Shown here: one piece after another, positions 1 to 64,000 of the stretch
Layout: each line of letters begins with the position of its first letter
Position numbering within the stretch: the first letter of the stretch is position 1
Assembly: GCF_914271545.1 (NCBI RefSeq)
Contig: NZ_CAJZAH010000005.1
Location: forward strand, 124,001-188,000
From: Cupriavidus respiraculi
GTDB lineage: Bacteria > Pseudomonadota > Gammaproteobacteria > Burkholderiales > Burkholderiaceae
Direction of reading: 5' to 3'
Length of the DNA stretch: 64,000 bases
Notes under the pieces: generated by a model
What the model saw: the letters and a program-made list of their open reading frames with translations, nothing else
What the model was told of the DNA's origin: nothing
Databases searched by the model: none
Made by a program: the position numbers and the translations under genes

Positions 1-2
1 GT

Positions 3-44
3 CACGAGGCGCCCGAAGCAATGGAGGCGGTGGAGGCGGGCTAG
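3..44 (+). CDS. C-terminal end of an unidentified protein (partial)
   Basis: An open frame enters from the left edge and stops at the TAG ending at 44, giving an Ala/Glu-rich tail (HEAPEAMEAVEAG). Such tails are common at the end of real proteins in GC-rich genomes, but 13 residues cannot identify a family. It could equally be a chance frame. Confidence 0.2.
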   Translation, partial: HEAPEAMEAVEAG

Positions 45-225
45 GCCGGTCGCGACGGTTGGAGGTATTCCTCTAGAACCGAACCGGCGAATCGTGCCGT
101 GGACATCTTTCGTTGTGGTCGCGTCACTTTGCGCACGTTTGTGGCGCGTATTGGCCGCGAACCCGCATGTCCAAAGGGAATCCCCTAGATAGCCAAGCGC
201 GGCTTACCTTTCTTAAACTATGTCG

Positions 226-287
226 GCCCTCCAATACAGGGCTTTCTTCAACTGATTTTTGAGCCCGCTTCATGCGGGCTTTTTTTG
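226..287 (+). terminator. Tandem hairpins ending in an intrinsic terminator
   Basis: A 5-bp hairpin (GCCCT at 226-230, AGGGC at 238-242) is followed by the stem AGCCCGC (262-268), loop TTCAT, GCGGGCT (274-280) and six T residues. The second hairpin is a textbook Rho-independent terminator on the plus strand. It may end the gene entering from the left, or a short RNA of which the first hairpin is part. Confidence 0.7.
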
Positions 288-435
288 TGCGCGGCGCAAG
301 GCAGCGGCGGGTGCGAACTGCGCCTGTTCGGACACCCGGGGACTCATGCGGGTTCCCTCCGTTTACCCGAATGGTGCGGGTCGACAATGACGGCTACATT
401 GCAAGGGCCTTCAGGGCATTGAGATCGCAAGAGTT

Positions 436-465
436 GAGAGTCCGCGTCGCGGGCTCTCTTTTTTT
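436..465 (+). terminator. Second intrinsic terminator
   Basis: A 10-bp stem with one G-U pair (GAGAGTCCGC at 436-445, GCGGGCTCTC at 449-458) and a 3-nt loop is followed by seven T residues. It is oriented for plus-strand transcripts, about 150 bp after the first terminator, with no recognisable gene in between. Confidence 0.65.
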
Positions 466-617
466 GTGCCTGCGATTTGCAAGCCATGAACGAGCGCCAT
501 GGAAAACGCGCGACGCCACTCGACTGCCGGGCGCTACGAAACGGTACTGCTGCGGGAGGTTGCACTGGAGCGCCGGGGAGCCTCGTCGAAACAAGGGGCG
601 TCAATGCGAGGGGAAAC

Positions 618-694
618 TGGGGTGGCTGATGGGACTCGAACCCACGACGACAGGAATCACAATCCTGGACTCTACCAACTGAGCTACAGCCACC
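618..694 (-). tRNA. tRNA-His (anticodon GTG)
   Basis: Read on the minus strand this is a full cloverleaf. The D-arm has the usual AGCTCAGTTGGTAGAG, the anticodon stem CCAGG/CCTGT holds the loop ATTGTGATT with anticodon GTG, and the T-arm carries GGGTTCGAGTCCC. The acceptor stem pairs GGTGGCT with AGCCACC, including the extra 5' G (G-1) diagnostic of tRNA-His, and the 3' CCA is encoded at 618-620. It charges histidine for CAC and CAU codons. Confidence 0.96.
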
Positions 695-815
695 GTAGAG
701 ACTGACCAGCGAGTGCTGAGCAGCGAAGAACGAAATTATACAAACATCGTCTCGCCGTGGCTAGTACTCTGCACAAAAAAATTCAAAGACGTCGGGGCCA
801 CCCTTTGTCTTCCGC

Positions 816-986
816 TCAGGCGTGCAGCTTCGCCGGCGGATCGAGCTCCAGCATCCGGCAGATGGCCGCCATGCTGCCCACCATGGTGCGGCGCTGCGCG
901 CCTTGGTAGATGCGTACGCCCTTGGACTGGCGGAACGGCACGGGCTTGACGGGAAGGCGGGCGGGGGAGCGATCGGCTTGCAGCAT
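816..986 (-). CDS. Small protein of unknown function downstream of lexA
   Basis: A 56-residue basic protein that I do not recognise. It is rich in Arg and Pro in the first half (VKPVPFRQSKGVRIYQGAQ) and ends in a possible short helix (GSMAAICRMLELD). There is no signal peptide or membrane segment. The start at 986 was chosen because GAGG lies 6-7 nt upstream; an in-frame ATG at 1013 lacks such a site. The gene lies 95 bp after lexA on the same strand, with no clear terminator between, so it should be co-transcribed from the SOS-controlled lexA promoter. A weak hairpin with a T-run near 772-810 may end the unit. It is not a recognisable SulA. Confidence 0.55.
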   Translation of the reverse strand: MLQADRSPARLPVKPVPFRQSKGVRIYQGAQRRTMVGSMAAICRMLELDPPAKLHA

Positions 987-1081
987 GGTTAACCTCATAA
1001 ATTGCGGCAACAACGGGCCCTGGCGCCCGGCGGGCAGCCATGGATGAACCGGCGAAAGGCGGCGGCGCCGCCCTCGCGCCT

Positions 1082-1738
1082 TCAGAAACCGGAGGAGCGG
1101 ATCAGCCCGACGGCGATACCTTCCAGGGAGAACTCTTCGCGCCCGGGTTCGACGATGATGCTGGCAAAGTCCGGGTTCTCGGCGATCAGCTCGATGCTCT
1201 GGCCGCGGCGCTTGAAGCGCTTGACCGTGACGTCATCGCCGAGACGGGCCACCACGATCTTGCCGTTGGTGGCCTCGGAGGCGCGCTTGACGGCGAGCAG
1301 GTCGCCATCGAGGATGCCCGCGTCGCGCATGCTCAGGCCGCGCACGCGCAGCAGATAGTCGGGGCGCTCGTCGAAGACCGAGGCATCGACCTGGTACTGG
1401 CGGTCGATGTGTTCGGCGGCGAGGATGGGGCTGCCGGCCGCGACGCGGCCGACCAGGGGCAGCGTCAGTTGCAGCACGCCGGCCAGCGGCAGCGAGAACT
1501 GGTCCGGCAATTCCGATTCGCTGCGCGATACCTTGAGCCGGATGCCGCGCGACGCGCCCGGCGTCAGTTCGATGACGCCCTTGCGGGCCAGCGCCCGCAG
1601 ATGTTCCTCGGCCGCATTGGGCGACGAGAATCCGAACTCGGACGCGATCTCGGCCCGCGTGGGCGGAATGCCGGTCTGCCGGATGGTGTTGCGGATCAGG
1701 TCGAAGATCTGTTGCTGCCGCGGTGTCAGGGTCGCCAT
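1082..1738 (-). CDS. lexA: LexA, SOS regulon repressor
   Basis: A 218-residue repressor that binds SOS boxes and cleaves itself when stimulated by RecA-ssDNA. The N-terminal winged helix-turn-helix (about 1-70) is followed by the S24 latent peptidase. Visible are the Ala101-Gly102 cleavage bond, the nucleophile Ser136 (RGLSM) and the general base Lys173, 37 residues apart as in E. coli (119/156). The ATG at 1738 is chosen because translation there begins [10 protein letters not shown], the family's normal N-terminus; an upstream ATG at 1810 adds unrelated residues and would lie inside the operator region. Two SOS boxes upstream indicate autoregulation. A small gene follows on the same strand. 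Confidence 0.97.
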
Positions 1739-1800
1739 GGAGTTGCTGGTTCCTTCGCTGTCGGAGGCTTGGCCGGATTGCCGGGCCGTGCCGTGAGGCA

Positions 1801-1836
1801 CTGTATGCATGAACAGTGTGCTGTGATTTTATACAG
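1801..1836. promoter_or_regulatory. Two SOS (LexA) boxes
   Basis: Two perfect CTGT-N8-ACAG sites lie at 1801-1816 and 1821-1836, centres 20 bp apart, about two helical turns. They sit 63-98 bp upstream of lexA, as expected for autorepression with cooperative binding. The second box carries TATACAG, which could double as part of a -10 region. The divergent asparaginase starts 140 bp away and could also be affected. Confidence 0.93.
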
Positions 1837-1976
1837 TATCGTGTGAAGTGCAAGTGGAATTTGCGATGATGCTCATGGACGACGGTCCATCGTGCGGAGA
1901 CGCGTCAAGGCCGCAGCGGGGCAAGCGCCGGTACAATCTGGCGCTTCGTCATCCCCTGTTTACCTGCGCAGCATTC

Positions 1977-2978
1977 ATGTCCCTCTTGCCTCGCGTCATC
2001 GTCCTTGCCACCGGCGGCACCATTGCCGGCACCTCTTCCAGCGCTGCCAGCAGCACGCGCTACCAGGCCGGCACGGTGCCGATCGACGCGCTGCTCGATG
2101 CGGTGCCGGTATTGAAGCAAGTCGCGCGCATCGAAGCCGAACAGGTGGCCCAGGTGGACAGCAAGGACATGTCCTTCGCGCTGTGGGCCACGCTGGCGGC
2201 GCGTGTTTTGTATTGGTCGGCGCAGCCGGATGTGGCGGGCATCGTGGTGACGCACGGCACCGATACCCTGGAAGAGACGGCGATGCTGCTGCATCTGGCG
2301 TGCGATACCGCGCGCGTGCCGGTGGTGCTGACCGCAGCGATGCGCCCGGCGACGTCGCTGTCCGCCGACGGCGCGCTGAACCTGCTCGACGCCGTCCGTG
2401 TCGCGCGGCATCCCGAGTCGATGGGCAAGGGCGTGCTGGTGGTGCTGAACCAGGTGATCCATGCCGGCCGCGATGCCGTGAAGGCGCATACCTCCGCCGT
2501 CAACGCCTTCGTCTCGCCGCTGGCCGGGCCGCTCGGGATCGTCCAGGACGAACTGGTGCGCTACCTGCGCGCGCCGGTGGCATTGCCTGGCGCGCCCTGG
2601 GCGGTGCCGGCAGCCTGGCCCGCGGTCGAGATCGTGGCGAGCTATGCCGGGCCGGGACGCGTGATGGTCGATGCGCTGGTGGCGGCCGGGGTGCGCGGGC
2701 TGGTGGTGGCCGCGGCCGGCAACGGCTCGATCCACGAGACGCTGGTCGCGGCGCTGGCCGACGCCGCCCGTGCGGGCGTGGCAGTGCTGCGCAGTTCCCG
2801 CACGGGGCAGGGCCATGTCACGCTGTGCAGGCATCCGGACCCCCAGGCCGGGCTGTTCGCGTCCGCCGGCGATCTCAATCCCTACAAGGCGCGGGTGGTG
2901 CTGGCGATGGCGCTGGCGCGTGATCCCGCCTTGGCTTCGGACCCCAGCGGGTTGCAGCGCCTGTTCGCCGAGATCTGA
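1977..2978 (+). CDS. L-asparaginase (type I/II family, cytoplasmic)
   Basis: A 333-residue amidohydrolase converting L-asparagine to aspartate and ammonia. The family's two threonine motifs are present: ATGGTIAG near residue 15, and THGTDTLEETA, which carries the Thr-Asp pair and leads on to the catalytic Lys (LTAAMRP is the following conserved strand). The start at 1977 gives MSLLPRVIVLATGGTIAG with no signal peptide, so the enzyme should be cytoplasmic. An in-frame start at 1848 would add 43 atypical residues. A TACAAT -10-like hexamer lies at 1932-1937. The gene is divergent from lexA and followed by the rpsF promoter. The motifs do not tell whether glutamine is also a substrate. Confidence 0.9.
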   Translation: MSLLPRVIVLATGGTIAGTSSSAASSTRYQAGTVPIDALLDAVPVLKQVARIEAEQVAQVDSKDMSFALWATLAARVLYWSAQPDVAGIVVTHGTDTLEETAMLLHLACDTARVPVVLTAAMRPATSLSADGALNLLDAVRVARHPESMGKGVLVVLNQVIHAGRDAVKAHTSAVNAFVSPLAGPLGIVQDELVRYLRAPVALPGAPWAVPAAWPAVEIVASYAGPGRVMVDALVAAGVRGLVVAAAGNGSIHETLVAALADAARAGVAVLRSSRTGQGHVTLCRHPDPQAGLFASAGDLNPYKARVVLAMALARDPALASDPSGLQRLFAEI

Positions 2979-2984
2979 TCGGGC

Positions 2985-3066
2985 TTGTCTGGTCAGCCGT
3001 TGCCGCGCTATAATCGCCGGCTATTTAAACCTTGCCACACCGGACAGACGCCCGGGTGGCTTATCC
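2985..3066 (+). promoter_or_regulatory. rpsF operon promoter and S6:S18 leader hairpin
   Basis: A TTGTCT -35 (2985-2990) and a perfect TATAAT -10 (3010-3015) are separated by 19 bp. In the leader, GCCAC (3035-3039) pairs with GTGGC (3057-3061), and the strand between begins ACCGG. A stem interrupted by a CCG trinucleotide is the known signature of the S6:S18 autoregulatory element in rpsF leaders, where the ribosomal protein pair binds its own mRNA. The match is by eye, not by covariance model. Confidence 0.65.
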
Positions 3067-3080
3067 CAAAAGGACCATCA

Positions 3081-3455
3081 ATGCGTCATTACGAAATCGT
3101 TTTTATCGTCCACCCGGACCAGAGCGAGCAAGTCGGTGCCATGATCGAGCGTTACAAGACGCTGGTCACCTCGCAGCACGGTCAGGTCCATCGCGTGGAA
3201 GACTGGGGCCGCCGTCAGATGGCCTACATGATCCAGAAGCTGGCCAAGGCTCACTACGTCTGCATGAACATCGAGTGCGGCAAGGAAACGCTGGCTGAAC
3301 TGGAACATGCGTTCAAGTTCAACGACGCCGTGCTGCGCCACCTCATCGTCCAGACCAAGAAGGCCGAAACCGCGCCGTCGCCGATGATGAAGGAAGTCCA
3401 GCGCGAAGAAGCCCGCAAGGCCTCGCAACAGACCAGCGAGACCCCGGCTGCTTGA
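3081..3455 (+). CDS. rpsF: 30S ribosomal protein S6
   Basis: A 124-residue small-subunit protein that pairs with S18 on the 16S rRNA platform. The start [17 protein letters not shown] and the central [21 protein letters not shown] are typical, and the acidic/Lys C-terminal tail is of variable length in this family. AAAGGA precedes the ATG at 3081; an in-frame start at 2985 would reach into the promoter. It is first gene of rpsF-priB-rpsR-rplI. Confidence 0.97.
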
Positions 3456-3523
3456 GTGCGATTGCGGCAGCGCCCGCCCGTTGAACGGGTCCGCGCCGCC
3501 GGCTGCCAGCAAGCGAGTGTGAT

Positions 3524-3823
3524 TTGAATCAGGTTCGGCTCCACGCCACGCTCGCCGAGCGTGACGCCCTGCGATATACGCCCGCCGGCATTCCCGTCGT
3601 CAACTGCATCCTGCAGTACTCCGGGGAAACGGTGGAGGCGCAGACGCCAAGGCAAGTGGAGTTTGCCATCGCGGCAATGGGCGTCGGGCCGATCGGCCAG
3701 CGCCTGGAGCGGCTACCCCTCGGTACGCTGCTGGACTGCGAAGGATTCCTCGCCCGCAAGCATCGCAACAGCAAAGGTCTCGTCTTTCACATCACTGGAT
3801 GTAAAGCATTCGTAAAGGATTGA
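3524..3823 (+). CDS. priB: Primosomal replication protein N (PriB)
   Basis: A 99-residue OB-fold single-strand DNA-binding protein that works with PriA in replication restart. The N-terminus MNQVRLHATLAERDALRYTP and the VEFAIAAMG segment match beta/gamma PriB. The start is a TTG at 3524, since no in-frame ATG or GTG precedes the conserved residues; ribosome-binding sequence is weak (AAGCGAG). Its position between rpsF and rpsR is diagnostic. The stop lies 3 nt before rpsR, so the AAGGAT at the end of priB serves as the rpsR ribosome-binding site. Confidence 0.93.
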   Translation: MNQVRLHATLAERDALRYTPAGIPVVNCILQYSGETVEAQTPRQVEFAIAAMGVGPIGQRLERLPLGTLLDCEGFLARKHRNSKGLVFHITGCKAFVKD

Positions 3824-3826
3824 ATC

Positions 3827-4105
3827 ATGGCATTCGTCAAACGTGACAACAAGAACAAGAAGCGCTTCCAACAGCAGAACCCGCTGTTCAAGCGCAAGCG
3901 CTTCTGCCGCTTCACCGTGGCTGGCGTGGAACAGATCGACTACAAGGATCTGGACACCCTGAAGGACTTCATCGGCGACAACGGCAAGATCACGCCGGCT
4001 CGCCTGACCGGCACCAAGGCGCACTATCAGCGTCAGCTCGACACGGCCATCAAGCGCGCGCGTTTCCTCGCGCTGATGCCGTACACCGACCTGCACAAGA
4101 ACTGA
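3827..4105 (+). CDS. rpsR: 30S ribosomal protein S18
   Basis: A 92-residue basic protein, partner of S6 in the 30S platform. It carries the family core ([16 protein letters not shown] followed by [18 protein letters not shown]) and a Lys-rich N-terminus. Length is slightly above E. coli S18 (75) because of the N-terminal extension usual in betaproteobacteria. The start at 3827 follows priB by 3 nt. Confidence 0.97.
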
Positions 4106-4132
4106 TAGCCCGGTCGACAAGGAGAAAATACG

Positions 4133-4585
4133 ATGCAAGTCATTCTGCTGGAAAAAGTCATCAACCTGGGCAACCTGGGTGACATCGTGCGCGTGAAGGA
4201 CGGTTACGCCCGTAACTTCCTGATCCCGTCGAAGAAGGCCCGCCGCGCCACGCAAACCGCCATCGACGAGTTCGAGGTCAAGCGCGCCGATCTGGAAAAG
4301 GCAGCCGCCGAGAAGCTGGCCGCCGCGCAAGCCGAAGGCGAGAAGCTGAACGGTCTGACGCTGCAGATCACCCAGAAGTCGGGCGTGGACGGCCGTCTGT
4401 TCGGCTCGGTCACCAACGCCGACATCGCCGAAGCCCTGGGCACCCAAGGCTTCAAGGTGGAGAAGGCGCAAGTGCGCCTGCCCAACGGCCCGCTGAAGAT
4501 GGTGGGCGACCACCCCGTCAGCGTGTCGCTGCACACCGACGTGCTGGTCGACGTGACCGTCTCGGTGCTGGGCGAGCACGCCTGA
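4133..4585 (+). CDS. rplI: 50S ribosomal protein L9
   Basis: A 150-residue two-domain protein binding 23S rRNA at the base of the L1 stalk. The N-terminal domain begins [19 protein letters not shown] and contains the signature [13 protein letters not shown]; a long charged helix (about 40-75) links it to the C-terminal domain with [15 protein letters not shown] lies 7 nt before the ATG. It is the last gene before the intrinsic terminator of this operon. Confidence 0.97.
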
Positions 4586-4641
4586 GTCGTGGCATCTTCC
4601 CGGACGAGGCTGGTCCTCGCCCGGTGCAGGAAGTCCCCAAA

Positions 4642-4668
4642 GGCAGAAGCGAAGGCTTCTGCCTTTTT
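4642..4668 (+). terminator. Intrinsic terminator after rplI
   Basis: A perfect 9-bp stem (GGCAGAAGC at 4642-4650, GCTTCTGCC at 4655-4663) with a 4-nt loop is followed by five T residues. It separates the ribosomal operon from dnaB, which has its own -10 element. Confidence 0.9.
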
Positions 4669-4738
4669 GTTTGCCTGTTCGTTGCCGATCGATTGTCCGA
4701 TCGACCGGCGCCGACCGCTGTAGCGCGGATCAGGCCGC

Positions 4739-4744
4739 TATAAT
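4739..4744 (+). promoter_or_regulatory. TATAAT -10 element directly before dnaB
   Basis: A perfect TATAAT lies only 8 nt before the dnaB ATG. Transcription would start within about 3 nt of the start codon, giving a leaderless or almost leaderless mRNA. No good -35 is visible, so strength is uncertain. Confidence 0.5.
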
Positions 4745-4752
4745 CCCCACCC

Positions 4753-6144
4753 ATGAACGCGCCCGTCGCCGACCCCCAACTCGACAATCTCAAGGTACCC
4801 CCGCACTCCATCGAGGCCGAACAGTCGGTGCTTGGCGGGCTGCTGCTGGACAATGCCGCCTGGGACCGCATCGCGGACTTCCTCTCCGACGCGGACTTCT
4901 ACCGCTTCGATCATCGGGTGATTTTCCAGAGCATCGCCCGGCTGATCTCCGATACCAAGCCTGCCGACGTCGTCACCGTCTACGAAATGCTGCAGGTGGC
5001 CGGCAAGGCCGAGGAGGTGGGCGGCCTGGCGTACCTGAACTCGCTGGCGCAGAACACGCCGAGCGCGGCCAATATCCGCCGCTACGCGGAAATCGTCCGC
5101 GAGCGTTCGGTGCTGCGCAAGCTCGTGACGGTGGCCGACGATATCGCGACCGCCGCCTTCGCCCCCAAGGGCCGCGCCGTGCGCGAACTGCTCGACGAGG
5201 CCGAATCCAAGGTGTTCGCCATCGCCGAGGAAGGCTCGCGCGGACAGAAGGGCTTCCAGGAAATCCAGCCGCTGCTCACGCAGGTGGTGGAACGGATCGA
5301 CGAGCTGTACCACCGCGATTCGAATACCGACGTGACCGGCGTGCCCACCGGCTTCATCGACCTGGACCGCATGACCAGCGGCATGCAGCCCGGCGACCTG
5401 GTGATCGTCGCGGGCCGCCCCTCGATGGGCAAGACCGCGTTCTCGCTCAATATCGGCGAGCACGTGGCGGTGGAGCAGGGCCTGCCGGTGGCGGTGTTCT
5501 CGATGGAAATGGCCGGCACGCAGTTGGCCATGCGTATGCTCGGTTCGGTCGGCCGGCTGGATCAGCACCGCCTGCGCACGGGCCGCTTGCTGGACGAGGA
5601 CTGGCCGCGCCTGACCCATGCGATCCAGCGCATGAACGACGCGCAGCTGTTCATCGACGAGACGCCCGCGCTGAATCCGATGGAGCTGCGCGCGCGCTCG
5701 CGGCGGCTGGCGCGCCAGTGCGGGCAGCTTGGCCTGATCATCATCGATTACCTGCAGCTGATGTCCGGCTCGGGCGGCGGCGAGAACCGCGCCACCGAGA
5801 TCTCGGAAATCTCCCGTTCGCTCAAGGGGCTGGCCAAGGAACTCAACTGCCCGGTGATCGCGCTGTCGCAGCTGAACCGAAGCCTGGAGCAGCGGCCGAA
5901 CAAGCGGCCCGTGATGTCCGACCTGCGGGAATCCGGCGCCATCGAACAGGATGCCGACGTGATCCTGTTCATCTATCGCGACGAGGTCTACAACCCCGAT
6001 TCGCAGGACAAGGGCAGCGCGGAAATCATCATCGGCAAGCAGCGTAACGGTCCGATCGGCACGGTCCGCCTGACGTTCCTGGGCCAGTTCACCAAGTTCG
6101 ACAACTACAGCGGCGGTCCGGCGTTCTTCGACAACGACACCTGA
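4753..6144 (+). CDS. dnaB: Replicative DNA helicase DnaB
   Basis: A 463-residue hexameric 5'-3' helicase that unwinds DNA at the replication fork and recruits primase. The N-terminal domain (about 15-120) begins VPPHSIEAEQSVLGGLL; the RecA-like ATPase carries Walker A GRPSMGKT (about 220-227), Walker B LIIIDYLQLM, and the conserved ALSQLNR and SDLRESG motifs. Length matches E. coli DnaB (471). The codon at 4753 is the only suitable start and lies 8 nt after a TATAAT. No intein is present. Confidence 0.97.
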   Translation: MNAPVADPQLDNLKVPPHSIEAEQSVLGGLLLDNAAWDRIADFLSDADFYRFDHRVIFQSIARLISDTKPADVVTVYEMLQVAGKAEEVGGLAYLNSLAQNTPSAANIRRYAEIVRERSVLRKLVTVADDIATAAFAPKGRAVRELLDEAESKVFAIAEEGSRGQKGFQEIQPLLTQVVERIDELYHRDSNTDVTGVPTGFIDLDRMTSGMQPGDLVIVAGRPSMGKTAFSLNIGEHVAVEQGLPVAVFSMEMAGTQLAMRMLGSVGRLDQHRLRTGRLLDEDWPRLTHAIQRMNDAQLFIDETPALNPMELRARSRRLARQCGQLGLIIIDYLQLMSGSGGGENRATEISEISRSLKGLAKELNCPVIALSQLNRSLEQRPNKRPVMSDLRESGAIEQDADVILFIYRDEVYNPDSQDKGSAEIIIGKQRNGPIGTVRLTFLGQFTKFDNYSGGPAFFDNDT

Positions 6145-6337
6145 CCGCAACCGCGTCCCGGGCGCGCCGCCGCGAAAGCGCCGGCGCGTTGTTTATCGGC
6201 AAACGCCCGGCGCGCGCCGGCAAGCCTGTAGAATATTGCCTTTTTGTGACAGCCGGTTTTCGCCGCCGGCCGTCGGCATCTTGCCCGCCAAGATCCAGCA
6301 ACAAGAGAGAGCCTTCGCTCATCCACAAGGAACCTCC

Positions 6338-6964
6338 ATGTTCGGCCGTTTCATGCCCACCGAGGGCAAGTTCTTCGAATATTTCAATCAACACGCCGAG
6401 TGCGCGGTGACGGCTGCCCGCGAACTGGTCGACCTGATCAACGATCTGTCGAACGCGGAAATCCATGCCCGCCGCGTGCAGGCCACCGAGAAGAAAGCGG
6501 ACCGGATCACGCACGACACGATCGATCTGCTGCACAAGACTTTCATCACGCCGCTCGATCGCGACGAGATCCACAAGCTCATCACGACCATGGACGACAT
6601 CCTGGACCTGATGGAGGACGTGGCCGAAACCATCCTGCTGTACGACGTCACCAGCCTGACCGACGACGCGCGCAAGCTCGCCATCATCTGCCTGCAGACC
6701 TGCGAGCTGGTCAAGATCGCGGTGGGACTGCTGGAGGACATGGGCAATGCCAGCACGATCCTGAAGACGGCGCAGCAGATCGACCAGCTCGAGTCCGAGG
6801 CCGATACCGTGATGCGCTCGGCGATCTCGAAGCTGTTCCGCGAGGAAACCGACGTCAAGCGGCTGATCAAGCTGAAGGCGATCTTCGAGCAGCTCGAAAC
6901 CATCACCGACAAGTGCGAGGATGTTGCCAACATCATCGAAGGCATCGTGCTGGAAAACGCCTGA
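6338..6964 (+). CDS. DUF47 (PhoU-like) Pit accessory protein
   Basis: A 208-residue all-helical cytoplasmic protein of the DUF47/YkaA family, related to PhoU. It starts MFGRFMPTEGKFFEYFNQHAE and carries the PhoU-like acidic helix repeats (EKKADRITHD, LIKLKAIFEQLETITDKCEDVANIIEG) thought to bind metal. Genes of this family nearly always precede a PiT permease, as here with a 12-bp gap, and are believed to modulate phosphate uptake. The ATG at 6338 fits homolog length; an in-frame ATG at 6236 would overlap the -10-like TAGAAT region (6229-6234). Confidence 0.9.
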   Translation: MFGRFMPTEGKFFEYFNQHAECAVTAARELVDLINDLSNAEIHARRVQATEKKADRITHDTIDLLHKTFITPLDRDEIHKLITTMDDILDLMEDVAETILLYDVTSLTDDARKLAIICLQTCELVKIAVGLLEDMGNASTILKTAQQIDQLESEADTVMRSAISKLFREETDVKRLIKLKAIFEQLETITDKCEDVANIIEGIVLENA

Positions 6965-6976
6965 CCCGGAACCCGC

Positions 6977-7987
6977 ATGCAGACCGTACAAATGAGCTTG
7001 TGGGTGATCGTCCTGCTGGTGACGCTCGCCCTGCTGTTCGACTTCATGAACGGCTTCCACGATGCCGCCAATTCGATTGCCACGGTGGTGTCGACGGGCG
7101 TGCTCAAGCCTCACCATGCCGTCGCCATGGCGGCAATTTGCAATGTCGTCGCCATCTTCGTGTTCCACCTGAAGGTGGCGGCCACCGTGGGCACCGGGAC
7201 GATCGATGTGCAGATCGTCGATCACTACGTGATATTCGGGGCGCTGGTGGGCGCCATCGTATGGAATCTGATCACGTGGTACTACGGCATTCCGTCCTCC
7301 TCCTCGCACGCGCTGATCGGCGGTCTGGTCGGTGCCGCGGTGGCCAAGGCGGGCACCGGCGCCCTGGTGACCAGCGGGTTGCTCAAGACCGTGGCCTTCA
7401 TCCTGATCTCGCCGTTCCTGGGCATGCTGCTCGGTTCGGTGCTGATGGTGGTGGTGGGCTGGACCTTCTTCCGCACGCCGCCCTCGCGCGTGGACCGCTG
7501 GTTCCGCCGGCTGCAACTGGTCTCGGCCTCGCTGTATAGCCTCGGCCACGGCGGCAACGACGCGCAGAAGACCATCGGCATCATCTGGATGCTGCTGATC
7601 GCCAGCGGCCACGTGATGCAGGGCGCGGCCGAGCCGCCGCTGTGGGTCATCATCAGCTGCTATGTGGCCATCGGCATGGGCACGCTGTTCGGCGGCTGGC
7701 GCATCGTGCGGACCATGGGCCAGAAGATCACCAAGCTCAAGCCGGTCGGCGGCTTCTGCGCGGAGACGGGCGGGGCGATCTCGCTGTTCCTGGCCTCGGC
7801 GCTGGGCGTGCCGGTCTCGACGACGCATACCATCACCGGCGCCATCGTCGGCGTGGGCTCGGTGCAGAAGATGTCGGCGGTGCGCTGGGGCGTGGCCGGC
7901 AATATCGTCTGGGCCTGGGTGCTGACCATTCCGGCCTCGGCCTTCATGGCCGCGGTGGCGTGGTGGATCGGCCGCCAGATACTCTGA
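6977..7987 (+). CDS. pit: Low-affinity inorganic phosphate permease, PiT family
   Basis: A 336-residue inner-membrane transporter moving phosphate (as a metal-phosphate complex) with protons. The two inverted-repeat PiT signatures are visible: DFMNGFHDAANSIATVVSTG near residue 22, and LGHGGNDAQKTIG in the second half. About ten hydrophobic segments are present. It forms a two-gene operon with the upstream DUF47 gene and ends at a strong bidirectional terminator. Its length fits the shorter bacterial PiT form without a large central loop. Confidence 0.93.
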   Translation: MQTVQMSLWVIVLLVTLALLFDFMNGFHDAANSIATVVSTGVLKPHHAVAMAAICNVVAIFVFHLKVAATVGTGTIDVQIVDHYVIFGALVGAIVWNLITWYYGIPSSSSHALIGGLVGAAVAKAGTGALVTSGLLKTVAFILISPFLGMLLGSVLMVVVGWTFFRTPPSRVDRWFRRLQLVSASLYSLGHGGNDAQKTIGIIWMLLIASGHVMQGAAEPPLWVIISCYVAIGMGTLFGGWRIVRTMGQKITKLKPVGGFCAETGGAISLFLASALGVPVSTTHTITGAIVGVGSVQKMSAVRWGVAGNIVWAWVLTIPASAFMAAVAWWIGRQIL

Positions 7988-8004
7988 GCCGGTTCCCGGA
8001 CGCG

Positions 8005-8033
8005 AAAAAGCCAGGCAATTGCCTGGCTTTTTT
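8005..8033. terminator. Bidirectional terminator between pit and the NlpC/P60 gene
   Basis: A perfect palindrome, AAAAAGCCAGGC, AATT, GCCTGGCTTTTTT, gives a 12-bp stem with a T-run on both strands. It ends the plus-strand pit operon and, from the other side, the minus-strand lipoprotein gene, whose stop codon it touches. Confidence 0.95.
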
Positions 8034-8677
8034 CATGACTTGTTGGCGAAGGCGGCGATCGGATCGTCGTCGGGGGCCGGTGCGGGTTCCGGCGGCGCCG
8101 GCTGCGGCCGATACTGCGGCGCGGGCGCCGGCACCGGATCGATGGCCGCGGCGACGCGGCGCGCGCCGTTGTAGCGCGATGCCCAGTAGGGCTTTGTCAT
8201 GTCCTCCAGGCGCACCGTGCCGCCGGTGGCCGGCGCATGCACGAAGCGGTTCTGGCCGACGTAGATGCCGACGTGGGAATTGCCGCGGCCCGTCGTATTG
8301 AAGAACACCAGATCGCCGGAGGCGACCTCGCTGCGCTGCAGCGGCGTGCCGCGCGTGCCCATGGCCTCGGTGGTCCGGGGCAGGTTCACATTGGCCGCGC
8401 GCGCGACGACGTAGCGCACCAGCCCGCTGCAATCGAAGCCCGAGTCCGGCGTATTGCCGCCGTAGCGATAGGGGGTGCCGACCAGCGACATGGCCTGGAT
8501 CGAGATTTCCTCGAGGCCCGCGCTGGGATCGACGATGGGCTTGCCGGAAGGCCGGGAGGACTGGCCGTGGCGCACCGGCGGGGAGCCGGCGCAGGCGGCG
8601 AGCAGCAGGGCGAGCCCAAGCGTCAGCGGCAGGGTCAGGCGCGCGCGGCGCGCTTGCGATGTCGTACTCGAAGGCAT
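8033..8677 (-). CDS. NlpC/P60 family lipoprotein (peptidoglycan endopeptidase)
   Basis: A 214-residue exported lipoprotein. The N-terminus has a basic stretch (ARRAR), a hydrophobic core (LTLGLALLLAAC) and a lipobox with lipidated Cys29. The NlpC/P60 domain (about 70-185) shows the catalytic Cys in FDCSGLVRYV and His in GNSHVGIYVG, with the usual TPYRYGG before them. It should cleave D-glutamyl-meso-DAP links in peptidoglycan, near the outer membrane. The Pro/Ala-rich tail after 185 is low complexity. The start at 8677 places the signal sequence correctly. It is followed on the same strand by nothing before the terminator. Confidence 0.9.
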   Translation of the reverse strand: MPSSTTSQARRARLTLPLTLGLALLLAACAGSPPVRHGQSSRPSGKPIVDPSAGLEEISIQAMSLVGTPYRYGGNTPDSGFDCSGLVRYVVARAANVNLPRTTEAMGTRGTPLQRSEVASGDLVFFNTTGRGNSHVGIYVGQNRFVHAPATGGTVRLEDMTKPYWASRYNGARRVAAAIDPVPAPAPQYRPQPAPPEPAPAPDDDPIAAFANKS

Positions 8678-8772
8678 GGTGGTCGTCGGAACTCCTGGCC
8701 AGTCGCCTGCCGGGGAACGAACCGGCGCCGCCTCCGAGACCCGCATGCCCGCGCGCGATTGCAGCGGTGCGG

Positions 8773-9327
8773 CTACCAGCGGATCTGCGCGTTGCGCGTA
8801 CCGGTCTTGACCACGACGGTCTTGGGCTGGCCGTTGTAAACGGCGTGCACATTGTAGCTGCCTTCGGGTGCCTTGATCAGGCAACGCGGGCCCGAGGCGC
8901 GAAACTTCGCGGCCTCGTGGCCGTCGCGCACCAGCCGCACCTCGACGTCGGACAGATATTCGCCGCGCGCGCCTTCGGTAAACAGCAGCCCCATATTGAA
9001 GTTCTTCTCGCGCGAGGCGAGCTGGCGCTGTTCGTCGTCGGCAACGCCGCCGCATACGTAGCTGACGGCGCCGATGGTGCGGATCACCAGTTCGGCGGGC
9101 GTGCCGGCGGGCGCCGATGCCGCGGCGGCGGGCGTTGCGGGGGAGTGCGGGATCGCGCCGGGCGAGGACGCTTCCTGCGCCTGCGTGGCGGTCGGCGCCA
9201 GGGCCATCGCGGCCACGGCAGCCACGGCGGCGACGGCACCGAACGCCATCGCGCAGGCGCTGACGGAGCGTCGGGCCGTGGTCACGGAAAACCGGCCGCG
9301 AGACCGGCAAAACGAAATGAAATCCAT
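8773..9327 (-). CDS. Exported protein of unknown function
   Basis: A 184-residue protein with a signal peptide: basic N-terminus (FCRSRGRFSVTTARRS), an Ala-rich hydrophobic core and a likely cleavage after TQAQ near residue 50. A Pro/Ala linker follows. The mature domain (about 85-184) has two Cys, in VSYVCGG and GPRCLIKAPEG, that could form a disulfide in the periplasm. The C-terminal segment (EGSYNVHAVYNGQPKTVVVKTG) resembles the beta-sandwich of carboxypeptidase-regulatory-like domains, a weak assignment. GGAGG lies 6-7 nt before the ATG at 9327. It lies between phoH and the NlpC lipoprotein gene, same strand. Confidence 0.7.
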   Translation of the reverse strand: MDFISFCRSRGRFSVTTARRSVSACAMAFGAVAAVAAVAAMALAPTATQAQEASSPGAIPHSPATPAAAASAPAGTPAELVIRTIGAVSYVCGGVADDEQRQLASREKNFNMGLLFTEGARGEYLSDVEVRLVRDGHEAAKFRASGPRCLIKAPEGSYNVHAVYNGQPKTVVVKTGTRNAQIRW

Positions 9328-9440
9328 CGAAGCCTCCGTAGGGTTGCCGGCGGGCCGCGCGGCACAACGGCCGCGCCGCGTCCGGCCGCTGCGGCCGTTC
9401 CGGCAACTGGCACAAGGGAATCGGAAAAAGGGCGCGCCAA

Positions 9441-9524
9441 AGAAAAAGCGCCCGCCAGGCGGACGCTCGGCGCGGTTGTATCGTAGGACAGCCCGGCCGC
9501 CAAAGCTGCCGGGCGCGGTCCTAC
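9441..9524 (-). terminator. Long inverted repeat and intrinsic terminator after phoH
   Basis: Just after the phoH stop, GTAGGAC (9483-9489) and GTCCTAC (9518-9524) enclose a second GC-rich complementary pair (GCCCGGC/GCCGGGC), making a long hairpin. Further downstream on the minus strand, an 8-bp stem (9447-9454 with 9460-9467) is followed by TTTTT. Together they should stop minus-strand transcription from phoH before the next gene. Confidence 0.75.
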
Positions 9525-9548
9525 ACACACACCGCCAGGGTGGCAGGG

Positions 9549-11249
9549 TCAGAGCACGTCGGCCGCGTGGTCGGCCAGGCGCGAGCGTTCGCCGCGCGCC
9601 AGCGTGATATGGCCGCTGTGGCTCCAGCCCTTGAAACGATCCACCACGAAGGTCAGGCCCGAGGAGCCCTCGGTCAGGTAGGGCGTGTCGATCTGCGCGA
9701 TATTGCCCAGGCACACGATCTTCGTACCCGGGCCGGCTCGGGTCACCAGCGTCTTCATCTGCTTGGGCGTGAGGTTCTGGCCCTCGTCGATGATCACGAA
9801 CTTGTTGACGAAGGTGCGGCCGCGCATGAAGTTCATGCTCTTGACCTTGATGCGCGAGCGGATCAGTTCCTGCGTCGCCGCCCGGCCCCATTCGCCCGCG
9901 CTGTCGTCGCTCTTCTGCAGCACCTCGAGGTTGTCGTCGAAGGCGCCCATCCACGGCTGCATCTTCTCTTCCTCGGTGCCCGGCAGGAAGCCGATGTCCT
10001 CGCCCACCGGCACGGTGGCGCGGGTGACGATGATCTCGTTGTACAGCTTCTGGTCCAGCACCTGCTCGAGTCCGGCGGCCAGCGCCAGCAGCGTCTTGCC
10101 GGTGCCGGCCTGCCCCAGCAGCGTCACGAAGTCGATCTCCGGATTCATCAGCAGGTTCAGCGCGAAGTTCTGCTCGCGGTTGCGGGCCGTCACGCTCCAC
10201 ACATTGTTCTTGTGGTGGGTGAAGTCCTTCAGCGTCTGCAGCAGCGCCGTCTTGCCGTTGATTTCCTTGACCTGCGCGTAGAGCGGCAGGCTGCCGTCCA
10301 TCGGTTCGAGGTAGACGAACTGGTTGACCAGGAACGACGGTACGAGCGGGCCGGTCAGCCGGTAGAACATCGCGCCGGACTTGGGGTCCTGCCAGCTTTC
10401 GACGCCCTTGCCGTGCTTGGTCCAGAAGTCGTTGGGCAGCACCATCACGCCCGAGTACAGCAGGTCCTTGTCCTCGAGGACCTGGTCGTTGAAGTAGTCC
10501 TCGGCGGGCAGGCCCAGCGCGCGGGCCTTGATCCGCATGTTGATGTCTTTCGACACCAGCACCACCTGGCGCTCCGGATACTGCTGCTGCAGCGTGCTGA
10601 CCACGGCGAGGATCTGGTTGTCGGCCTTGCCCTGCGGCAGCCCTTCCGGCAGCTTGGTGTCGTTCAGGCGCGTCTGGAAGAACAGCTTGCCGGCGGCATC
10701 GCGGTTGCCCAGCTTGGCCAGCGGCAGGCCCTCGTCCAGCACGCCGTCCGTGCCGCCCACCAGCGCATCGAGCGTGCGGCTGACGGTGCGCGCATTGCGC
10801 GCGACCTCGCTCATGCCCTTCTTGTGATTGTCCAGTTCCTCGAGCGTCATCATCGGCAGATAGATGTCGTGCTCTTCGAAGCGGAACAGCGAGGTGGGAT
10901 CGTGCATCAACACATTGGTATCGAGCACGAACAGCTTGCTCGGACCCGTGTCCTTGCGCTGGCGCCGGCCGGCCGTGCCGGCGGTGGGTTTGACCAGGCT
11001 GACCGGGGACGCCGGCCTGGCGGGCGCGGCCGGCGCCTCCTTGCCGCGCGCGCGGGCGCCGCCGGCGCGGGCCTCGGCCAGCGGAATCTGCGGTGCGCTT
11101 TCGCCGGTTTCCATCAGGGCCACCCGCTCCAGATCCGGCACGGGTTTCTTGCCCTGCGCCGCGGAGGTCGGGCGCGGCAACTTCACCGGCGCGAATTCAC
11201 TCGGATCCAGCAGTTGAGCAGGCTTGGCGGGCATGGTGGGCAGCGGCAT
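9549..11249 (-). CDS. PIN domain-PhoH ATPase fusion (PhoH2 type)
   Basis: A 566-residue protein combining a PIN RNase domain (about 106-240; acidic start FVLDTNVLMHDP, Asp110) with a PhoH P-loop ATPase (about 350-560; Walker A GQAGTGKT at 379-386, Walker B FVIIDEGQN near 487). PhoH2 proteins of this layout are known as RNA helicase/RNases. Residues 1-100 are Pro/Ala-rich and probably disordered. The start at 11249 is preceded by AAAGGAAA; longer in-frame starts give atypical sequence. It is preceded by a terminator-bearing leader or small RNA (11395-11535). Confidence 0.9.
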   Translation of the reverse strand: MPLPTMPAKPAQLLDPSEFAPVKLPRPTSAAQGKKPVPDLERVALMETGESAPQIPLAEARAGGARARGKEAPAAPARPASPVSLVKPTAGTAGRRQRKDTGPSKLFVLDTNVLMHDPTSLFRFEEHDIYLPMMTLEELDNHKKGMSEVARNARTVSRTLDALVGGTDGVLDEGLPLAKLGNRDAAGKLFFQTRLNDTKLPEGLPQGKADNQILAVVSTLQQQYPERQVVLVSKDINMRIKARALGLPAEDYFNDQVLEDKDLLYSGVMVLPNDFWTKHGKGVESWQDPKSGAMFYRLTGPLVPSFLVNQFVYLEPMDGSLPLYAQVKEINGKTALLQTLKDFTHHKNNVWSVTARNREQNFALNLLMNPEIDFVTLLGQAGTGKTLLALAAGLEQVLDQKLYNEIIVTRATVPVGEDIGFLPGTEEEKMQPWMGAFDDNLEVLQKSDDSAGEWGRAATQELIRSRIKVKSMNFMRGRTFVNKFVIIDEGQNLTPKQMKTLVTRAGPGTKIVCLGNIAQIDTPYLTEGSSGLTFVVDRFKGWSHSGHITLARGERSRLADHAADVL

Positions 11250-11394
11250 GCTTGGCTTTCCTTTCAGGCGAACGGGGTGGTAAGGCGAAGAGAGGGCGAA
11301 GCGGATGAAGCTGGTACAGCGAAAACAGCGGAGACAGCGGATGCGGCCGGGAAAGGAGTGGGGCGGGCCACGGGGCGCGGCGCCGCGTGGAGAC

Positions 11395-11535
11395 AAAAAA
11401 GCCGCCAGACCTGACTGACAGGCATGGCGGCTTTGGGGCGGACGCGCGACACGGCAGGTCCGCTACCGGCCTCCAGCGGTGACCGCCTGGGCCGGGATGG
11501 CGAAACAACGTGGCATCCGGAATCTGAACTCATTA
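11395..11535 (-). ncRNA. Candidate structured small RNA or phoH attenuator
   Basis: Starting from a well-formed minus-strand promoter, about 140 nt run into an intrinsic terminator without a convincing gene. Three hairpins are visible: CCGGCC/GGCCGG (11466-11495) with further inner pairing, GCGGAC/GTCCGC (11438-11463), and the terminator AAAGCCGCCA/TGGCGGCTTT (11398-11434) ending in TTTTTT. The 5' 40 nt look unstructured and could act as a seed. Since phoH starts about 150 nt further on, it may instead be a terminator-controlled leader of phoH. A frame across it exists but has no ribosome-binding site. Confidence 0.5.
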
Positions 11536-11541
11536 CGGGCC

Positions 11542-11570
11542 AATGTATCCGAAGCCTTTTGGTTTGGCAA
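11542..11570 (-). promoter_or_regulatory. Sigma70 promoter between bcp and phoH
   Basis: On the minus strand, -35 TTGCCA (11565-11570) and -10 TACATT (11542-11547) are separated by exactly 17 bp, within a locally AT-richer stretch. The predicted start is near 11535. It drives the structured RNA just downstream and perhaps phoH by read-through. Confidence 0.6.
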
Positions 11571-11639
11571 TGCAGTTTGCAGATCTGGTTTAAGTGTTGG
11601 ATATTCGCCGCCCGGGGCACTTGCGGGCCCCGTGTTTCC

Positions 11640-12101
11640 TTACATCGCACGCACCAGTTCGAGCACTTCGTCCACGTGGCTGGGCACCTTGATGCCGCGC
11701 ATCATGTGGCGCAGCTTGCCGTCGCCGTCGATCACGAAGGTGCTGCGCTCGATGCCGCGCACCTCCTTGCCATACATCTTTTTCATCTTGATGACATCGA
11801 ACATCGCGCACAGCGTTTCGTCGGCGTCCGAGATCAGTTCGAAGGGCAGCTCCAGCTTGGTCTTGAAGTTCTCGTGCGACTTGAGGCTGTCGCGCGAGAT
11901 GCCCACGATGGTGGCGCCGGCCGCGACGAAGGCATCGTGCTGGTCGCGGAAATTCATGGCTTCGGTGGTGCAGCCGGGGGTGTTGTCCTTGGGGTAGAAG
12001 TACAGCACCAGGGTCTTGCCGCGCTGGTCCCGCAGGCGGAACTCGCCGCCGGTGGCGGGAGCGGTGAAGTCGGGTACGGCCTGGTTGAGACTGACGGTCA
12101 T
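11640..12101 (-). CDS. bcp: Peroxiredoxin, BCP/PrxQ family
   Basis: A 153-residue thioredoxin-fold peroxidase reducing hydrogen peroxide and organic hydroperoxides in the cytoplasm. The peroxidatic Cys44 lies in DNTPGCTTEAMNF. The usual resolving Cys five residues later is Met49 here; the only other Cys is Cys98 (DETLCAMFDV). It may therefore use Cys98 as an atypical resolving residue or act as a 1-Cys enzyme. The start MTVSLNQAVPDFTAP fits the family. It reads toward phoH, with the structured RNA between. Confidence 0.93.
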   Translation of the reverse strand: MTVSLNQAVPDFTAPATGGEFRLRDQRGKTLVLYFYPKDNTPGCTTEAMNFRDQHDAFVAAGATIVGISRDSLKSHENFKTKLELPFELISDADETLCAMFDVIKMKKMYGKEVRGIERSTFVIDGDGKLRHMMRGIKVPSHVDEVLELVRAM

Positions 12102-12249
12102 GCTGAGGGCTCCTCGGGAGGGCGGCGTGGAAGACGGGATGCGGGGCCCGCCGCCTTATCGGCGCTAAATGGGGGCGGGCGGCGGCACTTCAAGTGTGGC
12201 GTTCGATAGACCTCGCGGCGGCCGTCCCGGGCCGGCCGGCGAGCCGCAC

Positions 12250-12636
12250 TCAGCCGGCGGGCGCCTCTTCGACGAGCAGCACCGCGGCCACCTTGCGGCC
12301 CTCGGCCATCAGGATGTTGTAGGTGCGGCAGGCGGCCTGCAGGTCCATGGCATCGACGCCGATATGCTTGCGCGACAGCGCCGCGGTCAGCCGGGGATGG
12401 GGAAAGCGCAGGCGGTCGCCGGTGCCCAGCAGCACCACCTCGGGCGCCTGGGCCAGCAGCGCCTCGAAGTGCTCGGCTGCCAGGTCCTCGAAGCGGCGCA
12501 CCGGCCAGGGCTGGACCTCGCCCTCGGGCATCACGAGCACGGAGTCGGTATAGCGGACCATGTTGATCTCGATATAGCCGGGTCCGTAGGCGGTCACGGT
12601 ATTGAGGGCATTGGGCTGGTCGGCGTGCAGTTTCAC
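12250..12636 (-). CDS. Mth938-like (DUF498) domain protein
   Basis: A 128-residue single-domain protein of the Mth938/DUF498 family (also the NDUFAF3 fold). Conserved segments are NTVTAYGPGYIEIN, VLLGTGDRLRFP and GVDAMDLQAACRTYNILMAEGRKVAAVLL. The bacterial function is unknown; the mitochondrial relative assists complex I assembly. The GTG start at 12636 is chosen because AAGG precedes it and homologs begin near here; upstream in-frame residues are low complexity. It lies 148 bp before bcp on the same strand. Confidence 0.82.
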   Translation of the reverse strand: MKLHADQPNALNTVTAYGPGYIEINMVRYTDSVLVMPEGEVQPWPVRRFEDLAAEHFEALLAQAPEVVLLGTGDRLRFPHPRLTAALSRKHIGVDAMDLQAACRTYNILMAEGRKVAAVLLVEEAPAG

Positions 12637-13051
12637 GGTGAGCCTTGTCGGTACGGTCGCGCGGCGTGCCGCCTGGGGCGCGGTCCGGGCCGCGGCGGCG
12701 GGGACAGCGCGGGCCGCCGCTGGGCGGCGACGGAAAAGGGCGGGGCGCGGGGCCTGTTGTATGGGGTGAAAGCTCGGCGTCGCGGCTACGCTGCAATGCA
12801 AGAATTGCCGCCGAACTCTGTCATAATCGCAAAATTATAACTTTGGCCTCCCTGCTGCCGTTATTTACCCACGCAGCAGCCTTGCAATCCGCCCCGCCAT
12901 ACCCGTGCGAGGCGATGGGGCGCACCGCATGGCGGCGCGGCGGAACGTGCCCGAGCCGGCTCCGCCGATTCCAGTTTCGACCCAGATCCCGCGTCATATC
13001 CAGTTCGCCGCCGGACGAGCCCGGTGGCCCTTGCCTCCAGCCGACAACGCC
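12637..13051. other. Divergent intergenic region before alaA
   Basis: This 415-bp gap separates the minus-strand Mth938 gene from alaA. It contains CATAAT (12822-12827) and TATAAC (12836-12841) in an AT-rich patch that stands out from the flanking GC-rich DNA, a likely plus-strand promoter. That would leave a leader of about 200 nt before the GTG of alaA. The alaA frame stays open upstream to an ATG at 12905, but those residues are unlike the family. No riboswitch was recognised. Confidence 0.5.
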
Positions 13052-14284
13052 GTGAAACCGATCCAGAAATCCCAGAAGCTGAACAACGTTTGCTACGACA
13101 TCCGTGGGCCCGTGCTGGAGAAGGCCAAGCAGATGGAGGAGGAAGGCCACAAGATCATCAAGCTCAATATCGGCAACCTCGCGGTATTCGGCTTCGATGC
13201 GCCGGAAGAGATCCAGCAGGACATGATGCGCAACCTGCCGAACTCGGCCGGTTACTCCGATTCCAAGGGCATCTTCGCCGCGCGCAAGGCGATCATGCAC
13301 TACACCCAGCAAAAACAGATCCAGGGCGTGGGCCTGGACGACATCTACGTGGGCAATGGCGCGTCCGAGCTGATCGTGATGTCGGTCAACGCGCTGCTCA
13401 ACAGCGGCGACGAGGTGCTGGTGCCGGCCCCCGACTACCCGCTGTGGACCGCAGCGGTAAGCCTGTCCGGCGGCACGCCGGTGCACTATGTGTGCGACGA
13501 GGCCAACGACTGGATGCCGGACATCGACGATATCCGGGCCAAGATCACGCCCCATACCAAGGGCATCGTCGTCATCAACCCGAACAACCCGACCGGCGCG
13601 CTCTACTCGGACGAACTGCTGCTGCAGATCGTGGCCGTCGCGCGCGAGCACGGGCTGATCATCTTCGCCGACGAAATCTACGACAAGGTGCTGTACGACG
13701 GCGCCACCCACACCTCGATCGCCTCGCTGTCCACCGACGTGCTGACGGTGACCTTCAACGGCCTGTCGAAGAACTACCGCTCGTGCGGCTATCGCGCCGG
13801 CTGGATGGTCGTGTCGGGCGACAAGCGCCCCGCGCACGACTATATCGAGGGGCTCAACATGCTGTCCTCGATGCGGCTGTGCGCGAACGTGCCGGGCCAG
13901 TGGGCCATCCAGACCGCGCTGGGCGGCTACCAGAGCATCAATGACCTGGTCGCCGAGGGCGGCCGGCTGCGCCGCCAGCGCGACCTGGCCTACGAGCTGA
14001 TCACCCGGATTCCCGGCGTGACCTGCGTCAAGCCGAAGGCCGCGCTGTACCTGTTCCCCAAGCTGGACCTGTCGATGTATCCGATCCAGGACGACCAGGA
14101 ATTCATCTACGAGCTGCTGCAGGAGTCCAAGGTGCTGCTGGTGCAGGGCACCGGCTTCAACTGGGGCAAGCCCGACCATTTCCGCATCGTCTTCCTGCCG
14201 CACGAGGAAGACCTGCGCGAGGCGATCGGCCGCGTCGGCCGTTTCCTCGAAGCCTATCGAAAGCGCCACGGCGCCGCGGCATGA
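13052..14284 (+). CDS. alaA: Alanine transaminase, AlaA-type
   Basis: A 410-residue class I/II PLP aminotransferase making alanine from pyruvate with glutamate as amino donor. It aligns by eye over its length with E. coli AlaA (YfbQ): KPIQKSQKLNNVCYDIRGPV at the N-terminus, PAPDYPLWTAAVSLS, INPNNPTGA, FADEIYDKVLYD and the PLP lysine in FNGLSK, Lys240. The GTG at 13052 matches the family start. hom and thrC follow on the same strand, so the cluster joins alanine and threonine synthesis from pyruvate and aspartate. Some databases name this group alaC in Burkholderiales. Confidence 0.9.
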   Translation: MKPIQKSQKLNNVCYDIRGPVLEKAKQMEEEGHKIIKLNIGNLAVFGFDAPEEIQQDMMRNLPNSAGYSDSKGIFAARKAIMHYTQQKQIQGVGLDDIYVGNGASELIVMSVNALLNSGDEVLVPAPDYPLWTAAVSLSGGTPVHYVCDEANDWMPDIDDIRAKITPHTKGIVVINPNNPTGALYSDELLLQIVAVAREHGLIIFADEIYDKVLYDGATHTSIASLSTDVLTVTFNGLSKNYRSCGYRAGWMVVSGDKRPAHDYIEGLNMLSSMRLCANVPGQWAIQTALGGYQSINDLVAEGGRLRRQRDLAYELITRIPGVTCVKPKAALYLFPKLDLSMYPIQDDQEFIYELLQESKVLLVQGTGFNWGKPDHFRIVFLPHEEDLREAIGRVGRFLEAYRKRHGAAA

Positions 14285-14360
14285 CGTCCGGGCCCGCCGC
14301 GCGGGCCATGACTTGCCACCGCCCATCCAATATTTCAGTCAGTCACAAAGAGTCAGTTCC

Positions 14361-15671
14361 ATGCAACCCATCAAAGTAGGCCTGCTCGGCATCGGTACCG
14401 TCGGTAGCGGCACGTTCGACGTGCTCAAGCGCAACAAGGAAGAGATTCGCCGCCGCGCCGGGCGCGGCATCGAGATCGCCATGGTCGCGGACCTGAACAC
14501 CGAGCGCGCCCGCGAGCTGACCGGCGGCGAGGTGGAGGTGGTGAACGATGCGAACCTGGTGGTGGCGCGGCCCGACATCGACATCGTGGTCGAGCTGATC
14601 GGGGGCTACGGCATCGCGCGTGAGCTGGTGCTCAAGGCCATCGAGAACGGCAAGCATGTGGTGACCGCCAACAAGGCGCTGCTGGCCGTGCACGGCAACG
14701 AGATCTTCGAGGCCGCGCGGCGCAAGGGCGTGATGGTGGCCTTCGAGGCGGCCGTCGCCGGCGGCATTCCCATCATCAAGGCGCTGCGCGAAGGACTGAC
14801 CGCGAACCGCATCCAGTGGATCGCCGGCATCATCAACGGCACCACCAACTTCATCCTGTCCGAGATGCGCGACAAGGGGCTGGACTTCGACGTCGTGCTC
14901 AAGGAAGCGCAGCGCCTGGGCTATGCGGAAGCCGATCCCACCTTCGATATCGAGGGTATCGACGCCGCGCACAAGGTCACGCTGATGAGCTCGATCGCCT
15001 TCGGCATGCCGGTGCAGTTCGACAAGGCCCATGTGGAAGGCATCACGCGCCTGTCGGCCATCGACATCAAGTACGCCGAGGAACTGGGCTACCGCATCAA
15101 GTTGCTGGGCCTGACGCGCCGCCGCGAGAACGGCATCGAGCTGCGCGTGCATCCGACGCTGGTGCCGGCCAAGCGCCTGATCGCCAACGTCGAAGGCGCG
15201 ATGAACGCCGTGCTGGTGCAGGGCGACGCCGTCGGCGCGACGCTGTACTACGGCAAGGGCGCGGGCGCCGAGCCGACGGCCTCGGCCGTGATCGCCGACC
15301 TGGTCGACGTGACCCGCCTGCACACCGCCGACCCCGGCCACCGCGTGCCGCACCTGGCCTTCCAGCCCGACGAGCTGTCCAGCGTGCCGGTGCTGCCCAT
15401 CGACGAGGTCACCAGCTCGTACTACCTGCGCATGCGGGTGTCGGACGAGAAGGGCGTGCTGGCCGATATCACCCGCATCCTGGCCGACGCCGGCATCTCG
15501 ATCGACGCCATGCTGCAGAAGGAATCGCGCGAAGGCGAGCCGCAGACCGACATCATCATGCTGTCGCACCTGACGCTCGAGAAGCATGTCAACGCGGCCA
15601 TCGCCAAGATCGAGGCGCTGCCGACCGTGCTGTCGGGCGTGACGCGCCTGCGCATGGAAGAGCTGAACTGA
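14361..15671 (+). CDS. hom: Homoserine dehydrogenase
   Basis: A 436-residue NAD(P)-dependent enzyme converting aspartate-semialdehyde to homoserine for threonine and methionine. The N-terminal Rossmann fold shows GLLGIGTVGSGTF (about 8-20); the catalytic domain carries AGIINGTTNFILSEM and the EAQRLGYAEADPTFDIEG signature; a C-terminal ACT domain (from about 350; YYLRMRVSDEKGVLADITRI) should mediate feedback inhibition by threonine. The ATG at 14361 begins MQPIKVGLLG. It is monofunctional, without an aspartokinase fusion. thrC follows after 27 bp. Confidence 0.97.
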   Translation: MQPIKVGLLGIGTVGSGTFDVLKRNKEEIRRRAGRGIEIAMVADLNTERARELTGGEVEVVNDANLVVARPDIDIVVELIGGYGIARELVLKAIENGKHVVTANKALLAVHGNEIFEAARRKGVMVAFEAAVAGGIPIIKALREGLTANRIQWIAGIINGTTNFILSEMRDKGLDFDVVLKEAQRLGYAEADPTFDIEGIDAAHKVTLMSSIAFGMPVQFDKAHVEGITRLSAIDIKYAEELGYRIKLLGLTRRRENGIELRVHPTLVPAKRLIANVEGAMNAVLVQGDAVGATLYYGKGAGAEPTASAVIADLVDVTRLHTADPGHRVPHLAFQPDELSSVPVLPIDEVTSSYYLRMRVSDEKGVLADITRILADAGISIDAMLQKESREGEPQTDIIMLSHLTLEKHVNAAIAKIEALPTVLSGVTRLRMEELN

Positions 15672-15698
15672 AGCGCTGAACCGAGGCTCCGCACACCC

Positions 15699-17162
15699 AT
15701 GAAATACCAGTCGACCCGCGGCCACCGGATGCCGCAAACCTTCTCCGAGATCCTGCTGGGCGGCCTCGCGCCGGACGGCGGGCTGTATCTGCCCGAGGTC
15801 TACCCCCAGGTCAGCGCCGACGAGCTGGAAGCCTGGCGCGAGCTGTCCTATGCGGATCTCGCTTTCGAGATCCTCTCCAGGTTCTGCGACGATATTCCGG
15901 CGGCCGACCTGCGCGCGCTGACGGGCAAGACCTATACCCCCGAGGTCTACTGCAATGCGCGGCCCGGCGACAATATCGCCGACATCACGCCGCTGCGCCT
16001 GCTGGGCGAGGAGGGCGCGGACGGCGCGGACGGCAAGACCCCGCTGCATCTGCTGGGCCTGTCCAATGGGCCGACGCTGGCCTTCAAGGACATGGCGATG
16101 CAGCTGCTGGGCAACCTGTTCGAGTACGCGCTGACGCGCGCCGGGCAGGAACTGAACATCCTGGGCGCCACTTCGGGCGACACCGGCAGCGCCGCGGAAT
16201 ACGCGATGCGCGGCAAGCGCGGCATCCGCGTGTTCATGCTCAGCCCGCACAACAAGATGAGCGCGTTCCAGACCGCGCAGATGTTCAGCCTGCAGGACGA
16301 GAATATCTTCAACCTGGCCATCGAGGGCGTGTTCGACGACTGCCAGGACATCGTCAAGGCGGTGTCCAACGACCTCGACTACAAGGCGCGCCAGAAGATC
16401 GGCACCGTCAATTCGATCAACTGGGCCCGCGTCGTGGCCCAGGTGGTCTACTACTTCAAGGGCTGGCTGCTGGCGACCAGCGGCCCGGGCCAGAAGGTGT
16501 CGTTCTGCGTGCCGTCGGGCAACTTCGGCAATGTCTGCGCCGGCCATATCGCGCGCATGATGGGTTTGCCCATCGACAAGCTGGTGGTGGCCACCAACGA
16601 GAACGACGTGCTCGACGAGTTCTTCCGCACCGGCGTGTACCGGGTGCGCAAGTCCGCCGAGACCTATCACACGTCCAGCCCGAGCATGGACATCTCGAAG
16701 GCCTCGAACTTCGAGCGCTTCGTGTTCGACCTGCTGGGCCAGGACGCCGGCAAGCTGGCGGCGCTGTTCCGCGACCTCGACACCAACGGCGGCTTCGACC
16801 TGCGCGGCACGCCCGAATTCGAGCGCATCCGCGAGTTCGGCTTCGTCTCGGGTCGCAGCACGCACGCGGACCGCGTGGCCACGATCCGCGACCTGTCCTC
16901 GCGCTATGGCATCACCATCGACACCCACACCGCCGATGGCGTCAAGGTGGCGCGCGAGCATCTGACGCCGGGCGTGCCGATGCTGGTGCTGGAAACCGCG
17001 CTGCCCGCCAAGTTCGCCGACACCATCCGCGAAGCGCTGGGCCGCGAGCCGGAACGGCCGGCGAGCTTCGAGGGCATCGAGGCGCTGCCCCAGCGCTTCC
17101 AGGTGATGGCGGCGGACGCCAGCCTGGTCAAGGCCTATATCGCCGAGCATACCGGCCTGTAA
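15699..17162 (+). CDS. thrC: Threonine synthase
   Basis: A 487-residue PLP enzyme converting O-phosphohomoserine to threonine. It belongs to the longer thrC class, with the N-terminal MKYQSTRGHRMPQTFSEILLGGLAPDGGLYLP, the PLP lysine in GPTLAFKDMAMQLLG and the phosphate-binding glycines in ATSGDTGSAAEYAM. The 27-bp spacing to hom indicates one operon. No leader-peptide attenuator was seen before hom or thrC. Confidence 0.96.
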   Translation: MKYQSTRGHRMPQTFSEILLGGLAPDGGLYLPEVYPQVSADELEAWRELSYADLAFEILSRFCDDIPAADLRALTGKTYTPEVYCNARPGDNIADITPLRLLGEEGADGADGKTPLHLLGLSNGPTLAFKDMAMQLLGNLFEYALTRAGQELNILGATSGDTGSAAEYAMRGKRGIRVFMLSPHNKMSAFQTAQMFSLQDENIFNLAIEGVFDDCQDIVKAVSNDLDYKARQKIGTVNSINWARVVAQVVYYFKGWLLATSGPGQKVSFCVPSGNFGNVCAGHIARMMGLPIDKLVVATNENDVLDEFFRTGVYRVRKSAETYHTSSPSMDISKASNFERFVFDLLGQDAGKLAALFRDLDTNGGFDLRGTPEFERIREFGFVSGRSTHADRVATIRDLSSRYGITIDTHTADGVKVAREHLTPGVPMLVLETALPAKFADTIREALGREPERPASFEGIEALPQRFQVMAADASLVKAYIAEHTGL

Positions 17163-17328
17163 GGCGCCCCCGGCGCTCCGGCCGACCCGGCGGGGCGCCA
17201 AGCCATTACAATCGGACCGGGCGGCGTGCCTTGCGCCGCCGGTGCTTTCCATCACGGCCGCCATCGCCGCCGCGGTCCCGCGCCGCGCGGTGCGCCGCCG
17301 CGGCCCTGCCAAGACGAGTCCAGCCACC

Positions 17329-18555
17329 ATGCAAAACCGCCCCCCCATGCTGACCATGGCCCAGGCCCTCGACGCGCTGCTGGCCGGCGCGCGCCCCCTG
17401 GCCGATACCGAGACCATCGATACGCTGCAGGCCAACGGCCGGGTACTCGCCGCGGACGTGCGCAGCGGGCTCGACGTGCCGCCGGCGGACAACACCTCGA
17501 TGGACGGCTATGCGGTGCGCACCGCCGATATTCCGATGCCCGGCGCGCGGCTGCGCGTGGCGCAGCGGATCCCGGCCGGGCATGTCGGCGTGGCGTTGGA
17601 GCCCGGCACCGCCGCGCGCATCTTCACCGGCGGCCTGATTCCGCCGGGGGCGGACGCGGTGGTGATGCAGGAACAGTGCGTGGTGGAGGACGACCATGTC
17701 GTCGTCAATCACGCGCCAGGTCCCGGCGAATGGATCCGGCGCGCGGGCGAGGACATCATGGCCGGCAACGTCATCCTGCCGGCCGGCACGCGGCTCACGC
17801 CGCAGGCGCTGGGGCTGGCGGCCTCGGTGGGGCAGGCCAGCGTCGAGGTGGTCCGCCGGGTCAGGGTGGCCGTGTTCTTCACCGGCGACGAACTGGCGAT
17901 GCCGGGCGAGCCGCTCAAGCCCGGCGCCATCTACAACTCCAACCGCTTCACGCTGCGCGGCCTGCTGGAGAACCTGGGCTGCGAGATCGACGACCTCGGC
18001 ATCGTGCCCGACACGCTGGACGCCACGCGCGACGCGCTGCGCCGCGCCGCGCGCGGCCACGACCTGATCATCACGTCGGGCGGCGTCTCGGTGGGCGAGG
18101 AAGACCATATCAAGCCGGCCGTCGAAGCCGAAGGCCGCCTGGACCTGTGGCAGATCGCCATCAAGCCGGGCAAGCCGCTCGCCTTCGGCCAGGTCCGGCG
18201 CGAGGACGGCGGGTTTGCCGCCTTCCTCGGGCTGCCGGGCAATCCGGTGTCCAGCTTCGTGACCTTCCTGCTGTTCGTGCGGCCCTTCATCCTGCGGCTG
18301 CAGGGCGTGGAGCACGTCGCCCCGATGCGCATTCCGCTGCGGGCGGATTTCGACCAGAAGAAGCCGGACCGCCGCAACGAATTTCTGCGCGCGCGCATCA
18401 ACCACAAGGGTGGGCTGGACCTGTTCCCCAACCAGAGCTCGGGGGTGCTGACGTCCACCATCTGGGGCGACGGCCTGATCGACAACCCGCCGGACGTGCA
18501 GATCCGGCAGGGCGACACGGTGCAGTTCATCCCGTTCGCCGCGCTGCTGGGCTAG
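17329..18555 (+). CDS. moeA: Molybdopterin molybdenumtransferase MoeA
   Basis: A 408-residue enzyme inserting molybdate into adenylylated molybdopterin. Motifs are PPADNTSMDGYAVRT (about 55-69), IFTGGLIPPGADAVV, FFTGDELAMPGEPL and the MPT-binding TSGGVSVGEEDH; the LGLPGNPVSSFVTF stretch is also typical. The ATG at 17329 is chosen over an in-frame 17242 start; an ATG at 17347 is an alternative. A TACAAT -10-like element lies at 17207-17212. It heads the moeA-moaD-moaE-crcB group. Confidence 0.95.
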   Translation: MQNRPPMLTMAQALDALLAGARPLADTETIDTLQANGRVLAADVRSGLDVPPADNTSMDGYAVRTADIPMPGARLRVAQRIPAGHVGVALEPGTAARIFTGGLIPPGADAVVMQEQCVVEDDHVVVNHAPGPGEWIRRAGEDIMAGNVILPAGTRLTPQALGLAASVGQASVEVVRRVRVAVFFTGDELAMPGEPLKPGAIYNSNRFTLRGLLENLGCEIDDLGIVPDTLDATRDALRRAARGHDLIITSGGVSVGEEDHIKPAVEAEGRLDLWQIAIKPGKPLAFGQVRREDGGFAAFLGLPGNPVSSFVTFLLFVRPFILRLQGVEHVAPMRIPLRADFDQKKPDRRNEFLRARINHKGGLDLFPNQSSGVLTSTIWGDGLIDNPPDVQIRQGDTVQFIPFAALLG

Positions 18556-18563
18556 GAGCGACG

Positions 18564-18821
18564 ATGAAGATCGAATTGCGGTTCTTCGCCAGCGTGCGCG
18601 AGCAGCTCGGCGTGGGCCAGGAAAGCGCCGACGTGCCGGCCACGGTGACCACCGTGGGCGAGCTGCGGCAATGGCTGCGCCAGCGCGGCGGCGCCTGGGA
18701 GCAGGCGCTGGCCGAGGGGCGGGCGCTGCGCATGGCGGTGGACCACGCGGTGGCGCGGGCCGATACCGCGGTGGCCGAGGGCTGCGAGGTGGCCTTCTTC
18801 CCGCCGGTGACCGGAGGCTGA
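18564..18821 (+). CDS. moaD: Molybdopterin synthase small subunit MoaD
   Basis: An 85-residue ubiquitin-fold sulfur carrier. It begins MKIELRFFASVREQLG and ends in the essential Gly-Gly (PPVTGG), which is adenylated and thiocarboxylated before delivering sulfur to cyclic pyranopterin. GGAG precedes the ATG by 5-6 nt. It sits 8 bp after moeA and 1 bp before moaE, so translation is probably coupled. Confidence 0.95.
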   Translation: MKIELRFFASVREQLGVGQESADVPATVTTVGELRQWLRQRGGAWEQALAEGRALRMAVDHAVARADTAVAEGCEVAFFPPVTGG

Positions 18822-18822
18822 C

Positions 18823-19341
18823 ATGAGCGTGCGCGTGCAGCAGGAGGACTTCGACCTCGGCGCCGAGGTCGCGGCCCTGCGGGCCGGCCGTCCCGGCATC
18901 GGCGCGGTGGCCAGCTTTATCGGCACGGTGCGCGATGTCAGCGATGGCAGCGAAGTCCGGGCGATGGAACTGGAGCACTATCCCGGCATGACCGAGAAGG
19001 CGCTCGAGCAGATCGAACACGCGGCCCGCGCGCGTTGGGCGCTGGAGGGCGTGACCATCGTCCACCGCGTCGGCGCCTTGCTGCCGCAGGACCAGATCGT
19101 GCTGGTGGCGGTGGCATCGGCCCATCGCGGCAACGCCTTCGCGGCGTGCGAATTCATCATGGACTACCTGAAGTCCGAAGCCCCGTTCTGGAAGAAGGAA
19201 GAGACGCCGCACGGCGCGCGCTGGGTCGATGCCCGCGTCACCGACGAATCGGCGCTGGCGCGCTGGGGCGTGCGCTCGCTGAACGCCAGCGGCGAGGACG
19301 GCGCGTCCCCCGCGGCGGCCACGGCGGAGCCGCGCGGCTGA
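18823..19341 (+). CDS. moaE: Molybdopterin synthase large subunit MoaE
   Basis: A 172-residue catalytic subunit that with MoaD converts cyclic pyranopterin monophosphate to molybdopterin. The catalytic lysines fall at Lys117 and Lys124 (YLKSEAPFWKKE), matching E. coli 119/126. Also present are GAVASFIGTVRD and LEHYPGMTEKAL. The last 25 residues are an Ala-rich extension. Its TGA overlaps the crcB start codon by one base. Confidence 0.95.
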   Translation: MSVRVQQEDFDLGAEVAALRAGRPGIGAVASFIGTVRDVSDGSEVRAMELEHYPGMTEKALEQIEHAARARWALEGVTIVHRVGALLPQDQIVLVAVASAHRGNAFAACEFIMDYLKSEAPFWKKEETPHGARWVDARVTDESALARWGVRSLNASGEDGASPAAATAEPRG

Positions 19342-19721
19342 TGGGCCCCCTGGGCTTTGTCGCGGTTGGCGTCGGCGCGGCCGTCGGTGCCTGGCTGCGC
19401 TGGGGCTTCTCCGTGCTGTGGAATGCGCTGAACCCGGCCCTGCCTTACGGCACGCTGGCCGCCAACCTCGTGGGCGGCTATCTGGTCGGCGTGGCCGTGG
19501 GGTTCTTCGGCAGCCATCCCCAGTTGTCGCCCGAATGGCGCTTGCTCGTCGTCACCGGCTTTCTCGGCGGGCTGACGACATTTTCCACGTTCTCGAGCGA
19601 GGTCGTCGCCAACCTGATGGCGGCCGACTATGGCTGGGCCGCGGCCCACCTGCTGCTGCATCTCGGCGGCTCGCTGGCGCTGACCGCGCTGGGTCTGTGG
19701 TCGTGGCGCCTGCTGTCCTGA
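19341..19721 (+). CDS. crcB: Fluoride ion channel Fluc/CrcB
   Basis: A 126-residue inner-membrane protein with four hydrophobic segments that exports fluoride as a dual-topology dimer. The conserved GAWLRWG, the Asn in TLAANLVGGYLVG and the phenylalanine box GGLTTFSTFSSEV are present. The ATG overlaps the moaE stop (TGATG), so the gene is translationally coupled to molybdenum cofactor genes. No fluoride riboswitch is possible at this position because the upstream DNA is moaE coding sequence. Confidence 0.93.
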   Translation: MGPLGFVAVGVGAAVGAWLRWGFSVLWNALNPALPYGTLAANLVGGYLVGVAVGFFGSHPQLSPEWRLLVVTGFLGGLTTFSTFSSEVVANLMAADYGWAAAHLLLHLGGSLALTALGLWSWRLLS

Positions 19722-19985
19722 CGCCCCGGCCCAAAGCGATGCCGGCGCCCTGATCGCCGCGTCTCGGCTACCCCCGTATTTCACGCTCTCAAAACCCGCT
19801 TCGCTGACTCGGCACGCCTCGCGATGGCGTCCGCCGCCGTGTCCCTCGTTTTCGGCCTGCAGGTCACGTAATCGTCGCCTATTGTTCTTCGTGAGCGCGG
19901 CACGCCACCCGGCGGCGCGGCGACGGACACATAAGCCAGGGCTTGCCGGCCGATGCGGCCGCCCGCCCGCAAAGGAGACAGACGG

Positions 19986-22187
19986 ATGCGGCGCAATCAG
20001 GCAGAGAAGGCGACAGGGGCATGGGCGCGCAGGGCGGCCCGCGGCGGCGCGGCGGCGGCGGTGTTGCTGCTGGCCGCCTGCGGCTCGGGAAATGACGATG
20101 GGGACCATGGGAGTGGCGGCGGGGGCGGCGGAGGCGGGGGCACCGGCGGCGGCCAGGCCAACGCCAAGCCGGCCTATATCGGCGAGGTCCGGGTCCAGAC
20201 CTACGACGGGGTCGCCGACGACCTGCTGACCGCCGGCCTGGGCAAGGACGGTCTCGCGTCGGCCACGCCGCCGCTACCGGCCGATCCGGCCGCACCGACC
20301 GCGGCGGAGCTGCGCCGCTATGCGATCCATTCGAACTATCGCGCCCTGGTCGACACCTCGGCCAACGGCGGCTACGGCTCGCTCTACGGGCCCAATGTGG
20401 ACGCCCGGGGCAATATCACCGGCGGGCAGGGCAAGGTCGCCGGGGTCGAGTACCTGGCTTACTCGGACGATGGCACCGGCCGGCAGAACGTGACCATGAT
20501 GGTCCAGATCCCGTCCACCTTCGATCCGGCCCGTGCCTGCCTGATCACCGCGACGTCGTCGGGCTCGCGCGGCGTGTACGGCGGCATCTCGACCGGCGAA
20601 TGGGGCCTGAAGCGGGGCTGCGCCGTGGCCTATACCGACAAGGGCACGGGCGGCGCGCCGCATGACCTGGAAACCGACACCGTGCCCCTGATCGACGGCA
20701 CGCGCGCCAACCGGCAGGCCGCCGGCGCGGCCGCCCAGTTCGTGGCGCCGCCGGGCGACACCACGCTCGCGGACTTCAACGCCGCGGCCCCGCACCGCCT
20801 GGCCTTCAAGCATGCCCACTCGCAGCGCAATCCCGAGAAGGACTGGGGTCTGTTCACGCTGCAATCCGTGGAGTTCGCCATCTGGGCCATCAACGACCGC
20901 TACGGCGCGCAGGCCGCGGACGGCACGCGGCAGCGCACGTTGGACAAGGACCGGATCATGGTCATTGCCTCGAGCATCTCCAACGGCGGAGGGGCCGCGG
21001 TGGCCGCGGCCGAGCAGGACGGCGACGGGCTGATCGACGGGGTGGCGGTCACCGAGCCCAACCTGAACCTGCCGTCCAACACCGGCGTCACGGTGCAGCG
21101 CGGCGGCGCCGCGGTCAGCCGCTCCGGCCGCACGCTGTTCGACTACACCTCGCTCGCCAACATGCTTCAGTTGTGCGCTTCGCGCGATCCGGCCCATGCC
21201 GACGCGGCCGGGCTGGGCTTCTATACGCTGCTGGGGCTCGATGCGGCCGCCGAAGGGCGCTGCCGCGCGCTGGCCGAGGCGGGCATCGTGACCGGCGGCA
21301 ATCTCGGCCAATGGGCCGCCAGCGCGCTGCAGCAGCTGCGCGCCTACGGCTGGGAGGCGGAGTCCGATGCGCTGCACGCGTCGATGGCGGTGTTCGAGGT
21401 GTCCAATGCCATCGCCGTGACCTATGCCAACGCGCTGTCGCGCGCCAGCGTGACGGAGCGGCTGTGCGGCTTCAGTTTCGCGGCGACCGGCACGGCCCTG
21501 GGCCCCGTGACCATGCCGGCGGCGCCGCTGGCGACGATGTTCTCGACGGGCAACGGCATTCCGCCCAACTCCGGCGTGCAGCTGGTCAACGACCTGGACC
21601 CGCGCGGCCCGCGCCGCGACGTGCTGTCGCGCTCGCCGCAACTGGCCTATGACGACGCCAACCTGGCCGGCGCGCGGTGCCTGCGCGAGCTGCTGACCGG
21701 GGGCACGCCGGCGGGTGTGCGGCTGCGGACGGGCGAGGCCGAGACGCTGCGCTCGGGCAACCTGCGCGGCAAGCCGGCCCTGATCGTGCATGGGCGCAGC
21801 GATGCGCTGCTGCCGGTCAACCATACCTCGCGGCCCTATCTCGGCTACAACCGCCTGAAGGAGGGCGCCGCCAGCCGCCTGTCGTACGTCGAAGTCACCA
21901 ATGCCCAGCATTTCGACGGCTTCATCGGCGTGGTGCCCGGCTATGACAACCGGTACATTCCGCTGCACCTGTACCTGAACCGGGCACTCGACGCCATGTT
22001 CGACCACCTGGGCGGGGGGGCGCCGCTGCCGCCCTCGCAGGTGGTGCGCACGGTCCCGCGCGGCGGCACGTTGAACGCGCCCGCGCCGGCGATCCTGCCC
22101 GCCAACGTGCCGCCCATCGCCGCCAGCCCGGCCGCGGGCGACCGCATCGTGGTGGAAGCGGACGGTATCGTGCGGGTTCCCGACTGA
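19986..22187 (+). CDS. D-(-)-3-hydroxybutyrate oligomer hydrolase, lipoprotein-type signal
   Basis: A 733-residue hydrolase of the family that cleaves soluble 3-hydroxybutyrate oligomers to monomers during polyhydroxybutyrate use. The N-terminus has a basic region, a hydrophobic core and a lipobox-like LLLAAC, followed by an uninterrupted run of nine Gly and a second Gly stretch as a flexible linker. The likely nucleophile is the Ser in SSISNGGGA; a late His lies in NAQHFDGF. Strong AAAGGAGA precedes the ATG at 19986. It stands alone, with 264 bp upstream and its own likely promoter. The location (surface or periplasm) is inferred from the signal. Confidence 0.88.
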   Translation: MRRNQAEKATGAWARRAARGGAAAAVLLLAACGSGNDDGDHGSGGGGGGGGGTGGGQANAKPAYIGEVRVQTYDGVADDLLTAGLGKDGLASATPPLPADPAAPTAAELRRYAIHSNYRALVDTSANGGYGSLYGPNVDARGNITGGQGKVAGVEYLAYSDDGTGRQNVTMMVQIPSTFDPARACLITATSSGSRGVYGGISTGEWGLKRGCAVAYTDKGTGGAPHDLETDTVPLIDGTRANRQAAGAAAQFVAPPGDTTLADFNAAAPHRLAFKHAHSQRNPEKDWGLFTLQSVEFAIWAINDRYGAQAADGTRQRTLDKDRIMVIASSISNGGGAAVAAAEQDGDGLIDGVAVTEPNLNLPSNTGVTVQRGGAAVSRSGRTLFDYTSLANMLQLCASRDPAHADAAGLGFYTLLGLDAAAEGRCRALAEAGIVTGGNLGQWAASALQQLRAYGWEAESDALHASMAVFEVSNAIAVTYANALSRASVTERLCGFSFAATGTALGPVTMPAAPLATMFSTGNGIPPNSGVQLVNDLDPRGPRRDVLSRSPQLAYDDANLAGARCLRELLTGGTPAGVRLRTGEAETLRSGNLRGKPALIVHGRSDALLPVNHTSRPYLGYNRLKEGAASRLSYVEVTNAQHFDGFIGVVPGYDNRYIPLHLYLNRALDAMFDHLGGGAPLPPSQVVRTVPRGGTLNAPAPAILPANVPPIAASPAAGDRIVVEADGIVRVPD

Positions 22188-22259
22188 GGCGCGCTGGCAG
22201 GCGCGCGGCCCGGCGCGGCGCACCGGGCCGCGCCGGGCCCCGATCCCCGGCCCTGCCGC

Positions 22260-22287
22260 CTTGAAATGTCAGCCCGAAGCCTTATCT
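22260..22287 (+). promoter_or_regulatory. Heat-shock (sigma32) promoter of clpB
   Basis: CTTGAAA (22260-22266), a perfect sigma32 -35, is followed after 13 bp by CCTTATCT (22280-22287), close to the consensus CCCCATNT. The predicted start leaves a leader of about 80 nt to the clpB ATG. Heat-shock control of clpB is the rule in proteobacteria. Confidence 0.85.
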
Positions 22288-22375
22288 TTCGGGAAGACAT
22301 CCAGTGCCCTGGTCGAGAGAGCGCCCCCGCGGCCGCTCCCGCATCGGGACACGCATTCGAGAGAGAGAGAATCCC

Positions 22376-24964
22376 ATGCGTCTAGACAAACTGACGACCC
22401 GTTTCCAGGAAGCGCTGGCCGATGCCCAGACCCTGGCGATCGGTCACGACAACCAGTACATCGAACCCCAACACGTCGTGCGCGCGCTGCTGGCGCAGAA
22501 CGACGGCTCCGCGCGCGCGCTGCTGTCCCGCGCCGGCGTCAACATCAACGGGCTCACGGCCGCGCTCGATGCGGCGATCGACCGCCTGCCGCAGGTGCAG
22601 GGCAACAGCGAGGTGCAGGTGGGCCGCGATCTCGCCGCCCTGTTCAATGCCACCGAGAAGGAAGCGATCAAGCGCGGCGACCAGTTCATCGCCAGCGAGC
22701 TGTTCCTGCTGGCCGTGTCCGACGACAAGAACGAGACCGGCCGCATCGCCCGCGAGAACGGCATGTCGCGCAAGTCGCTGGAGGCCGCCATCGAGGCGGT
22801 GCGCGGCGGCGATGCCGTCAACAGCGCGGACGCCGAATCGCAGCGCGAGGCCCTGAAGAAGTACACCATCGACCTGACCGAGCGCGCCCGCATCGGCAAG
22901 CTCGATCCGGTGATCGGCCGCGACGACGAGATCCGCCGCGCGATCCAGATCCTGCAGCGCCGCACCAAGAACAACCCCGTGCTGATCGGCGAGCCCGGCG
23001 TGGGCAAGACCGCCATCGTCGAAGGGCTGGCCCAGCGCATCGTCAACGGCGAGGTGCCGGAGAGCCTGAAGAACAAGCGCGTGCTGGTGCTCGACATGGC
23101 GGGCCTGCTGGCCGGCGCCAAGTACCGCGGCGAGTTCGAGGAGCGGCTCAAGGCCGTGCTGTCGGATGTCGCCAAGGACGAGGGCCAGACCATCGTCTTC
23201 ATCGACGAGATCCACACCATGGTCGGCGCCGGCAAGGCCGAGGGCGCCATCGACGCGGGCAACATGCTCAAGCCCGCGCTGGCACGCGGCGAGCTGCACT
23301 GCATCGGCGCGACCACCCTGGACGAGTACCGCAAGTACATCGAGAAGGACGCCGCGCTGGAGCGCCGCTTCCAGAAGGTGCTGGTGGACGAGCCCTCGGT
23401 GGAGGCGACCATCGCCATCCTGCGCGGCTTGCAGGAGAAGTACGAACTGCACCACGGCGTGGAGATCACCGACCCGGCCATCGTCGCCGCGGCGGAGCTG
23501 TCGCACCGCTATATCACCGACCGCTTCCTGCCGGACAAGGCCATCGACCTGATCGACGAGGCCGCCGCGCGCATCAAGATGGAAATCGACTCCAAGCCGG
23601 AGTCGATGGACAAGCTCGAGCGCCGCACCATCCAGCTCAAGATCGAACGCGAGGCGGTCAAGAAGGAAACCGACGAGGCGTCGCGCAAGCGGCTGGAGCT
23701 GATCGAGCAGGAAATCACCCGGCTCGAGAAGGAATACGCCGACCTGGACGAGATCTGGAAGGCCGAGAAGGGCGCGGCCCAGGGCGCCGCCACGCTGAAG
23801 GAAGAGATCGACAAGATCAAGCTGGAGATCGCGCGCCTGCAACGCGAGGGCAAGCTCGACAAGGTGGCGGAGCTGCAGTACGGCAAGCTGCCGAACCTGG
23901 AGGGCAAGCTCAAGGCCGCGACGGATGCGGAGACCGCCGAGCAGAAGCAGCCCAACAAGCTGCTGCGCACGCAGGTGGGCGCCGAGGAAATCGCCGAGGT
24001 GGTCAGCCGCGCGACCGGCATCCCGGTCTCGAAGATGATGCAGGGCGAGCGCGAGAAGCTGATCCAGATGGAGGACTATCTGCATCGCCGCGTGGTGGGC
24101 CAGGACGAGGCCGTGCGGCTGGTGTCCGACGCCATCCGCCGCTCCCGCGCGGGTCTCGCGGACGAGAACCGGCCCTATGGCTCGTTCCTGTTCCTCGGGC
24201 CGACCGGCGTGGGCAAGACCGAGCTGTGCAAGGCGCTGGCCGAGTTCCTGTTCGACTCGCAGGACCACCTGATCCGCATCGACATGAGCGAATTCATGGA
24301 GAAGCACAGCGTGTCGCGCCTGATCGGCGCGCCGCCGGGATACGTGGGCTACGAGGAGGGCGGCTACCTGACCGAGGCGGTGCGGCGCAAGCCGTATAGC
24401 GTGGTGCTGCTCGACGAGGTCGAGAAGGCCCACCCCGATGTGTTCAACGTGCTGCTGCAGGTGCTGGACGACGGCCGCCTGACCGATGGCCAGGGCCGTA
24501 CCGTGGACTTCAAGAACACGGTGATCGTAATGACGTCGAACCTCGGTTCGCACATCATCCAGTCCATGTCCGGCGAGCCGCACGAGGCCGTGAAGGGTGC
24601 CGTGTGGCAGGAGGTGAAGACGCATTTCCGGCCCGAGTTCCTGAACCGGATCGACGAGGTGGTGGTGTTCCACGCGCTCGACCAGAAGCATATCGAGTCG
24701 ATCGCCCGCATCCAGCTGCAGCGGCTGCAGGCACGGCTGGCGCGCATGGACATGACGCTGGAGGTCAGCGAAGCGGCGCTCGAGCGCATCGCCAGCGCGG
24801 GCTACGACCCGGTGTTCGGCGCGCGGCCGCTCAAGCGCGCCATCCAGCAGAACATCGAGAATCCGGTGGCGCGCGCCATCCTCGAAGGCCGCTTCGCCGC
24901 GAAGGACGTGGTGCCGGTGGATTACCGGAACGGGGAGTTCGCGTTCGGGGAGGCCGCGCAGTAA
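22376..24964 (+). CDS. clpB: ATP-dependent disaggregase ClpB
   Basis: An 862-residue Hsp100 chaperone that with DnaK rescues aggregated proteins. Domains in order: Clp N-domain repeats (1-150), AAA1 with Walker A GEPGVGKT (205-212) and VFIDEIHT, coiled-coil middle domain (about 400-540, with [19 protein letters not shown]), AAA2 with GPTGVGKT (about 610) and [11 protein letters not shown], and the C-terminal D2 small domain. Length equals the family norm. The ATG at 22376 follows a GAGAGAGA purine stretch. An internal GTG/ATG for the shorter ClpB form was not examined in depth. Confidence 0.97.
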
Positions 24965-25066
24965 GGCCGGGGGGACGGTGACGGCCGGGCCGCCGCGATG
25001 GGGTCCAAGCGCCGGGCCGCCGGCTCGGTCGTCGCGACGCAGGCAACGGCACCAATACGCCCCGCC

Positions 25067-25108
25067 TTGACGCAAGTCAAAACGAACCGGCGCCCCACGC
25101 CCTAACAT
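25067..25108 (+). promoter_or_regulatory. FNR/Anr-type box with -10 element
   Basis: TTGAC-GCAA-GTCAA (25067-25080) is a perfect inverted repeat of the CRP/FNR-family type (FNR consensus TTGAT-N4-ATCAA). A -10-like TAACAT lies at 25103-25108, predicting a start near 25115. The palindrome centre is then at -41.5, the exact position of class II FNR activation. Confidence 0.6.
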
Positions 25109-25114
25109 GACCCT

Positions 25115-25208
25115 GTCATGGAGATGCGGGGGCGCTCTCCATGGCGTCTACCCGTTTCCAGCCAGGAAACTTGGCCCGCGGCATTTCTGATGCCGCGGGC
25201 TTTTTCTT
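25115..25208 (+). ncRNA. Candidate FNR-controlled small RNA
   Basis: About 95 nt with three hairpins: CATGGAGA/TCTCCATG (25117-25124, 25136-25143) with an 11-nt G-rich loop; GTTTCC/GGAAAC (25154-25170); and a Rho-independent terminator GCCCGCGGCA/TGCCGCGGGC (25174-25200) followed by TTTTTCTTTT. The single-stranded segment between the first two hairpins (around 25144-25153) could be a pairing seed. It lies 150 bp after the clpB stop and about 190 bp before the sulfate-binding protein gene. It could alternatively be only a distal clpB terminator, but that would not explain the promoter-like element in front. Confidence 0.55.
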
Positions 25209-25264
25209 TTGTGGGTGCCCATCCGAGGGGCCCACCGCGACTGCCGTCCCCGGATATGCCGATA

Positions 25265-25288
25265 TTTCCGCAAGTTCTTATGCGGAAA
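25265..25288 (+). promoter_or_regulatory. Inverted repeat upstream of the sulfate-binding protein gene
   Basis: TTTCCGCA (25265-25272) and TGCGGAAA (25281-25288) form a perfect 8-bp inverted repeat spaced by an AT-rich 8 nt. It lies about 110-140 bp before the gene, in the zone expected for an activator. CysB encoded at the end of the cluster is the obvious candidate, but CysB sites have weak consensus, so this is a guess. It could also act as an RNA hairpin. Confidence 0.35.
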
Positions 25289-25403
25289 ACGGGCATGGAT
25301 GGGCAAAACCATTCGTTCCGTTTGGATACGCGCATCGATAGCCTTCGATGACGGCGCAATTCACAAGCGCCATTTCGACGATATTCCGACGGGAGCAATG
25401 ACG

Positions 25404-26414
25404 ATGATGCGCAAGCTGGCGATTGGCCTGGCCGTTCTGGCCGCAACGGGAGCGAGCCCGGCCGTATGGGCGGACACCACGCTGCTGAACGTGTCCTACG
25501 ACCCCACGCGCGAGTTGTATGTCGACGTGAACGCCGCCTTCGCCAAGGCATGGAAGGCGGCTGGCGGCGACAACGTGACGATCCGGCAGTCGCATGGCGG
25601 CTCGGGCAAGCAGGCGCGCTCGGTCATCGACGGGCTGCAGGCCGATGTGGTCACCCTGGCCCTGGGCTACGACATCGACGCGATCGCGCAGAAGGGGCTG
25701 CTCAACGCCGACTGGCAGAAGCGCCTGCCGCACAACGCGTCGCCCTATACCTCGACCATCGTGTTCCTGGTGCGCAAGGGCAATCCCAAGGGCATCAAGG
25801 ACTGGAACGACCTCGCGCGCCAGGGCGTGCAGGTCATCACGCCGAACCCGAAGACCTCCGGCGGTGCGCGTTGGAACTACCTGGCGGCATGGGGCTATGC
25901 GCTGCGCCAGCCGGGCGGCAGCGAGGCCAAGGCGAAGGACTTCGTCGGCCAGGTGCTGAAGAACGTGCCGGTGCTCGATTCCGGCGCGCGCGGCGCGACC
26001 ACGACCTTTGTCGAGCGGGGCATCGGGGACGTGCTGGTGGCCTGGGAGAACGAGGCCATCCTGGCCGTCAAGGAACTGGGCCCGGACAAGTTCGACATCG
26101 TGGTGCCCTCGATCTCCATCCTGGCCGAGCCGCCGGTCGCCGTGGTCGACAAGGTGGTGGACAAGAAAGGCACGCGCAAGGCCGCGGAGGCCTATCTCAA
26201 ATTCCTGTACTCGGACGAAGGCCAGGAAATCGCCGCGAAGAACTACTACCGCCCGATCTCGGAAAAGATCGCGGCCAAGTACGCCTCGGCCTTCCCCAAG
26301 GTGCGGCTGTTCACCATCGACGAAGCGTTCGGCGGCTGGCAGAAGGCGCAGGTCGCGCATTTCGCCGATGGCGGCACCTTCGACCAGATCTACCAGCCCG
26401 GCCGCAGCAAGTGA
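25404..26414 (+). CDS. sbp: Periplasmic sulfate-binding protein of the sulfate ABC importer
   Basis: A solute-binding protein of about 336 residues with a Sec signal peptide ([20 protein letters not shown], cleaved before [16 protein letters not shown]). The mature N-terminus and the [32 protein letters not shown] and WENEAILA segments are typical of Sbp/CysP. It captures sulfate (and perhaps thiosulfate) for CysTWA. Three ATGs are possible (25398, 25404, 25407); 25404 has the best spacing (8 nt) to GGGAG. It is the first gene of the sulfate cluster. Confidence 0.92.
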
Positions 26415-26464
26415 GGCCGCACGGCCGGCGCCCGCGCCGGCCGCTTCTACAGGGGAATACCGCA

Positions 26465-27343
26465 ATGCCGATCCTGGCCGCCCATACCGTGGGCACGTCC
26501 GGCCTGCCGGCGCCGCTGGCCCGCTATCTCGACACGCTACCCACGCGGCCGCGGCCCGATCGCCCGATGTGGCGCGACGCCGGTGGGCAGGTCCAGGCGC
26601 AGTATTTCCGCTGCGCGCTGACCAGCGCCTTCGAGCCGCTGATCCGGCTGGCCGACCATGCGCCGGTGGCCCACGAAGGCGTGCTGCGCACCTATGCGGA
26701 CGATGGCGTGGGACTGGCCGCGTGGAAGTTGTTCGCGATGGCGGCCGACGACGAGGCGCTGGTTGCGCTGGACCGCCTCGCGCGCCTGGTCCACGCCATC
26801 AACTATTTCGCCGCCTCCGGCGAAGGCAAGCTGGTGCTGAACGTGCACAACCGCCTGCTGGCCGCGGTGGCGGCCGACCACGGCGCCGCCTTCCGCCATG
26901 CGCTGCAGGCGCTGGGCCTGCCGCAGGAGCGCTTCGTGATCCAGGTGCCGGCCAGCGCGAACGACGATCTGTCGCTGCTGCTACAGGTCGTTGGCAACTA
27001 CCGGCGCAACGGCTTCGCCGTCAGCCTGCAGGCGTCCGATCCGGCCGAGGCCGGCGCGCTGATGGCCCATGCGCGGCCGGACTGGCTCAAGCTCGATATG
27101 CGGCGCACCTGGACGGACCGGCAACTGGCCGGCCTGCATGCCAGCGCCGGCAATGCCGGTGTCACGCTGATAGGCCGGCGCCTGGACGACCCTGTGAGTG
27201 TGGAACGCCTGCAGGCCGCCGGCATCGCGTTGGGGCAGGGCGTCTACGCGGGCGGGCCGGTCCGTCCCCGCGATGTGGCGACCGCACCGGCCGGCCGCGT
27301 ATTCACGCAGGAGGCACCATGCCCCGGTTCCACGCCACGATAA
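26465..27343 (+). CDS. Degenerate EAL-domain protein in the sulfate cluster
   Basis: A 292-residue soluble protein with one EAL-like domain (about 45-265) and no membrane or sensory domain. Retained residues include the first Glu (Glu71, HEGV in place of xEAL), Asn126, the Asp-x-x-Lys-x-Asp motif (DWLKLD, Lys209) and QG at 258-259. Lost are the metal-binding Glu of the next strand (Gln160 in VIQVP), the DDFG acidic pair (SLQASD instead) and the later Glu (IGRRLDD). It should not hydrolyse cyclic di-GMP and binding is doubtful. The ATG follows AGGGGAAT; the 3' end overlaps the next gene by 25 nt, implying coupled translation within the sulfate operon. Its role is unknown. Confidence 0.82.
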   Translation: MPILAAHTVGTSGLPAPLARYLDTLPTRPRPDRPMWRDAGGQVQAQYFRCALTSAFEPLIRLADHAPVAHEGVLRTYADDGVGLAAWKLFAMAADDEALVALDRLARLVHAINYFAASGEGKLVLNVHNRLLAAVAADHGAAFRHALQALGLPQERFVIQVPASANDDLSLLLQVVGNYRRNGFAVSLQASDPAEAGALMAHARPDWLKLDMRRTWTDRQLAGLHASAGNAGVTLIGRRLDDPVSVERLQAAGIALGQGVYAGGPVRPRDVATAPAGRVFTQEAPCPGSTPR

Positions 27344-28014
27344 GGCCCGACGAAGGCACGGCCGTGAATGCGCCTTTGCGGCTGGACGTACCCAAGGGCC
27401 TGGCGGTGCTGACCGTCCCGGGCCTGCATGGCAGCGGACCAGCGCATTGGCAAAGTCGCTGGGAGGCGCGTTTCCCGGGCTGGCACCGCGTGGAACAGCA
27501 CGACTGGTCGCGCCCCAGCCTGCATCTGTGGGCCGATCGCGTGCATGAGCGCGTGGCACAGGGCCGCCAGAGCGCGCCGCGCGGGGCGGTGCTCGTGGCG
27601 CACAGCTTCGGGTGCCTCGCCACCGTGCGACAGGCTGCGCTCGATCCCGAGGGAATCGCCGCCGCCCTGCTGGTGGCGCCCGCCGATCCCGACCGGTTCG
27701 GCGTGGGACCGCTGCTGCCGACATGGCGCCTGCCGTTTCCGACCGTGCTGGTGGCCAGCCGCAACGACCCCTGGATGGCGCAGCGCACGGCGTTCAGCTG
27801 GGGCGCGCTGTGGGGCAGCGAACTGGTGGACGTCGGAATGCTGGGCCACGTCAATGCCGATTCCGGACTGGGAGACTGGCCCGCCGGCGTAGGGCTGCTA
27901 GGTGGCTTGCTGCAGCGCCTGGAGGCCGCTGACAGCGGCCGCTCCCGGTCCCCAGGCGATAAACGGGACTGGGATAGCGAACTCGAAGTCTCTTTGACAC
28001 CCCCTTATATCTAA
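27319..28014 (+). CDS. RBBP9/YdeN-type alpha/beta hydrolase
   Basis: A 231-residue small serine hydrolase. The catalytic triad is visible as Ser96 (LVAHSFGCLA), Asp150 (ASRNDPW) and His177 (MLGHVNADSG), and the N-terminal VPGLHGSGPAHWQSRWE matches the RBBP9/YdeN family. The substrate is unknown. GCAGGAGG lies 6 nt before the ATG at 27319, inside the end of the EAL gene. It lies between the sulfate-binding protein and the permease genes. The C-terminal 30 residues are not conserved in character. Confidence 0.85.
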   Translation: MPRFHATIRPDEGTAVNAPLRLDVPKGLAVLTVPGLHGSGPAHWQSRWEARFPGWHRVEQHDWSRPSLHLWADRVHERVAQGRQSAPRGAVLVAHSFGCLATVRQAALDPEGIAAALLVAPADPDRFGVGPLLPTWRLPFPTVLVASRNDPWMAQRTAFSWGALWGSELVDVGMLGHVNADSGLGDWPAGVGLLGGLLQRLEAADSGRSRSPGDKRDWDSELEVSLTPPYI

Positions 28015-28058
28015 TCCGATTAAAGACATTCGGAAATATTCGTTCTCGGCATAAGGCG
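27994..28058 (+). promoter_or_regulatory. Candidate second promoter region of the sulfate cluster, before cysT
   Basis: The 117-bp gap before cysT is AT-rich compared with its surroundings. It holds TTGACA (27994-27999) without a good -10 at 17 bp, a perfect palindrome TAATC-C-GATTA (28012-28022), and further AT-rich half-sites (CTTATAT, ATTCGGAAATATTCG, ATAAGG). A good -35, poor -10 and nearby palindromes fit an activator-dependent promoter such as a CysB target. The assignment to CysB is inference. Confidence 0.4.
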
Positions 28059-28131
28059 ACGTCAGCAGAATCGTTCCGTTGTCCTGCCCCGCGTGCGGGA
28101 CGTTATCCACGCGCCCCGGCCCTTACTTTCC

Positions 28132-29067
28132 ATGCCACCTTCGATCTCTCTGACGGAAAACGGCGCGCCGCTGCCCGCGGCGCTGCCAGCCACGGCCGTG
28201 CCCCGCCGCCCGAGCGGCCGCTTTTCGGTATTGCCCGGCTTCGGGCTGTCGCTGGGCGTCACCGTGTTCTATCTGGCGCTGATCGTGCTGGTGCCGCTGT
28301 CCGCCACCTTCCTGAAGACCTTCACCATGAGCTGGGAGGCATTCTGGGCGGTGGTATCGGCGCCGCGGGTGGTGGCGTCGATCCGGCTGACCTTCGGCGC
28401 CTCGCTGATCGCCGCGCTGATCGACCTGGTGTTCGGGCTGCTGGTCGCCTGGGTGCTGGTGCGCTATCGCTTTCCTGGCCGACGCCTGGTCGATGCGCTG
28501 GTGGACCTGCCGTTCGCGCTGCCCACGGCGGTGGCCGGCATCGCGCTGACCGCGCTGTTCGCCGGCAATGGCTGGGTGGGCCGCTATCTGGAGCCGCTGG
28601 GCATCAAGGTGGCCTTTACTCCGCTGGGCATCGTGGTGGCGCTGACCTTCATCGGCCTGCCGTTCGTGGTGCGCACGGTGCAGCCGGTGCTGGAGGACCT
28701 GGAGCGCGAGCTGGAGGAGGCCGCCGCCAGCTTGGGCGCGAACCGCCGGCAGACCTTCGCGCGGGTGATCCTGCCCGCGATCCTGCCGGCGCTGCTGACC
28801 GGCTTTGCGCTGTCGTTCGCACGCGCGACCGGCGAGTACGGCTCGGTGGTGTTCATCAGCGGCAATATGCCGATGGTCTCCGAGATCGCCCCGCTGATGA
28901 TCTATTCCAAGCTGGAGCAGTACGACTATGCCGGCGCCACCGCGGTGGCCGTGGTGATGCTGGTGCTGTCGTTCGCGATGCTGCTGTTCATCAATCTGCT
29001 GCAGGCGTGGACCCGGCGGCAGCATCGCGGCCCCAGCCACACAGGCCAACATAAGGGAGACCAATAA
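28132..29067 (+). CDS. cysT: Sulfate ABC transporter permease CysT (CysU)
   Basis: A 311-residue inner-membrane permease with about six to seven hydrophobic segments. The EAA loop that contacts CysA reads [38 protein letters not shown] is the CysT-type C-terminal signature (here [11 protein letters not shown]). The ATG at 28132 is preferred over 28093. The cysW ATG follows after one base beyond the stop, with RBS AAGGGAGA inside cysT. Confidence 0.95.
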
Positions 29068-29068
29068 G

Positions 29069-29974
29069 ATGGCCGGCGCCACTGCAAGCCGCCTGGGCAC
29101 CGCCGCCCATGCGCCCGCGTTCCGCCACGGCATCGACGAGGCGCCCTGGGTGCGCCATGCGCTGATCGCCGTCGCGGTGCTGTTCCTGTCGCTGTTCCTG
29201 TTCCTGCCACTGGCCGCGGTCTTCTACGAGGCGTTGCGCAAAGGGCTGGACACGTACTGGGCGGCGCTCAGCGAGCCCGATGCGCTCGCTGCCATCCGGC
29301 TGACGCTGACGGTGGCGGCCATCGCCGTGCCACTGAACCTGGTGTTCGGCGTGGTGGCGGCCTGGTGCATCGCGAAGTTCGAGTTTCCCGGCAAGAGCCT
29401 GCTCACCACGCTGATCGACCTGCCGTTCTCGGTGTCGCCGGTGATTTCGGGCCTGATCTATGTGCTGCTGTTCGGCGCGCAGGGCTGGTTCGGCCCATGG
29501 CTCGAGGCGCACGACATCAAGATCATGTTCGCGGTGCCGGGCATCGTGCTGGCGACCATCTTCGTGACGTTTCCCTTCGTCGCCCGCGAGCTGATCCCGC
29601 TGATGCAGTCGCAGGGCAGCGAGGAGGAAGAGGCCGCCATCGTGCTTGGCGCCTCGGGCTGGCAGACCTTCTTCCGCGTCACGCTGCCCAATATCCGCTG
29701 GGGTTTGCTGTACGGCGTGATCCTGTGCAACGCGCGGGCCATGGGCGAGTTCGGCGCCGTGTCGGTGGTGTCGGGCCATATCCGCGGGCTGACCAACACC
29801 ATGCCGCTGCACGTGGAGATTCTCTACAACGAATACAACTTCGCGGCCGCGTTCGCGGTGGCGTCGCTGCTGGCGCTGCTGGCACTGGTGACGCTGGCGA
29901 TCAAGACGCTGGTGGAGCACCGTGCGCAGGCGGCGCAGGCGGGTGAGCGCGGCGACGGCGGCGCGGCGCATTGA
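29069..29974 (+). CDS. cysW: Sulfate ABC transporter permease CysW
   Basis: A 301-residue partner of CysT with the same topology. The EAA loop reads [22 protein letters not shown], followed by [19 protein letters not shown] and the [14 protein letters not shown] segment characteristic of CysW. It is one base beyond the cysT stop, so strictly coupled. cysA follows after 43 bp. Confidence 0.95.
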
Positions 29975-30017
29975 ACGGCATCGCGGGACAGAACGGCATC
30001 ACGACGAGACGGCAATC

Positions 30018-31142
30018 ATGAGCATTCAGGTCAAACACATCGACAAGCGCTTCGGCAATTTCGTCGCGCTGGACAACGTATCCCTGGACTTCGGCGAAGG
30101 CCAGCTGACGGCATTGCTGGGTCCGTCGGGCTGCGGCAAGACCACGCTGCTGCGCATCATTGCCGGGCTGGAGCGGGCCGACGCGGGACAGATCCTGCTG
30201 GAGGGGCGCGACGCCTCGCACCAGCACGTGCGCCAGCGCCAGGTGGGCTTCGTGTTCCAGCACTACGCGCTGTTCCGGCATATGAGCGTGTTCGAGAACG
30301 TGGCGTTCGGCCTGCGCGTGAAGCCGCGCGGCGAGCGGCCGTCGGAGCAGCAGATCCGCGACAAGGTGCGCTCGCTGCTGGAGCTGGTCCAGCTGGACTG
30401 GCTGGCGGACCGCTATCCCGCGCAGCTCTCGGGCGGCCAGCGCCAGCGCATCGCGCTGGCCCGCGCGCTCGCGGTGGAGCCGCGCGTGCTGCTGCTGGAC
30501 GAGCCGTTCGGCGCGCTCGATGCCAAGGTGCGCAAGGAACTGCGGCGCTGGCTGCGGCGCCTGCACGACGAACTGCACGTGACGAGCATCTTCGTCACGC
30601 ACGACCAGGAGGAAGCGCTCGAAGTGGCCGACCAGGTGGTGCTGATGCATCGCGGCCGGGTGGAGCAGGTGGGCAGCCCCGAGGCCGTGTACGAGCATCC
30701 GGCCACGCCGTTCGTGTTTGGCTTCCTGGGCAACGTGAATCGCTTCCATGGCCGGCTCGAGCCGGGGCAGGGCGGCGGGGTGCTCCACATGGCCGACGGC
30801 GCGCTGCCGGTCACGCACGGGCACGACGCGGTCGCGGGCGATGCGGTGGCCTATGTCCGGCCGCACGACCTGGACATCGAGCGCTACGCGCCCGGCGCCG
30901 AGGGCATCGTGGTGACGCTGCGGCGCGCGCTGACGCTCGGGCCGGTGGCACAGCTCGAACTGGAGCGCGAGGACTCCCATCAACTGATCGAGGTCGCGCT
31001 GCCGCTGGAGCGGTTCCGCCATGCGGCCTTCCGCGAGGGCGAACTGCTCGCCGTGCGCCCGCGCCGGCTGCGCGTGTTCCCGCAGGCCCCGGCCGGCGAG
31101 CCGGCGCCCCGGGCGGCTGCGACCGTGGAGGCGGCACCATGA
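30018..31142 (+). CDS. cysA: Sulfate/thiosulfate import ATPase CysA
   Basis: A 374-residue ABC ATPase powering sulfate uptake. Walker A GPSGCGKT (35-42), Q-loop VFQHYALF, signature LSGGQRQR, Walker [12 protein letters not shown] and the switch His (FVTHDQEEA) are intact. The C-terminal TOBE-like domain (about 245-360) carries [13 protein letters not shown], typical of CysA. The Ala/Pro tail is variable. Its stop overlaps the cysB start by 4 nt (ATGA). Confidence 0.95.
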
Positions 31143-32092
31143 ACTTCCAGCAACTACGTTCGATCCGCGAGGCGGTGCGGCGCAATTTCAATCTGACCGA
31201 GGTCGCCAATGCGCTCTACACGTCGCAGCCCGGCGTCTCGCGCCAGATCCGCGAACTCGAGGAAGAGCTCGGCGTGGAAATCTTCGAGCGCTACGGCAAG
31301 CGCTTGACCGGTCTGACCGAGCCGGGCCGCGAGATCGTGCGCATCGTCGAGCGGCTGCTGCTGGAGGCGGAGAACCTGCGCCAGGCCGGCGACGAGTTCG
31401 CCGGCCGCCATACCGGACGGCTGACGGTGGCCACCACGCACACGCAGGCGCGCTACGCGCTGCCCAAGGTCGTGCAGGCGTTCCGCCATGCGTATCCGCA
31501 CGTCACGCTGGCGCTCCAGGAAGCCTCTCCCACCCATATCGTCGAACTGCTGCTGACCGGGCAGGCCGATATCGGCATCGCCACCGAAGCGGTCGCGAAC
31601 GAGCCGGGGCTGACTTCGTTCGAGGCGTACACCTGGCAGCACGTGCTGGTGGTCTCGCCCGGCCATCCGCTCACGCTCCTGCCGGAGCCCACGCTGGAGG
31701 ATCTGGCGGGCTTTCCGCTGATCACCTACGACGCCGGCTTTACCGGTCGGCGCAAGATCGACGGCGCGTTCGCCGCCGCGGGGCTGCATCCGGAGATCGT
31801 GCTGACCGCGCTGGATGCCGACGTGATCAAGACCTATGCGGAACTGGACCTGGGCGTGGGCATCATCGCGTCGATGGCCTATGACCCGCGCAAGGACGCG
31901 GCGCTGACCTGCATCGCCGCGCGCCATCTGTTCGAGGCCAACACCACCAGCGTGGCCGTGCGCCGGGGCGCCTACCTGCGCGGCTACGCGCATGCGTTCA
32001 TCAACATGTTCGCGCCGCAGCTGTCCCGCGATGCCGTGGACAGCGCGCTGTCCGAGGCGGCAGCCGACAAGACGCAGGCCCTCGCGGCCTGA
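31139..32092 (+). CDS. cysB: CysB, LysR-type regulator of sulfur assimilation
   Basis: A 317-residue LysR-family regulator whose N-terminus [36 protein letters not shown] is specific for CysB/Cbl, unlike generic LysR proteins. The effector domain (about 90-300) carries the CysB-type [11 protein letters not shown] and [10 protein letters not shown] segments that bind N-acetylserine, O-acetylserine or sulfate. It overlaps cysA by 4 nt and so is translationally coupled to the transporter it should control. Distinguishing CysB from its paralogue Cbl is not certain from sequence alone. Confidence 0.9.
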
Positions 32093-32446
32093 GGGCCACA
32101 TGCCGGCGCGCGCGGCGCCGGGCACGCCATCCCGCCGGCGGCGGCGCGAATCTGCCGTTCGCCCGCCCGAACCGCCATTCATCGCATGCGGCTTCACATA
32201 GCGTGCACTCGGCGTTAGAGTCGCGGAAAGCGCCGGGCTGTGCCCGCCGCGGTCCCCAACGTCCGTCTGCGTTGCCCGCCTGCGTCCGCGCCCCGGCTCC
32301 ATGCCCGGGTTCCGCCGGAGAGGCACGGCAGGGCAGGCTGGCTAGAATGGGACCGGCGCCGTGCCCGGCCCGGGCGCTGGCCTTCGATGCCGTTTCTTGT
32401 GGTCCCTGCGATGCTCCATATCAGGCCTTCTGCCGACTGCAGATTC
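32093..32446. other. Intergenic region between cysB and the histidine kinase
   Basis: This 354-bp gap is very GC-rich in its first part and holds no gene. A -10-like TAGAAT lies at 32343-32348 and probably serves the histidine kinase. The kinase frame is open upstream of the chosen start, with other ATGs at 32387 and 32411. No terminator with a T-run follows cysB. Confidence 0.4.
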
Positions 32447-33643
32447 ATGAAAGCCACCGAGCGTTGCCTCGTCACCGCCGTGCCGTCGCGCCTGACGATG
32501 CTCACGCGCGACCTGGTGTTCGTGCTGGCGATGAATACGGTCATCGCCGTCAGCCTGAACTACGGCTTCCAGACCGGCGGCTCGCTGTGGCACAACTTCG
32601 TGTACAGCCAGCTGATCGGCCTGTCCATCTGGACGCTGATCGATATTCCCCGTGTGCTGATCTGGTGGAGCGAGCCGCCGCGCCGCGTGCCGTTCATGCT
32701 GCTCGCCGCCGCCGCCGTGCCGCTGGGCGTGCTGGCCGGCACCTGGGCCACGCGCGCGGTGCTGGACCTGCCGCCGAAGTCGGACACCGAGATCGGCGGC
32801 ATGCTGCGCATGTGCCTGGTGGTGGGCATGCTGGGCGCCGCGAGCATGATCTATTTCTACTGGTCGCGCGAGAAGCTGGCGTATCTCCAGCGGCAGGCCG
32901 CCCTTGATGCGCTGCAGCGCGAGGAAGCCGAGAAGCAGTTGGTGCGGGCGCAACTGATGGCGTTGCAGGCCCAGATCGAGCCGCATTTCCTGTTCAATTC
33001 GCTGGCGAACCTGGACGGGCTGATCGCCACCGACCCGCAGGCCGCACGTCGCCTGCTGCAGCGCCTGATCGGCTTCCTGCGCATGTCGCTCGCGCATACG
33101 CGGGCGGAGCAATGCACGCTGCGGCAGGAATTCGAACTGTTGCGCAGCTACCTGGATATCCAGGCGCTGCGCTTCGGCTCGCGGCTGTCCTACCGCATCG
33201 ACCTGCCGCCGGAGCTGGCCGAGGTCGAGATTCCGCCGATGCTGATTCAGCCGCTGGTGGAGAACGCCGTGAGCCACGGCATCGAGCCGTCGATGGAAGG
33301 CGGCACCATCTCGCTGTCGGCGCGCGCGCTGCGTCCCGACGCGGTCGAGGTGGTGATCGCCGATACCGGCGTCGGGCTCGGCCACGGCCATGGCAACGGC
33401 AACGGCAAGGGATCCGGCCTTGGCCTGACCCATGTGCGCGAGCGCCTGGCCCGGATCTTCGGCGCGCTGGCCGCGATGCAGATGGAAGAGAACACGCCCC
33501 ACGGGTTGATCATCCGGCTGACGCTGCCCATCGCGCAGAAGCCCGCCGCGCCGGCGCCGGCCCCAGCGGGTTGCGCGGCGGCACCGGCGCCGCACGGCGC
33601 ACCCGACAGCGCCATCGCGGTGCCGGCGGTGTCCCGTTCGTAA
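32447..33643 (+). CDS. LytS-type sensor histidine kinase
   Basis: A membrane histidine kinase of about 398 residues. Three to four hydrophobic segments (about 20-140) form the sensor part, with no large extracytoplasmic domain. The His_kinase domain has the phospho-acceptor His180 in QIEPHFLFNSL, the N-box PLVENAVSHG and the G-box DTGVGLG…GLGLTHVRERL, typical of HPK8 (LytS/AlgZ/YehU) kinases. The tail after 375 is Pro/Ala-rich. The start is uncertain (32387, 32411 or 32447). The response regulator follows after 82 bp. The stimulus is unknown. Confidence 0.87.
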   Translation: MKATERCLVTAVPSRLTMLTRDLVFVLAMNTVIAVSLNYGFQTGGSLWHNFVYSQLIGLSIWTLIDIPRVLIWWSEPPRRVPFMLLAAAAVPLGVLAGTWATRAVLDLPPKSDTEIGGMLRMCLVVGMLGAASMIYFYWSREKLAYLQRQAALDALQREEAEKQLVRAQLMALQAQIEPHFLFNSLANLDGLIATDPQAARRLLQRLIGFLRMSLAHTRAEQCTLRQEFELLRSYLDIQALRFGSRLSYRIDLPPELAEVEIPPMLIQPLVENAVSHGIEPSMEGGTISLSARALRPDAVEVVIADTGVGLGHGHGNGNGKGSGLGLTHVRERLARIFGALAAMQMEENTPHGLIIRLTLPIAQKPAAPAPAPAGCAAAPAPHGAPDSAIAVPAVSRS

Positions 33644-33725
33644 GGCCGCCGCCGATTTCGCCAGCGGCTCCGCTCATGGCTACCCGCTTGCCGCCCGATC
33701 CCGCTTTCTACTTGCCCGCCTGCGC

Positions 33726-34580
33726 ATGACCGCTCCCACGCTGCTGATTGCCGACGATGAGCCCCTGCTGGCACGCGTGCTGCACGCCGAACTCTCCAGC
33801 CTGTGGCCCGAGGCGCAGATCGTGGCCATGGTCCACGACGGCGTGTCGGCGCTGAACGCGGCGCGCCAGCACAATCCTTCGGTCGCCTTTCTCGATATCC
33901 GCATGCCCGGCATGAGCGGCATGGAGGTGGCCCGCGAACTGCTGGAGCACGACCACCCGCCGCTGGTGGTGTTCGTCACCGCCTACGACCAGTTCGCGGT
34001 GGAGGCCTTCCAGCACGCGGCGGTGGACTACGTGCTCAAGCCCATCCAGCGCGAACGGCTGGAGGACACGGTAGGCCGGCTGCGTTCGCGGCTGTCGCCG
34101 GCGGCTTCGGGTGACGCCGGCGGGAGCCCCCGCCCCGGCGCGGCGGACGTCGACCGCCTGGCCGAACTGCTGGCGCGGCTCGAGGCGCTGGACCTCGACC
34201 GGGTGGGCGCCGGGAACGGCGCGGGCGGGCAGCGCCCCGGCGCGCAGGCCGGGCCTTACCTGCGCTTCATCAAGGCGCTGGTGGGGCAGGAGATCCGCAT
34301 CATTCCGGTGGACGAAGTCATCTACCTGGAGGCCACCGACAAGTACGTCAACGTGGTGGCCGCCAGTGGCGAGGCGCTGATCCGCACCAGCCTGCGCGAA
34401 CTGGCGCAGCACCTCGATCCCAACCGCTTTTGGCAGATCCACCGCGGCACCGTGGTCAATATCGATTGCGTGGCCAGCGCGGTGAACCAGTCGCTGGGCC
34501 GGCTCGCGCTGCGGCTGCGCGACCGGCCTGAAACGCTGCCGGTGGCGCGCCAGTACGCGCATCTGTTCAAGCAGATGTAG
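33726..34580 (+). CDS. LytTR-family response regulator
   Basis: A 284-residue two-domain regulator. The receiver (1-120) has Asp11/Asp12, phospho-acceptor Asp57 (FLDIRMPGMSG), Thr near 85 (FVTAYDQFA) and Lys (YVLKPIQRERL). A Gly/Ala/Pro linker leads to a C-terminal LytTR DNA-binding domain (about 178-284; YLEATDKYVNVV, RTSLRELAQHLDPNRFWQIHRGTVVNI). Its partner is the kinase encoded just upstream. This pairing resembles AlgZ/AlgR; the regulon cannot be read from here. Confidence 0.92.
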   Translation: MTAPTLLIADDEPLLARVLHAELSSLWPEAQIVAMVHDGVSALNAARQHNPSVAFLDIRMPGMSGMEVARELLEHDHPPLVVFVTAYDQFAVEAFQHAAVDYVLKPIQRERLEDTVGRLRSRLSPAASGDAGGSPRPGAADVDRLAELLARLEALDLDRVGAGNGAGGQRPGAQAGPYLRFIKALVGQEIRIIPVDEVIYLEATDKYVNVVAASGEALIRTSLRELAQHLDPNRFWQIHRGTVVNIDCVASAVNQSLGRLALRLRDRPETLPVARQYAHLFKQM

Positions 34581-34697
34581 GGCAGGGCGCGCCGCGCCGC
34601 GATCGCCTTTCCACTATGATGCGAATTTGCGCCGCACGCGGCGCGGCGTGCCCGTGCTCCGGACCGGCGTCCGGTCCTTCCCCTCCCTGATCGCCCG

Positions 34698-35957
34698 ATG
34701 ACTACCGCCACCCTGCAACCCGGACAGAATCCGCTGCGCCATGACGCCCAGGTCATCGGCCTGGTGGGCCTGGCACACAGCGTCTCGCATTTCTTCCATC
34801 TGATCCTGGCGCCGCTGTTTCCGTGGATCAAGGTGGAGTTCGGCCTGAGCTACGCGCAGCTGGGGCTGCTGATGACGGTATTCTTCGCGGTCTCGGCGGT
34901 GGTGCAGACCGCCAGCGGCTTCATCGTCGACCGCGTCGGACCCCGGCCGGTGCTGTTCGGCGGCATCGCCTTTCTCGGCCTGTCCGCCTTGCTGCTGTCG
35001 ACCAGCCCCAGCTACGCCATGCTGCTGCTGGGCGCCGGCGTGGCGGGCCTGGGCAACGGCGTGTTCCACCCGGCCGACTTCACGCTGCTCAACAAGCATG
35101 TCTCGCAGCCGCGGCTGGGCCACGCGTTTTCCGTGCACGGCATCTCGGGCAACCTGGGCTGGGCCGCGGCGCCGGTCTTCCTGGTCACCATCGCGAACCT
35201 GAGCACCTGGCGCACGGCGCTGGCCTGCGCGGCGCTGGTGGCGTTCGCGGTGCTGGCGGTGCTCTTCTTCTACCGGCATGTGCTGGACCCGCGCGAGTTG
35301 AAGGGCGCCGTGGCGCGGCCGGCCGCGAAACCGGCCGCGGGCGGCATGCTTTCGTTTTTGAAGCTGCCGCAGGTGTGGGTGTGCTGGGCGTTCTTCCTGA
35401 TCACCACCTTTTCGCTGTCGGGCATCCAGAGCTTCGCGCCCACGGCGCTCACGCAGCTGTACGGGATGCCGCTGGCGCTGGCCACCGCCTGCTACACCAT
35501 CTACATGCTCAGCAGCGCGGGCGGCATGGTGGCCGGCGGCTTCGCCGCCGGACGCACCGCCAACCACGACCGGCTGATCGCGATGAGCTTCGGCGTCTCG
35601 GGCCTGGTTGCCATCCTCGTGGGCATGGCGCTGGTGCCGGCGCTGGCCGTGCCGGTGCTGCTCGGGGTGATCGGGTTCGGCGCCGGGATCGCCGGTCCGT
35701 CGCGCGATCTGCTGGTGCGGGCGGCCGCGCCCGCGGGCGCCACCGGGCGCGTCTACGGCGTGGTCTATTCGGGCCTGGATATCGGGCTGGCCACCGGTCC
35801 GCTGTTCTTCGGCGCGCTGATGGACGCGCGCTGGCCCAACTGGGTGTTCTTCATGATCGGCGGTCTGCAGCTGCTGGCCATCTTCACCGCCATCACCGTG
35901 GGCAACGGCAACCGCAGCCGCGCCGGCCACGATACCGGGCGCGCCTCGCCGGCCTGA
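34698..35957 (+). CDS. MFS transporter
   Basis: A 419-residue permease with about twelve hydrophobic segments and the loop 2-3 MFS motif in modified form ([16 protein letters not shown]). The N-terminal region ([19 protein letters not shown]) resembles the fosmidomycin-resistance-like (Fsr) group of efflux proteins, which is a family resemblance only. A TATGAT element at 34614-34619 could be its -10. It is followed after 71 bp by rraA. Substrate unknown. Confidence 0.8.
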
Positions 35958-36028
35958 CCCGCAACGGCGCCGCGGCGCCGGGATACCGCGATACCGACAC
36001 ACTGACCAGCCGACACAGGAGGATGTTG

Positions 36029-36529
36029 ATGGAGTTCGCCACCACCGATCTTTGCGACGACCACGAGGACCGCCTGGCCGACGGCACGCTGCGCGTGCTG
36101 TCGCCCGGATTCCGCCATTTCGGGCAGCGGCAGCGCTTTGCCGGCCCGGCGGCCACGCTGAAGGTGTTCGAGGACAACTCGCTGGTGCGCGAGGCGGTGG
36201 AGTCGGCCGGCCACGGCCGCGTGCTGGTGGTCGACGGTGGCGGTTCGCTGCGCTGCGCGCTGGTCGGCGGCAAGCTGGGCGAGCTGGCGCAGAACAATGG
36301 CTGGGCCGGCATCGTCGTCAATGGCTGCGTGCGCGATACCGCCGAGCTGGACGCCTGCGCGATCGGCATCCGCGCATTGGACACCCATCCGCGCAAGAGC
36401 CAGAAGCGCAATGCCGGCGAACGCGAGGTTGCGCTGCAGATGCCGGGCGCCGTGGTGCGCCCCGGCAACTGGATCTACGCCGACGCCGACGGCGTGCTGG
36501 TGTCGGACGTCGCTCTGCTCGAGGACTGA
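36029..36529 (+). CDS. rraA: RraA-family protein (RNase E regulator / HMG-aldolase fold)
   Basis: A 166-residue trimeric-fold protein. The family shares [25 protein letters not shown] and [12 protein letters not shown]. The Arg-Asp of VRDTAEL also forms the active site of 4-hydroxy-4-methyl-2-oxoglutarate/oxaloacetate aldolases, so a metal-dependent lyase activity is as possible as RNase E inhibition. AGGAGG lies 6 nt before the ATG at 36029; an ATG at 36023 abuts it and is less likely. The GGCT-like gene follows after 3 bp. Confidence 0.87.
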
Positions 36530-36532
36530 GCC

Positions 36533-36943
36533 ATGCCGCTGGTATTCGTGTACGGCACGCTGCGCGCGGGCGAAGCGAACGACCTGAACGAGGCGGCCCG
36601 CCGCCATGGCATTGCCGCGCCCCGTCTGGTAGGCACCGGCTACGTCAGCGGCCGCCTGTACGACTTCGGCAGTTACCCCGGCTATGTGCCCGCGGCGGAC
36701 GGCGCCCGGGTGGTGGGCGATATCTACGAGATCGACGAGGCGCTGATCCCGGTGCTGGACGAGATCGAGGAAGTCTATCCAGGGCAGGCGAGCCTGTTCG
36801 TACGGGTGGAGCATCCGGTCGAATGTCCCGACGGCGCCGTGTCCTGCCTGCTGTATCCGGTCGGGGAACACGCCGTGGCCGGCCTGCCGCCGATTCCGCA
36901 AGGTGACTGGGTCAGCTACCGCCGGGCGCGCGACGCCGGGTAG
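36533..36943 (+). CDS. Gamma-glutamylcyclotransferase (AIG2/GGACT)-like protein
   Basis: A 136-residue protein with the family's N-terminal VYGTLRAGEAN (substrate-binding Tyr-Gly-x-Leu), LYDFGSYPGYVP, and the acidic LDEIEEVY whose Glu79 corresponds to the catalytic Glu in the LDxxEG motif. Members release 5-oxoproline from gamma-glutamyl compounds, but substrates vary and this one is not known. It is 3 bp from rraA and ends the unit at a GC-rich hairpin. Confidence 0.85.
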   Translation: MPLVFVYGTLRAGEANDLNEAARRHGIAAPRLVGTGYVSGRLYDFGSYPGYVPAADGARVVGDIYEIDEALIPVLDEIEEVYPGQASLFVRVEHPVECPDGAVSCLLYPVGEHAVAGLPPIPQGDWVSYRRARDAG

Positions 36944-36973
36944 CCGGCAGCGCGCCGGCGCATCACCGCAGCG

Positions 36974-36995
36974 GCGGCCGCCTTCGGGCGGCCGC
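36974..36995 (+). terminator. GC-rich hairpin with TTCG loop
   Basis: A perfect 9-bp stem (GCGGCCGCC/GGCGGCCGC) closes an extra-stable TTCG tetraloop 30 bp after the GGCT-like gene. The following sequence has only scattered T residues, so termination efficiency is uncertain. Confidence 0.55.
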
Positions 36996-37021
36996 TCTGC
37001 GTTTACGCGCTCGCCGCATTG

Positions 37022-37223
37022 ATTTCACGATGCGGAAAGTTGTTTTGGTGCGCAAAAATACATGCGTGCAAGGCACAAGGGCACGCTCTCATGATGGGGG
37101 ATTGCTTGCCGTATCGTGAAATACGTTCGGCAAGCCCATGAAAACAAAGAGAAATATTTATCGGCGGCGGAGCGGATCGAGGCTGTTGCAACGCGGAAGC
37201 GTTCTCTACACTCTTATATAAGA
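37022..37223 (+). promoter_or_regulatory. Palindrome-rich upstream region of aceA
   Basis: Several symmetric elements lie in this AT-rich control region. ATTTCACGAT (37022-37031) and ATCGTGAAAT (37113-37122) are a 10-bp inverted repeat about 90 bp apart. GCTTGCCG (37104-37111) pairs with CGGCAAGC (37128-37135) around that second copy. A 12-bp perfect palindrome TCTTATATAAGA lies at 37212-37223, about 115 bp before the aceA ATG, directly followed by CATATGACTTA. The last could be an operator or overlap the -10. The regulators are unknown. Confidence 0.5.
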
Positions 37224-37337
37224 CATATGACTTACGGCGCTTTCCGGGCTTGGCCCCGGCCAGGACCCGCGGAATCAGCGCCCCGTCCGTCGCCAGTTTT
37301 GTCTTTGCCCGATCCAACTCAACACCAGGAGAGTGAC

Positions 37338-38630
<1,293 letters not shown>

Positions 38631-38654
38631 GCGGCACGCGCCTGACCCGCCAAT

Positions 38655-38695
38655 GACAACCGCGCCGTGCCCTTGCGGGACACGGCGCGGTTGTC
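38655..38695. terminator. Long hairpin between convergent aceA and usp genes
   Basis: A 15-bp perfect stem (GACAACCGCGCCGTG with CACGGCGCGGTTGTC) continues with an inner CCC/GGG. It lies between the ends of two convergent genes. There is no T-run on either strand, so it may act as a barrier or mRNA-stabilising end rather than a classic terminator. Confidence 0.65.
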
Positions 38696-38722
38696 TCTCG
38701 GTGGGCGGCGTTGCTAACAGGG

Positions 38723-39157
38723 TCAGCGGTAGACGATGACCGGGATGTCGGTGTGCGTGAGGACCTTCTGCGTCTCGCTGCCGAGCAGCAGGCCGGAGAG
38801 CCCGCGGCGGCCGTGCGACGACATGAAGATCACGTCGCAGCCATGGCGCTCGGCGGCGTCGATGATGCCCAGATAGGGCACGGCGAAGGTGGTCATTTCC
38901 GCATCGCACGGCACGTCGAGCGCGGCGGCCGCGGTCTGGATCTCCTTCAGGTACAGCTTCGCCTGGCTTTCGATGCGGTCGCGGAATGCCTGCGGCGCTT
39001 CGACCACGATTTCGCTGAAGGGCGTGTACGGATATTCCTCGAGGCAGACATAGGCGGTCACGCGCGCGCCGATCGCCTTGGCCAGTTCGAGGCCGCCGTC
39101 GATGGCCTTCTTGGACAGCTCGGATCCGTCGGTAGGGAGCAGGATGTGCTTGAACAT
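38723..39157 (-). CDS. Universal stress protein, UspA family
   Basis: A 144-residue single-domain Usp. It begins FKHILLPTDGSELSKKAID and has the ATP-binding signature G-x2-G-x9-G-S/T in SSHGRRGLSGLLLGSET, so it belongs to the ATP-binding subgroup. AGGAGAT precedes the ATG at 39157. It is convergent with aceA and transcribed in the same direction as the upstream lysR gene. The specific stress is unknown. Confidence 0.92.
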   Translation of the reverse strand: MFKHILLPTDGSELSKKAIDGGLELAKAIGARVTAYVCLEEYPYTPFSEIVVEAPQAFRDRIESQAKLYLKEIQTAAAALDVPCDAEMTTFAVPYLGIIDAAERHGCDVIFMSSHGRRGLSGLLLGSETQKVLTHTDIPVIVYR

Positions 39158-39245
39158 GGTGATCTCCTCGTGGCTGATTGACGGGCAGGCCGTGCGGCGC
39201 CTGTGACGTATCCATTGTAGTCAGTGTGGCGCGTAATCCATTGCG

Positions 39246-40211
39246 CTATATCAAACCGAGGGCTTGGGGTTGTCCCGGAGCCTCGTGCCGGGGCGTCCGC
39301 TGCTCGGCGCGGCGCCAGTACGCGGGGTTGCCATAGGTGTTCTTTAGATGATCGATAAAGAGCCGCACGCGCAGCGGCAGGTGCTTGCGCTGCGGAAAGA
39401 CCGCATGGATGCCGATCGGCGGGGCCTGGAATTCGTCCAGCACCGTGACCAGGCGCCCGGTCGCGATCTCGTGGCCAACCTCCCACCACGAACGCCACGC
39501 CAGCCCGTGCCCCTGCAGGCACCACGCGTGCAGCACCGCGCCGTCGGTGCACTCCATCGTGCCCCCGACCTTGACCGATACCGCCTGGCCGTCGATCTGG
39601 AACACCCAGCCGCGCTGCACGTTGGCGCTGGCGCCGAAGGCCAGGCAGTTGTGCTGCGCGAGGTCTTCGGGGGTCGCCGGGGTGCCACGGCGGGCGAGAT
39701 AGTCCGGCGCGGCCACGACCACGCGGCGGTTCTCCGCGAGCCGGATCGACACGAGGCTGGAGTCCGGCAGGTCACCGAGGCGGACGGCGCAGTCGAAGCC
39801 TTCGTTGACGAGGTCGACGACGCGGTCGGACAAGTCCAGCGTCAGCGTCACGTCGGGATGCGATTCGATGAACAGCGGCACCAGCGGCGCTACATGCTTG
39901 CGGCCGAAGCCGGCCGGCGCGGTGATGCGCAGATGGCCGCTGGCCTTGACGCCGCCGGCCGACACGCTGGCCTCGGCGTTCTGCAGGTCGTTGAGGATGC
40001 GCTGGCAGTCTTCCAGGAACGCCGAGCCTTCGAACGTCAGCGTGATCTTGCGGGTGGTACGCACCAGCAGCTTCACGCCCAGCCGTTCCTCCAGCGCGTC
40101 GATGCGCCGGCCGATGATGGCGGGCGCCACGCCCTCGGCGGCCGCGGCGGCCGACAGGCTGCCGCGCGATGCGACCGAGACGAATGTCGTCAGTTGTTTG
40201 AAGTGATCCAC
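39246..40211 (-). CDS. LysR-family transcriptional regulator
   Basis: A 321-residue regulator with the N-terminal HTH (MDHFKQLTTFVSVASRGSLSAAAAAEGVAPAIIGRRI in two parts, about 1-60) and a substrate-binding effector domain (about 90-295). It is divergent from the haloacid-dehalogenase-like gene with 202 bp between, the usual arrangement for a LysR regulator and its target. aceB lies just beyond, so regulation of the glyoxylate bypass is possible. The effector is not identifiable. Confidence 0.9.
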   Translation of the reverse strand: MDHFKQLTTFVSVASRGSLSAAAAAEGVAPAIIGRRIDALEERLGVKLLVRTTRKITLTFEGSAFLEDCQRILNDLQNAEASVSAGGVKASGHLRITAPAGFGRKHVAPLVPLFIESHPDVTLTLDLSDRVVDLVNEGFDCAVRLGDLPDSSLVSIRLAENRRVVVAAPDYLARRGTPATPEDLAQHNCLAFGASANVQRGWVFQIDGQAVSVKVGGTMECTDGAVLHAWCLQGHGLAWRSWWEVGHEIATGRLVTVLDEFQAPPIGIHAVFPQRKHLPLRVRLFIDHLKNTYGNPAYWRRAEQRTPRHEAPGQPQALGLI

Positions 40212-40413
40212 GGGCTTTGCGGGTTTGCGCCGCAGCCGCCGCAGGAAGCAGCGGCCGAGCGGGCGAAGAAGGAAATTCGGGTGCGGATGCGCCTATCGCC
40301 CGCCAAGATTAGTGGTGCAAAAGTAAAAGATCAAGTGACCGGGGCCGGCTATGCCGCGCTGCAGCGGCTGCCTACAATGCCTCCATTCCGGTCAATACTG
40401 AGTCCATCCGCTC

Positions 40414-41115
40414 ATGCCTCCCATCCGTGCCGTCGTGTTCGATGCCTATGGCACGCTGTTCGATGTGTATTCGGTCACGGCGCGCGCGGAGCAGCTGTTT
40501 CCGGGCAAGGGCGAGGCGCTCGCGGTGCTGTGGCGCGACCGCCAGATCGACTACACCCGGCTGCGCACGATGGCCGGCGGGGACGGTGCCTACTACAAGC
40601 CGTTCTGGGCCATTACGGTGGACGCGCTGCGCTACGCCGCGCAGCGGCTGGGCCTGGACCTGGGCGAGACGGCCGAGACGCAGCTGCTCAAGGAGTACGC
40701 CTGCCTTTCCGCCTTCCCGGAAAACCTCGGGGCGCTCAAGCGGCTGCGCGGCGCGGGGCTGCCGCTCGGCATCCTGTCCAACGGCAATCCCGAGATGCTC
40801 GATATCTCGGTCAAGAGCGCCGGCATGCAAGGCCTGTTCGACCATGTGCTGTCGGTCGACGCGGTGCGGCGCTTCAAGACGGCGCCGGAGGCCTATGCGC
40901 TGGGCCCCGCGGCCTTCGGCGTGCCGGCCGCCGAGATGCTGTTCGTGTCGTCGAACTGCTGGGACGCCTGCGGCGCCACGTGGTTCGGCTACACCACGTT
41001 CTGGATCAACCGTGCCGGCCATCCGGCGGAGCGGCTCGACGTGTCGCCCGCCGGCACCGGGCACGACATGAATGACCTGCTCGCATTCGCCCGCTCGCGC
41101 GGCGTGGCGGTATGA
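40414..41115 (+). CDS. HAD-family (S)-2-haloacid dehalogenase-like hydrolase
   Basis: A 233-residue cytoplasmic HAD enzyme. Nucleophile Asp10 lies in VFDAYGTLFDVYS; other matches to 2-haloacid dehalogenases are LWRDRQIDYTRLR with Arg41, LSNGNPEML (Ser122/Asn123), Lys155 and SSNCWDACGA (Ser179-Asp184). True substrates may be 2-chloro acids or an unrelated phosphate or carboxylate. A TACAAT element lies at 40373-40378. It is 46 bp before aceB on the same strand. Confidence 0.88.
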   Translation: MPPIRAVVFDAYGTLFDVYSVTARAEQLFPGKGEALAVLWRDRQIDYTRLRTMAGGDGAYYKPFWAITVDALRYAAQRLGLDLGETAETQLLKEYACLSAFPENLGALKRLRGAGLPLGILSNGNPEMLDISVKSAGMQGLFDHVLSVDAVRRFKTAPEAYALGPAAFGVPAAEMLFVSSNCWDACGATWFGYTTFWINRAGHPAERLDVSPAGTGHDMNDLLAFARSRGVAV

Positions 41116-41161
41116 CAAGAGCGGGCGCGACATCCCAACCATCGAACACAGGAGAACACTG

Positions 41162-42745
41162 ATGGCCATCACGCTGCCTGCGGGCATGAAGATTACCGGC
41201 GATATCCTGCCGGCCTACGAAGACATCCTCACGCCGGAAGCGCTGGCCCTGGTGGACAAGCTGCATCGCGCGTTCGAACCGCGCCGCCAGCAATTGCTGG
41301 CCGCCCGCGTGGAGCGCGCGCGCCGCCTGGACGCCGGCGAGCGTCCCGATTTCCTGGCCGAGACCAAGAGCATCCGCGAAGGCGACTGGAAGGTCGCGCC
41401 GATTCCGCCGGCGCTGCATTGCCGCCGCGTGGAAATCACCGGCCCGGTCGAGGCCAAGATGGTGATCAACGCCTTCAATTCGGGCGCCGACAGCTACATG
41501 ACCGACTTCGAGGACTCGAACTCCCCGAACTGGCACAACCAGGTCCAGGGCCAGGTCAACCTGAAGGCCGCCATCCGCCGCACCCTGACGCACGAGGCCA
41601 ACGGCAAGCAGTACAAGCTCAACGACAAGATCGCCACGCTGCAGGTGCGCCCGCGCGGCTGGCACCTGGACGAGAAGCACGTCACCATCGACGGCCAGCG
41701 CGTCTCGGGCGGCATCTTCGACTTCGCGCTGTTCCTGTTCCACAACGCCAAGGAGCAGCTGGCGCGCGGCGCCGGCCCGTACTTCTACCTGCCGAAGATG
41801 GAGAGCCATCTGGAAGCGCGCCTGTGGAACGACGTGTTCGTGATGGCGCAGAACGAGATCGGCCTGCCGCAGGGCACCATCAAGGCCACCGTGCTGATCG
41901 AGACCATCCTCGCCGCCTTCGAGATGGAAGAGATCCTGTACGAGCTGCGCGAGCACAGCGCGGGCCTGAACGCCGGCCGCTGGGACTACATCTTCTCGTG
42001 CATCAAGAAGTTCAAGACCGACAAGGACTTCTGCCTGGCCGACCGCGCCAAGGTCACGATGACGGCGCCGTTCATGCGCGCCTATGCGCTGCTGCTGCTC
42101 AAGACCTGCCACAAGCGCGGCGCGCCCGCCATCGGCGGCATGAGCGCGCTGATCCCGATCAAGAACGATCCGGAGAAGAACGCGGTGGCCATGCAGGGCA
42201 TCATCAGCGACAAGCGCCGCGATGCCGAGGACGGCTACGACGGCGGCTGGGTCGCGCACCCGGGCCTGGTCGAGCCGGCGATGAAGGAATTCGTCACCGT
42301 GCTGGGCGACAAGCCCAACCAGTTCGAGAAGCAGCGTCCGGATGTCAACGTAACGGCCGCCGACCTGCTGAACTTCCAGCCGGAGACGCCGATCACCGAG
42401 GCCGGCCTGCGCATGAACATCAATGTCGGCATCCACTACCTGGGCGCGTGGCTCGACGGCAACGGCTGCGTGCCGATCCACAACCTGATGGAAGACGCCG
42501 CCACCGCGGAGATCTCCCGCTCGCAGGTGTGGCAGTGGATCCGCTCGCCCAAGGGCGTGCTCGACGACGGCCGCAAGGTCACCGCCGAGCTGGTGCGCGC
42601 GCTGATTCCCGAGGAACTGGCCAAGGTCAAGGCTTCGGTCGGCGGCAGCCAGGCCTACGACCGCGCCGCGGTGATCTTCGAGCAGATGTCCACCTCGGAG
42701 CAATTCGCCGAGTTCCTGACGCTGCCGCTGTACGAGGAAATCTGA
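41162..42745 (+). CDS. aceB: Malate synthase A
   Basis: A 527-residue enzyme condensing glyoxylate with acetyl-CoA to malate, the second step of the glyoxylate bypass. The length and the motifs SYMTDFEDSNSPNWHNQVQGQ, YLPKMESHLEARLWNDVF and NVGIHYLGAWLDGNGCVPI place it in the A isoform (not the larger GlcB). AGGAGAAC precedes the ATG at 41162. It may be cotranscribed with the HAD gene 46 bp upstream and ends at an intrinsic terminator. Confidence 0.97.
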   Translation: MAITLPAGMKITGDILPAYEDILTPEALALVDKLHRAFEPRRQQLLAARVERARRLDAGERPDFLAETKSIREGDWKVAPIPPALHCRRVEITGPVEAKMVINAFNSGADSYMTDFEDSNSPNWHNQVQGQVNLKAAIRRTLTHEANGKQYKLNDKIATLQVRPRGWHLDEKHVTIDGQRVSGGIFDFALFLFHNAKEQLARGAGPYFYLPKMESHLEARLWNDVFVMAQNEIGLPQGTIKATVLIETILAAFEMEEILYELREHSAGLNAGRWDYIFSCIKKFKTDKDFCLADRAKVTMTAPFMRAYALLLLKTCHKRGAPAIGGMSALIPIKNDPEKNAVAMQGIISDKRRDAEDGYDGGWVAHPGLVEPAMKEFVTVLGDKPNQFEKQRPDVNVTAADLLNFQPETPITEAGLRMNINVGIHYLGAWLDGNGCVPIHNLMEDAATAEISRSQVWQWIRSPKGVLDDGRKVTAELVRALIPEELAKVKASVGGSQAYDRAAVIFEQMSTSEQFAEFLTLPLYEEI

Positions 42746-42781
42746 ACGGGGGCCCTTGCCGGCTTTCCGCCATGCAGCACG

Positions 42782-42817
42782 AAAAACCCGCCGCCTCGCG
42801 CGCGCGGGTTTTTTTGT
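42782..42817 (+). terminator. Intrinsic terminator after aceB
   Basis: AAAAACCCGC pairs with GCGGGTTTTT around a GC-rich loop, followed by a further T-run with one G. It ends aceB transcription before the SRPBCC gene. Confidence 0.88.
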
Positions 42818-42864
42818 TTTGGGTGGCGCCCGAAGCGATTCATAATGGCGGCTAGCAGATTCGG

Positions 42865-43347
42865 ATGGAGAGAACGTTGTATTTCGAACACCTGGTTGAG
42901 ATAAACGACCCCGGCAATGCCGGCCTGGAGCCGCTGACCGCCGAACAGCTCTGGCAGGGCCTGGTGCTGCGGACCCAGTCGCCGGAGCTGTTCGTGCTCG
43001 GGCTGGACCGCGCCGAGATCGTGGGTCAGGGCGAGGACTGGGTCGAACGGGTGCTGCATTTCGGCGCCGCCTCGGTGTGCGACCGCGTGGTCCTGGAGCC
43101 CCGCCGTCAGGTGCGCTACGAGACCGCCGCCACCGACCAGCACGCCGGCGGTACGCTGACCATGAGCATCGAGACGCCGGGGCCCGGCGCGTTGCTGCTG
43201 CGCTTCACCTACCAGACCACGCTGCCATCCACCGACGAAACCGGGGACGACCGCTATTCCGAAATCGTCAAGTCGGCCTATCACGAGGCCGATATCGATA
43301 CGGTCCGCAAGATCCGCGAACTCGCCAGCAGCGGAAGGCTCGGGTGA
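42865..43347 (+). CDS. AtaL-like SRPBCC protein (DUF1857)
   Basis: A 160-residue protein with the DUF1857/AtaL pattern: YFEHLVEINDPGN, PLTAEQLWQGLVLR, VERVLHFG and a C-terminal helix (VKSAYHEADIDTVRKIREL). The helix-grip fold binds hydrophobic ligands; function is unknown. A TTG at 42877 with GGAGAG about 5 nt upstream would give MYFEHLVEIND and may be the true start; the ATG at 42865 is annotated. CATAAT at 42841-42846 may be the -10. Its stop overlaps the GTG of the next gene, so the two are coupled. Confidence 0.75.
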   Translation: MERTLYFEHLVEINDPGNAGLEPLTAEQLWQGLVLRTQSPELFVLGLDRAEIVGQGEDWVERVLHFGAASVCDRVVLEPRRQVRYETAATDQHAGGTLTMSIETPGPGALLLRFTYQTTLPSTDETGDDRYSEIVKSAYHEADIDTVRKIRELASSGRLG

Positions 43348-44846
43348 GCGCGGGGGCGATGCCGCCAGACGGGGAGGGCGGCCGGGGGCAGCCCACCCGC
43401 GCCTCGCTGCGCGCGCGCTATGGCGACAAGGCGCGCTGGCTGGTTCTGCTCACCCTGATGCTCGGGACGATGTCGTCGATCGTCTCGTCCACCATCGTCA
43501 ACGTCGCCATCCCCGACCTGAGCCGGCATTTCGCGCTGGGGCAGGAGCGCGCGCAGTGGGTCGCCGCCAGCTTCATGATCGCGATGACGCTGGCGATGCT
43601 GCTCACGCCGTGGCTGCTCAACCGCTACGGCCTGCGGCGCACCTTCCTCGGCGCCTCGTTGCTGCTCGGCACGGGCGGTCTGATCGGCGGGCTCGCGCCG
43701 AACTACGGCATCATGATCGCCATGCGCGTGGCCGAGGGCATCGCCGCGGGCATCATGCAGCCGCTGCCCAATATCCTGATCCTGCGCGTGTTCGAGCAGC
43801 GCGAGCAGGGCAAGGCCATCAGCCTGTTCGGCTTCGGCGTGGTGCTCGCGCCCGCGCTGGGGCCGAGCCTGGGCGGCTTTCTGGTCGAGGCCTTCGGCTG
43901 GCGCTCGATCTTCTTCGTGGTGATTCCGCTCACCGCCATCAGCATCTGGATGGCGCGCCGCTTCATGGCCATCGATTCGTCGATGATGGGCGAGCGCAAG
44001 CCGCTGGACTGGCAGGGCCTGATGCTCGCCGGCGTGGCCACCGTGGTGCTGCTCAACGGCGTGGTGGAGCTGCGCAACGACATCGGCATCGGCCTGCTGC
44101 TGATCGCGCTGGGCGTGGCGCTGCTGCTGTGCTTCGTGCTGTGGCAGCTGCGCGCGTCCGACCCGCTGATGAACATGCGGCTGTACAGCTATCGCCAGTT
44201 CGCCGCGGGCGCGGTGGTGGCGTTCATCTATGGCGCCGGGCTGTTCGGCTCGACCTATCTGCTGCCGGTCTACATGCAGATGGCGCTGGCCTACACGCCC
44301 TCGCGGGCGGGGCTGGTGCTGCTGCCGGCCGGCATCGTGCTGGGCCTGACCATCGCGGTGGCGGGGCGCATGACCGACCGCGTGCCGCCGCACTACCAGG
44401 TCTCGTTCGGGCTGGCGCTGCTGGCGCTGTCGTTCCTGCTGATGGCCACGGGCTCGCAGGCCACGCCTTACCTGCTGCTGTTGCTGTGGGCGGTGATCGG
44501 CCGTATCGGCCTGGGTTGCATCCTGCCGTCGCTCTCGCTCGGCGCGATGCGCGGCGTGGACTACTCGCTGATCGCGCAGGGCTCCAGCGTGATCAACTTC
44601 CTGCGCCAGCTTGGCGGCGCCATCGGCGTGGGGCTCGCCGGCGTGGGCCTGCAGTGGCGGCTGGAGTCGCACGGAGCGGTGCTGGGGGACGTGGGCGGCG
44701 CTGTCGGCGGGGCGGTGGATGCCGCGGCGTCCGCGGCCCGCATCCGCGCCTTCGACGAAACCTTCCTGGCGGTGGGCGTGGTCATCGCCACCGCCATCCT
44801 GGCCGCCTGGCGCATACGGCCGAAGCCGGCGGCGCCGGCGGCCTGA
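43344..44846 (+). CDS. DHA2-family MFS efflux transporter (EmrB/QacA type)
   Basis: A 500-residue 14-segment drug:proton antiporter-like protein. It shows the DHA2 helix-1 motif MSSIVSSTIVNVAIPDL, QWVAASFMIAMTLAM, and motif C-like GPSLGGFLVEAFGWRSIFF. The GTG at 43344 overlaps the previous stop (GTGA) and has GGAAGG 5 nt upstream; an ATG at 43359 is an alternative. No membrane-fusion partner (EmrA) is adjacent. Substrate unknown. Confidence 0.87.
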   Translation: MSAGAMPPDGEGGRGQPTRASLRARYGDKARWLVLLTLMLGTMSSIVSSTIVNVAIPDLSRHFALGQERAQWVAASFMIAMTLAMLLTPWLLNRYGLRRTFLGASLLLGTGGLIGGLAPNYGIMIAMRVAEGIAAGIMQPLPNILILRVFEQREQGKAISLFGFGVVLAPALGPSLGGFLVEAFGWRSIFFVVIPLTAISIWMARRFMAIDSSMMGERKPLDWQGLMLAGVATVVLLNGVVELRNDIGIGLLLIALGVALLLCFVLWQLRASDPLMNMRLYSYRQFAAGAVVAFIYGAGLFGSTYLLPVYMQMALAYTPSRAGLVLLPAGIVLGLTIAVAGRMTDRVPPHYQVSFGLALLALSFLLMATGSQATPYLLLLLWAVIGRIGLGCILPSLSLGAMRGVDYSLIAQGSSVINFLRQLGGAIGVGLAGVGLQWRLESHGAVLGDVGGAVGGAVDAAASAARIRAFDETFLAVGVVIATAILAAWRIRPKPAAPAA

Positions 44847-44858
44847 GCGGCGCGGCGC

Positions 44859-45128
44859 TCAGCTCGCCGCGCCGCTTTGCAGTTCCTGCACCAGCTCGAT
44901 GTACTTCTGCATCGCTTCGTCCTTGCTCGTGCCCTTGAGCGATTCCCAGGCTTCGAACTTGTAGCGGCCGACGAAGTCCGTCATGCCGGGCTTGTCGCCG
45001 TGGGCGTCGCCCTCGCTGCCTTGCTTGTACAGCGCGTACAGGCGCAACAGGGTCATGTTGCTGGGCCGCTCGGCCAACTGCTTGACGTCGGACTGGGCCT
45101 GCTCGAAGCGGGTGGCGAGATCGCTCAT
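44859..45128 (-). CDS. Acyl-CoA-binding protein
   Basis: An 89-residue four-helix ACBP. Diagnostic are LYALYKQGSEGD, KPGMTDFVGRYKFEAWESLKGTSKDEAMQ (in two parts) and the final YIELVQEL. It binds medium and long acyl-CoA esters in the cytoplasm. ACBPs are typical of eukaryotes and occur only in some bacteria, including Burkholderiales. AGGAG lies 7-8 nt before the ATG at 45128. It is convergent with the MFS gene 12 bp away. Confidence 0.93.
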   Translation of the reverse strand: MSDLATRFEQAQSDVKQLAERPSNMTLLRLYALYKQGSEGDAHGDKPGMTDFVGRYKFEAWESLKGTSKDEAMQKYIELVQELQSGAAS

Positions 45129-45270
45129 GGTGGTGCTCCTCGGTACGTGGATGGACCGGCCGATGATAGCCGCGCCCGGGGTCCGCGGGCGCCGTAAAAA
45201 ATGGAGGGCGGCCTCGGTCGCTCCGCGCCGGGCGCTCGGCGCGGCGCCAGGCTGCGGCTACAATCGCGGC

Positions 45271-46050
45271 ATGTCCTGGATTCTCGCAGTTGAAACCTCC
45301 ACCGAGTGGTGTTCCGTCGCGCTCGGGCGCCGTCGCCCCGATGCCGGCGAAGGCGGCCCCGCGTGCCTCGTGCGCCATGAACACACCGGTCCCCGCTCGT
45401 CCAGCCGCATCCTGCCCGCCGTGGGCGAGGTGCTTGCCGAGGCCGGCATCGCTCTGGCGGATTGCGCGGCCATTGCTTTCGGCGCCGGTCCCGGCTCCTT
45501 CACCGGCCTGCGTACCGCCTGCGGCGTGGCGCAGGGCCTGGCCTTCGGCGCCGATCTTCCCGTGGTTCCTGTCAATTCGCTGATGGCCTGCGCCGAGCGC
45601 GTGCGCCTGGGCGAGCCCCGCCATCCCGCGCTGCCCGCGGGCATGCCGGTACTGGTCGCGCTCGATGCGCGCATGGACGAGGCCTATGCCGGCGCCTTCC
45701 GCTACGACGCCGCGGCGCGCGCGTGGCAGGCGTTGACGCCGATGCAGGTCTGCGGCCCGGACCGGGTCGTGCTGCCGGACTCGCCGTTCTGGCTGGCCGG
45801 CAATGCCGCCACCGTGTTCGGCGAGCGCCTGGCCGCCGCGGGCGCGGCCGCGCATGCCGTGCCCGAAGCGATGCCGCACGCCGCCGCCGTGGTCTCGCTG
45901 GCGCTCGATGCGCTGGCGCGCGGCGACACGGTCGACGCGGCGGACGCCATGCCGCTGTACCTGCGCGACAAGGTCGCGCAGACCATCGCGGAGCGCCAGG
46001 CCGCGGCCGAGAGCCGCGCGACGCTGGCCAGCGCCGGAGAGCGGCCGTGA
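45271..46050 (+). CDS. tsaB: tRNA t6A biosynthesis protein TsaB
   Basis: A 259-residue ASKHA-fold protein that with TsaD, TsaE and TsaC makes the N6-threonylcarbamoyl-adenosine of ANN-decoding tRNAs. It begins MSWILAVETSTEWCSVAL and contains the TsaB hallmark FGAGPGSFTGLRTACGVAQGLAFG (in two parts). A TACAAT -10-like hexamer ends only 6 nt before the ATG, so the message may be leaderless. It overlaps rimI by 4 nt. Confidence 0.95.
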   Translation: MSWILAVETSTEWCSVALGRRRPDAGEGGPACLVRHEHTGPRSSSRILPAVGEVLAEAGIALADCAAIAFGAGPGSFTGLRTACGVAQGLAFGADLPVVPVNSLMACAERVRLGEPRHPALPAGMPVLVALDARMDEAYAGAFRYDAAARAWQALTPMQVCGPDRVVLPDSPFWLAGNAATVFGERLAAAGAAAHAVPEAMPHAAAVVSLALDALARGDTVDAADAMPLYLRDKVAQTIAERQAAAESRATLASAGERP

Positions 46051-46613
46051 CCGCGGCGGCCGGGGACAGCGGCATGCGCGCGGGCGCCGGTGCGATGCCG
46101 GGCGCGGCATGGCCCGCCGTGCCGCGCATGCCCGAATTGCCAGCGGGCTGGCGGCTGGGCCGGATGAGCGCGCTCGATGTCGAGGCGGTCAGCGAGATCG
46201 AGGCGCGGGCCTATCCCTTCCCGTGGACGCGCGCCAATTTCGAGAACTCGGTCAAGGCCGGCCACCTCGGCCTGACGCTGCGCGATCCGGCCGGCGCGCT
46301 GGTCGGCTACGCGGTGCTGATGCCCGTGGTCGACGAAATGCATCTGCTCAATATCACCATCGACCCGCGGCGGCAGCGCCAGGGCCATGGGCGCCTGCTG
46401 CTGTCCCTGGCGCTGGCCACGTCGGAGGATCATCGCTTGCCCACCATGCTGCTCGAAGTGCGGCCGTCCAACACCGCCGCGCTGGCCTTGTACCGAGAGG
46501 CCGGGTTTGCCGAGATCGGCCGCCGCAAGGGCTACTACCCGGCGGGCGCGCAGCAGCGCGAGGACGCGCTGGTGCTGCGCCGCAGCTGGGCCGGCGGGGA
46601 GGGCGCGCCATGA
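46047..46613 (+). CDS. rimI: Ribosomal protein S18 N-acetyltransferase RimI
   Basis: A 188-residue GNAT acetyltransferase. The acetyl-CoA loop is RRQRQGHGRLLL, preceded by EMHLLNITIDP; FPWTRANFENSVKAGH and the C-terminal YREAGFAEIGRRKGYYP are RimI signatures. The GTG at 46047 overlaps the tsaB stop (GTGA); ATGs at 46074 and 46095 are shorter alternatives that remove an Ala/Gly-rich leader. tsaB-rimI adjacency is widespread. Confidence 0.92.
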   Translation: MTAAAGDSGMRAGAGAMPGAAWPAVPRMPELPAGWRLGRMSALDVEAVSEIEARAYPFPWTRANFENSVKAGHLGLTLRDPAGALVGYAVLMPVVDEMHLLNITIDPRRQRQGHGRLLLSLALATSEDHRLPTMLLEVRPSNTAALALYREAGFAEIGRRKGYYPAGAQQREDALVLRRSWAGGEGAP

Positions 46614-47413
46614 GCCGCCGCGCCCGTTTCCTGGAGGCGCTGGGCATCGGCGTCGAATGGGTGCCGCGCGGCGGCGCGCCCGACGCGCCGGACGCGCACG
46701 CGGAGCCGTCCGCCGTCGCGCTGGCCGCCGATGCCGCCGTGGCGGCCGAGGCGATCCCGGCCGCCGAAGCGGCCACCCACGACATGGCGGCCGCGGTGTC
46801 CATGCCCACGCCGCTGTCGCGCACCGCGCGCGAAGACGAGATCGCCGCGCTGGAATGGGCGCCGCTGCAGACGGCGGTGTCGGGCTGCATGGCCTGCCAG
46901 CTGTGCGAGACTCGCACGCAGACGGTGTTCGGCGTCGGCGACCCGCAGGCGGAGTGGATGCTGATCGGCGAGGCGCCCGGCGAGAACGAGGACCTGCGCG
47001 GCGAACCCTTCGTGGGGCAGGCCGGCAAGCTGCTCGACAACATGCTGGCGTCGCTGTCGCTCGCGCGCGGGCGCAATGTCTTCATTGCCAACGTGCTCAA
47101 GTGCCGGCCGCCCGGCAACCGCAATCCGGAGCCCGCCGAGGTCGAGCAGTGCGAGCCTTACCTGCGCCGGCAGATCGCGCTGATCCGGCCGAAGGTGATC
47201 GTGGTGCTCGGGCGCTTCGCCGCCCAGTCGTTGCTGCGCACGACCACGCCGATCGGCAAGCTGCGCGGCACCGTCCACCGCTACGAGGGCATTCCGGTGG
47301 TGGTGACGTATCACCCGGCCTACCTGCTGCGCACCCTGTCCGACAAGGCGCGCGCGTGGGAGGACCTGTGCCTGGCCCGGGAGGTCTACGACCGTGCGGG
47401 AGCCCAGGCCTGA
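46610..47413 (+). CDS. Family 4 uracil-DNA glycosylase
   Basis: A 267-residue base-excision repair enzyme with a [4Fe-4S] cluster. The cluster cysteines are probably Cys93, Cys96 (CMACQL), Cys165 (LKCRPPGNRNP) and Cys181; Cys99 is extra. Catalytic motif GEAPGENEDLRGEPFVG (about 120-136) and the late TYHPAYLLR are intact. Residues 25-65 form an Ala-rich linker not found in short family 4 enzymes, as often seen in betaproteobacteria. The ATG overlaps the rimI stop by 4 nt. Confidence 0.93.
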   Translation: MSRRARFLEALGIGVEWVPRGGAPDAPDAHAEPSAVALAADAAVAAEAIPAAEAATHDMAAAVSMPTPLSRTAREDEIAALEWAPLQTAVSGCMACQLCETRTQTVFGVGDPQAEWMLIGEAPGENEDLRGEPFVGQAGKLLDNMLASLSLARGRNVFIANVLKCRPPGNRNPEPAEVEQCEPYLRRQIALIRPKVIVVLGRFAAQSLLRTTTPIGKLRGTVHRYEGIPVVVTYHPAYLLRTLSDKARAWEDLCLAREVYDRAGAQA

Positions 47414-48530
47414 GTTCGCGGCGCTGACCGGCGGCCCGGTGTCCGGGGCGCCGCTGTGGCGCGTCGCGCCGTCGCAGCGCGTGCGCGACCTGGCGTGGTG
47501 CACGCTGTCGCCCGGCCTGCTGAGCAGCCTGAGCCTGGCCGTCGGCGCGGCCGGCGACAGCCACGGCGCGGCGCTCGCGCGCTGGCCCGTGGCGGCCGCT
47601 GCGGCATGGGAGCGGTGGCTGCGCGCCGCCGACCCGCGCGATCTTCCCCCCACCATCGAGGAACTGGCCGCGGCCTACGCCGGCGGCGAACCGTCGAACG
47701 GCCGCAGCCTCCGGCTCGGCCGGCATGCGGAATCGCTGCTGCATTTCGCGCTGGAGCGCGTCAGCGGGCTGCGCCTGGTGGCGTTCAACCTGCCGGTGCG
47801 GCGCGCGGGCGCGCGCGGGGTGCAGACGCTGGGCGAGCTCGATTTCGTCTGGCGCGATCTGGCCAGCGGGCAGACCGTGCACTGGGAGATGGCGGCCAAG
47901 TTCTACCTGCTGGTGCCGCCCGAAGGCCCCGGGCCGGACGGCGCCACCGGGGCGCCCTGGCTGCGCAATTTCGTCGGGCCCAACCTGGTGGACCGGCTGG
48001 CGGACAAGCTGGAGCACATCGTGCGGCGGCAGCTGCCGCTGTCGCACACGCCGGAAGCGCAGGCGGTGCTGGGCGCGCCGGTCGATCGCAGCGAGGTCTA
48101 TCTGCTGGGCTGGCTGTTCTATCCGGACGGCGTCGAGCCGCCCGAGGCCGCGGCGCACGGGCTGGCGCCCGATCATCTGCGGGGCTGGTGGTCGACGCTG
48201 GAGGGGTGGGCCGAGCGCGTGGCGCGCCGGTCCGGCGGCTCGCCCGGCACGCGCTGGCACCGGCTGCCGCGCTCGCGCTGGATGTCGCCCGCCGTGGTGG
48301 CAGGAGCGGATACCGAAAGTTTCGAGGACGTGCGCGCCGCGCTGGCCGAGCGCTTCGCCGACTCGCACGAGGAGCGCGGCTGGCGCCGGGAGACGCCGGT
48401 GATGCTGTGCGAACTGGAGCCGGCGGCGGACGGCCCGGGGCTGTGGCGCGAACGTTCGCGCGGCTTCGTGGTGCCGCCGGGCTGGCGGGAGCGGGCCCGC
48501 CAGCGGGTCGCCCAGGAGGCGCCGCGCTAG
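47394..48530 (+). CDS. DUF1853 family protein, possible PD-(D/E)XK nuclease fold
   Basis: A 378-residue protein of the DUF1853 family. The segment GELDFVWRD followed about 14 residues later by HWEMAAKFYL has the Asp…Glu-x3-Lys spacing of PD-(D/E)XK nuclease cores, so a nucleic-acid role is possible but unproven. LGRHAESLLHFALE upstream may supply the conserved helix Glu. The GTG at 47394 lies inside the end of udg (20-nt overlap) with GGGAGG upstream. It is the last gene of tsaB-rimI-udg-DUF1853. Confidence 0.8.
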   Translation: MREPRPEFAALTGGPVSGAPLWRVAPSQRVRDLAWCTLSPGLLSSLSLAVGAAGDSHGAALARWPVAAAAAWERWLRAADPRDLPPTIEELAAAYAGGEPSNGRSLRLGRHAESLLHFALERVSGLRLVAFNLPVRRAGARGVQTLGELDFVWRDLASGQTVHWEMAAKFYLLVPPEGPGPDGATGAPWLRNFVGPNLVDRLADKLEHIVRRQLPLSHTPEAQAVLGAPVDRSEVYLLGWLFYPDGVEPPEAAAHGLAPDHLRGWWSTLEGWAERVARRSGGSPGTRWHRLPRSRWMSPAVVAGADTESFEDVRAALAERFADSHEERGWRRETPVMLCELEPAADGPGLWRERSRGFVVPPGWRERARQRVAQEAPR

Positions 48531-48558
48531 CGCCGGCGCGCGCCCGCAAACGGGGGCA

Positions 48559-49878
48559 TCAGTGGTGCTTGTCCTCGCCGATCATGGCCAGCGAGTTGAA
48601 GGTGCGCACGTTGTAGCGGTGCTGGCGCATCACCAGCAGCATGGTGCCGCAGACGAACAGCCCGAAGGCGACGATGACGATGCCGATCGGCACGTTCAGC
48701 TTGATCAGCAGCGCGTACAGGCACAGCATCAGCAGCACCGAGACGTTCTCGTTGAAGTTCTGCACGGCGATCGAGTGGCCGGCCGACAGCAGCACATGGC
48801 CGCGGTGCTGCAGCAGCGCGTTCATCGGCACCACGAAGTAGCCCGACATCGCGCCCACGATCATCAGGAACACATAGGCGATCGCCATATACAGCTGCAT
48901 CGTGATGCCGGCGAACTGCAGCGTCACGTGGGGCAGGGTGTCCTTGGTATAGAAGGCCATCAGCATCACCACGGCGCCCATGGCCACGCCGAACGGCAGC
49001 ACCGACAGCGACTTGCGCAGCGGAATGCGCATGGCCGCCATGATGGCCCCGGCCGCCACGCCCACCGCCACCACGGCCTGCAGCAGCGCGCCCTGCGACA
49101 GGTTCAGGCCCAGCGACTTCTCCGCCCACTTCAGGACGATGAACTGCAGCGTGGCGCCCGCGCCCCAGAACAGCGTGGTCACGGCCAGCGAGATCTGGCC
49201 CAGCTTGTCGCGCCACAGCGCGGTAAAGCAGTCGGCGAACTCGGCGATCAGCTTGATCGGGTTCTTTTCCTGCTGCGGATAGCGCGCGCCGGTATCGGGA
49301 ATGAACAGGTTGAAGATGGCGGCGATCACGTAGAACAGCATGATCACGACCATGGCGGCCTCGGCCGGCGTCGTGATGCCGGTATCGATGAAGGGCAGGT
49401 CCAGCGCCAGCATCATCGAGGACAGGTGCACCGAGATCAGCGCGCCGCCCACGACCGTGCCCAGGATGATGGAGCCCACCGTGAGCCCCTCGATCCAGCC
49501 ATTGGCGGCGACCAGCTTCTCGGCGGGCAGCAGTTCGGTCAGGATCCCGTACTTGGCCGGCGAATACGCCGCCGCGCCGAAGCCGACGATGCCGTAGGCC
49601 AGCAGCGGATGCAGGCCGAACATCATGATGGAACAGCCGACGATCTTGATCGTATTGGTGATGAACATCACCTTGCCCTTGGGCATGGAGTCGGCGAAGG
49701 CGCCGACGAAAGCGGCGAGCACGACATAGGACAAGACGAAGAACAGCTTGAGCAGCGGGGTCATCCACTGCGGGGAATGCAATTCGGCAAGAAGGGCGAT
49801 GGCGGCGATGAGCAGAGCGTTGTCGGCCAGCGAGGAGAAAAACTGCGCGGCCATGATGGTGTAAAAACCCTTCTTCAT
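48559..49878 (-). CDS. lplT: Lysophospholipid transporter LplT
   Basis: A 439-residue MFS flippase that moves lysophospholipids inward across the inner membrane for re-acylation. It begins MKKGFYTIMAAQFFSSLADNALL and has KGKVMFITNTIKIVGC, YSPAKYGILTELLP and about twelve hydrophobic segments. The acyltransferase Aas often fused or adjacent is not next to it. The start at 49878 matches homologs. It is divergent from alr and convergent with DUF1853 (28 bp). Confidence 0.93.
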   Translation of the reverse strand: MKKGFYTIMAAQFFSSLADNALLIAAIALLAELHSPQWMTPLLKLFFVLSYVVLAAFVGAFADSMPKGKVMFITNTIKIVGCSIMMFGLHPLLAYGIVGFGAAAYSPAKYGILTELLPAEKLVAANGWIEGLTVGSIILGTVVGGALISVHLSSMMLALDLPFIDTGITTPAEAAMVVIMLFYVIAAIFNLFIPDTGARYPQQEKNPIKLIAEFADCFTALWRDKLGQISLAVTTLFWGAGATLQFIVLKWAEKSLGLNLSQGALLQAVVAVGVAAGAIMAAMRIPLRKSLSVLPFGVAMGAVVMLMAFYTKDTLPHVTLQFAGITMQLYMAIAYVFLMIVGAMSGYFVVPMNALLQHRGHVLLSAGHSIAVQNFNENVSVLLMLCLYALLIKLNVPIGIVIVAFGLFVCGTMLLVMRQHRYNVRTFNSLAMIGEDKHH

Positions 49879-50276
49879 ACCTTCGACTCTGTCTCCATCA
49901 TTACCGTGCGAAACGGGCGCGCCGAGGCCGTCGAGTGCGGCTGGCATCGCCCGGAAGGAAGCTGGTGCGGCCGTCGCAAGGTGATTGGCCCTTCGCGCGC
50001 GCGGCTGTCTCTGGTTGTACCGGACCGGAGCTGTCATATTGCATCACTTTTAGAACATGGCCGGAACGTCCGGCTTTATATCACGAAAGTCAGGCATTTC
50101 CGAACATGGGCAGACCGCGTTTTTGACAAGCGGACCCCCTTTCGATTCCCGGCCCGGGCGAATGAATGTGTTCAAATAGCGGATGCCGGGCTGTCGTCGC
50201 TGCCCGGCGCGGCGCCCGGCGCCGTCCCGGTGCGCCGCCGATGCCGGCCCGCCGCGTTCCTTCCCTTCTCGATGCC
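49879..50276. other. Divergent control region between lplT and alr
   Basis: This 398-bp region has an AT-richer middle (about 50030-50180). It holds a small hairpin GCCGGA/TCCGGC (50060-50074) followed by TTTATAT, a perfect TTGACA (50123-50128) without a convincing -10 at 17 bp, and an AT-rich patch near 50160-50180. Promoters for both genes must lie here, but I cannot fix them. No third gene is seen. Confidence 0.4.
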
Positions 50277-51395
50277 ATGCCAAGACCGATTCACGCCGTC
50301 ATCCATCAGCCCGCCCTGGCCAACAATCTCGACGTGGTGCGCCGTTGCGCACCCGACGCGCGCGTATGGGCGGTGGTCAAGGCCAATGCCTACGGCCACG
50401 GCATCCGGCGCGCCTTCGCCGGGCTGCGGGGGGCCGACGGCTTCGGGCTGCTGGACCTGAACGAGGCGATCCTGCTGCGCGAGCTGGGATGGCAGGGTCC
50501 GATCCTGCTGCTGGAGGGCTTCTTCCAGCCGCAGGACGTGCCGCTGCTGGAGCAATACCGGCTGACGACCGCGGTGCACTGCGACGAACAGCTGCGGATG
50601 ATCGAGACGGCGCGCCCCAAGGGGCCGCTCGCCATCCAGCTCAAGCTCAATACCGGCATGAACCGGCTCGGCTTCCCCGCCGGCCAGTACCGCGCCGCGT
50701 GGGAGCGGGCCCGGACGCTGCCGGGCGTCGGCAGCATCGTCCACATGACCCACTTCTCGGATGCCGACGGCGCGCGCGGCATTGCTCACCAGCTGGAAGT
50801 GTTCGAGGCCGCCACGGCCAACCTGCCGGGGGAGGCGACCCTGTCCAACTCCGCGGCCACGCTCTGGCATCCGCAGGCGCACCGCGCCTGGGTGCGGCCC
50901 GGCATCGTGCTGTATGGCGGCTCGCCGACCGGCGTCGAGGCGGATGTCGCGCAGTTCGGCCTGCAGCCGGCGATGTCGCTGCACAGCGAACTGATTGCCG
51001 TGCAGGAACTGGCGGTGGGCGACACAGTGGGCTACGGCTCGCTGTTCCGGGCGGAGCGCCCGATGCGCATCGGTGTGGTCGCGTGCGGCTATGCCGACGG
51101 CTACCCCCGCCACGCGCCGGGCTGGGGCGACCAGCCGGCGCCGGTGCTGGTCGACGGCGTGCGCACCCACCTGGTGGGACGCGTGTCGATGGACATGCTG
51201 TGCGTGGATCTCACGCCATGCCCCAAGGCCCGCGTGGGCAGCCCCGTCACGCTGTGGGGCCAGGGCCTGCCGATCGACGACGTGGCGCTGGCCAGCGGCA
51301 CCGTGGGCTACGAGCTGATGTGCGCGCTGGCGCCGCGCGTGCCGGTCAGTGTCGCGACCATGTCGGCACCCGAGACCCGGGCCGAAGCACTCTGA
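50277..51395 (+). CDS. alr: Alanine racemase
   Basis: A 372-residue PLP enzyme interconverting L- and D-alanine for peptidoglycan. The PLP lysine is Lys35 ([12 protein letters not shown]), the catalytic Tyr is near residue 252 ([10 protein letters not shown]), and [12 protein letters not shown] and [12 protein letters not shown] are standard. The start at 50277 gives [14 protein letters not shown]; an ATG at 50272 is out of frame. radA follows after 49 bp. alr versus dadX cannot be decided without dadA nearby; none is present. Confidence 0.95.
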
Positions 51396-51444
51396 CGCCG
51401 CCCGCCCCGCGCGGGCGGTTCCCTTTTTCAAGCAAGGATTCCAG

Positions 51445-52806
51445 TTGGCGAAGTCCAAGACCGTCTATACCTGCACCGAATGCGGCGGCACCTCGCCGCG
51501 CTGGCAGGGCCAGTGCCCGCATTGCCAGCAATGGAACACCCTGGTGGAAACCGTGGCGGAAGCGCCGTCGGCCAAGCGCTTCCAGCCGCTGGCCAGCTCG
51601 GCCACCGTGCGCAAGCTGTCCGAGATCGACGCGGCCGACGTGCCGCGCTTTTCCAGCGGCATCGACGAATTCGACCGCGTGCTGGGCGGCGGCCTGGTCG
51701 CCGGCGGCGTGGTGCTGATCGGCGGCGACCCCGGCATCGGCAAGTCGACCCTGCTGCTGCAGGCGCTGGCCAATCTGGCGGCGTCGCGCCCCGTGCTCTA
51801 TGTCAGCGGCGAGGAATCGGGCGCGCAGATCGCGCTGCGGGCGCAGCGGCTGGGCATCGAAAGCCCCAGCCTGGGACTGCTGGCCGAGATCCAGCTGGAG
51901 AAGATCCAGGCCACGCTGGAGGCCGAGAAGCCCGAGGTGGCGGTGATCGACTCGATCCAGACCCTGTATTCGGAGGCGCTGACCTCCGCGCCCGGCTCGG
52001 TCGCGCAGGTGCGCGAGTGCGCGGCGCAACTGACGCGCATCGCCAAGAGCAGCGGCACCACCATCATCCTGGTCGGCCACGTGACCAAGGAGGGCAGCCT
52101 GGCCGGTCCGCGCGTGCTCGAGCATATCGTCGATACCGTGCTGTACTTCGAGGGCGACACGCACTCCTCGCACCGGCTGATCCGCGCGTTCAAGAACCGC
52201 TTCGGCGCGGTCAACGAACTGGGCGTGTTCGCGATGACCGAGCGCGGCCTGCGCGGCATCAGCAATCCGTCGGCGCTGTTCCTGTCGCAGCACGAGCAGA
52301 CCGTGGCGGGCTCCTGCGTGCTGGTGACGCAGGAGGGCTCGCGTCCGCTGCTGGTGGAGGTGCAGGCGCTGGTCGACACGGCCCACGTGCCCAATCCACG
52401 CCGGCTGGCGGTGGGCCTGGAGCAGAACCGGCTGGCGCTGCTGCTGGCGGTGCTGCACCGCCACGCGGGCATCGCCTGCTTCGACCAGGACGTGTTCCTG
52501 AACGCGGTGGGCGGAGTCAAGATCACCGAACCGGCGGCGGACCTGGCGGTGCTGCTGTCCATCCATTCCTCGATGCGCAACAAGCCGCTGCCGCGCGGCC
52601 TGGTGGTGTTCGGGGAGGTGGGGCTCGCCGGCGAAATCCGACCCAGCCCGCGCGGGCAGGACCGGCTCAAGGAGGCGGCCAAGCTGGGCTTCACGCAGGC
52701 GCTGATTCCCAAGGCCAACGCGCCCAAGCAGAAGATCGACGGGCTCGAGGTGATCGCGGTGGAGCGGATCGAGCAGGCCATCGACCGCGTGCGGCACCTG
52801 GAGTAG
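51445..52806 (+). CDS. radA: DNA repair protein RadA (Sms)
   Basis: A 453-residue RecA-like branch-migration ATPase. Order: zinc finger C10-x2-C13…C24-x2-C27, Walker A GGDPGIGKST (about 93-102), the RadA-specific FKNRFG motif near 250, and a C-terminal Lon-protease-like domain lacking the catalytic dyad. The start is TTG at 51445, with AAGGA 6 nt upstream and no usable ATG before the zinc finger. It is likely cotranscribed with alr. Confidence 0.96.
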   Translation: MAKSKTVYTCTECGGTSPRWQGQCPHCQQWNTLVETVAEAPSAKRFQPLASSATVRKLSEIDAADVPRFSSGIDEFDRVLGGGLVAGGVVLIGGDPGIGKSTLLLQALANLAASRPVLYVSGEESGAQIALRAQRLGIESPSLGLLAEIQLEKIQATLEAEKPEVAVIDSIQTLYSEALTSAPGSVAQVRECAAQLTRIAKSSGTTIILVGHVTKEGSLAGPRVLEHIVDTVLYFEGDTHSSHRLIRAFKNRFGAVNELGVFAMTERGLRGISNPSALFLSQHEQTVAGSCVLVTQEGSRPLLVEVQALVDTAHVPNPRRLAVGLEQNRLALLLAVLHRHAGIACFDQDVFLNAVGGVKITEPAADLAVLLSIHSSMRNKPLPRGLVVFGEVGLAGEIRPSPRGQDRLKEAAKLGFTQALIPKANAPKQKIDGLEVIAVERIEQAIDRVRHLE

Positions 52807-52819
52807 TCCGCCGGGGGCT

Positions 52820-53233
52820 TCAGCCGGTGCCCGAGCCGTTGATGAAATCCTCGGCAATGGCCCCGCACAGGCACGCCAGCATCGCTACCGTCGAGGCGAC
52901 CAGCCAGCGCACCGTCGTGCGGTACTCGTGCACGTCGTCGTCCTCGACCCGCAGCGAGCGGAACAGCGCGACGATCTGCAGCACGACTGCGGCCACCAGC
53001 GAGACCGCCACCAGCAGCGAGCCCAGGTTCCATTCGCCGGGGCTCTCGAAGCCCCAGAAGCGCCAGAACGCCAGCGAGAAGCCGAGCAGCACCGAGATGG
53101 CGGTGATGATGCCCTGGCGGTAGCCGACCGGCAGCGGCCGGGGTTCCGGCGCCGCAGGCGGCAACGGCGACGAGCGGGGCGGGGCGGCGGGAGCGGCGGG
53201 CTTGGCGGTTCGGGTCGATGGCAGCGGTCGCAT
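52820..53233 (-). CDS. Small membrane protein of unknown function
   Basis: A 137-residue protein I do not recognise. Residues 1-35 are Pro/Ala-rich and cytoplasmic-like. Three hydrophobic segments follow: about 40-58 (ITAISVLLGFSLAFWRFWGF), 70-90 (LLVAVSLVAAVVLQIVALF) and 108-126 (WLVASTVAMLACLCGAI). A charged loop (RSLRVEDDDVHEYRTT) lies between the last two. GGAAACG precedes the ATG at 53233. It is convergent with radA with a 13-bp gap and divergent from dsbB. Confidence 0.72.
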   Translation of the reverse strand: MRPLPSTRTAKPAAPAAPPRSSPLPPAAPEPRPLPVGYRQGIITAISVLLGFSLAFWRFWGFESPGEWNLGSLLVAVSLVAAVVLQIVALFRSLRVEDDDVHEYRTTVRWLVASTVAMLACLCGAIAEDFINGSGTG

Positions 53234-53458
53234 TGGCGTTTCCCAGGGCTGGGTGGCACATATGGCGGGCCATTGTTCTCGTCCGGCTCGTCGAGGGCAA
53301 CCTCCCACGCGGCGCTTGCGGCAATCGGCCGCAAGCCCGTGCGTGCCGTGCAATGCCCCCGTGGCCTGCCGGGTCGCCAAAATCGGTAATAATGCGCGTC
53401 TGCGTCGGACCGCCTTCCCGGCGTGTCCGGCCACGAACCGGATCCCATCTCGCCAGCC

Positions 53459-53944
53459 ATGCAAGCCAATTCCCGTGCCTTTTTCCTGTTGATCGCCCTG
53501 GTGTCGTTCGGGCTCGTGGGCTATGCCCTGTACCTGCAGCATGCCAAGGGCTACGAGCCGTGCCCGCTTTGCGTGATGCAACGCTTCGCCTTCGTGGCGA
53601 TCGGGTTCTTCTGCCTGCTGGCGGCGGCCGCGCAGAACACGCGCAGCCTGTGGCAAGGGCTGGGCATGCTCAGCGGCGTGGCGGGCATCGCGGTGGCGGG
53701 CTATCACGTGTCCCTGCTGCTGAACCCGAAGGCAAGCTGCGGCATCGACCCGCTGGAGAACTGGGTCAATGCGCTGCCCACCGCCCGCGTGCTGCCGCAA
53801 CTGTTTCGCTCGGACGGCCTGTGCACGGCGCCGCTGCCGCCGGTGCTGGGCCTGTCCATTCCCGCGTGGTCGCTGATCTGGCTGGTGCTGCTGACCGGCA
53901 CGCTGGTCGTCGGCCTGATCCGCCGCGAGAAGAATTACCGCTGA
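53459..53944 (+). CDS. dsbB: Disulfide bond formation protein DsbB
   Basis: A 161-residue four-helix inner-membrane quinone reductase that reoxidises DsbA. The first redox pair is Cys35-Cys38 (EPCPLCVMQRF), the second Cys94 (KASCGIDP) and Cys122 (DGLCTAP), both facing the periplasm. The ATG at 53459 gives the usual short N-terminus; an in-frame 53423 start is unlikely. A TAATAAT element lies at 53387-53393. dsbA is not adjacent. Confidence 0.95.
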   Translation: MQANSRAFFLLIALVSFGLVGYALYLQHAKGYEPCPLCVMQRFAFVAIGFFCLLAAAAQNTRSLWQGLGMLSGVAGIAVAGYHVSLLLNPKASCGIDPLENWVNALPTARVLPQLFRSDGLCTAPLPPVLGLSIPAWSLIWLVLLTGTLVVGLIRREKNYR

Positions 53945-54076
53945 CGGGAATCCCGCATGCGGGCATGACGCGGCCTGGCGCCGCCATGCCGCGGCCGGCA
54001 AGCGCCGGCTCCCGTCCCGCTCACCACCCATGCAGCATGCCGCCCGCCGGCAGCAGCCGGCGCCGCGCGCGCATGC

Positions 54077-55939
<1,863 letters not shown>

Positions 55940-56041
55940 GGCGGCTGCGCACGGCGCAAGGTCCGGCCGGCGGCGGGGCGGGGCCGGCACGCTCCATCAC
56001 GCCGTGATACATTGGCGCCTTCCTTTTTTCGCTCGCCCCAG

Positions 56042-57184
56042 ATGTGGTCTTCCCTTATCGCCGCCACCGGCGGCCGGTTGTCGGGAGTCGTGTCGGCCTT
56101 GCTGCCCGGCTTCCTGCCGGCGGCCGTGGCCCCGGCCCGGCACGAACGTATCAAGAGCTGCGTCGGCGCGCTGCTCGGCCTGTTTCTCACCGAATGGCTG
56201 TGCCGGCAGGCCCTGGGTGCCTTCAACCCGTGGTTCATCGCCCCGATGGGCGCCTCCGCGGTGCTGCTGTTCGCCGTGCCGTCCAGCCCGCTCGCGCAGC
56301 CGTGGTCCATCATCGGCGGCAACCTGGTATCGGCGGTGGTGGGCGTGGCCTGCGCGCGCTGGATTCCCGATCCCGGGCTGGCGGCCGCCTGCGCCGTGTC
56401 TCTGGCCATCGCGGCGATGTTCGCGCTGCGCTGCGTCCACCCGCCGGGCGGCGCGGTGGCGGTGACCGCGGTGTTCGGCGGGGCCGCCGTCACCAAGCTG
56501 GGCTTCGCCTTCGCGGTGTTCCCGGTGGCCGTCAACTCCATGCTGATGCTGGTGGTCGCGCTGATCTTCAATAACGCGATGCGCCGGCGCTACCCGCACC
56601 GGCCGCACGAGCAGGGCAATATCCACCGCACCGCCGATCCGATGCCGGCCGACCGCATCGGCTTCAACCGCGCCGACCTCGACGCCGTGCTGGAGGCGCG
56701 CGGCGAATTTCTCGACATCGACCCGGAAGACCTCGAGGACATTCTCGTGGCCGCCGAACTGCGCGCCTATCGCCGGCGTTTCGGCGAGGTGCGCGTGGCC
56801 GACATCATGTCGCGCGACGTGGTGGCGATCGACGCGGACCGGCGTATCGGCGAGGCGTGGAAGCTGCTCAGTACGCACCGGCTGCAATCGCTGCCCGTGA
56901 TATCGCGGGCGCATGGACGCCTGGTGGGCATCGTGACGCTGGCCGATCTGGTGACCACGCAGCGCGGCGGCACCGGCCTGCTGCGCGACGGCATCGTGCG
57001 CGACGTGATGATGACCCGCGTGCCGGTGGCGCTGCCGGACCAGCCGATGGTGGAACTGGCGCGCAGCCTGCTGGAACAGGGGCTGCACCATATGCCCGTG
57101 GTGGACGAGCGGCACAGCCTGATCGGGATGGTGACGCAGTCGGACCTGATCGGGGCGTTGATCAGGGCGCGGGTGGAGGGATAG
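56042..57184 (+). CDS. HPP-family membrane protein with two CBS domains
   Basis: A 380-residue protein. The N-terminal HPP domain (about 25-180) has four to five hydrophobic segments and the motif CVHPPGGAVA that names the family; NPWFIAPMGASAVLLFA is also conserved. A linker leads to a CBS pair (about 255-370; VRVADIMSRDVVAI and VRDVMMTRVPVALPDQP). Relatives are implicated in nitrite or small-anion transport with adenylate-type sensing by CBS. A -10-like TACATT overlaps a possible TTG start at 56012, so the ATG at 56042 is preferred. Confidence 0.83.
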   Translation: MWSSLIAATGGRLSGVVSALLPGFLPAAVAPARHERIKSCVGALLGLFLTEWLCRQALGAFNPWFIAPMGASAVLLFAVPSSPLAQPWSIIGGNLVSAVVGVACARWIPDPGLAAACAVSLAIAAMFALRCVHPPGGAVAVTAVFGGAAVTKLGFAFAVFPVAVNSMLMLVVALIFNNAMRRRYPHRPHEQGNIHRTADPMPADRIGFNRADLDAVLEARGEFLDIDPEDLEDILVAAELRAYRRRFGEVRVADIMSRDVVAIDADRRIGEAWKLLSTHRLQSLPVISRAHGRLVGIVTLADLVTTQRGGTGLLRDGIVRDVMMTRVPVALPDQPMVELARSLLEQGLHHMPVVDERHSLIGMVTQSDLIGALIRARVEG

Positions 57185-57225
57185 GTTTTTCTTGGTTTGC
57201 CGAAGCCACCACCGCCGAAATCACC

Positions 57226-59160
57226 TCAAGCAATCTGCTCGATCTGCTCCTGCAATTCGAGCCAGCGTTCCTCCAGCGTCTCCAGCTCCCCGCCCACTTC
57301 CCCCTGGCGCTTGAGCATCTCCATCAGCTTCGCCTTGTTGGCTTCCGCATAGCTCGTCTCGTCGGCCATGAACGCGTCGATCTCCGCCTTGGCCTGTTGC
57401 AGCACCGCCATGCGCTTTTCCACCTTTTCCAGCTCCTTGGCCAGCGGCTTGCGCAACTGGTTTAGCCGCTGGCGCTCGTCGGCTTCGGCGCGGCGCTGGT
57501 CGCGGCGGTTGGTGGCCGGCTGCGCGCCGCTGCCGTCGCCGTCCTGCTGGTGCGCCGTCGCCGCGGCGTTGCGCTTGGCCGCGGCCTGCTGCAGCAGCCA
57601 GTCGCGGTAGTCGTCCAGGTCGCCGTCGAAGGGCTTGAGCGTGCCGTCCGCCACCAGCAGGAACTGGTCGGTGGTGGCGCGCAGCAGGTGGCGGTCGTGC
57701 GAGACCACGATCAGCGTGCCGTCGAACTGCGCCAGCGCCATGGTCAGCGCCTCGCGCGTGTCCAGGTCCAGGTGATTGGTCGGTTCGTCGAGCAGCAGCA
57801 GGTTGGGCTTCTGCCAGACGATCAGCGACAGCGCCAGGCGCGCCTTCTCGCCGCCCGAAAAGGGCTCGATGGGCGCGGTCGCCATATCGCCGCGGAAATT
57901 GAAGCTGCCCAGGAAGTCGCGCAGCTCCTGTTCGCGCGTGTCGGGCGCGAGCCGCGCCAGGTGCTGCAGCGGCGAGTCGTGGTCGCGCAGCGTCTCCAGC
58001 TGGTGCTGGGCGAAATAGCCGATCTGCAGGCCCTTGCCCTGGCGCAGCGTACCGGCCAGCGGCGGCTGCGTACCGGCCAGGGTCTTGACCAGGGTGGATT
58101 TGCCCTGTCCGTTGGCGCCGAGCAGGCCGATGCGCTGACCGTTCTGGATCGACAGCGTCAGGTTGCGCAGGATGGTGATGGGCGGCTCTGCTTCGTAACC
58201 GCAGTCCAGCGCCTCCAGCACCATCATCGGATTGGGCGCGGAGTCCGGCTCGCGGAACTCGAACGAGAAGCCCGCGGCGGCATGCACCGGCGCGAGCCGC
58301 TCCATCTTTTCCAGCGCCTTGACGCGGCTCTGTGCCTGCCGGGCCTTCGAGGCCTTGGCCTTGAAGCGCGTGATGAACGATTCGAGATGCGCGATTTCCT
58401 TTTGCTGCCGCGCATAGGCCGACTGCTGCAGCGCCATCTGCTGCAGGCGCAGCGTCTCGAACTGCGTGTAGTTGCCGCCGTAGCGCTTGAGCTGCTGGTT
58501 CTCGATATGCACCGTGACGTTGCAGATGGCGTCGAGGAATTCGCGGTCGTGCGAAATCATCACCAGCGTGCCGGCGTAGCGCGCCAGCCAGTCCTCCAGC
58601 CAGACGATGGCGTCCAGGTCCAGGTGGTTGGTCGGTTCGTCGAGCAGCAGCAGGTCGGAGGGGCACATCAGCGCCTGCGCGAGATTCAGCCGCATGCGCC
58701 AGCCGCCGGAGAACGAGGCGACCGGCTGCGATACCTGCGCCAGCGTGAAGCCCAGTCCCAGCAGCAGCGCCTCGGCGCGGGCCGGGGCGGTATAGCCGTC
58801 GGCATCCGCGAAGGCGGCATGCGCGTTGCCCTCGGCGGTGCCGTCGCCGCTCGCCTGCGCCGCGGCGATGCGCGCCTCGATCTCGCGCAGCAGCACGTCG
58901 CCGTCGATCACGTAGTCCAGCGCGCTGCGCTGCACGGCCGGCGTTTCCTGGGCGACATGGGCGACGCGCCACTGCGGCGGGATCGCGACATCGCCGCCGT
59001 CCGGATGCAGCTCGCCGCGCAGGATGGCGAACAGCGTCGATTTGCCGCTGCCATTGGCGCCGACGAGACCGGCGCGTTCGCCCGGGTTCAGCGTGACGCT
59101 GGTGTGGTCGAACAGCACCTTGGTGCCGCGCTGGAGGACTAGCTGGTCGATTCGGATCAC
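57226..59160 (-). CDS. ABC-F family ATPase, YheS type
   Basis: A 644-residue soluble protein with two ABC ATPase domains and no membrane part. Walker A motifs are GANGSGKST (about 36-44) and GANGQGKST (about 340); signatures FSGGWRMRLNLAQALM and FSGGEKARLALSLIVW; both Walker B regions read LLLDEPTNHLDLD. Linker and C-terminal coiled coil (about 560-640) match E. coli YheS closely. ABC-F proteins act on ribosomes; YheS relieves stalling in some contexts. It is convergent with the CBS gene. Confidence 0.9.
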   Translation of the reverse strand: MIRIDQLVLQRGTKVLFDHTSVTLNPGERAGLVGANGSGKSTLFAILRGELHPDGGDVAIPPQWRVAHVAQETPAVQRSALDYVIDGDVLLREIEARIAAAQASGDGTAEGNAHAAFADADGYTAPARAEALLLGLGFTLAQVSQPVASFSGGWRMRLNLAQALMCPSDLLLLDEPTNHLDLDAIVWLEDWLARYAGTLVMISHDREFLDAICNVTVHIENQQLKRYGGNYTQFETLRLQQMALQQSAYARQQKEIAHLESFITRFKAKASKARQAQSRVKALEKMERLAPVHAAAGFSFEFREPDSAPNPMMVLEALDCGYEAEPPITILRNLTLSIQNGQRIGLLGANGQGKSTLVKTLAGTQPPLAGTLRQGKGLQIGYFAQHQLETLRDHDSPLQHLARLAPDTREQELRDFLGSFNFRGDMATAPIEPFSGGEKARLALSLIVWQKPNLLLLDEPTNHLDLDTREALTMALAQFDGTLIVVSHDRHLLRATTDQFLLVADGTLKPFDGDLDDYRDWLLQQAAAKRNAAATAHQQDGDGSGAQPATNRRDQRRAEADERQRLNQLRKPLAKELEKVEKRMAVLQQAKAEIDAFMADETSYAEANKAKLMEMLKRQGEVGGELETLEERWLELQEQIEQIA

Positions 59161-59290
59161 AGAAGGGGAGGCGAGAAAGAAGGAGGGACGATCGGGCAGG
59201 CGGCATTGTAGCGCCTGACGCCGGGCGGGCCCCGCCGAAGCACCCGCGCGCGACGCCCTGCCGCCCCCCGCGGCAACCCACGCCGAACCT

Positions 59291-59357
59291 AGGGATTACC
59301 CTGAACTCGTAAAACTCTATTTTCGTGGCACAGCATTTGCGTGTAAATTCATTTACA
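59291..59357 (+). promoter_or_regulatory. Sigma54-type promoter with overlapping operator before rpiR
   Basis: TGGCAC…TTTGC (59326-59340) has GG and GC separated by exactly 10 bp, as needed for a -24/-12 promoter. The predicted start near 59352 lies inside the perfect inverted repeat TGTAAAT-TC-ATTTACA (59342-59357), similar to operators of RpiR-family repressors such as HexR. Upstream, AGGG-ATTA-CCCT (59291-59302) is a further small palindrome that could bind an activator. No NtrC-like site was recognised. Confidence 0.55.
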
Positions 59358-59421
59358 TAGGCCGGCGCCCCGAAGCGGGGCAGCCGCTCTTCACTCGCAA
59401 GCGCAACCGCCACCGACCTTC

Positions 59422-60387
59422 ATGACTTCGCAGCAGGGCCAGTCCATCACCGAACGCATCGCCCGCGTCTATCCGGCGCTGACGCCCGCGCACCAACGGA
59501 TGGCGGACTACGTGCTGGCCAACCCGTTCCGCGCCGCGACCATGCGCATCGACGAGTTCGCTTCGGCAGTGGAGGTATCGGTGGCGACTGCAAACCGGTT
59601 CTCGCACGCGCTCGGCTTCGACGGCTATCCGGCTTTTCGCGCCGAACTGGTGCGCGGATTCGAGGCGACCCTTGCACCAGTCGAGAAACTGCGCACCGGT
59701 TTGGAGCGTCCGGCCACGGTCGCCGAGATCTTCGCGGCCTCGCTGGACGAGGACATCCGCAATCTCGAGGCGACGCGCCGCGCGCTGGTGCCGGACGTGT
59801 GCGAGCGGGCCGTCACCGCGATCATCGAGGCCGAACGCATCTTCGTGATGGGCTTCGGCGCGAGCGGCTATCTGGCGGGGCTGTTGCAGCACGGCCTGGA
59901 CATGTACTGCCGCACCGTGATGTCGGTGTCCGCCGCCGGCGGCGCCTCGCATGCGGCGCGGCAACTGTTCAAGCTGCAACCGACCGACCTGATCATCTCG
60001 ATCGGCTTTCCGCGCTACGTGTTCGACACCGTCACGCTGACGCGGCGGGCCCGCGACCACGGCGCGCGCATCCTCGCGCTGACCGACGGACCCACCTCGC
60101 CGCTGGCCCCGCTGGCCGATATCGCGCTGTACGCGCAGACCGGCCGCCAGCTCTCGGCCAATTCGGACGCGGCGGTGCTGGCGATCATCGAGGCGCTGTG
60201 CGGCGCGGTCGCGCACCGCTCCAGCCATTCGCTGAAGAACGCCGCCGAGATGACCGAGTTCGTGCTGCCGTGGCTGCACGGCGCGCCGGCGAACCAGGCG
60301 CGCGAGGCCCGGCCCGGCGGCCCCGTGGGCGACGACAGGCGGACCCCGGTGGCGCCGCGCAAGCGCACGCCGAAGTCGCCGAAGTAG
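59422..60387 (+). CDS. MurR/RpiR-family transcriptional regulator
   Basis: A 321-residue regulator with an N-terminal HTH_6 domain (about 1-80; VYPALTPAHQRMADYVLANP…VSVATANRFSHALGFDGYPAF) and a SIS domain (about 115-250; FVMGFGASGYLAGLLQHGLD). SIS domains of this family usually bind phospho-sugars, but members beside peptide transporters exist. It starts the iaaA-gsiA-gsiB unit and is probably its autoregulated controller through the palindrome at the transcription start. The last 45 residues are basic and Pro-rich. Confidence 0.9.
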   Translation: MTSQQGQSITERIARVYPALTPAHQRMADYVLANPFRAATMRIDEFASAVEVSVATANRFSHALGFDGYPAFRAELVRGFEATLAPVEKLRTGLERPATVAEIFAASLDEDIRNLEATRRALVPDVCERAVTAIIEAERIFVMGFGASGYLAGLLQHGLDMYCRTVMSVSAAGGASHAARQLFKLQPTDLIISIGFPRYVFDTVTLTRRARDHGARILALTDGPTSPLAPLADIALYAQTGRQLSANSDAAVLAIIEALCGAVAHRSSHSLKNAAEMTEFVLPWLHGAPANQAREARPGGPVGDDRRTPVAPRKRTPKSPK

Positions 60388-60439
60388 GGGCGCGGCTCCC
60401 GCATCGGCTCACCATTCCATACGCATTACCGACAGCATC

Positions 60440-61435
60440 GTGAATTCTCTGAACACCCCAGTCATTGCCATCCACGGCGGCGCCGGCACCATCACCCGCG
60501 CCGCCATGGACCCCGCCAAGGAAGGCGAATACACCGCCGCGCTGCAGGCCGTGCTGCAGGCCGGCCAACGCGTGCTCGCCGACGGCGGCAGCGCGCTGGA
60601 CGCCGTGACCGAGGCCGTGCGGCTGCTCGAGGAATGCCCGCTGTTCAACGCCGGCAAGGGCGCCGTGCTGACCCATGCCGGCACGTACGAACTCGATGCG
60701 GCCATCATGGACGGCGCCACGCTCGCGGCCGGCGCGGTGGCCTGCGTCAAGCGCGTGCGCAATCCGGTGCTGGCAGCGCGCGCGGTGATGGAGAAGAGCG
60801 AGCACGTGCTGTTCGCCGCCGAGGGCGCGGAAGCGTTCGCCGCGGCGCAGGGGCTCGAACTGGTCGAGCCCGGCTACTACTTCACGCAGGCGCGCCACGA
60901 ACAATGGCAGCGCGCGCGGGCCACCGCCGGCATGGCGCTGCTGGACCACGATGCGGCGGCGCTGGCCGCGCGCGCGGGCAATGCCGCCCCCGGCGCGCTG
61001 GCCGAGCCCATCGACCCCGATACCAAGTTCGGCACCGTCGGCGCCGTGGCGCTCGACGCGCAGGGCCGCCTGGCCGCGGCCACCTCCACCGGCGGCGTCA
61101 CCAACAAGCAGGTCGGCCGGGTGGGCGATACGCCCATCGTCGGTGCGGGCTGCTATGCCGACGATGTGGCGGCGGTATCCACCACCGGCACCGGCGAGAT
61201 GTTCATCCGCACCGTGGCGGCATACGACGTGGCCGCGCAGATGCGCTACGCGGGCGTGGCGCTGGACGAGGCCGCGCGCCGCGTGGTGATGGAGAAGCTG
61301 CCCGCCATCGGTGGCCGCGGCGGGCTGATCGCGGTGGACCGGCAGGGCAACGTCACGCTGCCGTTCAACACCGAAGGCATGTATCGGGGCTTCGCCCGCG
61401 TGGGCGGGCCGGTCAGCGTTTCGATCTACGGCTGA
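60440..61435 (+). CDS. iaaA: Isoaspartyl peptidase / L-asparaginase (Ntn type)
   Basis: A 331-residue plant-type asparaginase precursor that cuts itself before Thr199 (DTKFGTVGAVALD), freeing the nucleophile. HGGAGT at the N-terminus, NAGKGAVLTHAGTYELDAAIMDG and STTGTGEMFIR are diagnostic. It cleaves beta-aspartyl dipeptides and asparagine in the cytoplasm. The GTG at 60440 is used. Its place between an RpiR regulator and a glutathione-type ABC system matches the E. coli iaaA-gsiABCD order. Confidence 0.94.
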   Translation: MNSLNTPVIAIHGGAGTITRAAMDPAKEGEYTAALQAVLQAGQRVLADGGSALDAVTEAVRLLEECPLFNAGKGAVLTHAGTYELDAAIMDGATLAAGAVACVKRVRNPVLAARAVMEKSEHVLFAAEGAEAFAAAQGLELVEPGYYFTQARHEQWQRARATAGMALLDHDAAALAARAGNAAPGALAEPIDPDTKFGTVGAVALDAQGRLAAATSTGGVTNKQVGRVGDTPIVGAGCYADDVAAVSTTGTGEMFIRTVAAYDVAAQMRYAGVALDEAARRVVMEKLPAIGGRGGLIAVDRQGNVTLPFNTEGMYRGFARVGGPVSVSIYG

Positions 61436-61495
61436 CGCCGGCCCATGCGGCCGTCCCGCCCAACGCAACGTCATTCAGGTATTCCAGGAGCATCC

Positions 61496-63388
<1,893 letters not shown>

Positions 63389-63486
63389 TGTCGCCCGTGT
63401 GGATTGCAGTTTGTTGATGTTGGCGGACCGCGCGTGGCGCGTACCGTCAGAGCCTTGATGTATCGACCCGTCGTAAGGAGAAATCA

Positions 63487-64000
63487 ATGATGTTCCCCCG
63501 TTTGGCCCCGTCCACGCTGCTCGCCGGCGGCCTGGCCCTGGCGGCACTGACCGCAGGTCCCGCCTTCGCCGCCAAGGATGCCGTGATGGCGGTGGCGTCC
63601 ACCTTCACCACGCTGGACCCGTACGACTCCAACGACACGCTGTCGCAGGCGGTGTCGAAGACCTTCTACCAGGGGCTGTTCGGCCTGGACAAGGACATGA
63701 AGCTGGTCAACGTGCTGGCCGAGAGCTATGACGTCAGCAAGGACGGCCTGTCCTACACCATCAAGCTGAAGAAGGGCGTCAAGTTCCACGACGGCACCAC
63801 GTTCGACGCCACGGCCGTCAAGGTCAACCTCGACCGCGTCACCGATCCGGCCAACAAGCTCAAGCGCTACACGCTGTTCAACCGCGTGGCCAAGACCGAG
63901 GTGGTCGACGCCGGCACGGTGCGCATCACGCTGAAGGAGCCGTTCTCGCCGTTCATCAACGTGCTGTCGCATCCGTCGGCCGTGATGATCTCGCCCACCG
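63487..64000 (+). CDS. gsiB: Glutathione/peptide-binding protein GsiB (5' part)
   Basis: The first 171 residues of a periplasmic binding protein, cut by the window end. A signal peptide ([18 protein letters not shown], cleaved before AKDAVMAV) leads into the SBP_bac_5 domain: [63 protein letters not shown] lies 6 nt before the ATG at 63487; a second ATG follows directly. The gsiC and gsiD permease genes should lie beyond the window. Confidence 0.88.

Follow-up and report, generated by a model that had tools for sequence, protein, structure and literature searches.

The window, that is, the whole 64,000-nucleotide stretch of Cupriavidus respiraculi DNA analysed here, carries on its forward strand clpB and, downstream of it, sbp, which is followed further downstream by genes encoding CysT and CysW. 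The space between clpB and sbp holds an FNR-type box, a −10 element and a region predicted to be transcribed into a small RNA with three hairpins (Table 1). The first-pass annotation had claimed an FNR-type box at −41.5, a TAACAT −10 element and an RNA of about 95 nt with three hairpins, the last being a terminator followed by a T-run. The box and the −10 element were read directly in the sequence, and the hairpins with the terminator were recovered by folding 25115–25206, which confirms the observation; the interpretation as an FNR-activated small RNA is supported.

Table 1. Features of the clpB–sbp region, with positions counted from the first letter of the window.
Feature	Position	Strand	Remarks
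clpB, upstream neighbour	22376..24964	+	NCBIfam TIGR03346, 1419 bits; start codon chosen by analyst
FNR-type box TTGACGCAAGTCAA	25067..25080	+	centre (25073.5) 41.5 bp before the predicted start 25115
−10 element TAACAT	25103..25108	+	TAnnAT across the genus
Predicted small RNA, sibling type A	25115..25208	+	about 94 nt; 3′ end within T-run 25201–25210
5′ hairpin	25115..25145	+	from fold and alignments
GCGGGGGCGC top of 5′ hairpin	25126..25135	+	exposed GGGG loop; nearly invariant among siblings
Linker GUCUACCC	25146..25153	+	predicted single-stranded; invariant in 16/16 distinct orthologues, other siblings differ
Middle hairpin GUUUCC-loop-GGAAAC	25154..25170	+	stem invariant in 16/16, loop variable
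Rho-independent terminator stem-loop	25173..25201	+	13 pairs, then T-run 25201–25210
sbp (sulfate ABC binding protein), downstream neighbour	25398..26414	+	NCBIfam NF008022, 550 bits; start codon chosen by analyst

The start at 25115 was placed by inference, not from mapped 5′ ends, and the promoter, the structure and the end of the RNA are computational predictions as well. With this start, the locus combines an FNR-type palindrome near −41.5 with a −10 element; a search of 24500–25700 for sigma-70 promoters gave none that has a −35 hexamer, as expected of an activator-dependent promoter. The motif TTGAYNNNNRTCAA occurs once in the 64 kb, at the box itself, compared to 0.08 occurrences expected from shuffled sequences, 8 out of 100 of which contained at least one. 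The predicted fold of 25115–25206 consists of three separate hairpins with −54.4 kcal/mol (z = −6.4), and none of 200 dinucleotide shuffles was as good; what is predicted is a short, structured RNA that ends at a Rho-independent terminator of its own. Since two terminator-like sites were found in 24500–25700, against a mean of 1.0 in shuffles, the terminator alone would be weak evidence.

Conservation and structure at the locus

In 30 orthologues aligned at +1, which come from related species and are not independent samples, the mean information is 0.27 bits at −150 to −60 and 0.64 bits at −35 to −14, with peaks at −49 to −46, −39 to −36 and −13 to −8, the last one reading TAnnAT; a single conserved C is present at −2 in 29 of the 30 sequences. 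From +1 to +34, where the profiled stretch ends, each position carries 1.4–2.0 bits. Conservation sets in at the predicted +1, and upstream of it concerns mainly the box and the −10 element at a fixed spacing. An exact TTGAY-N4-RTCAA is found at −48/−49 in 28 of the 30 fetched orthologues, the other two being one base off, and the strict box is present in 34 of the 36 named loci with enough sequence (out of 38, from organisms that overlap with the set of 30); the non-strict boxes read CTGAC-N4-ATCAA. The inner letters of the box vary across orthologues and the dyad is kept. In most relatives its centre lies one base further out, at −42.5; the position −41.5 was observed in the window and, among the other loci examined, at L027, L074 and L085.

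The first-pass annotation had set a lack of conservation of palindrome and stems in relatives as a possible refutation, and had proposed to look for covariation in the three stems. The palindrome and the stems are conserved, the latter with few unpaired cells, and covariation was found for part of the structure. The consensus of 16 distinct orthologues has the three stems, with 7 of 31 pairs changed on both sides, all of them in the terminator; broken cells affect three terminator pairs and a single pair of the 5′ stem. Within the 5′ stem, G-U, G-C and A-U are all found at one pair, which speaks for an RNA hairpin rather than a DNA operator. No covariation was seen in hairpin 2 across the 16 orthologues, and its invariant stem with a variable loop suggests that the sequence of this hairpin itself may matter. 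For hairpin 1, the support across siblings (see below) is modest: 89.3% of the cells are paired, versus 26.5–50.2% for slid partners, and among 500 shuffles, 3 reached the covariation score, 8 the cells changed on both sides, 62 the pairs changed on both sides, 241 the percentage paired and 430 the further pair types.

At 23 of the named loci (among L054–L091) clpB was located upstream of the RNA, ending 118 to 6155 bp before it, and from this variation genes were probably inserted or lost in between more than once. On the other side, sbp is on the same strand as the RNA in all 28 named loci where it was seen, at 261–642 bp in 26 of them and at 2257 and 6355 bp in two; at the remaining loci the available sequence ended before a neighbour was reached or gave no match. 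Because both distances vary, we consider the RNA a unit of its own, usually located upstream of sbp, and read-through from clpB as the only source of the transcript is unlikely.

Sibling RNAs and their distribution

The covariance model R1 also matched further places within the same genomes, and the RNA turned out to have sibling copies on chromosomes and megaplasmids, which had been missed in the first-pass annotation. The siblings share the box, the spacing, the nearly invariant GCGGGGGCGC hairpin top and the terminator, and differ in the middle hairpin, which in types B and C is replaced by an unrelated one. In an alignment of 25 rows (A2), comprising types A, B, C and plasmid copies, GCGGGGGCG is found in 25/25 and the last C of the hairpin top in 24/25, and conspicuous conservation is limited to the box, the hairpin and a weak −10. 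Among 20 sibling loci, 13 have TTGA-N6-TCAA at −48 to −50, and the other seven, of type C, have TTAAY-N4-GTCAA, one base off the consensus; a further sibling, L131, carries the box. Three hairpins with unrelated middles were predicted in all 17 sequences folded (the window and 16 of 21 fetched sibling loci), with z values of −3.1 to −7.3 against simple letter shuffles. That this layout is kept despite unrelated middles is stronger support for the structure than the covariation. Pairing of the GGGG loop with the C-rich linker into a pseudoknot was dropped as an idea, since it is not possible in all siblings.

In complete assemblies, type B copies are on the largest contig; at the loci examined their neighbour is a gene that by eye encodes a GntR-type regulator or is of the SDR type. 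Type C copies occupy a different large contig, which from its size would be the second chromosome, and in one case (L103) follow a gene that by eye is HU-like. Further sibling copies are on a 361-kb contig. In the genome of the window, the pattern, R2 and genus searches (R2 is a model of the box and the 5′ hairpin) gave a single copy, the one at 25115. Plasmid pHG1 of C. necator H16 carries a type A copy at 222785–222867, flanked by phaP2 and hmpA, and nap genes are no more than 8 kb away; its box, TTGACTTTGGTCAA, is at −49, and the gene table, known to be incomplete, has no feature beneath it. Plasmid I of C. taiwanensis STM 8555 carries two copies, one of them with hyp genes within 8 kb. Phage records gave no match, and plasmid records gave none for the type C query.

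Two observations on these plasmids are worth reporting. At 250128–250212 (+) of pHG1, with a DUF2249 gene on one side, an Rrf2 regulator on the other and nrdD nearby, a weak R2 match of 33 bits (L199) has a TTGAC-CACG-GACAA box, the GCGGGGGCGC hairpin top and a terminator, and is possibly a diverged sibling; an R2 match at G286:C1:1864320 scores similarly. In the plasmid siblings L109, L110 (G131 contig 3) and L198 the linker is CAACUC or UAACUC, versus CUACCC in chromosomal copies, with CGUUUCC being kept; L197 was assigned the linker of L109 from the identity of L109 to its record. To judge from these letters, plasmid siblings with an altered linker may target other RNAs.

In the samples of the family and the order, the RNA was found in the genus only. 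A DNA search found the locus in 40 of 299 genomes of the family, and these 40 are all the congeners sampled; in a set of 60 genus genomes, the family of RNAs is present in 59, the one miss being a genome 54% complete, with 145 matches in total; 7 of the genomes have a single copy and 52 have at least two. A pattern search of named genomes gave 38 places, 36 of them titled Cupriavidus and the remaining two 'Ralstonia sp. 25mfcol4.1' and 'Burkholderiaceae bacterium 16'. The box followed by 40–54 bases and GCGGGGGCGC occurs in 40/40 congeners, two of which (G152 and G243) have it through a sibling copy only, versus 3/259 other genomes of the family; the reversed control was seen in a single genome out of 299, a non-congener, and one congener match (G152 C10) is spurious by sequence. 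Model R2 found 94 copies of at least 60 bits in the 40 congeners and nothing above 26.3 bits in the 259 family genomes outside the genus, with weak matches (E up to 0.01) in 17 of them. In a sample of the order (399 genomes, 158 genera) only three genomes passed 1e-4, all congeners. Searches of more than 40 genomes were run with stricter filters, at the cost of some weak matches, so that a distant relative may exist elsewhere. Outside the genus, 72 of the 259 genomes were matched by R1 with E values up to 0.01, and 18 of these loci (L112–L129), which have neither the box nor GCGGGGGCGC, were read as terminator look-alikes and rejected. The RNA is conserved within Cupriavidus and was not found in the other genera sampled in the family and the order.

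Regulation, function and alternative explanations

Fnr is encoded in the same genome (NF008365, 248.9 bits with a cut-off of 228), has a CX2CX5C motif, and its gene adjoins the cco cluster. The box pattern was found at 15 sites of the genome, versus 7 for the reversed control; two of the 15 precede ccoN and the gene of a copper P-type ATPase, and at least two (C6:80200 and C9:51683) are inside long open frames and may be due to chance. Given the 7 control sites and these positions within frames, the motif alone is weak evidence. The genome-wide sites together with Fnr are compatible with an FNR regulon, and do not amount to proof of Fnr binding at 25067. Eight of the 15 sites fall within 22 kb (G000:C1:483751-505824; L170, L171) close to a second FNR-like regulator, in a stretch whose genes resemble, by eye, those of universal stress proteins, of Hsp20 and of a zinc alcohol dehydrogenase.

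The reading that we favour, with a probability of about 0.8, is that the locus encodes, as a gene of its own, a small RNA of about 94 nt, expressed from an Fnr-activated class II promoter and belonging to a Cupriavidus-specific family of siblings. It draws on the sequence, the conservation, the spacing, the sibling copies and the Fnr gene, all of which were observed. At low oxygen, the iron-sulfur regulator Fnr would bind the palindrome at −41.5/−42.5 and activate RNA polymerase, in the class II manner, at a promoter with a −10 and without a −35, and the transcript would stop at its own terminator. The siblings would share this switch and the same top of the 5′ hairpin, GCG-GGGG-CGC, and differ in their middle parts. 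The RNAs would most likely act in trans by base pairing with mRNAs, with Hfq or ProQ probably bound at the U-rich tail; the shared hairpin might protect the 5′ end or be a common contact, and the variable middle might give each sibling its own targets. In this way we infer that oxygen is linked to post-transcriptional control through the RNA.

The linker GUCUACCC is a candidate pairing site. Among the matches listed for 21 genomes, ACGGGTAGA-N0-28-ATG was not enriched over the reversed control, and neither this pattern nor the next yielded a usable target candidate. Ten ACGGGTAGA places that were inspected fall within stretches that are probably coding; judged by third-position G+C, nine are antisense to the frame and one is unclear. 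Also among the matches listed, GCGCCCCCGC-N0-28-ATG exceeded the reversed control in all 21 genomes; we draw nothing from this excess, because the reversed control is poor for a G+C-rich coding genome and the hits include the RNA genes themselves.

Several other explanations were weighed. The least improbable, though we hold it rather unlikely, is that another protein of the CRP/FNR family, either an NO sensor of the Dnr/NnrR type or the second Fnr-like protein, acts instead of Fnr or with it, and that the RNA reports NO or nitrate respiration. The half-sites of Dnr/NnrR-type and FNR boxes overlap, HTH_Crp_2 was found above its cut-off at six places in the genome, one of which is that of the second FNR-like protein, with a similar Cys pattern and near the usp-like cluster (by eye), and the pHG1 copy lies beside hmpA and near nap; on the other hand, the FNR palindrome is kept in nearly all relatives examined, the same type of box precedes the cco genes, and an Fnr gene is present. 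This alternative is compatible with the favoured reading, so their odds overlap, and the odds of all readings together do not sum to one. The constant orientation of sbp and its distance of a few hundred bp at 26 of 28 loci would also fit a cis-acting leader or attenuator of the sulfate operon; we regard this as improbable, as sbp is 2.3 and 6.4 kb away at two loci, the sibling loci examined adjoin unrelated genes, and a strong terminator is predicted about 190 nt before sbp.

Even less probable is a messenger role, for a nearly leaderless mini-peptide that begins with AUG at +4, either as the only function or as part of a dual-function RNA. A frame of eight residues with the stop at the same place is present in 6 of 12 type A, B and plasmid members (L109, L092, L094, L107, L108, L131) and, by reading, in most chromosomal type A copies, and gives MEMRGRSS in the plasmid copy L109 and MKTRGRTS or MKLRGRTS in several type B siblings. 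However, the frame stays open beyond this point in five members (the window, L110, L097, L105 and L106), stops after one codon in L096, and is not the one in which type C members begin; in the A2 alignment, by reading, nearly every variable codon changes the amino acid while CGG GGG CGC hardly varies, and the inverted repeat by itself accounts for the stop codon. That there is no separate RNA, and that a clpB terminator stands beside a chance palindrome, can practically be discarded: clpB does end 150 nt upstream in the window, but the conservation from +1, the fixed spacing of the box and the sibling copies at other loci contradict it.

Beyond the independent Fnr-activated RNA gene, a wider proposal is tentative, and we hold it possible rather than likely: a genus-wide, oxygen-switched system of several RNAs, in which siblings with the G-rich top were duplicated over both chromosomes and conjugative megaplasmids (pHG1, STM 8555 plasmid I), plasmids with anaerobic or hydrogen metabolism would bring their own FNR-driven RNA, and the loop would be a common contact with C-rich RNA or with a protein. 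We know of no such role of a loop in other FNR-type small RNAs.

Relation to known small RNAs

At the Rfam gathering score the window matched only a tRNA and none of the other families, including enteric FnrS, and a permissive scan of 25040–25230 gave sub-threshold matches only, none to an FnrS-type family. The highest-scoring of these was the trpB motif (32.1 of 59 bits). Two others were set aside as far below their gathering scores: suhB/MmgR, which reached 27.9 out of 41 bits with E = 0.00034 over 191 bases, and anti-hemB, which reached 22.5 out of 49.5 bits. With no match at this threshold, the gonococcal and enteric FnrS are, by the tests made, analogues and not homologues of the Cupriavidus RNA.

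A description of the RNA was not found in the top-ranked matches of the open-access literature, taken as main texts without supplements. It may be among the 35 likely sRNA starts given for C. metallidurans by tagRNA-seq in PMC7563307; a term search of the main text of PMC5934665 gave no hit for sRNA or TTGA. The RNA appears to represent an undescribed family. The genus includes C. necator H16, a main organism for growth on hydrogen and for the production of bioplastics when oxygen is limiting. If our reading is true, an FNR-driven family of small RNAs adds a post-transcriptional layer to its oxygen response, and the siblings offer a directly testable system, as for the pHG1 copy with its neighbours phaP2, hmpA and nap. 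The design of siblings with one kept loop raises the question of the binding partner of this loop.

Among RNAs with related control, AniS is the meningococcal counterpart of the gonococcal RNA named fnrS, and PhrS of Pseudomonas aeruginosa is an ANR-dependent small RNA. PhrS has FNR/ANR-type activation in common with the Cupriavidus RNA, and belongs to another lineage. Qrr is a known set of sibling small RNAs. NgncR_162/163 of Neisseria (PMC13104608) are likewise siblings. In both sets several similar RNAs occur per genome, as in Cupriavidus, where in contrast the shared part consists of the GCGGGGGCGC hairpin top and the FNR-type box. The gonococcal fnrS RNA is induced anaerobically and in the passages of PMC3032703 has, like the predicted Cupriavidus RNA, a class II FNR site, a 5′ stem-loop and a Rho-independent terminator; a translational fusion at its +9 gave no product, and its middle is described as unstructured, whereas the Cupriavidus RNA has a predicted middle hairpin. 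The same passages place the FNR site of enteric FnrS at −41.5, a class II position which it has in common with the Cupriavidus RNA. In contrast to both, the Cupriavidus RNA has several siblings in most genomes, with a G-rich hairpin top that is kept in all types.
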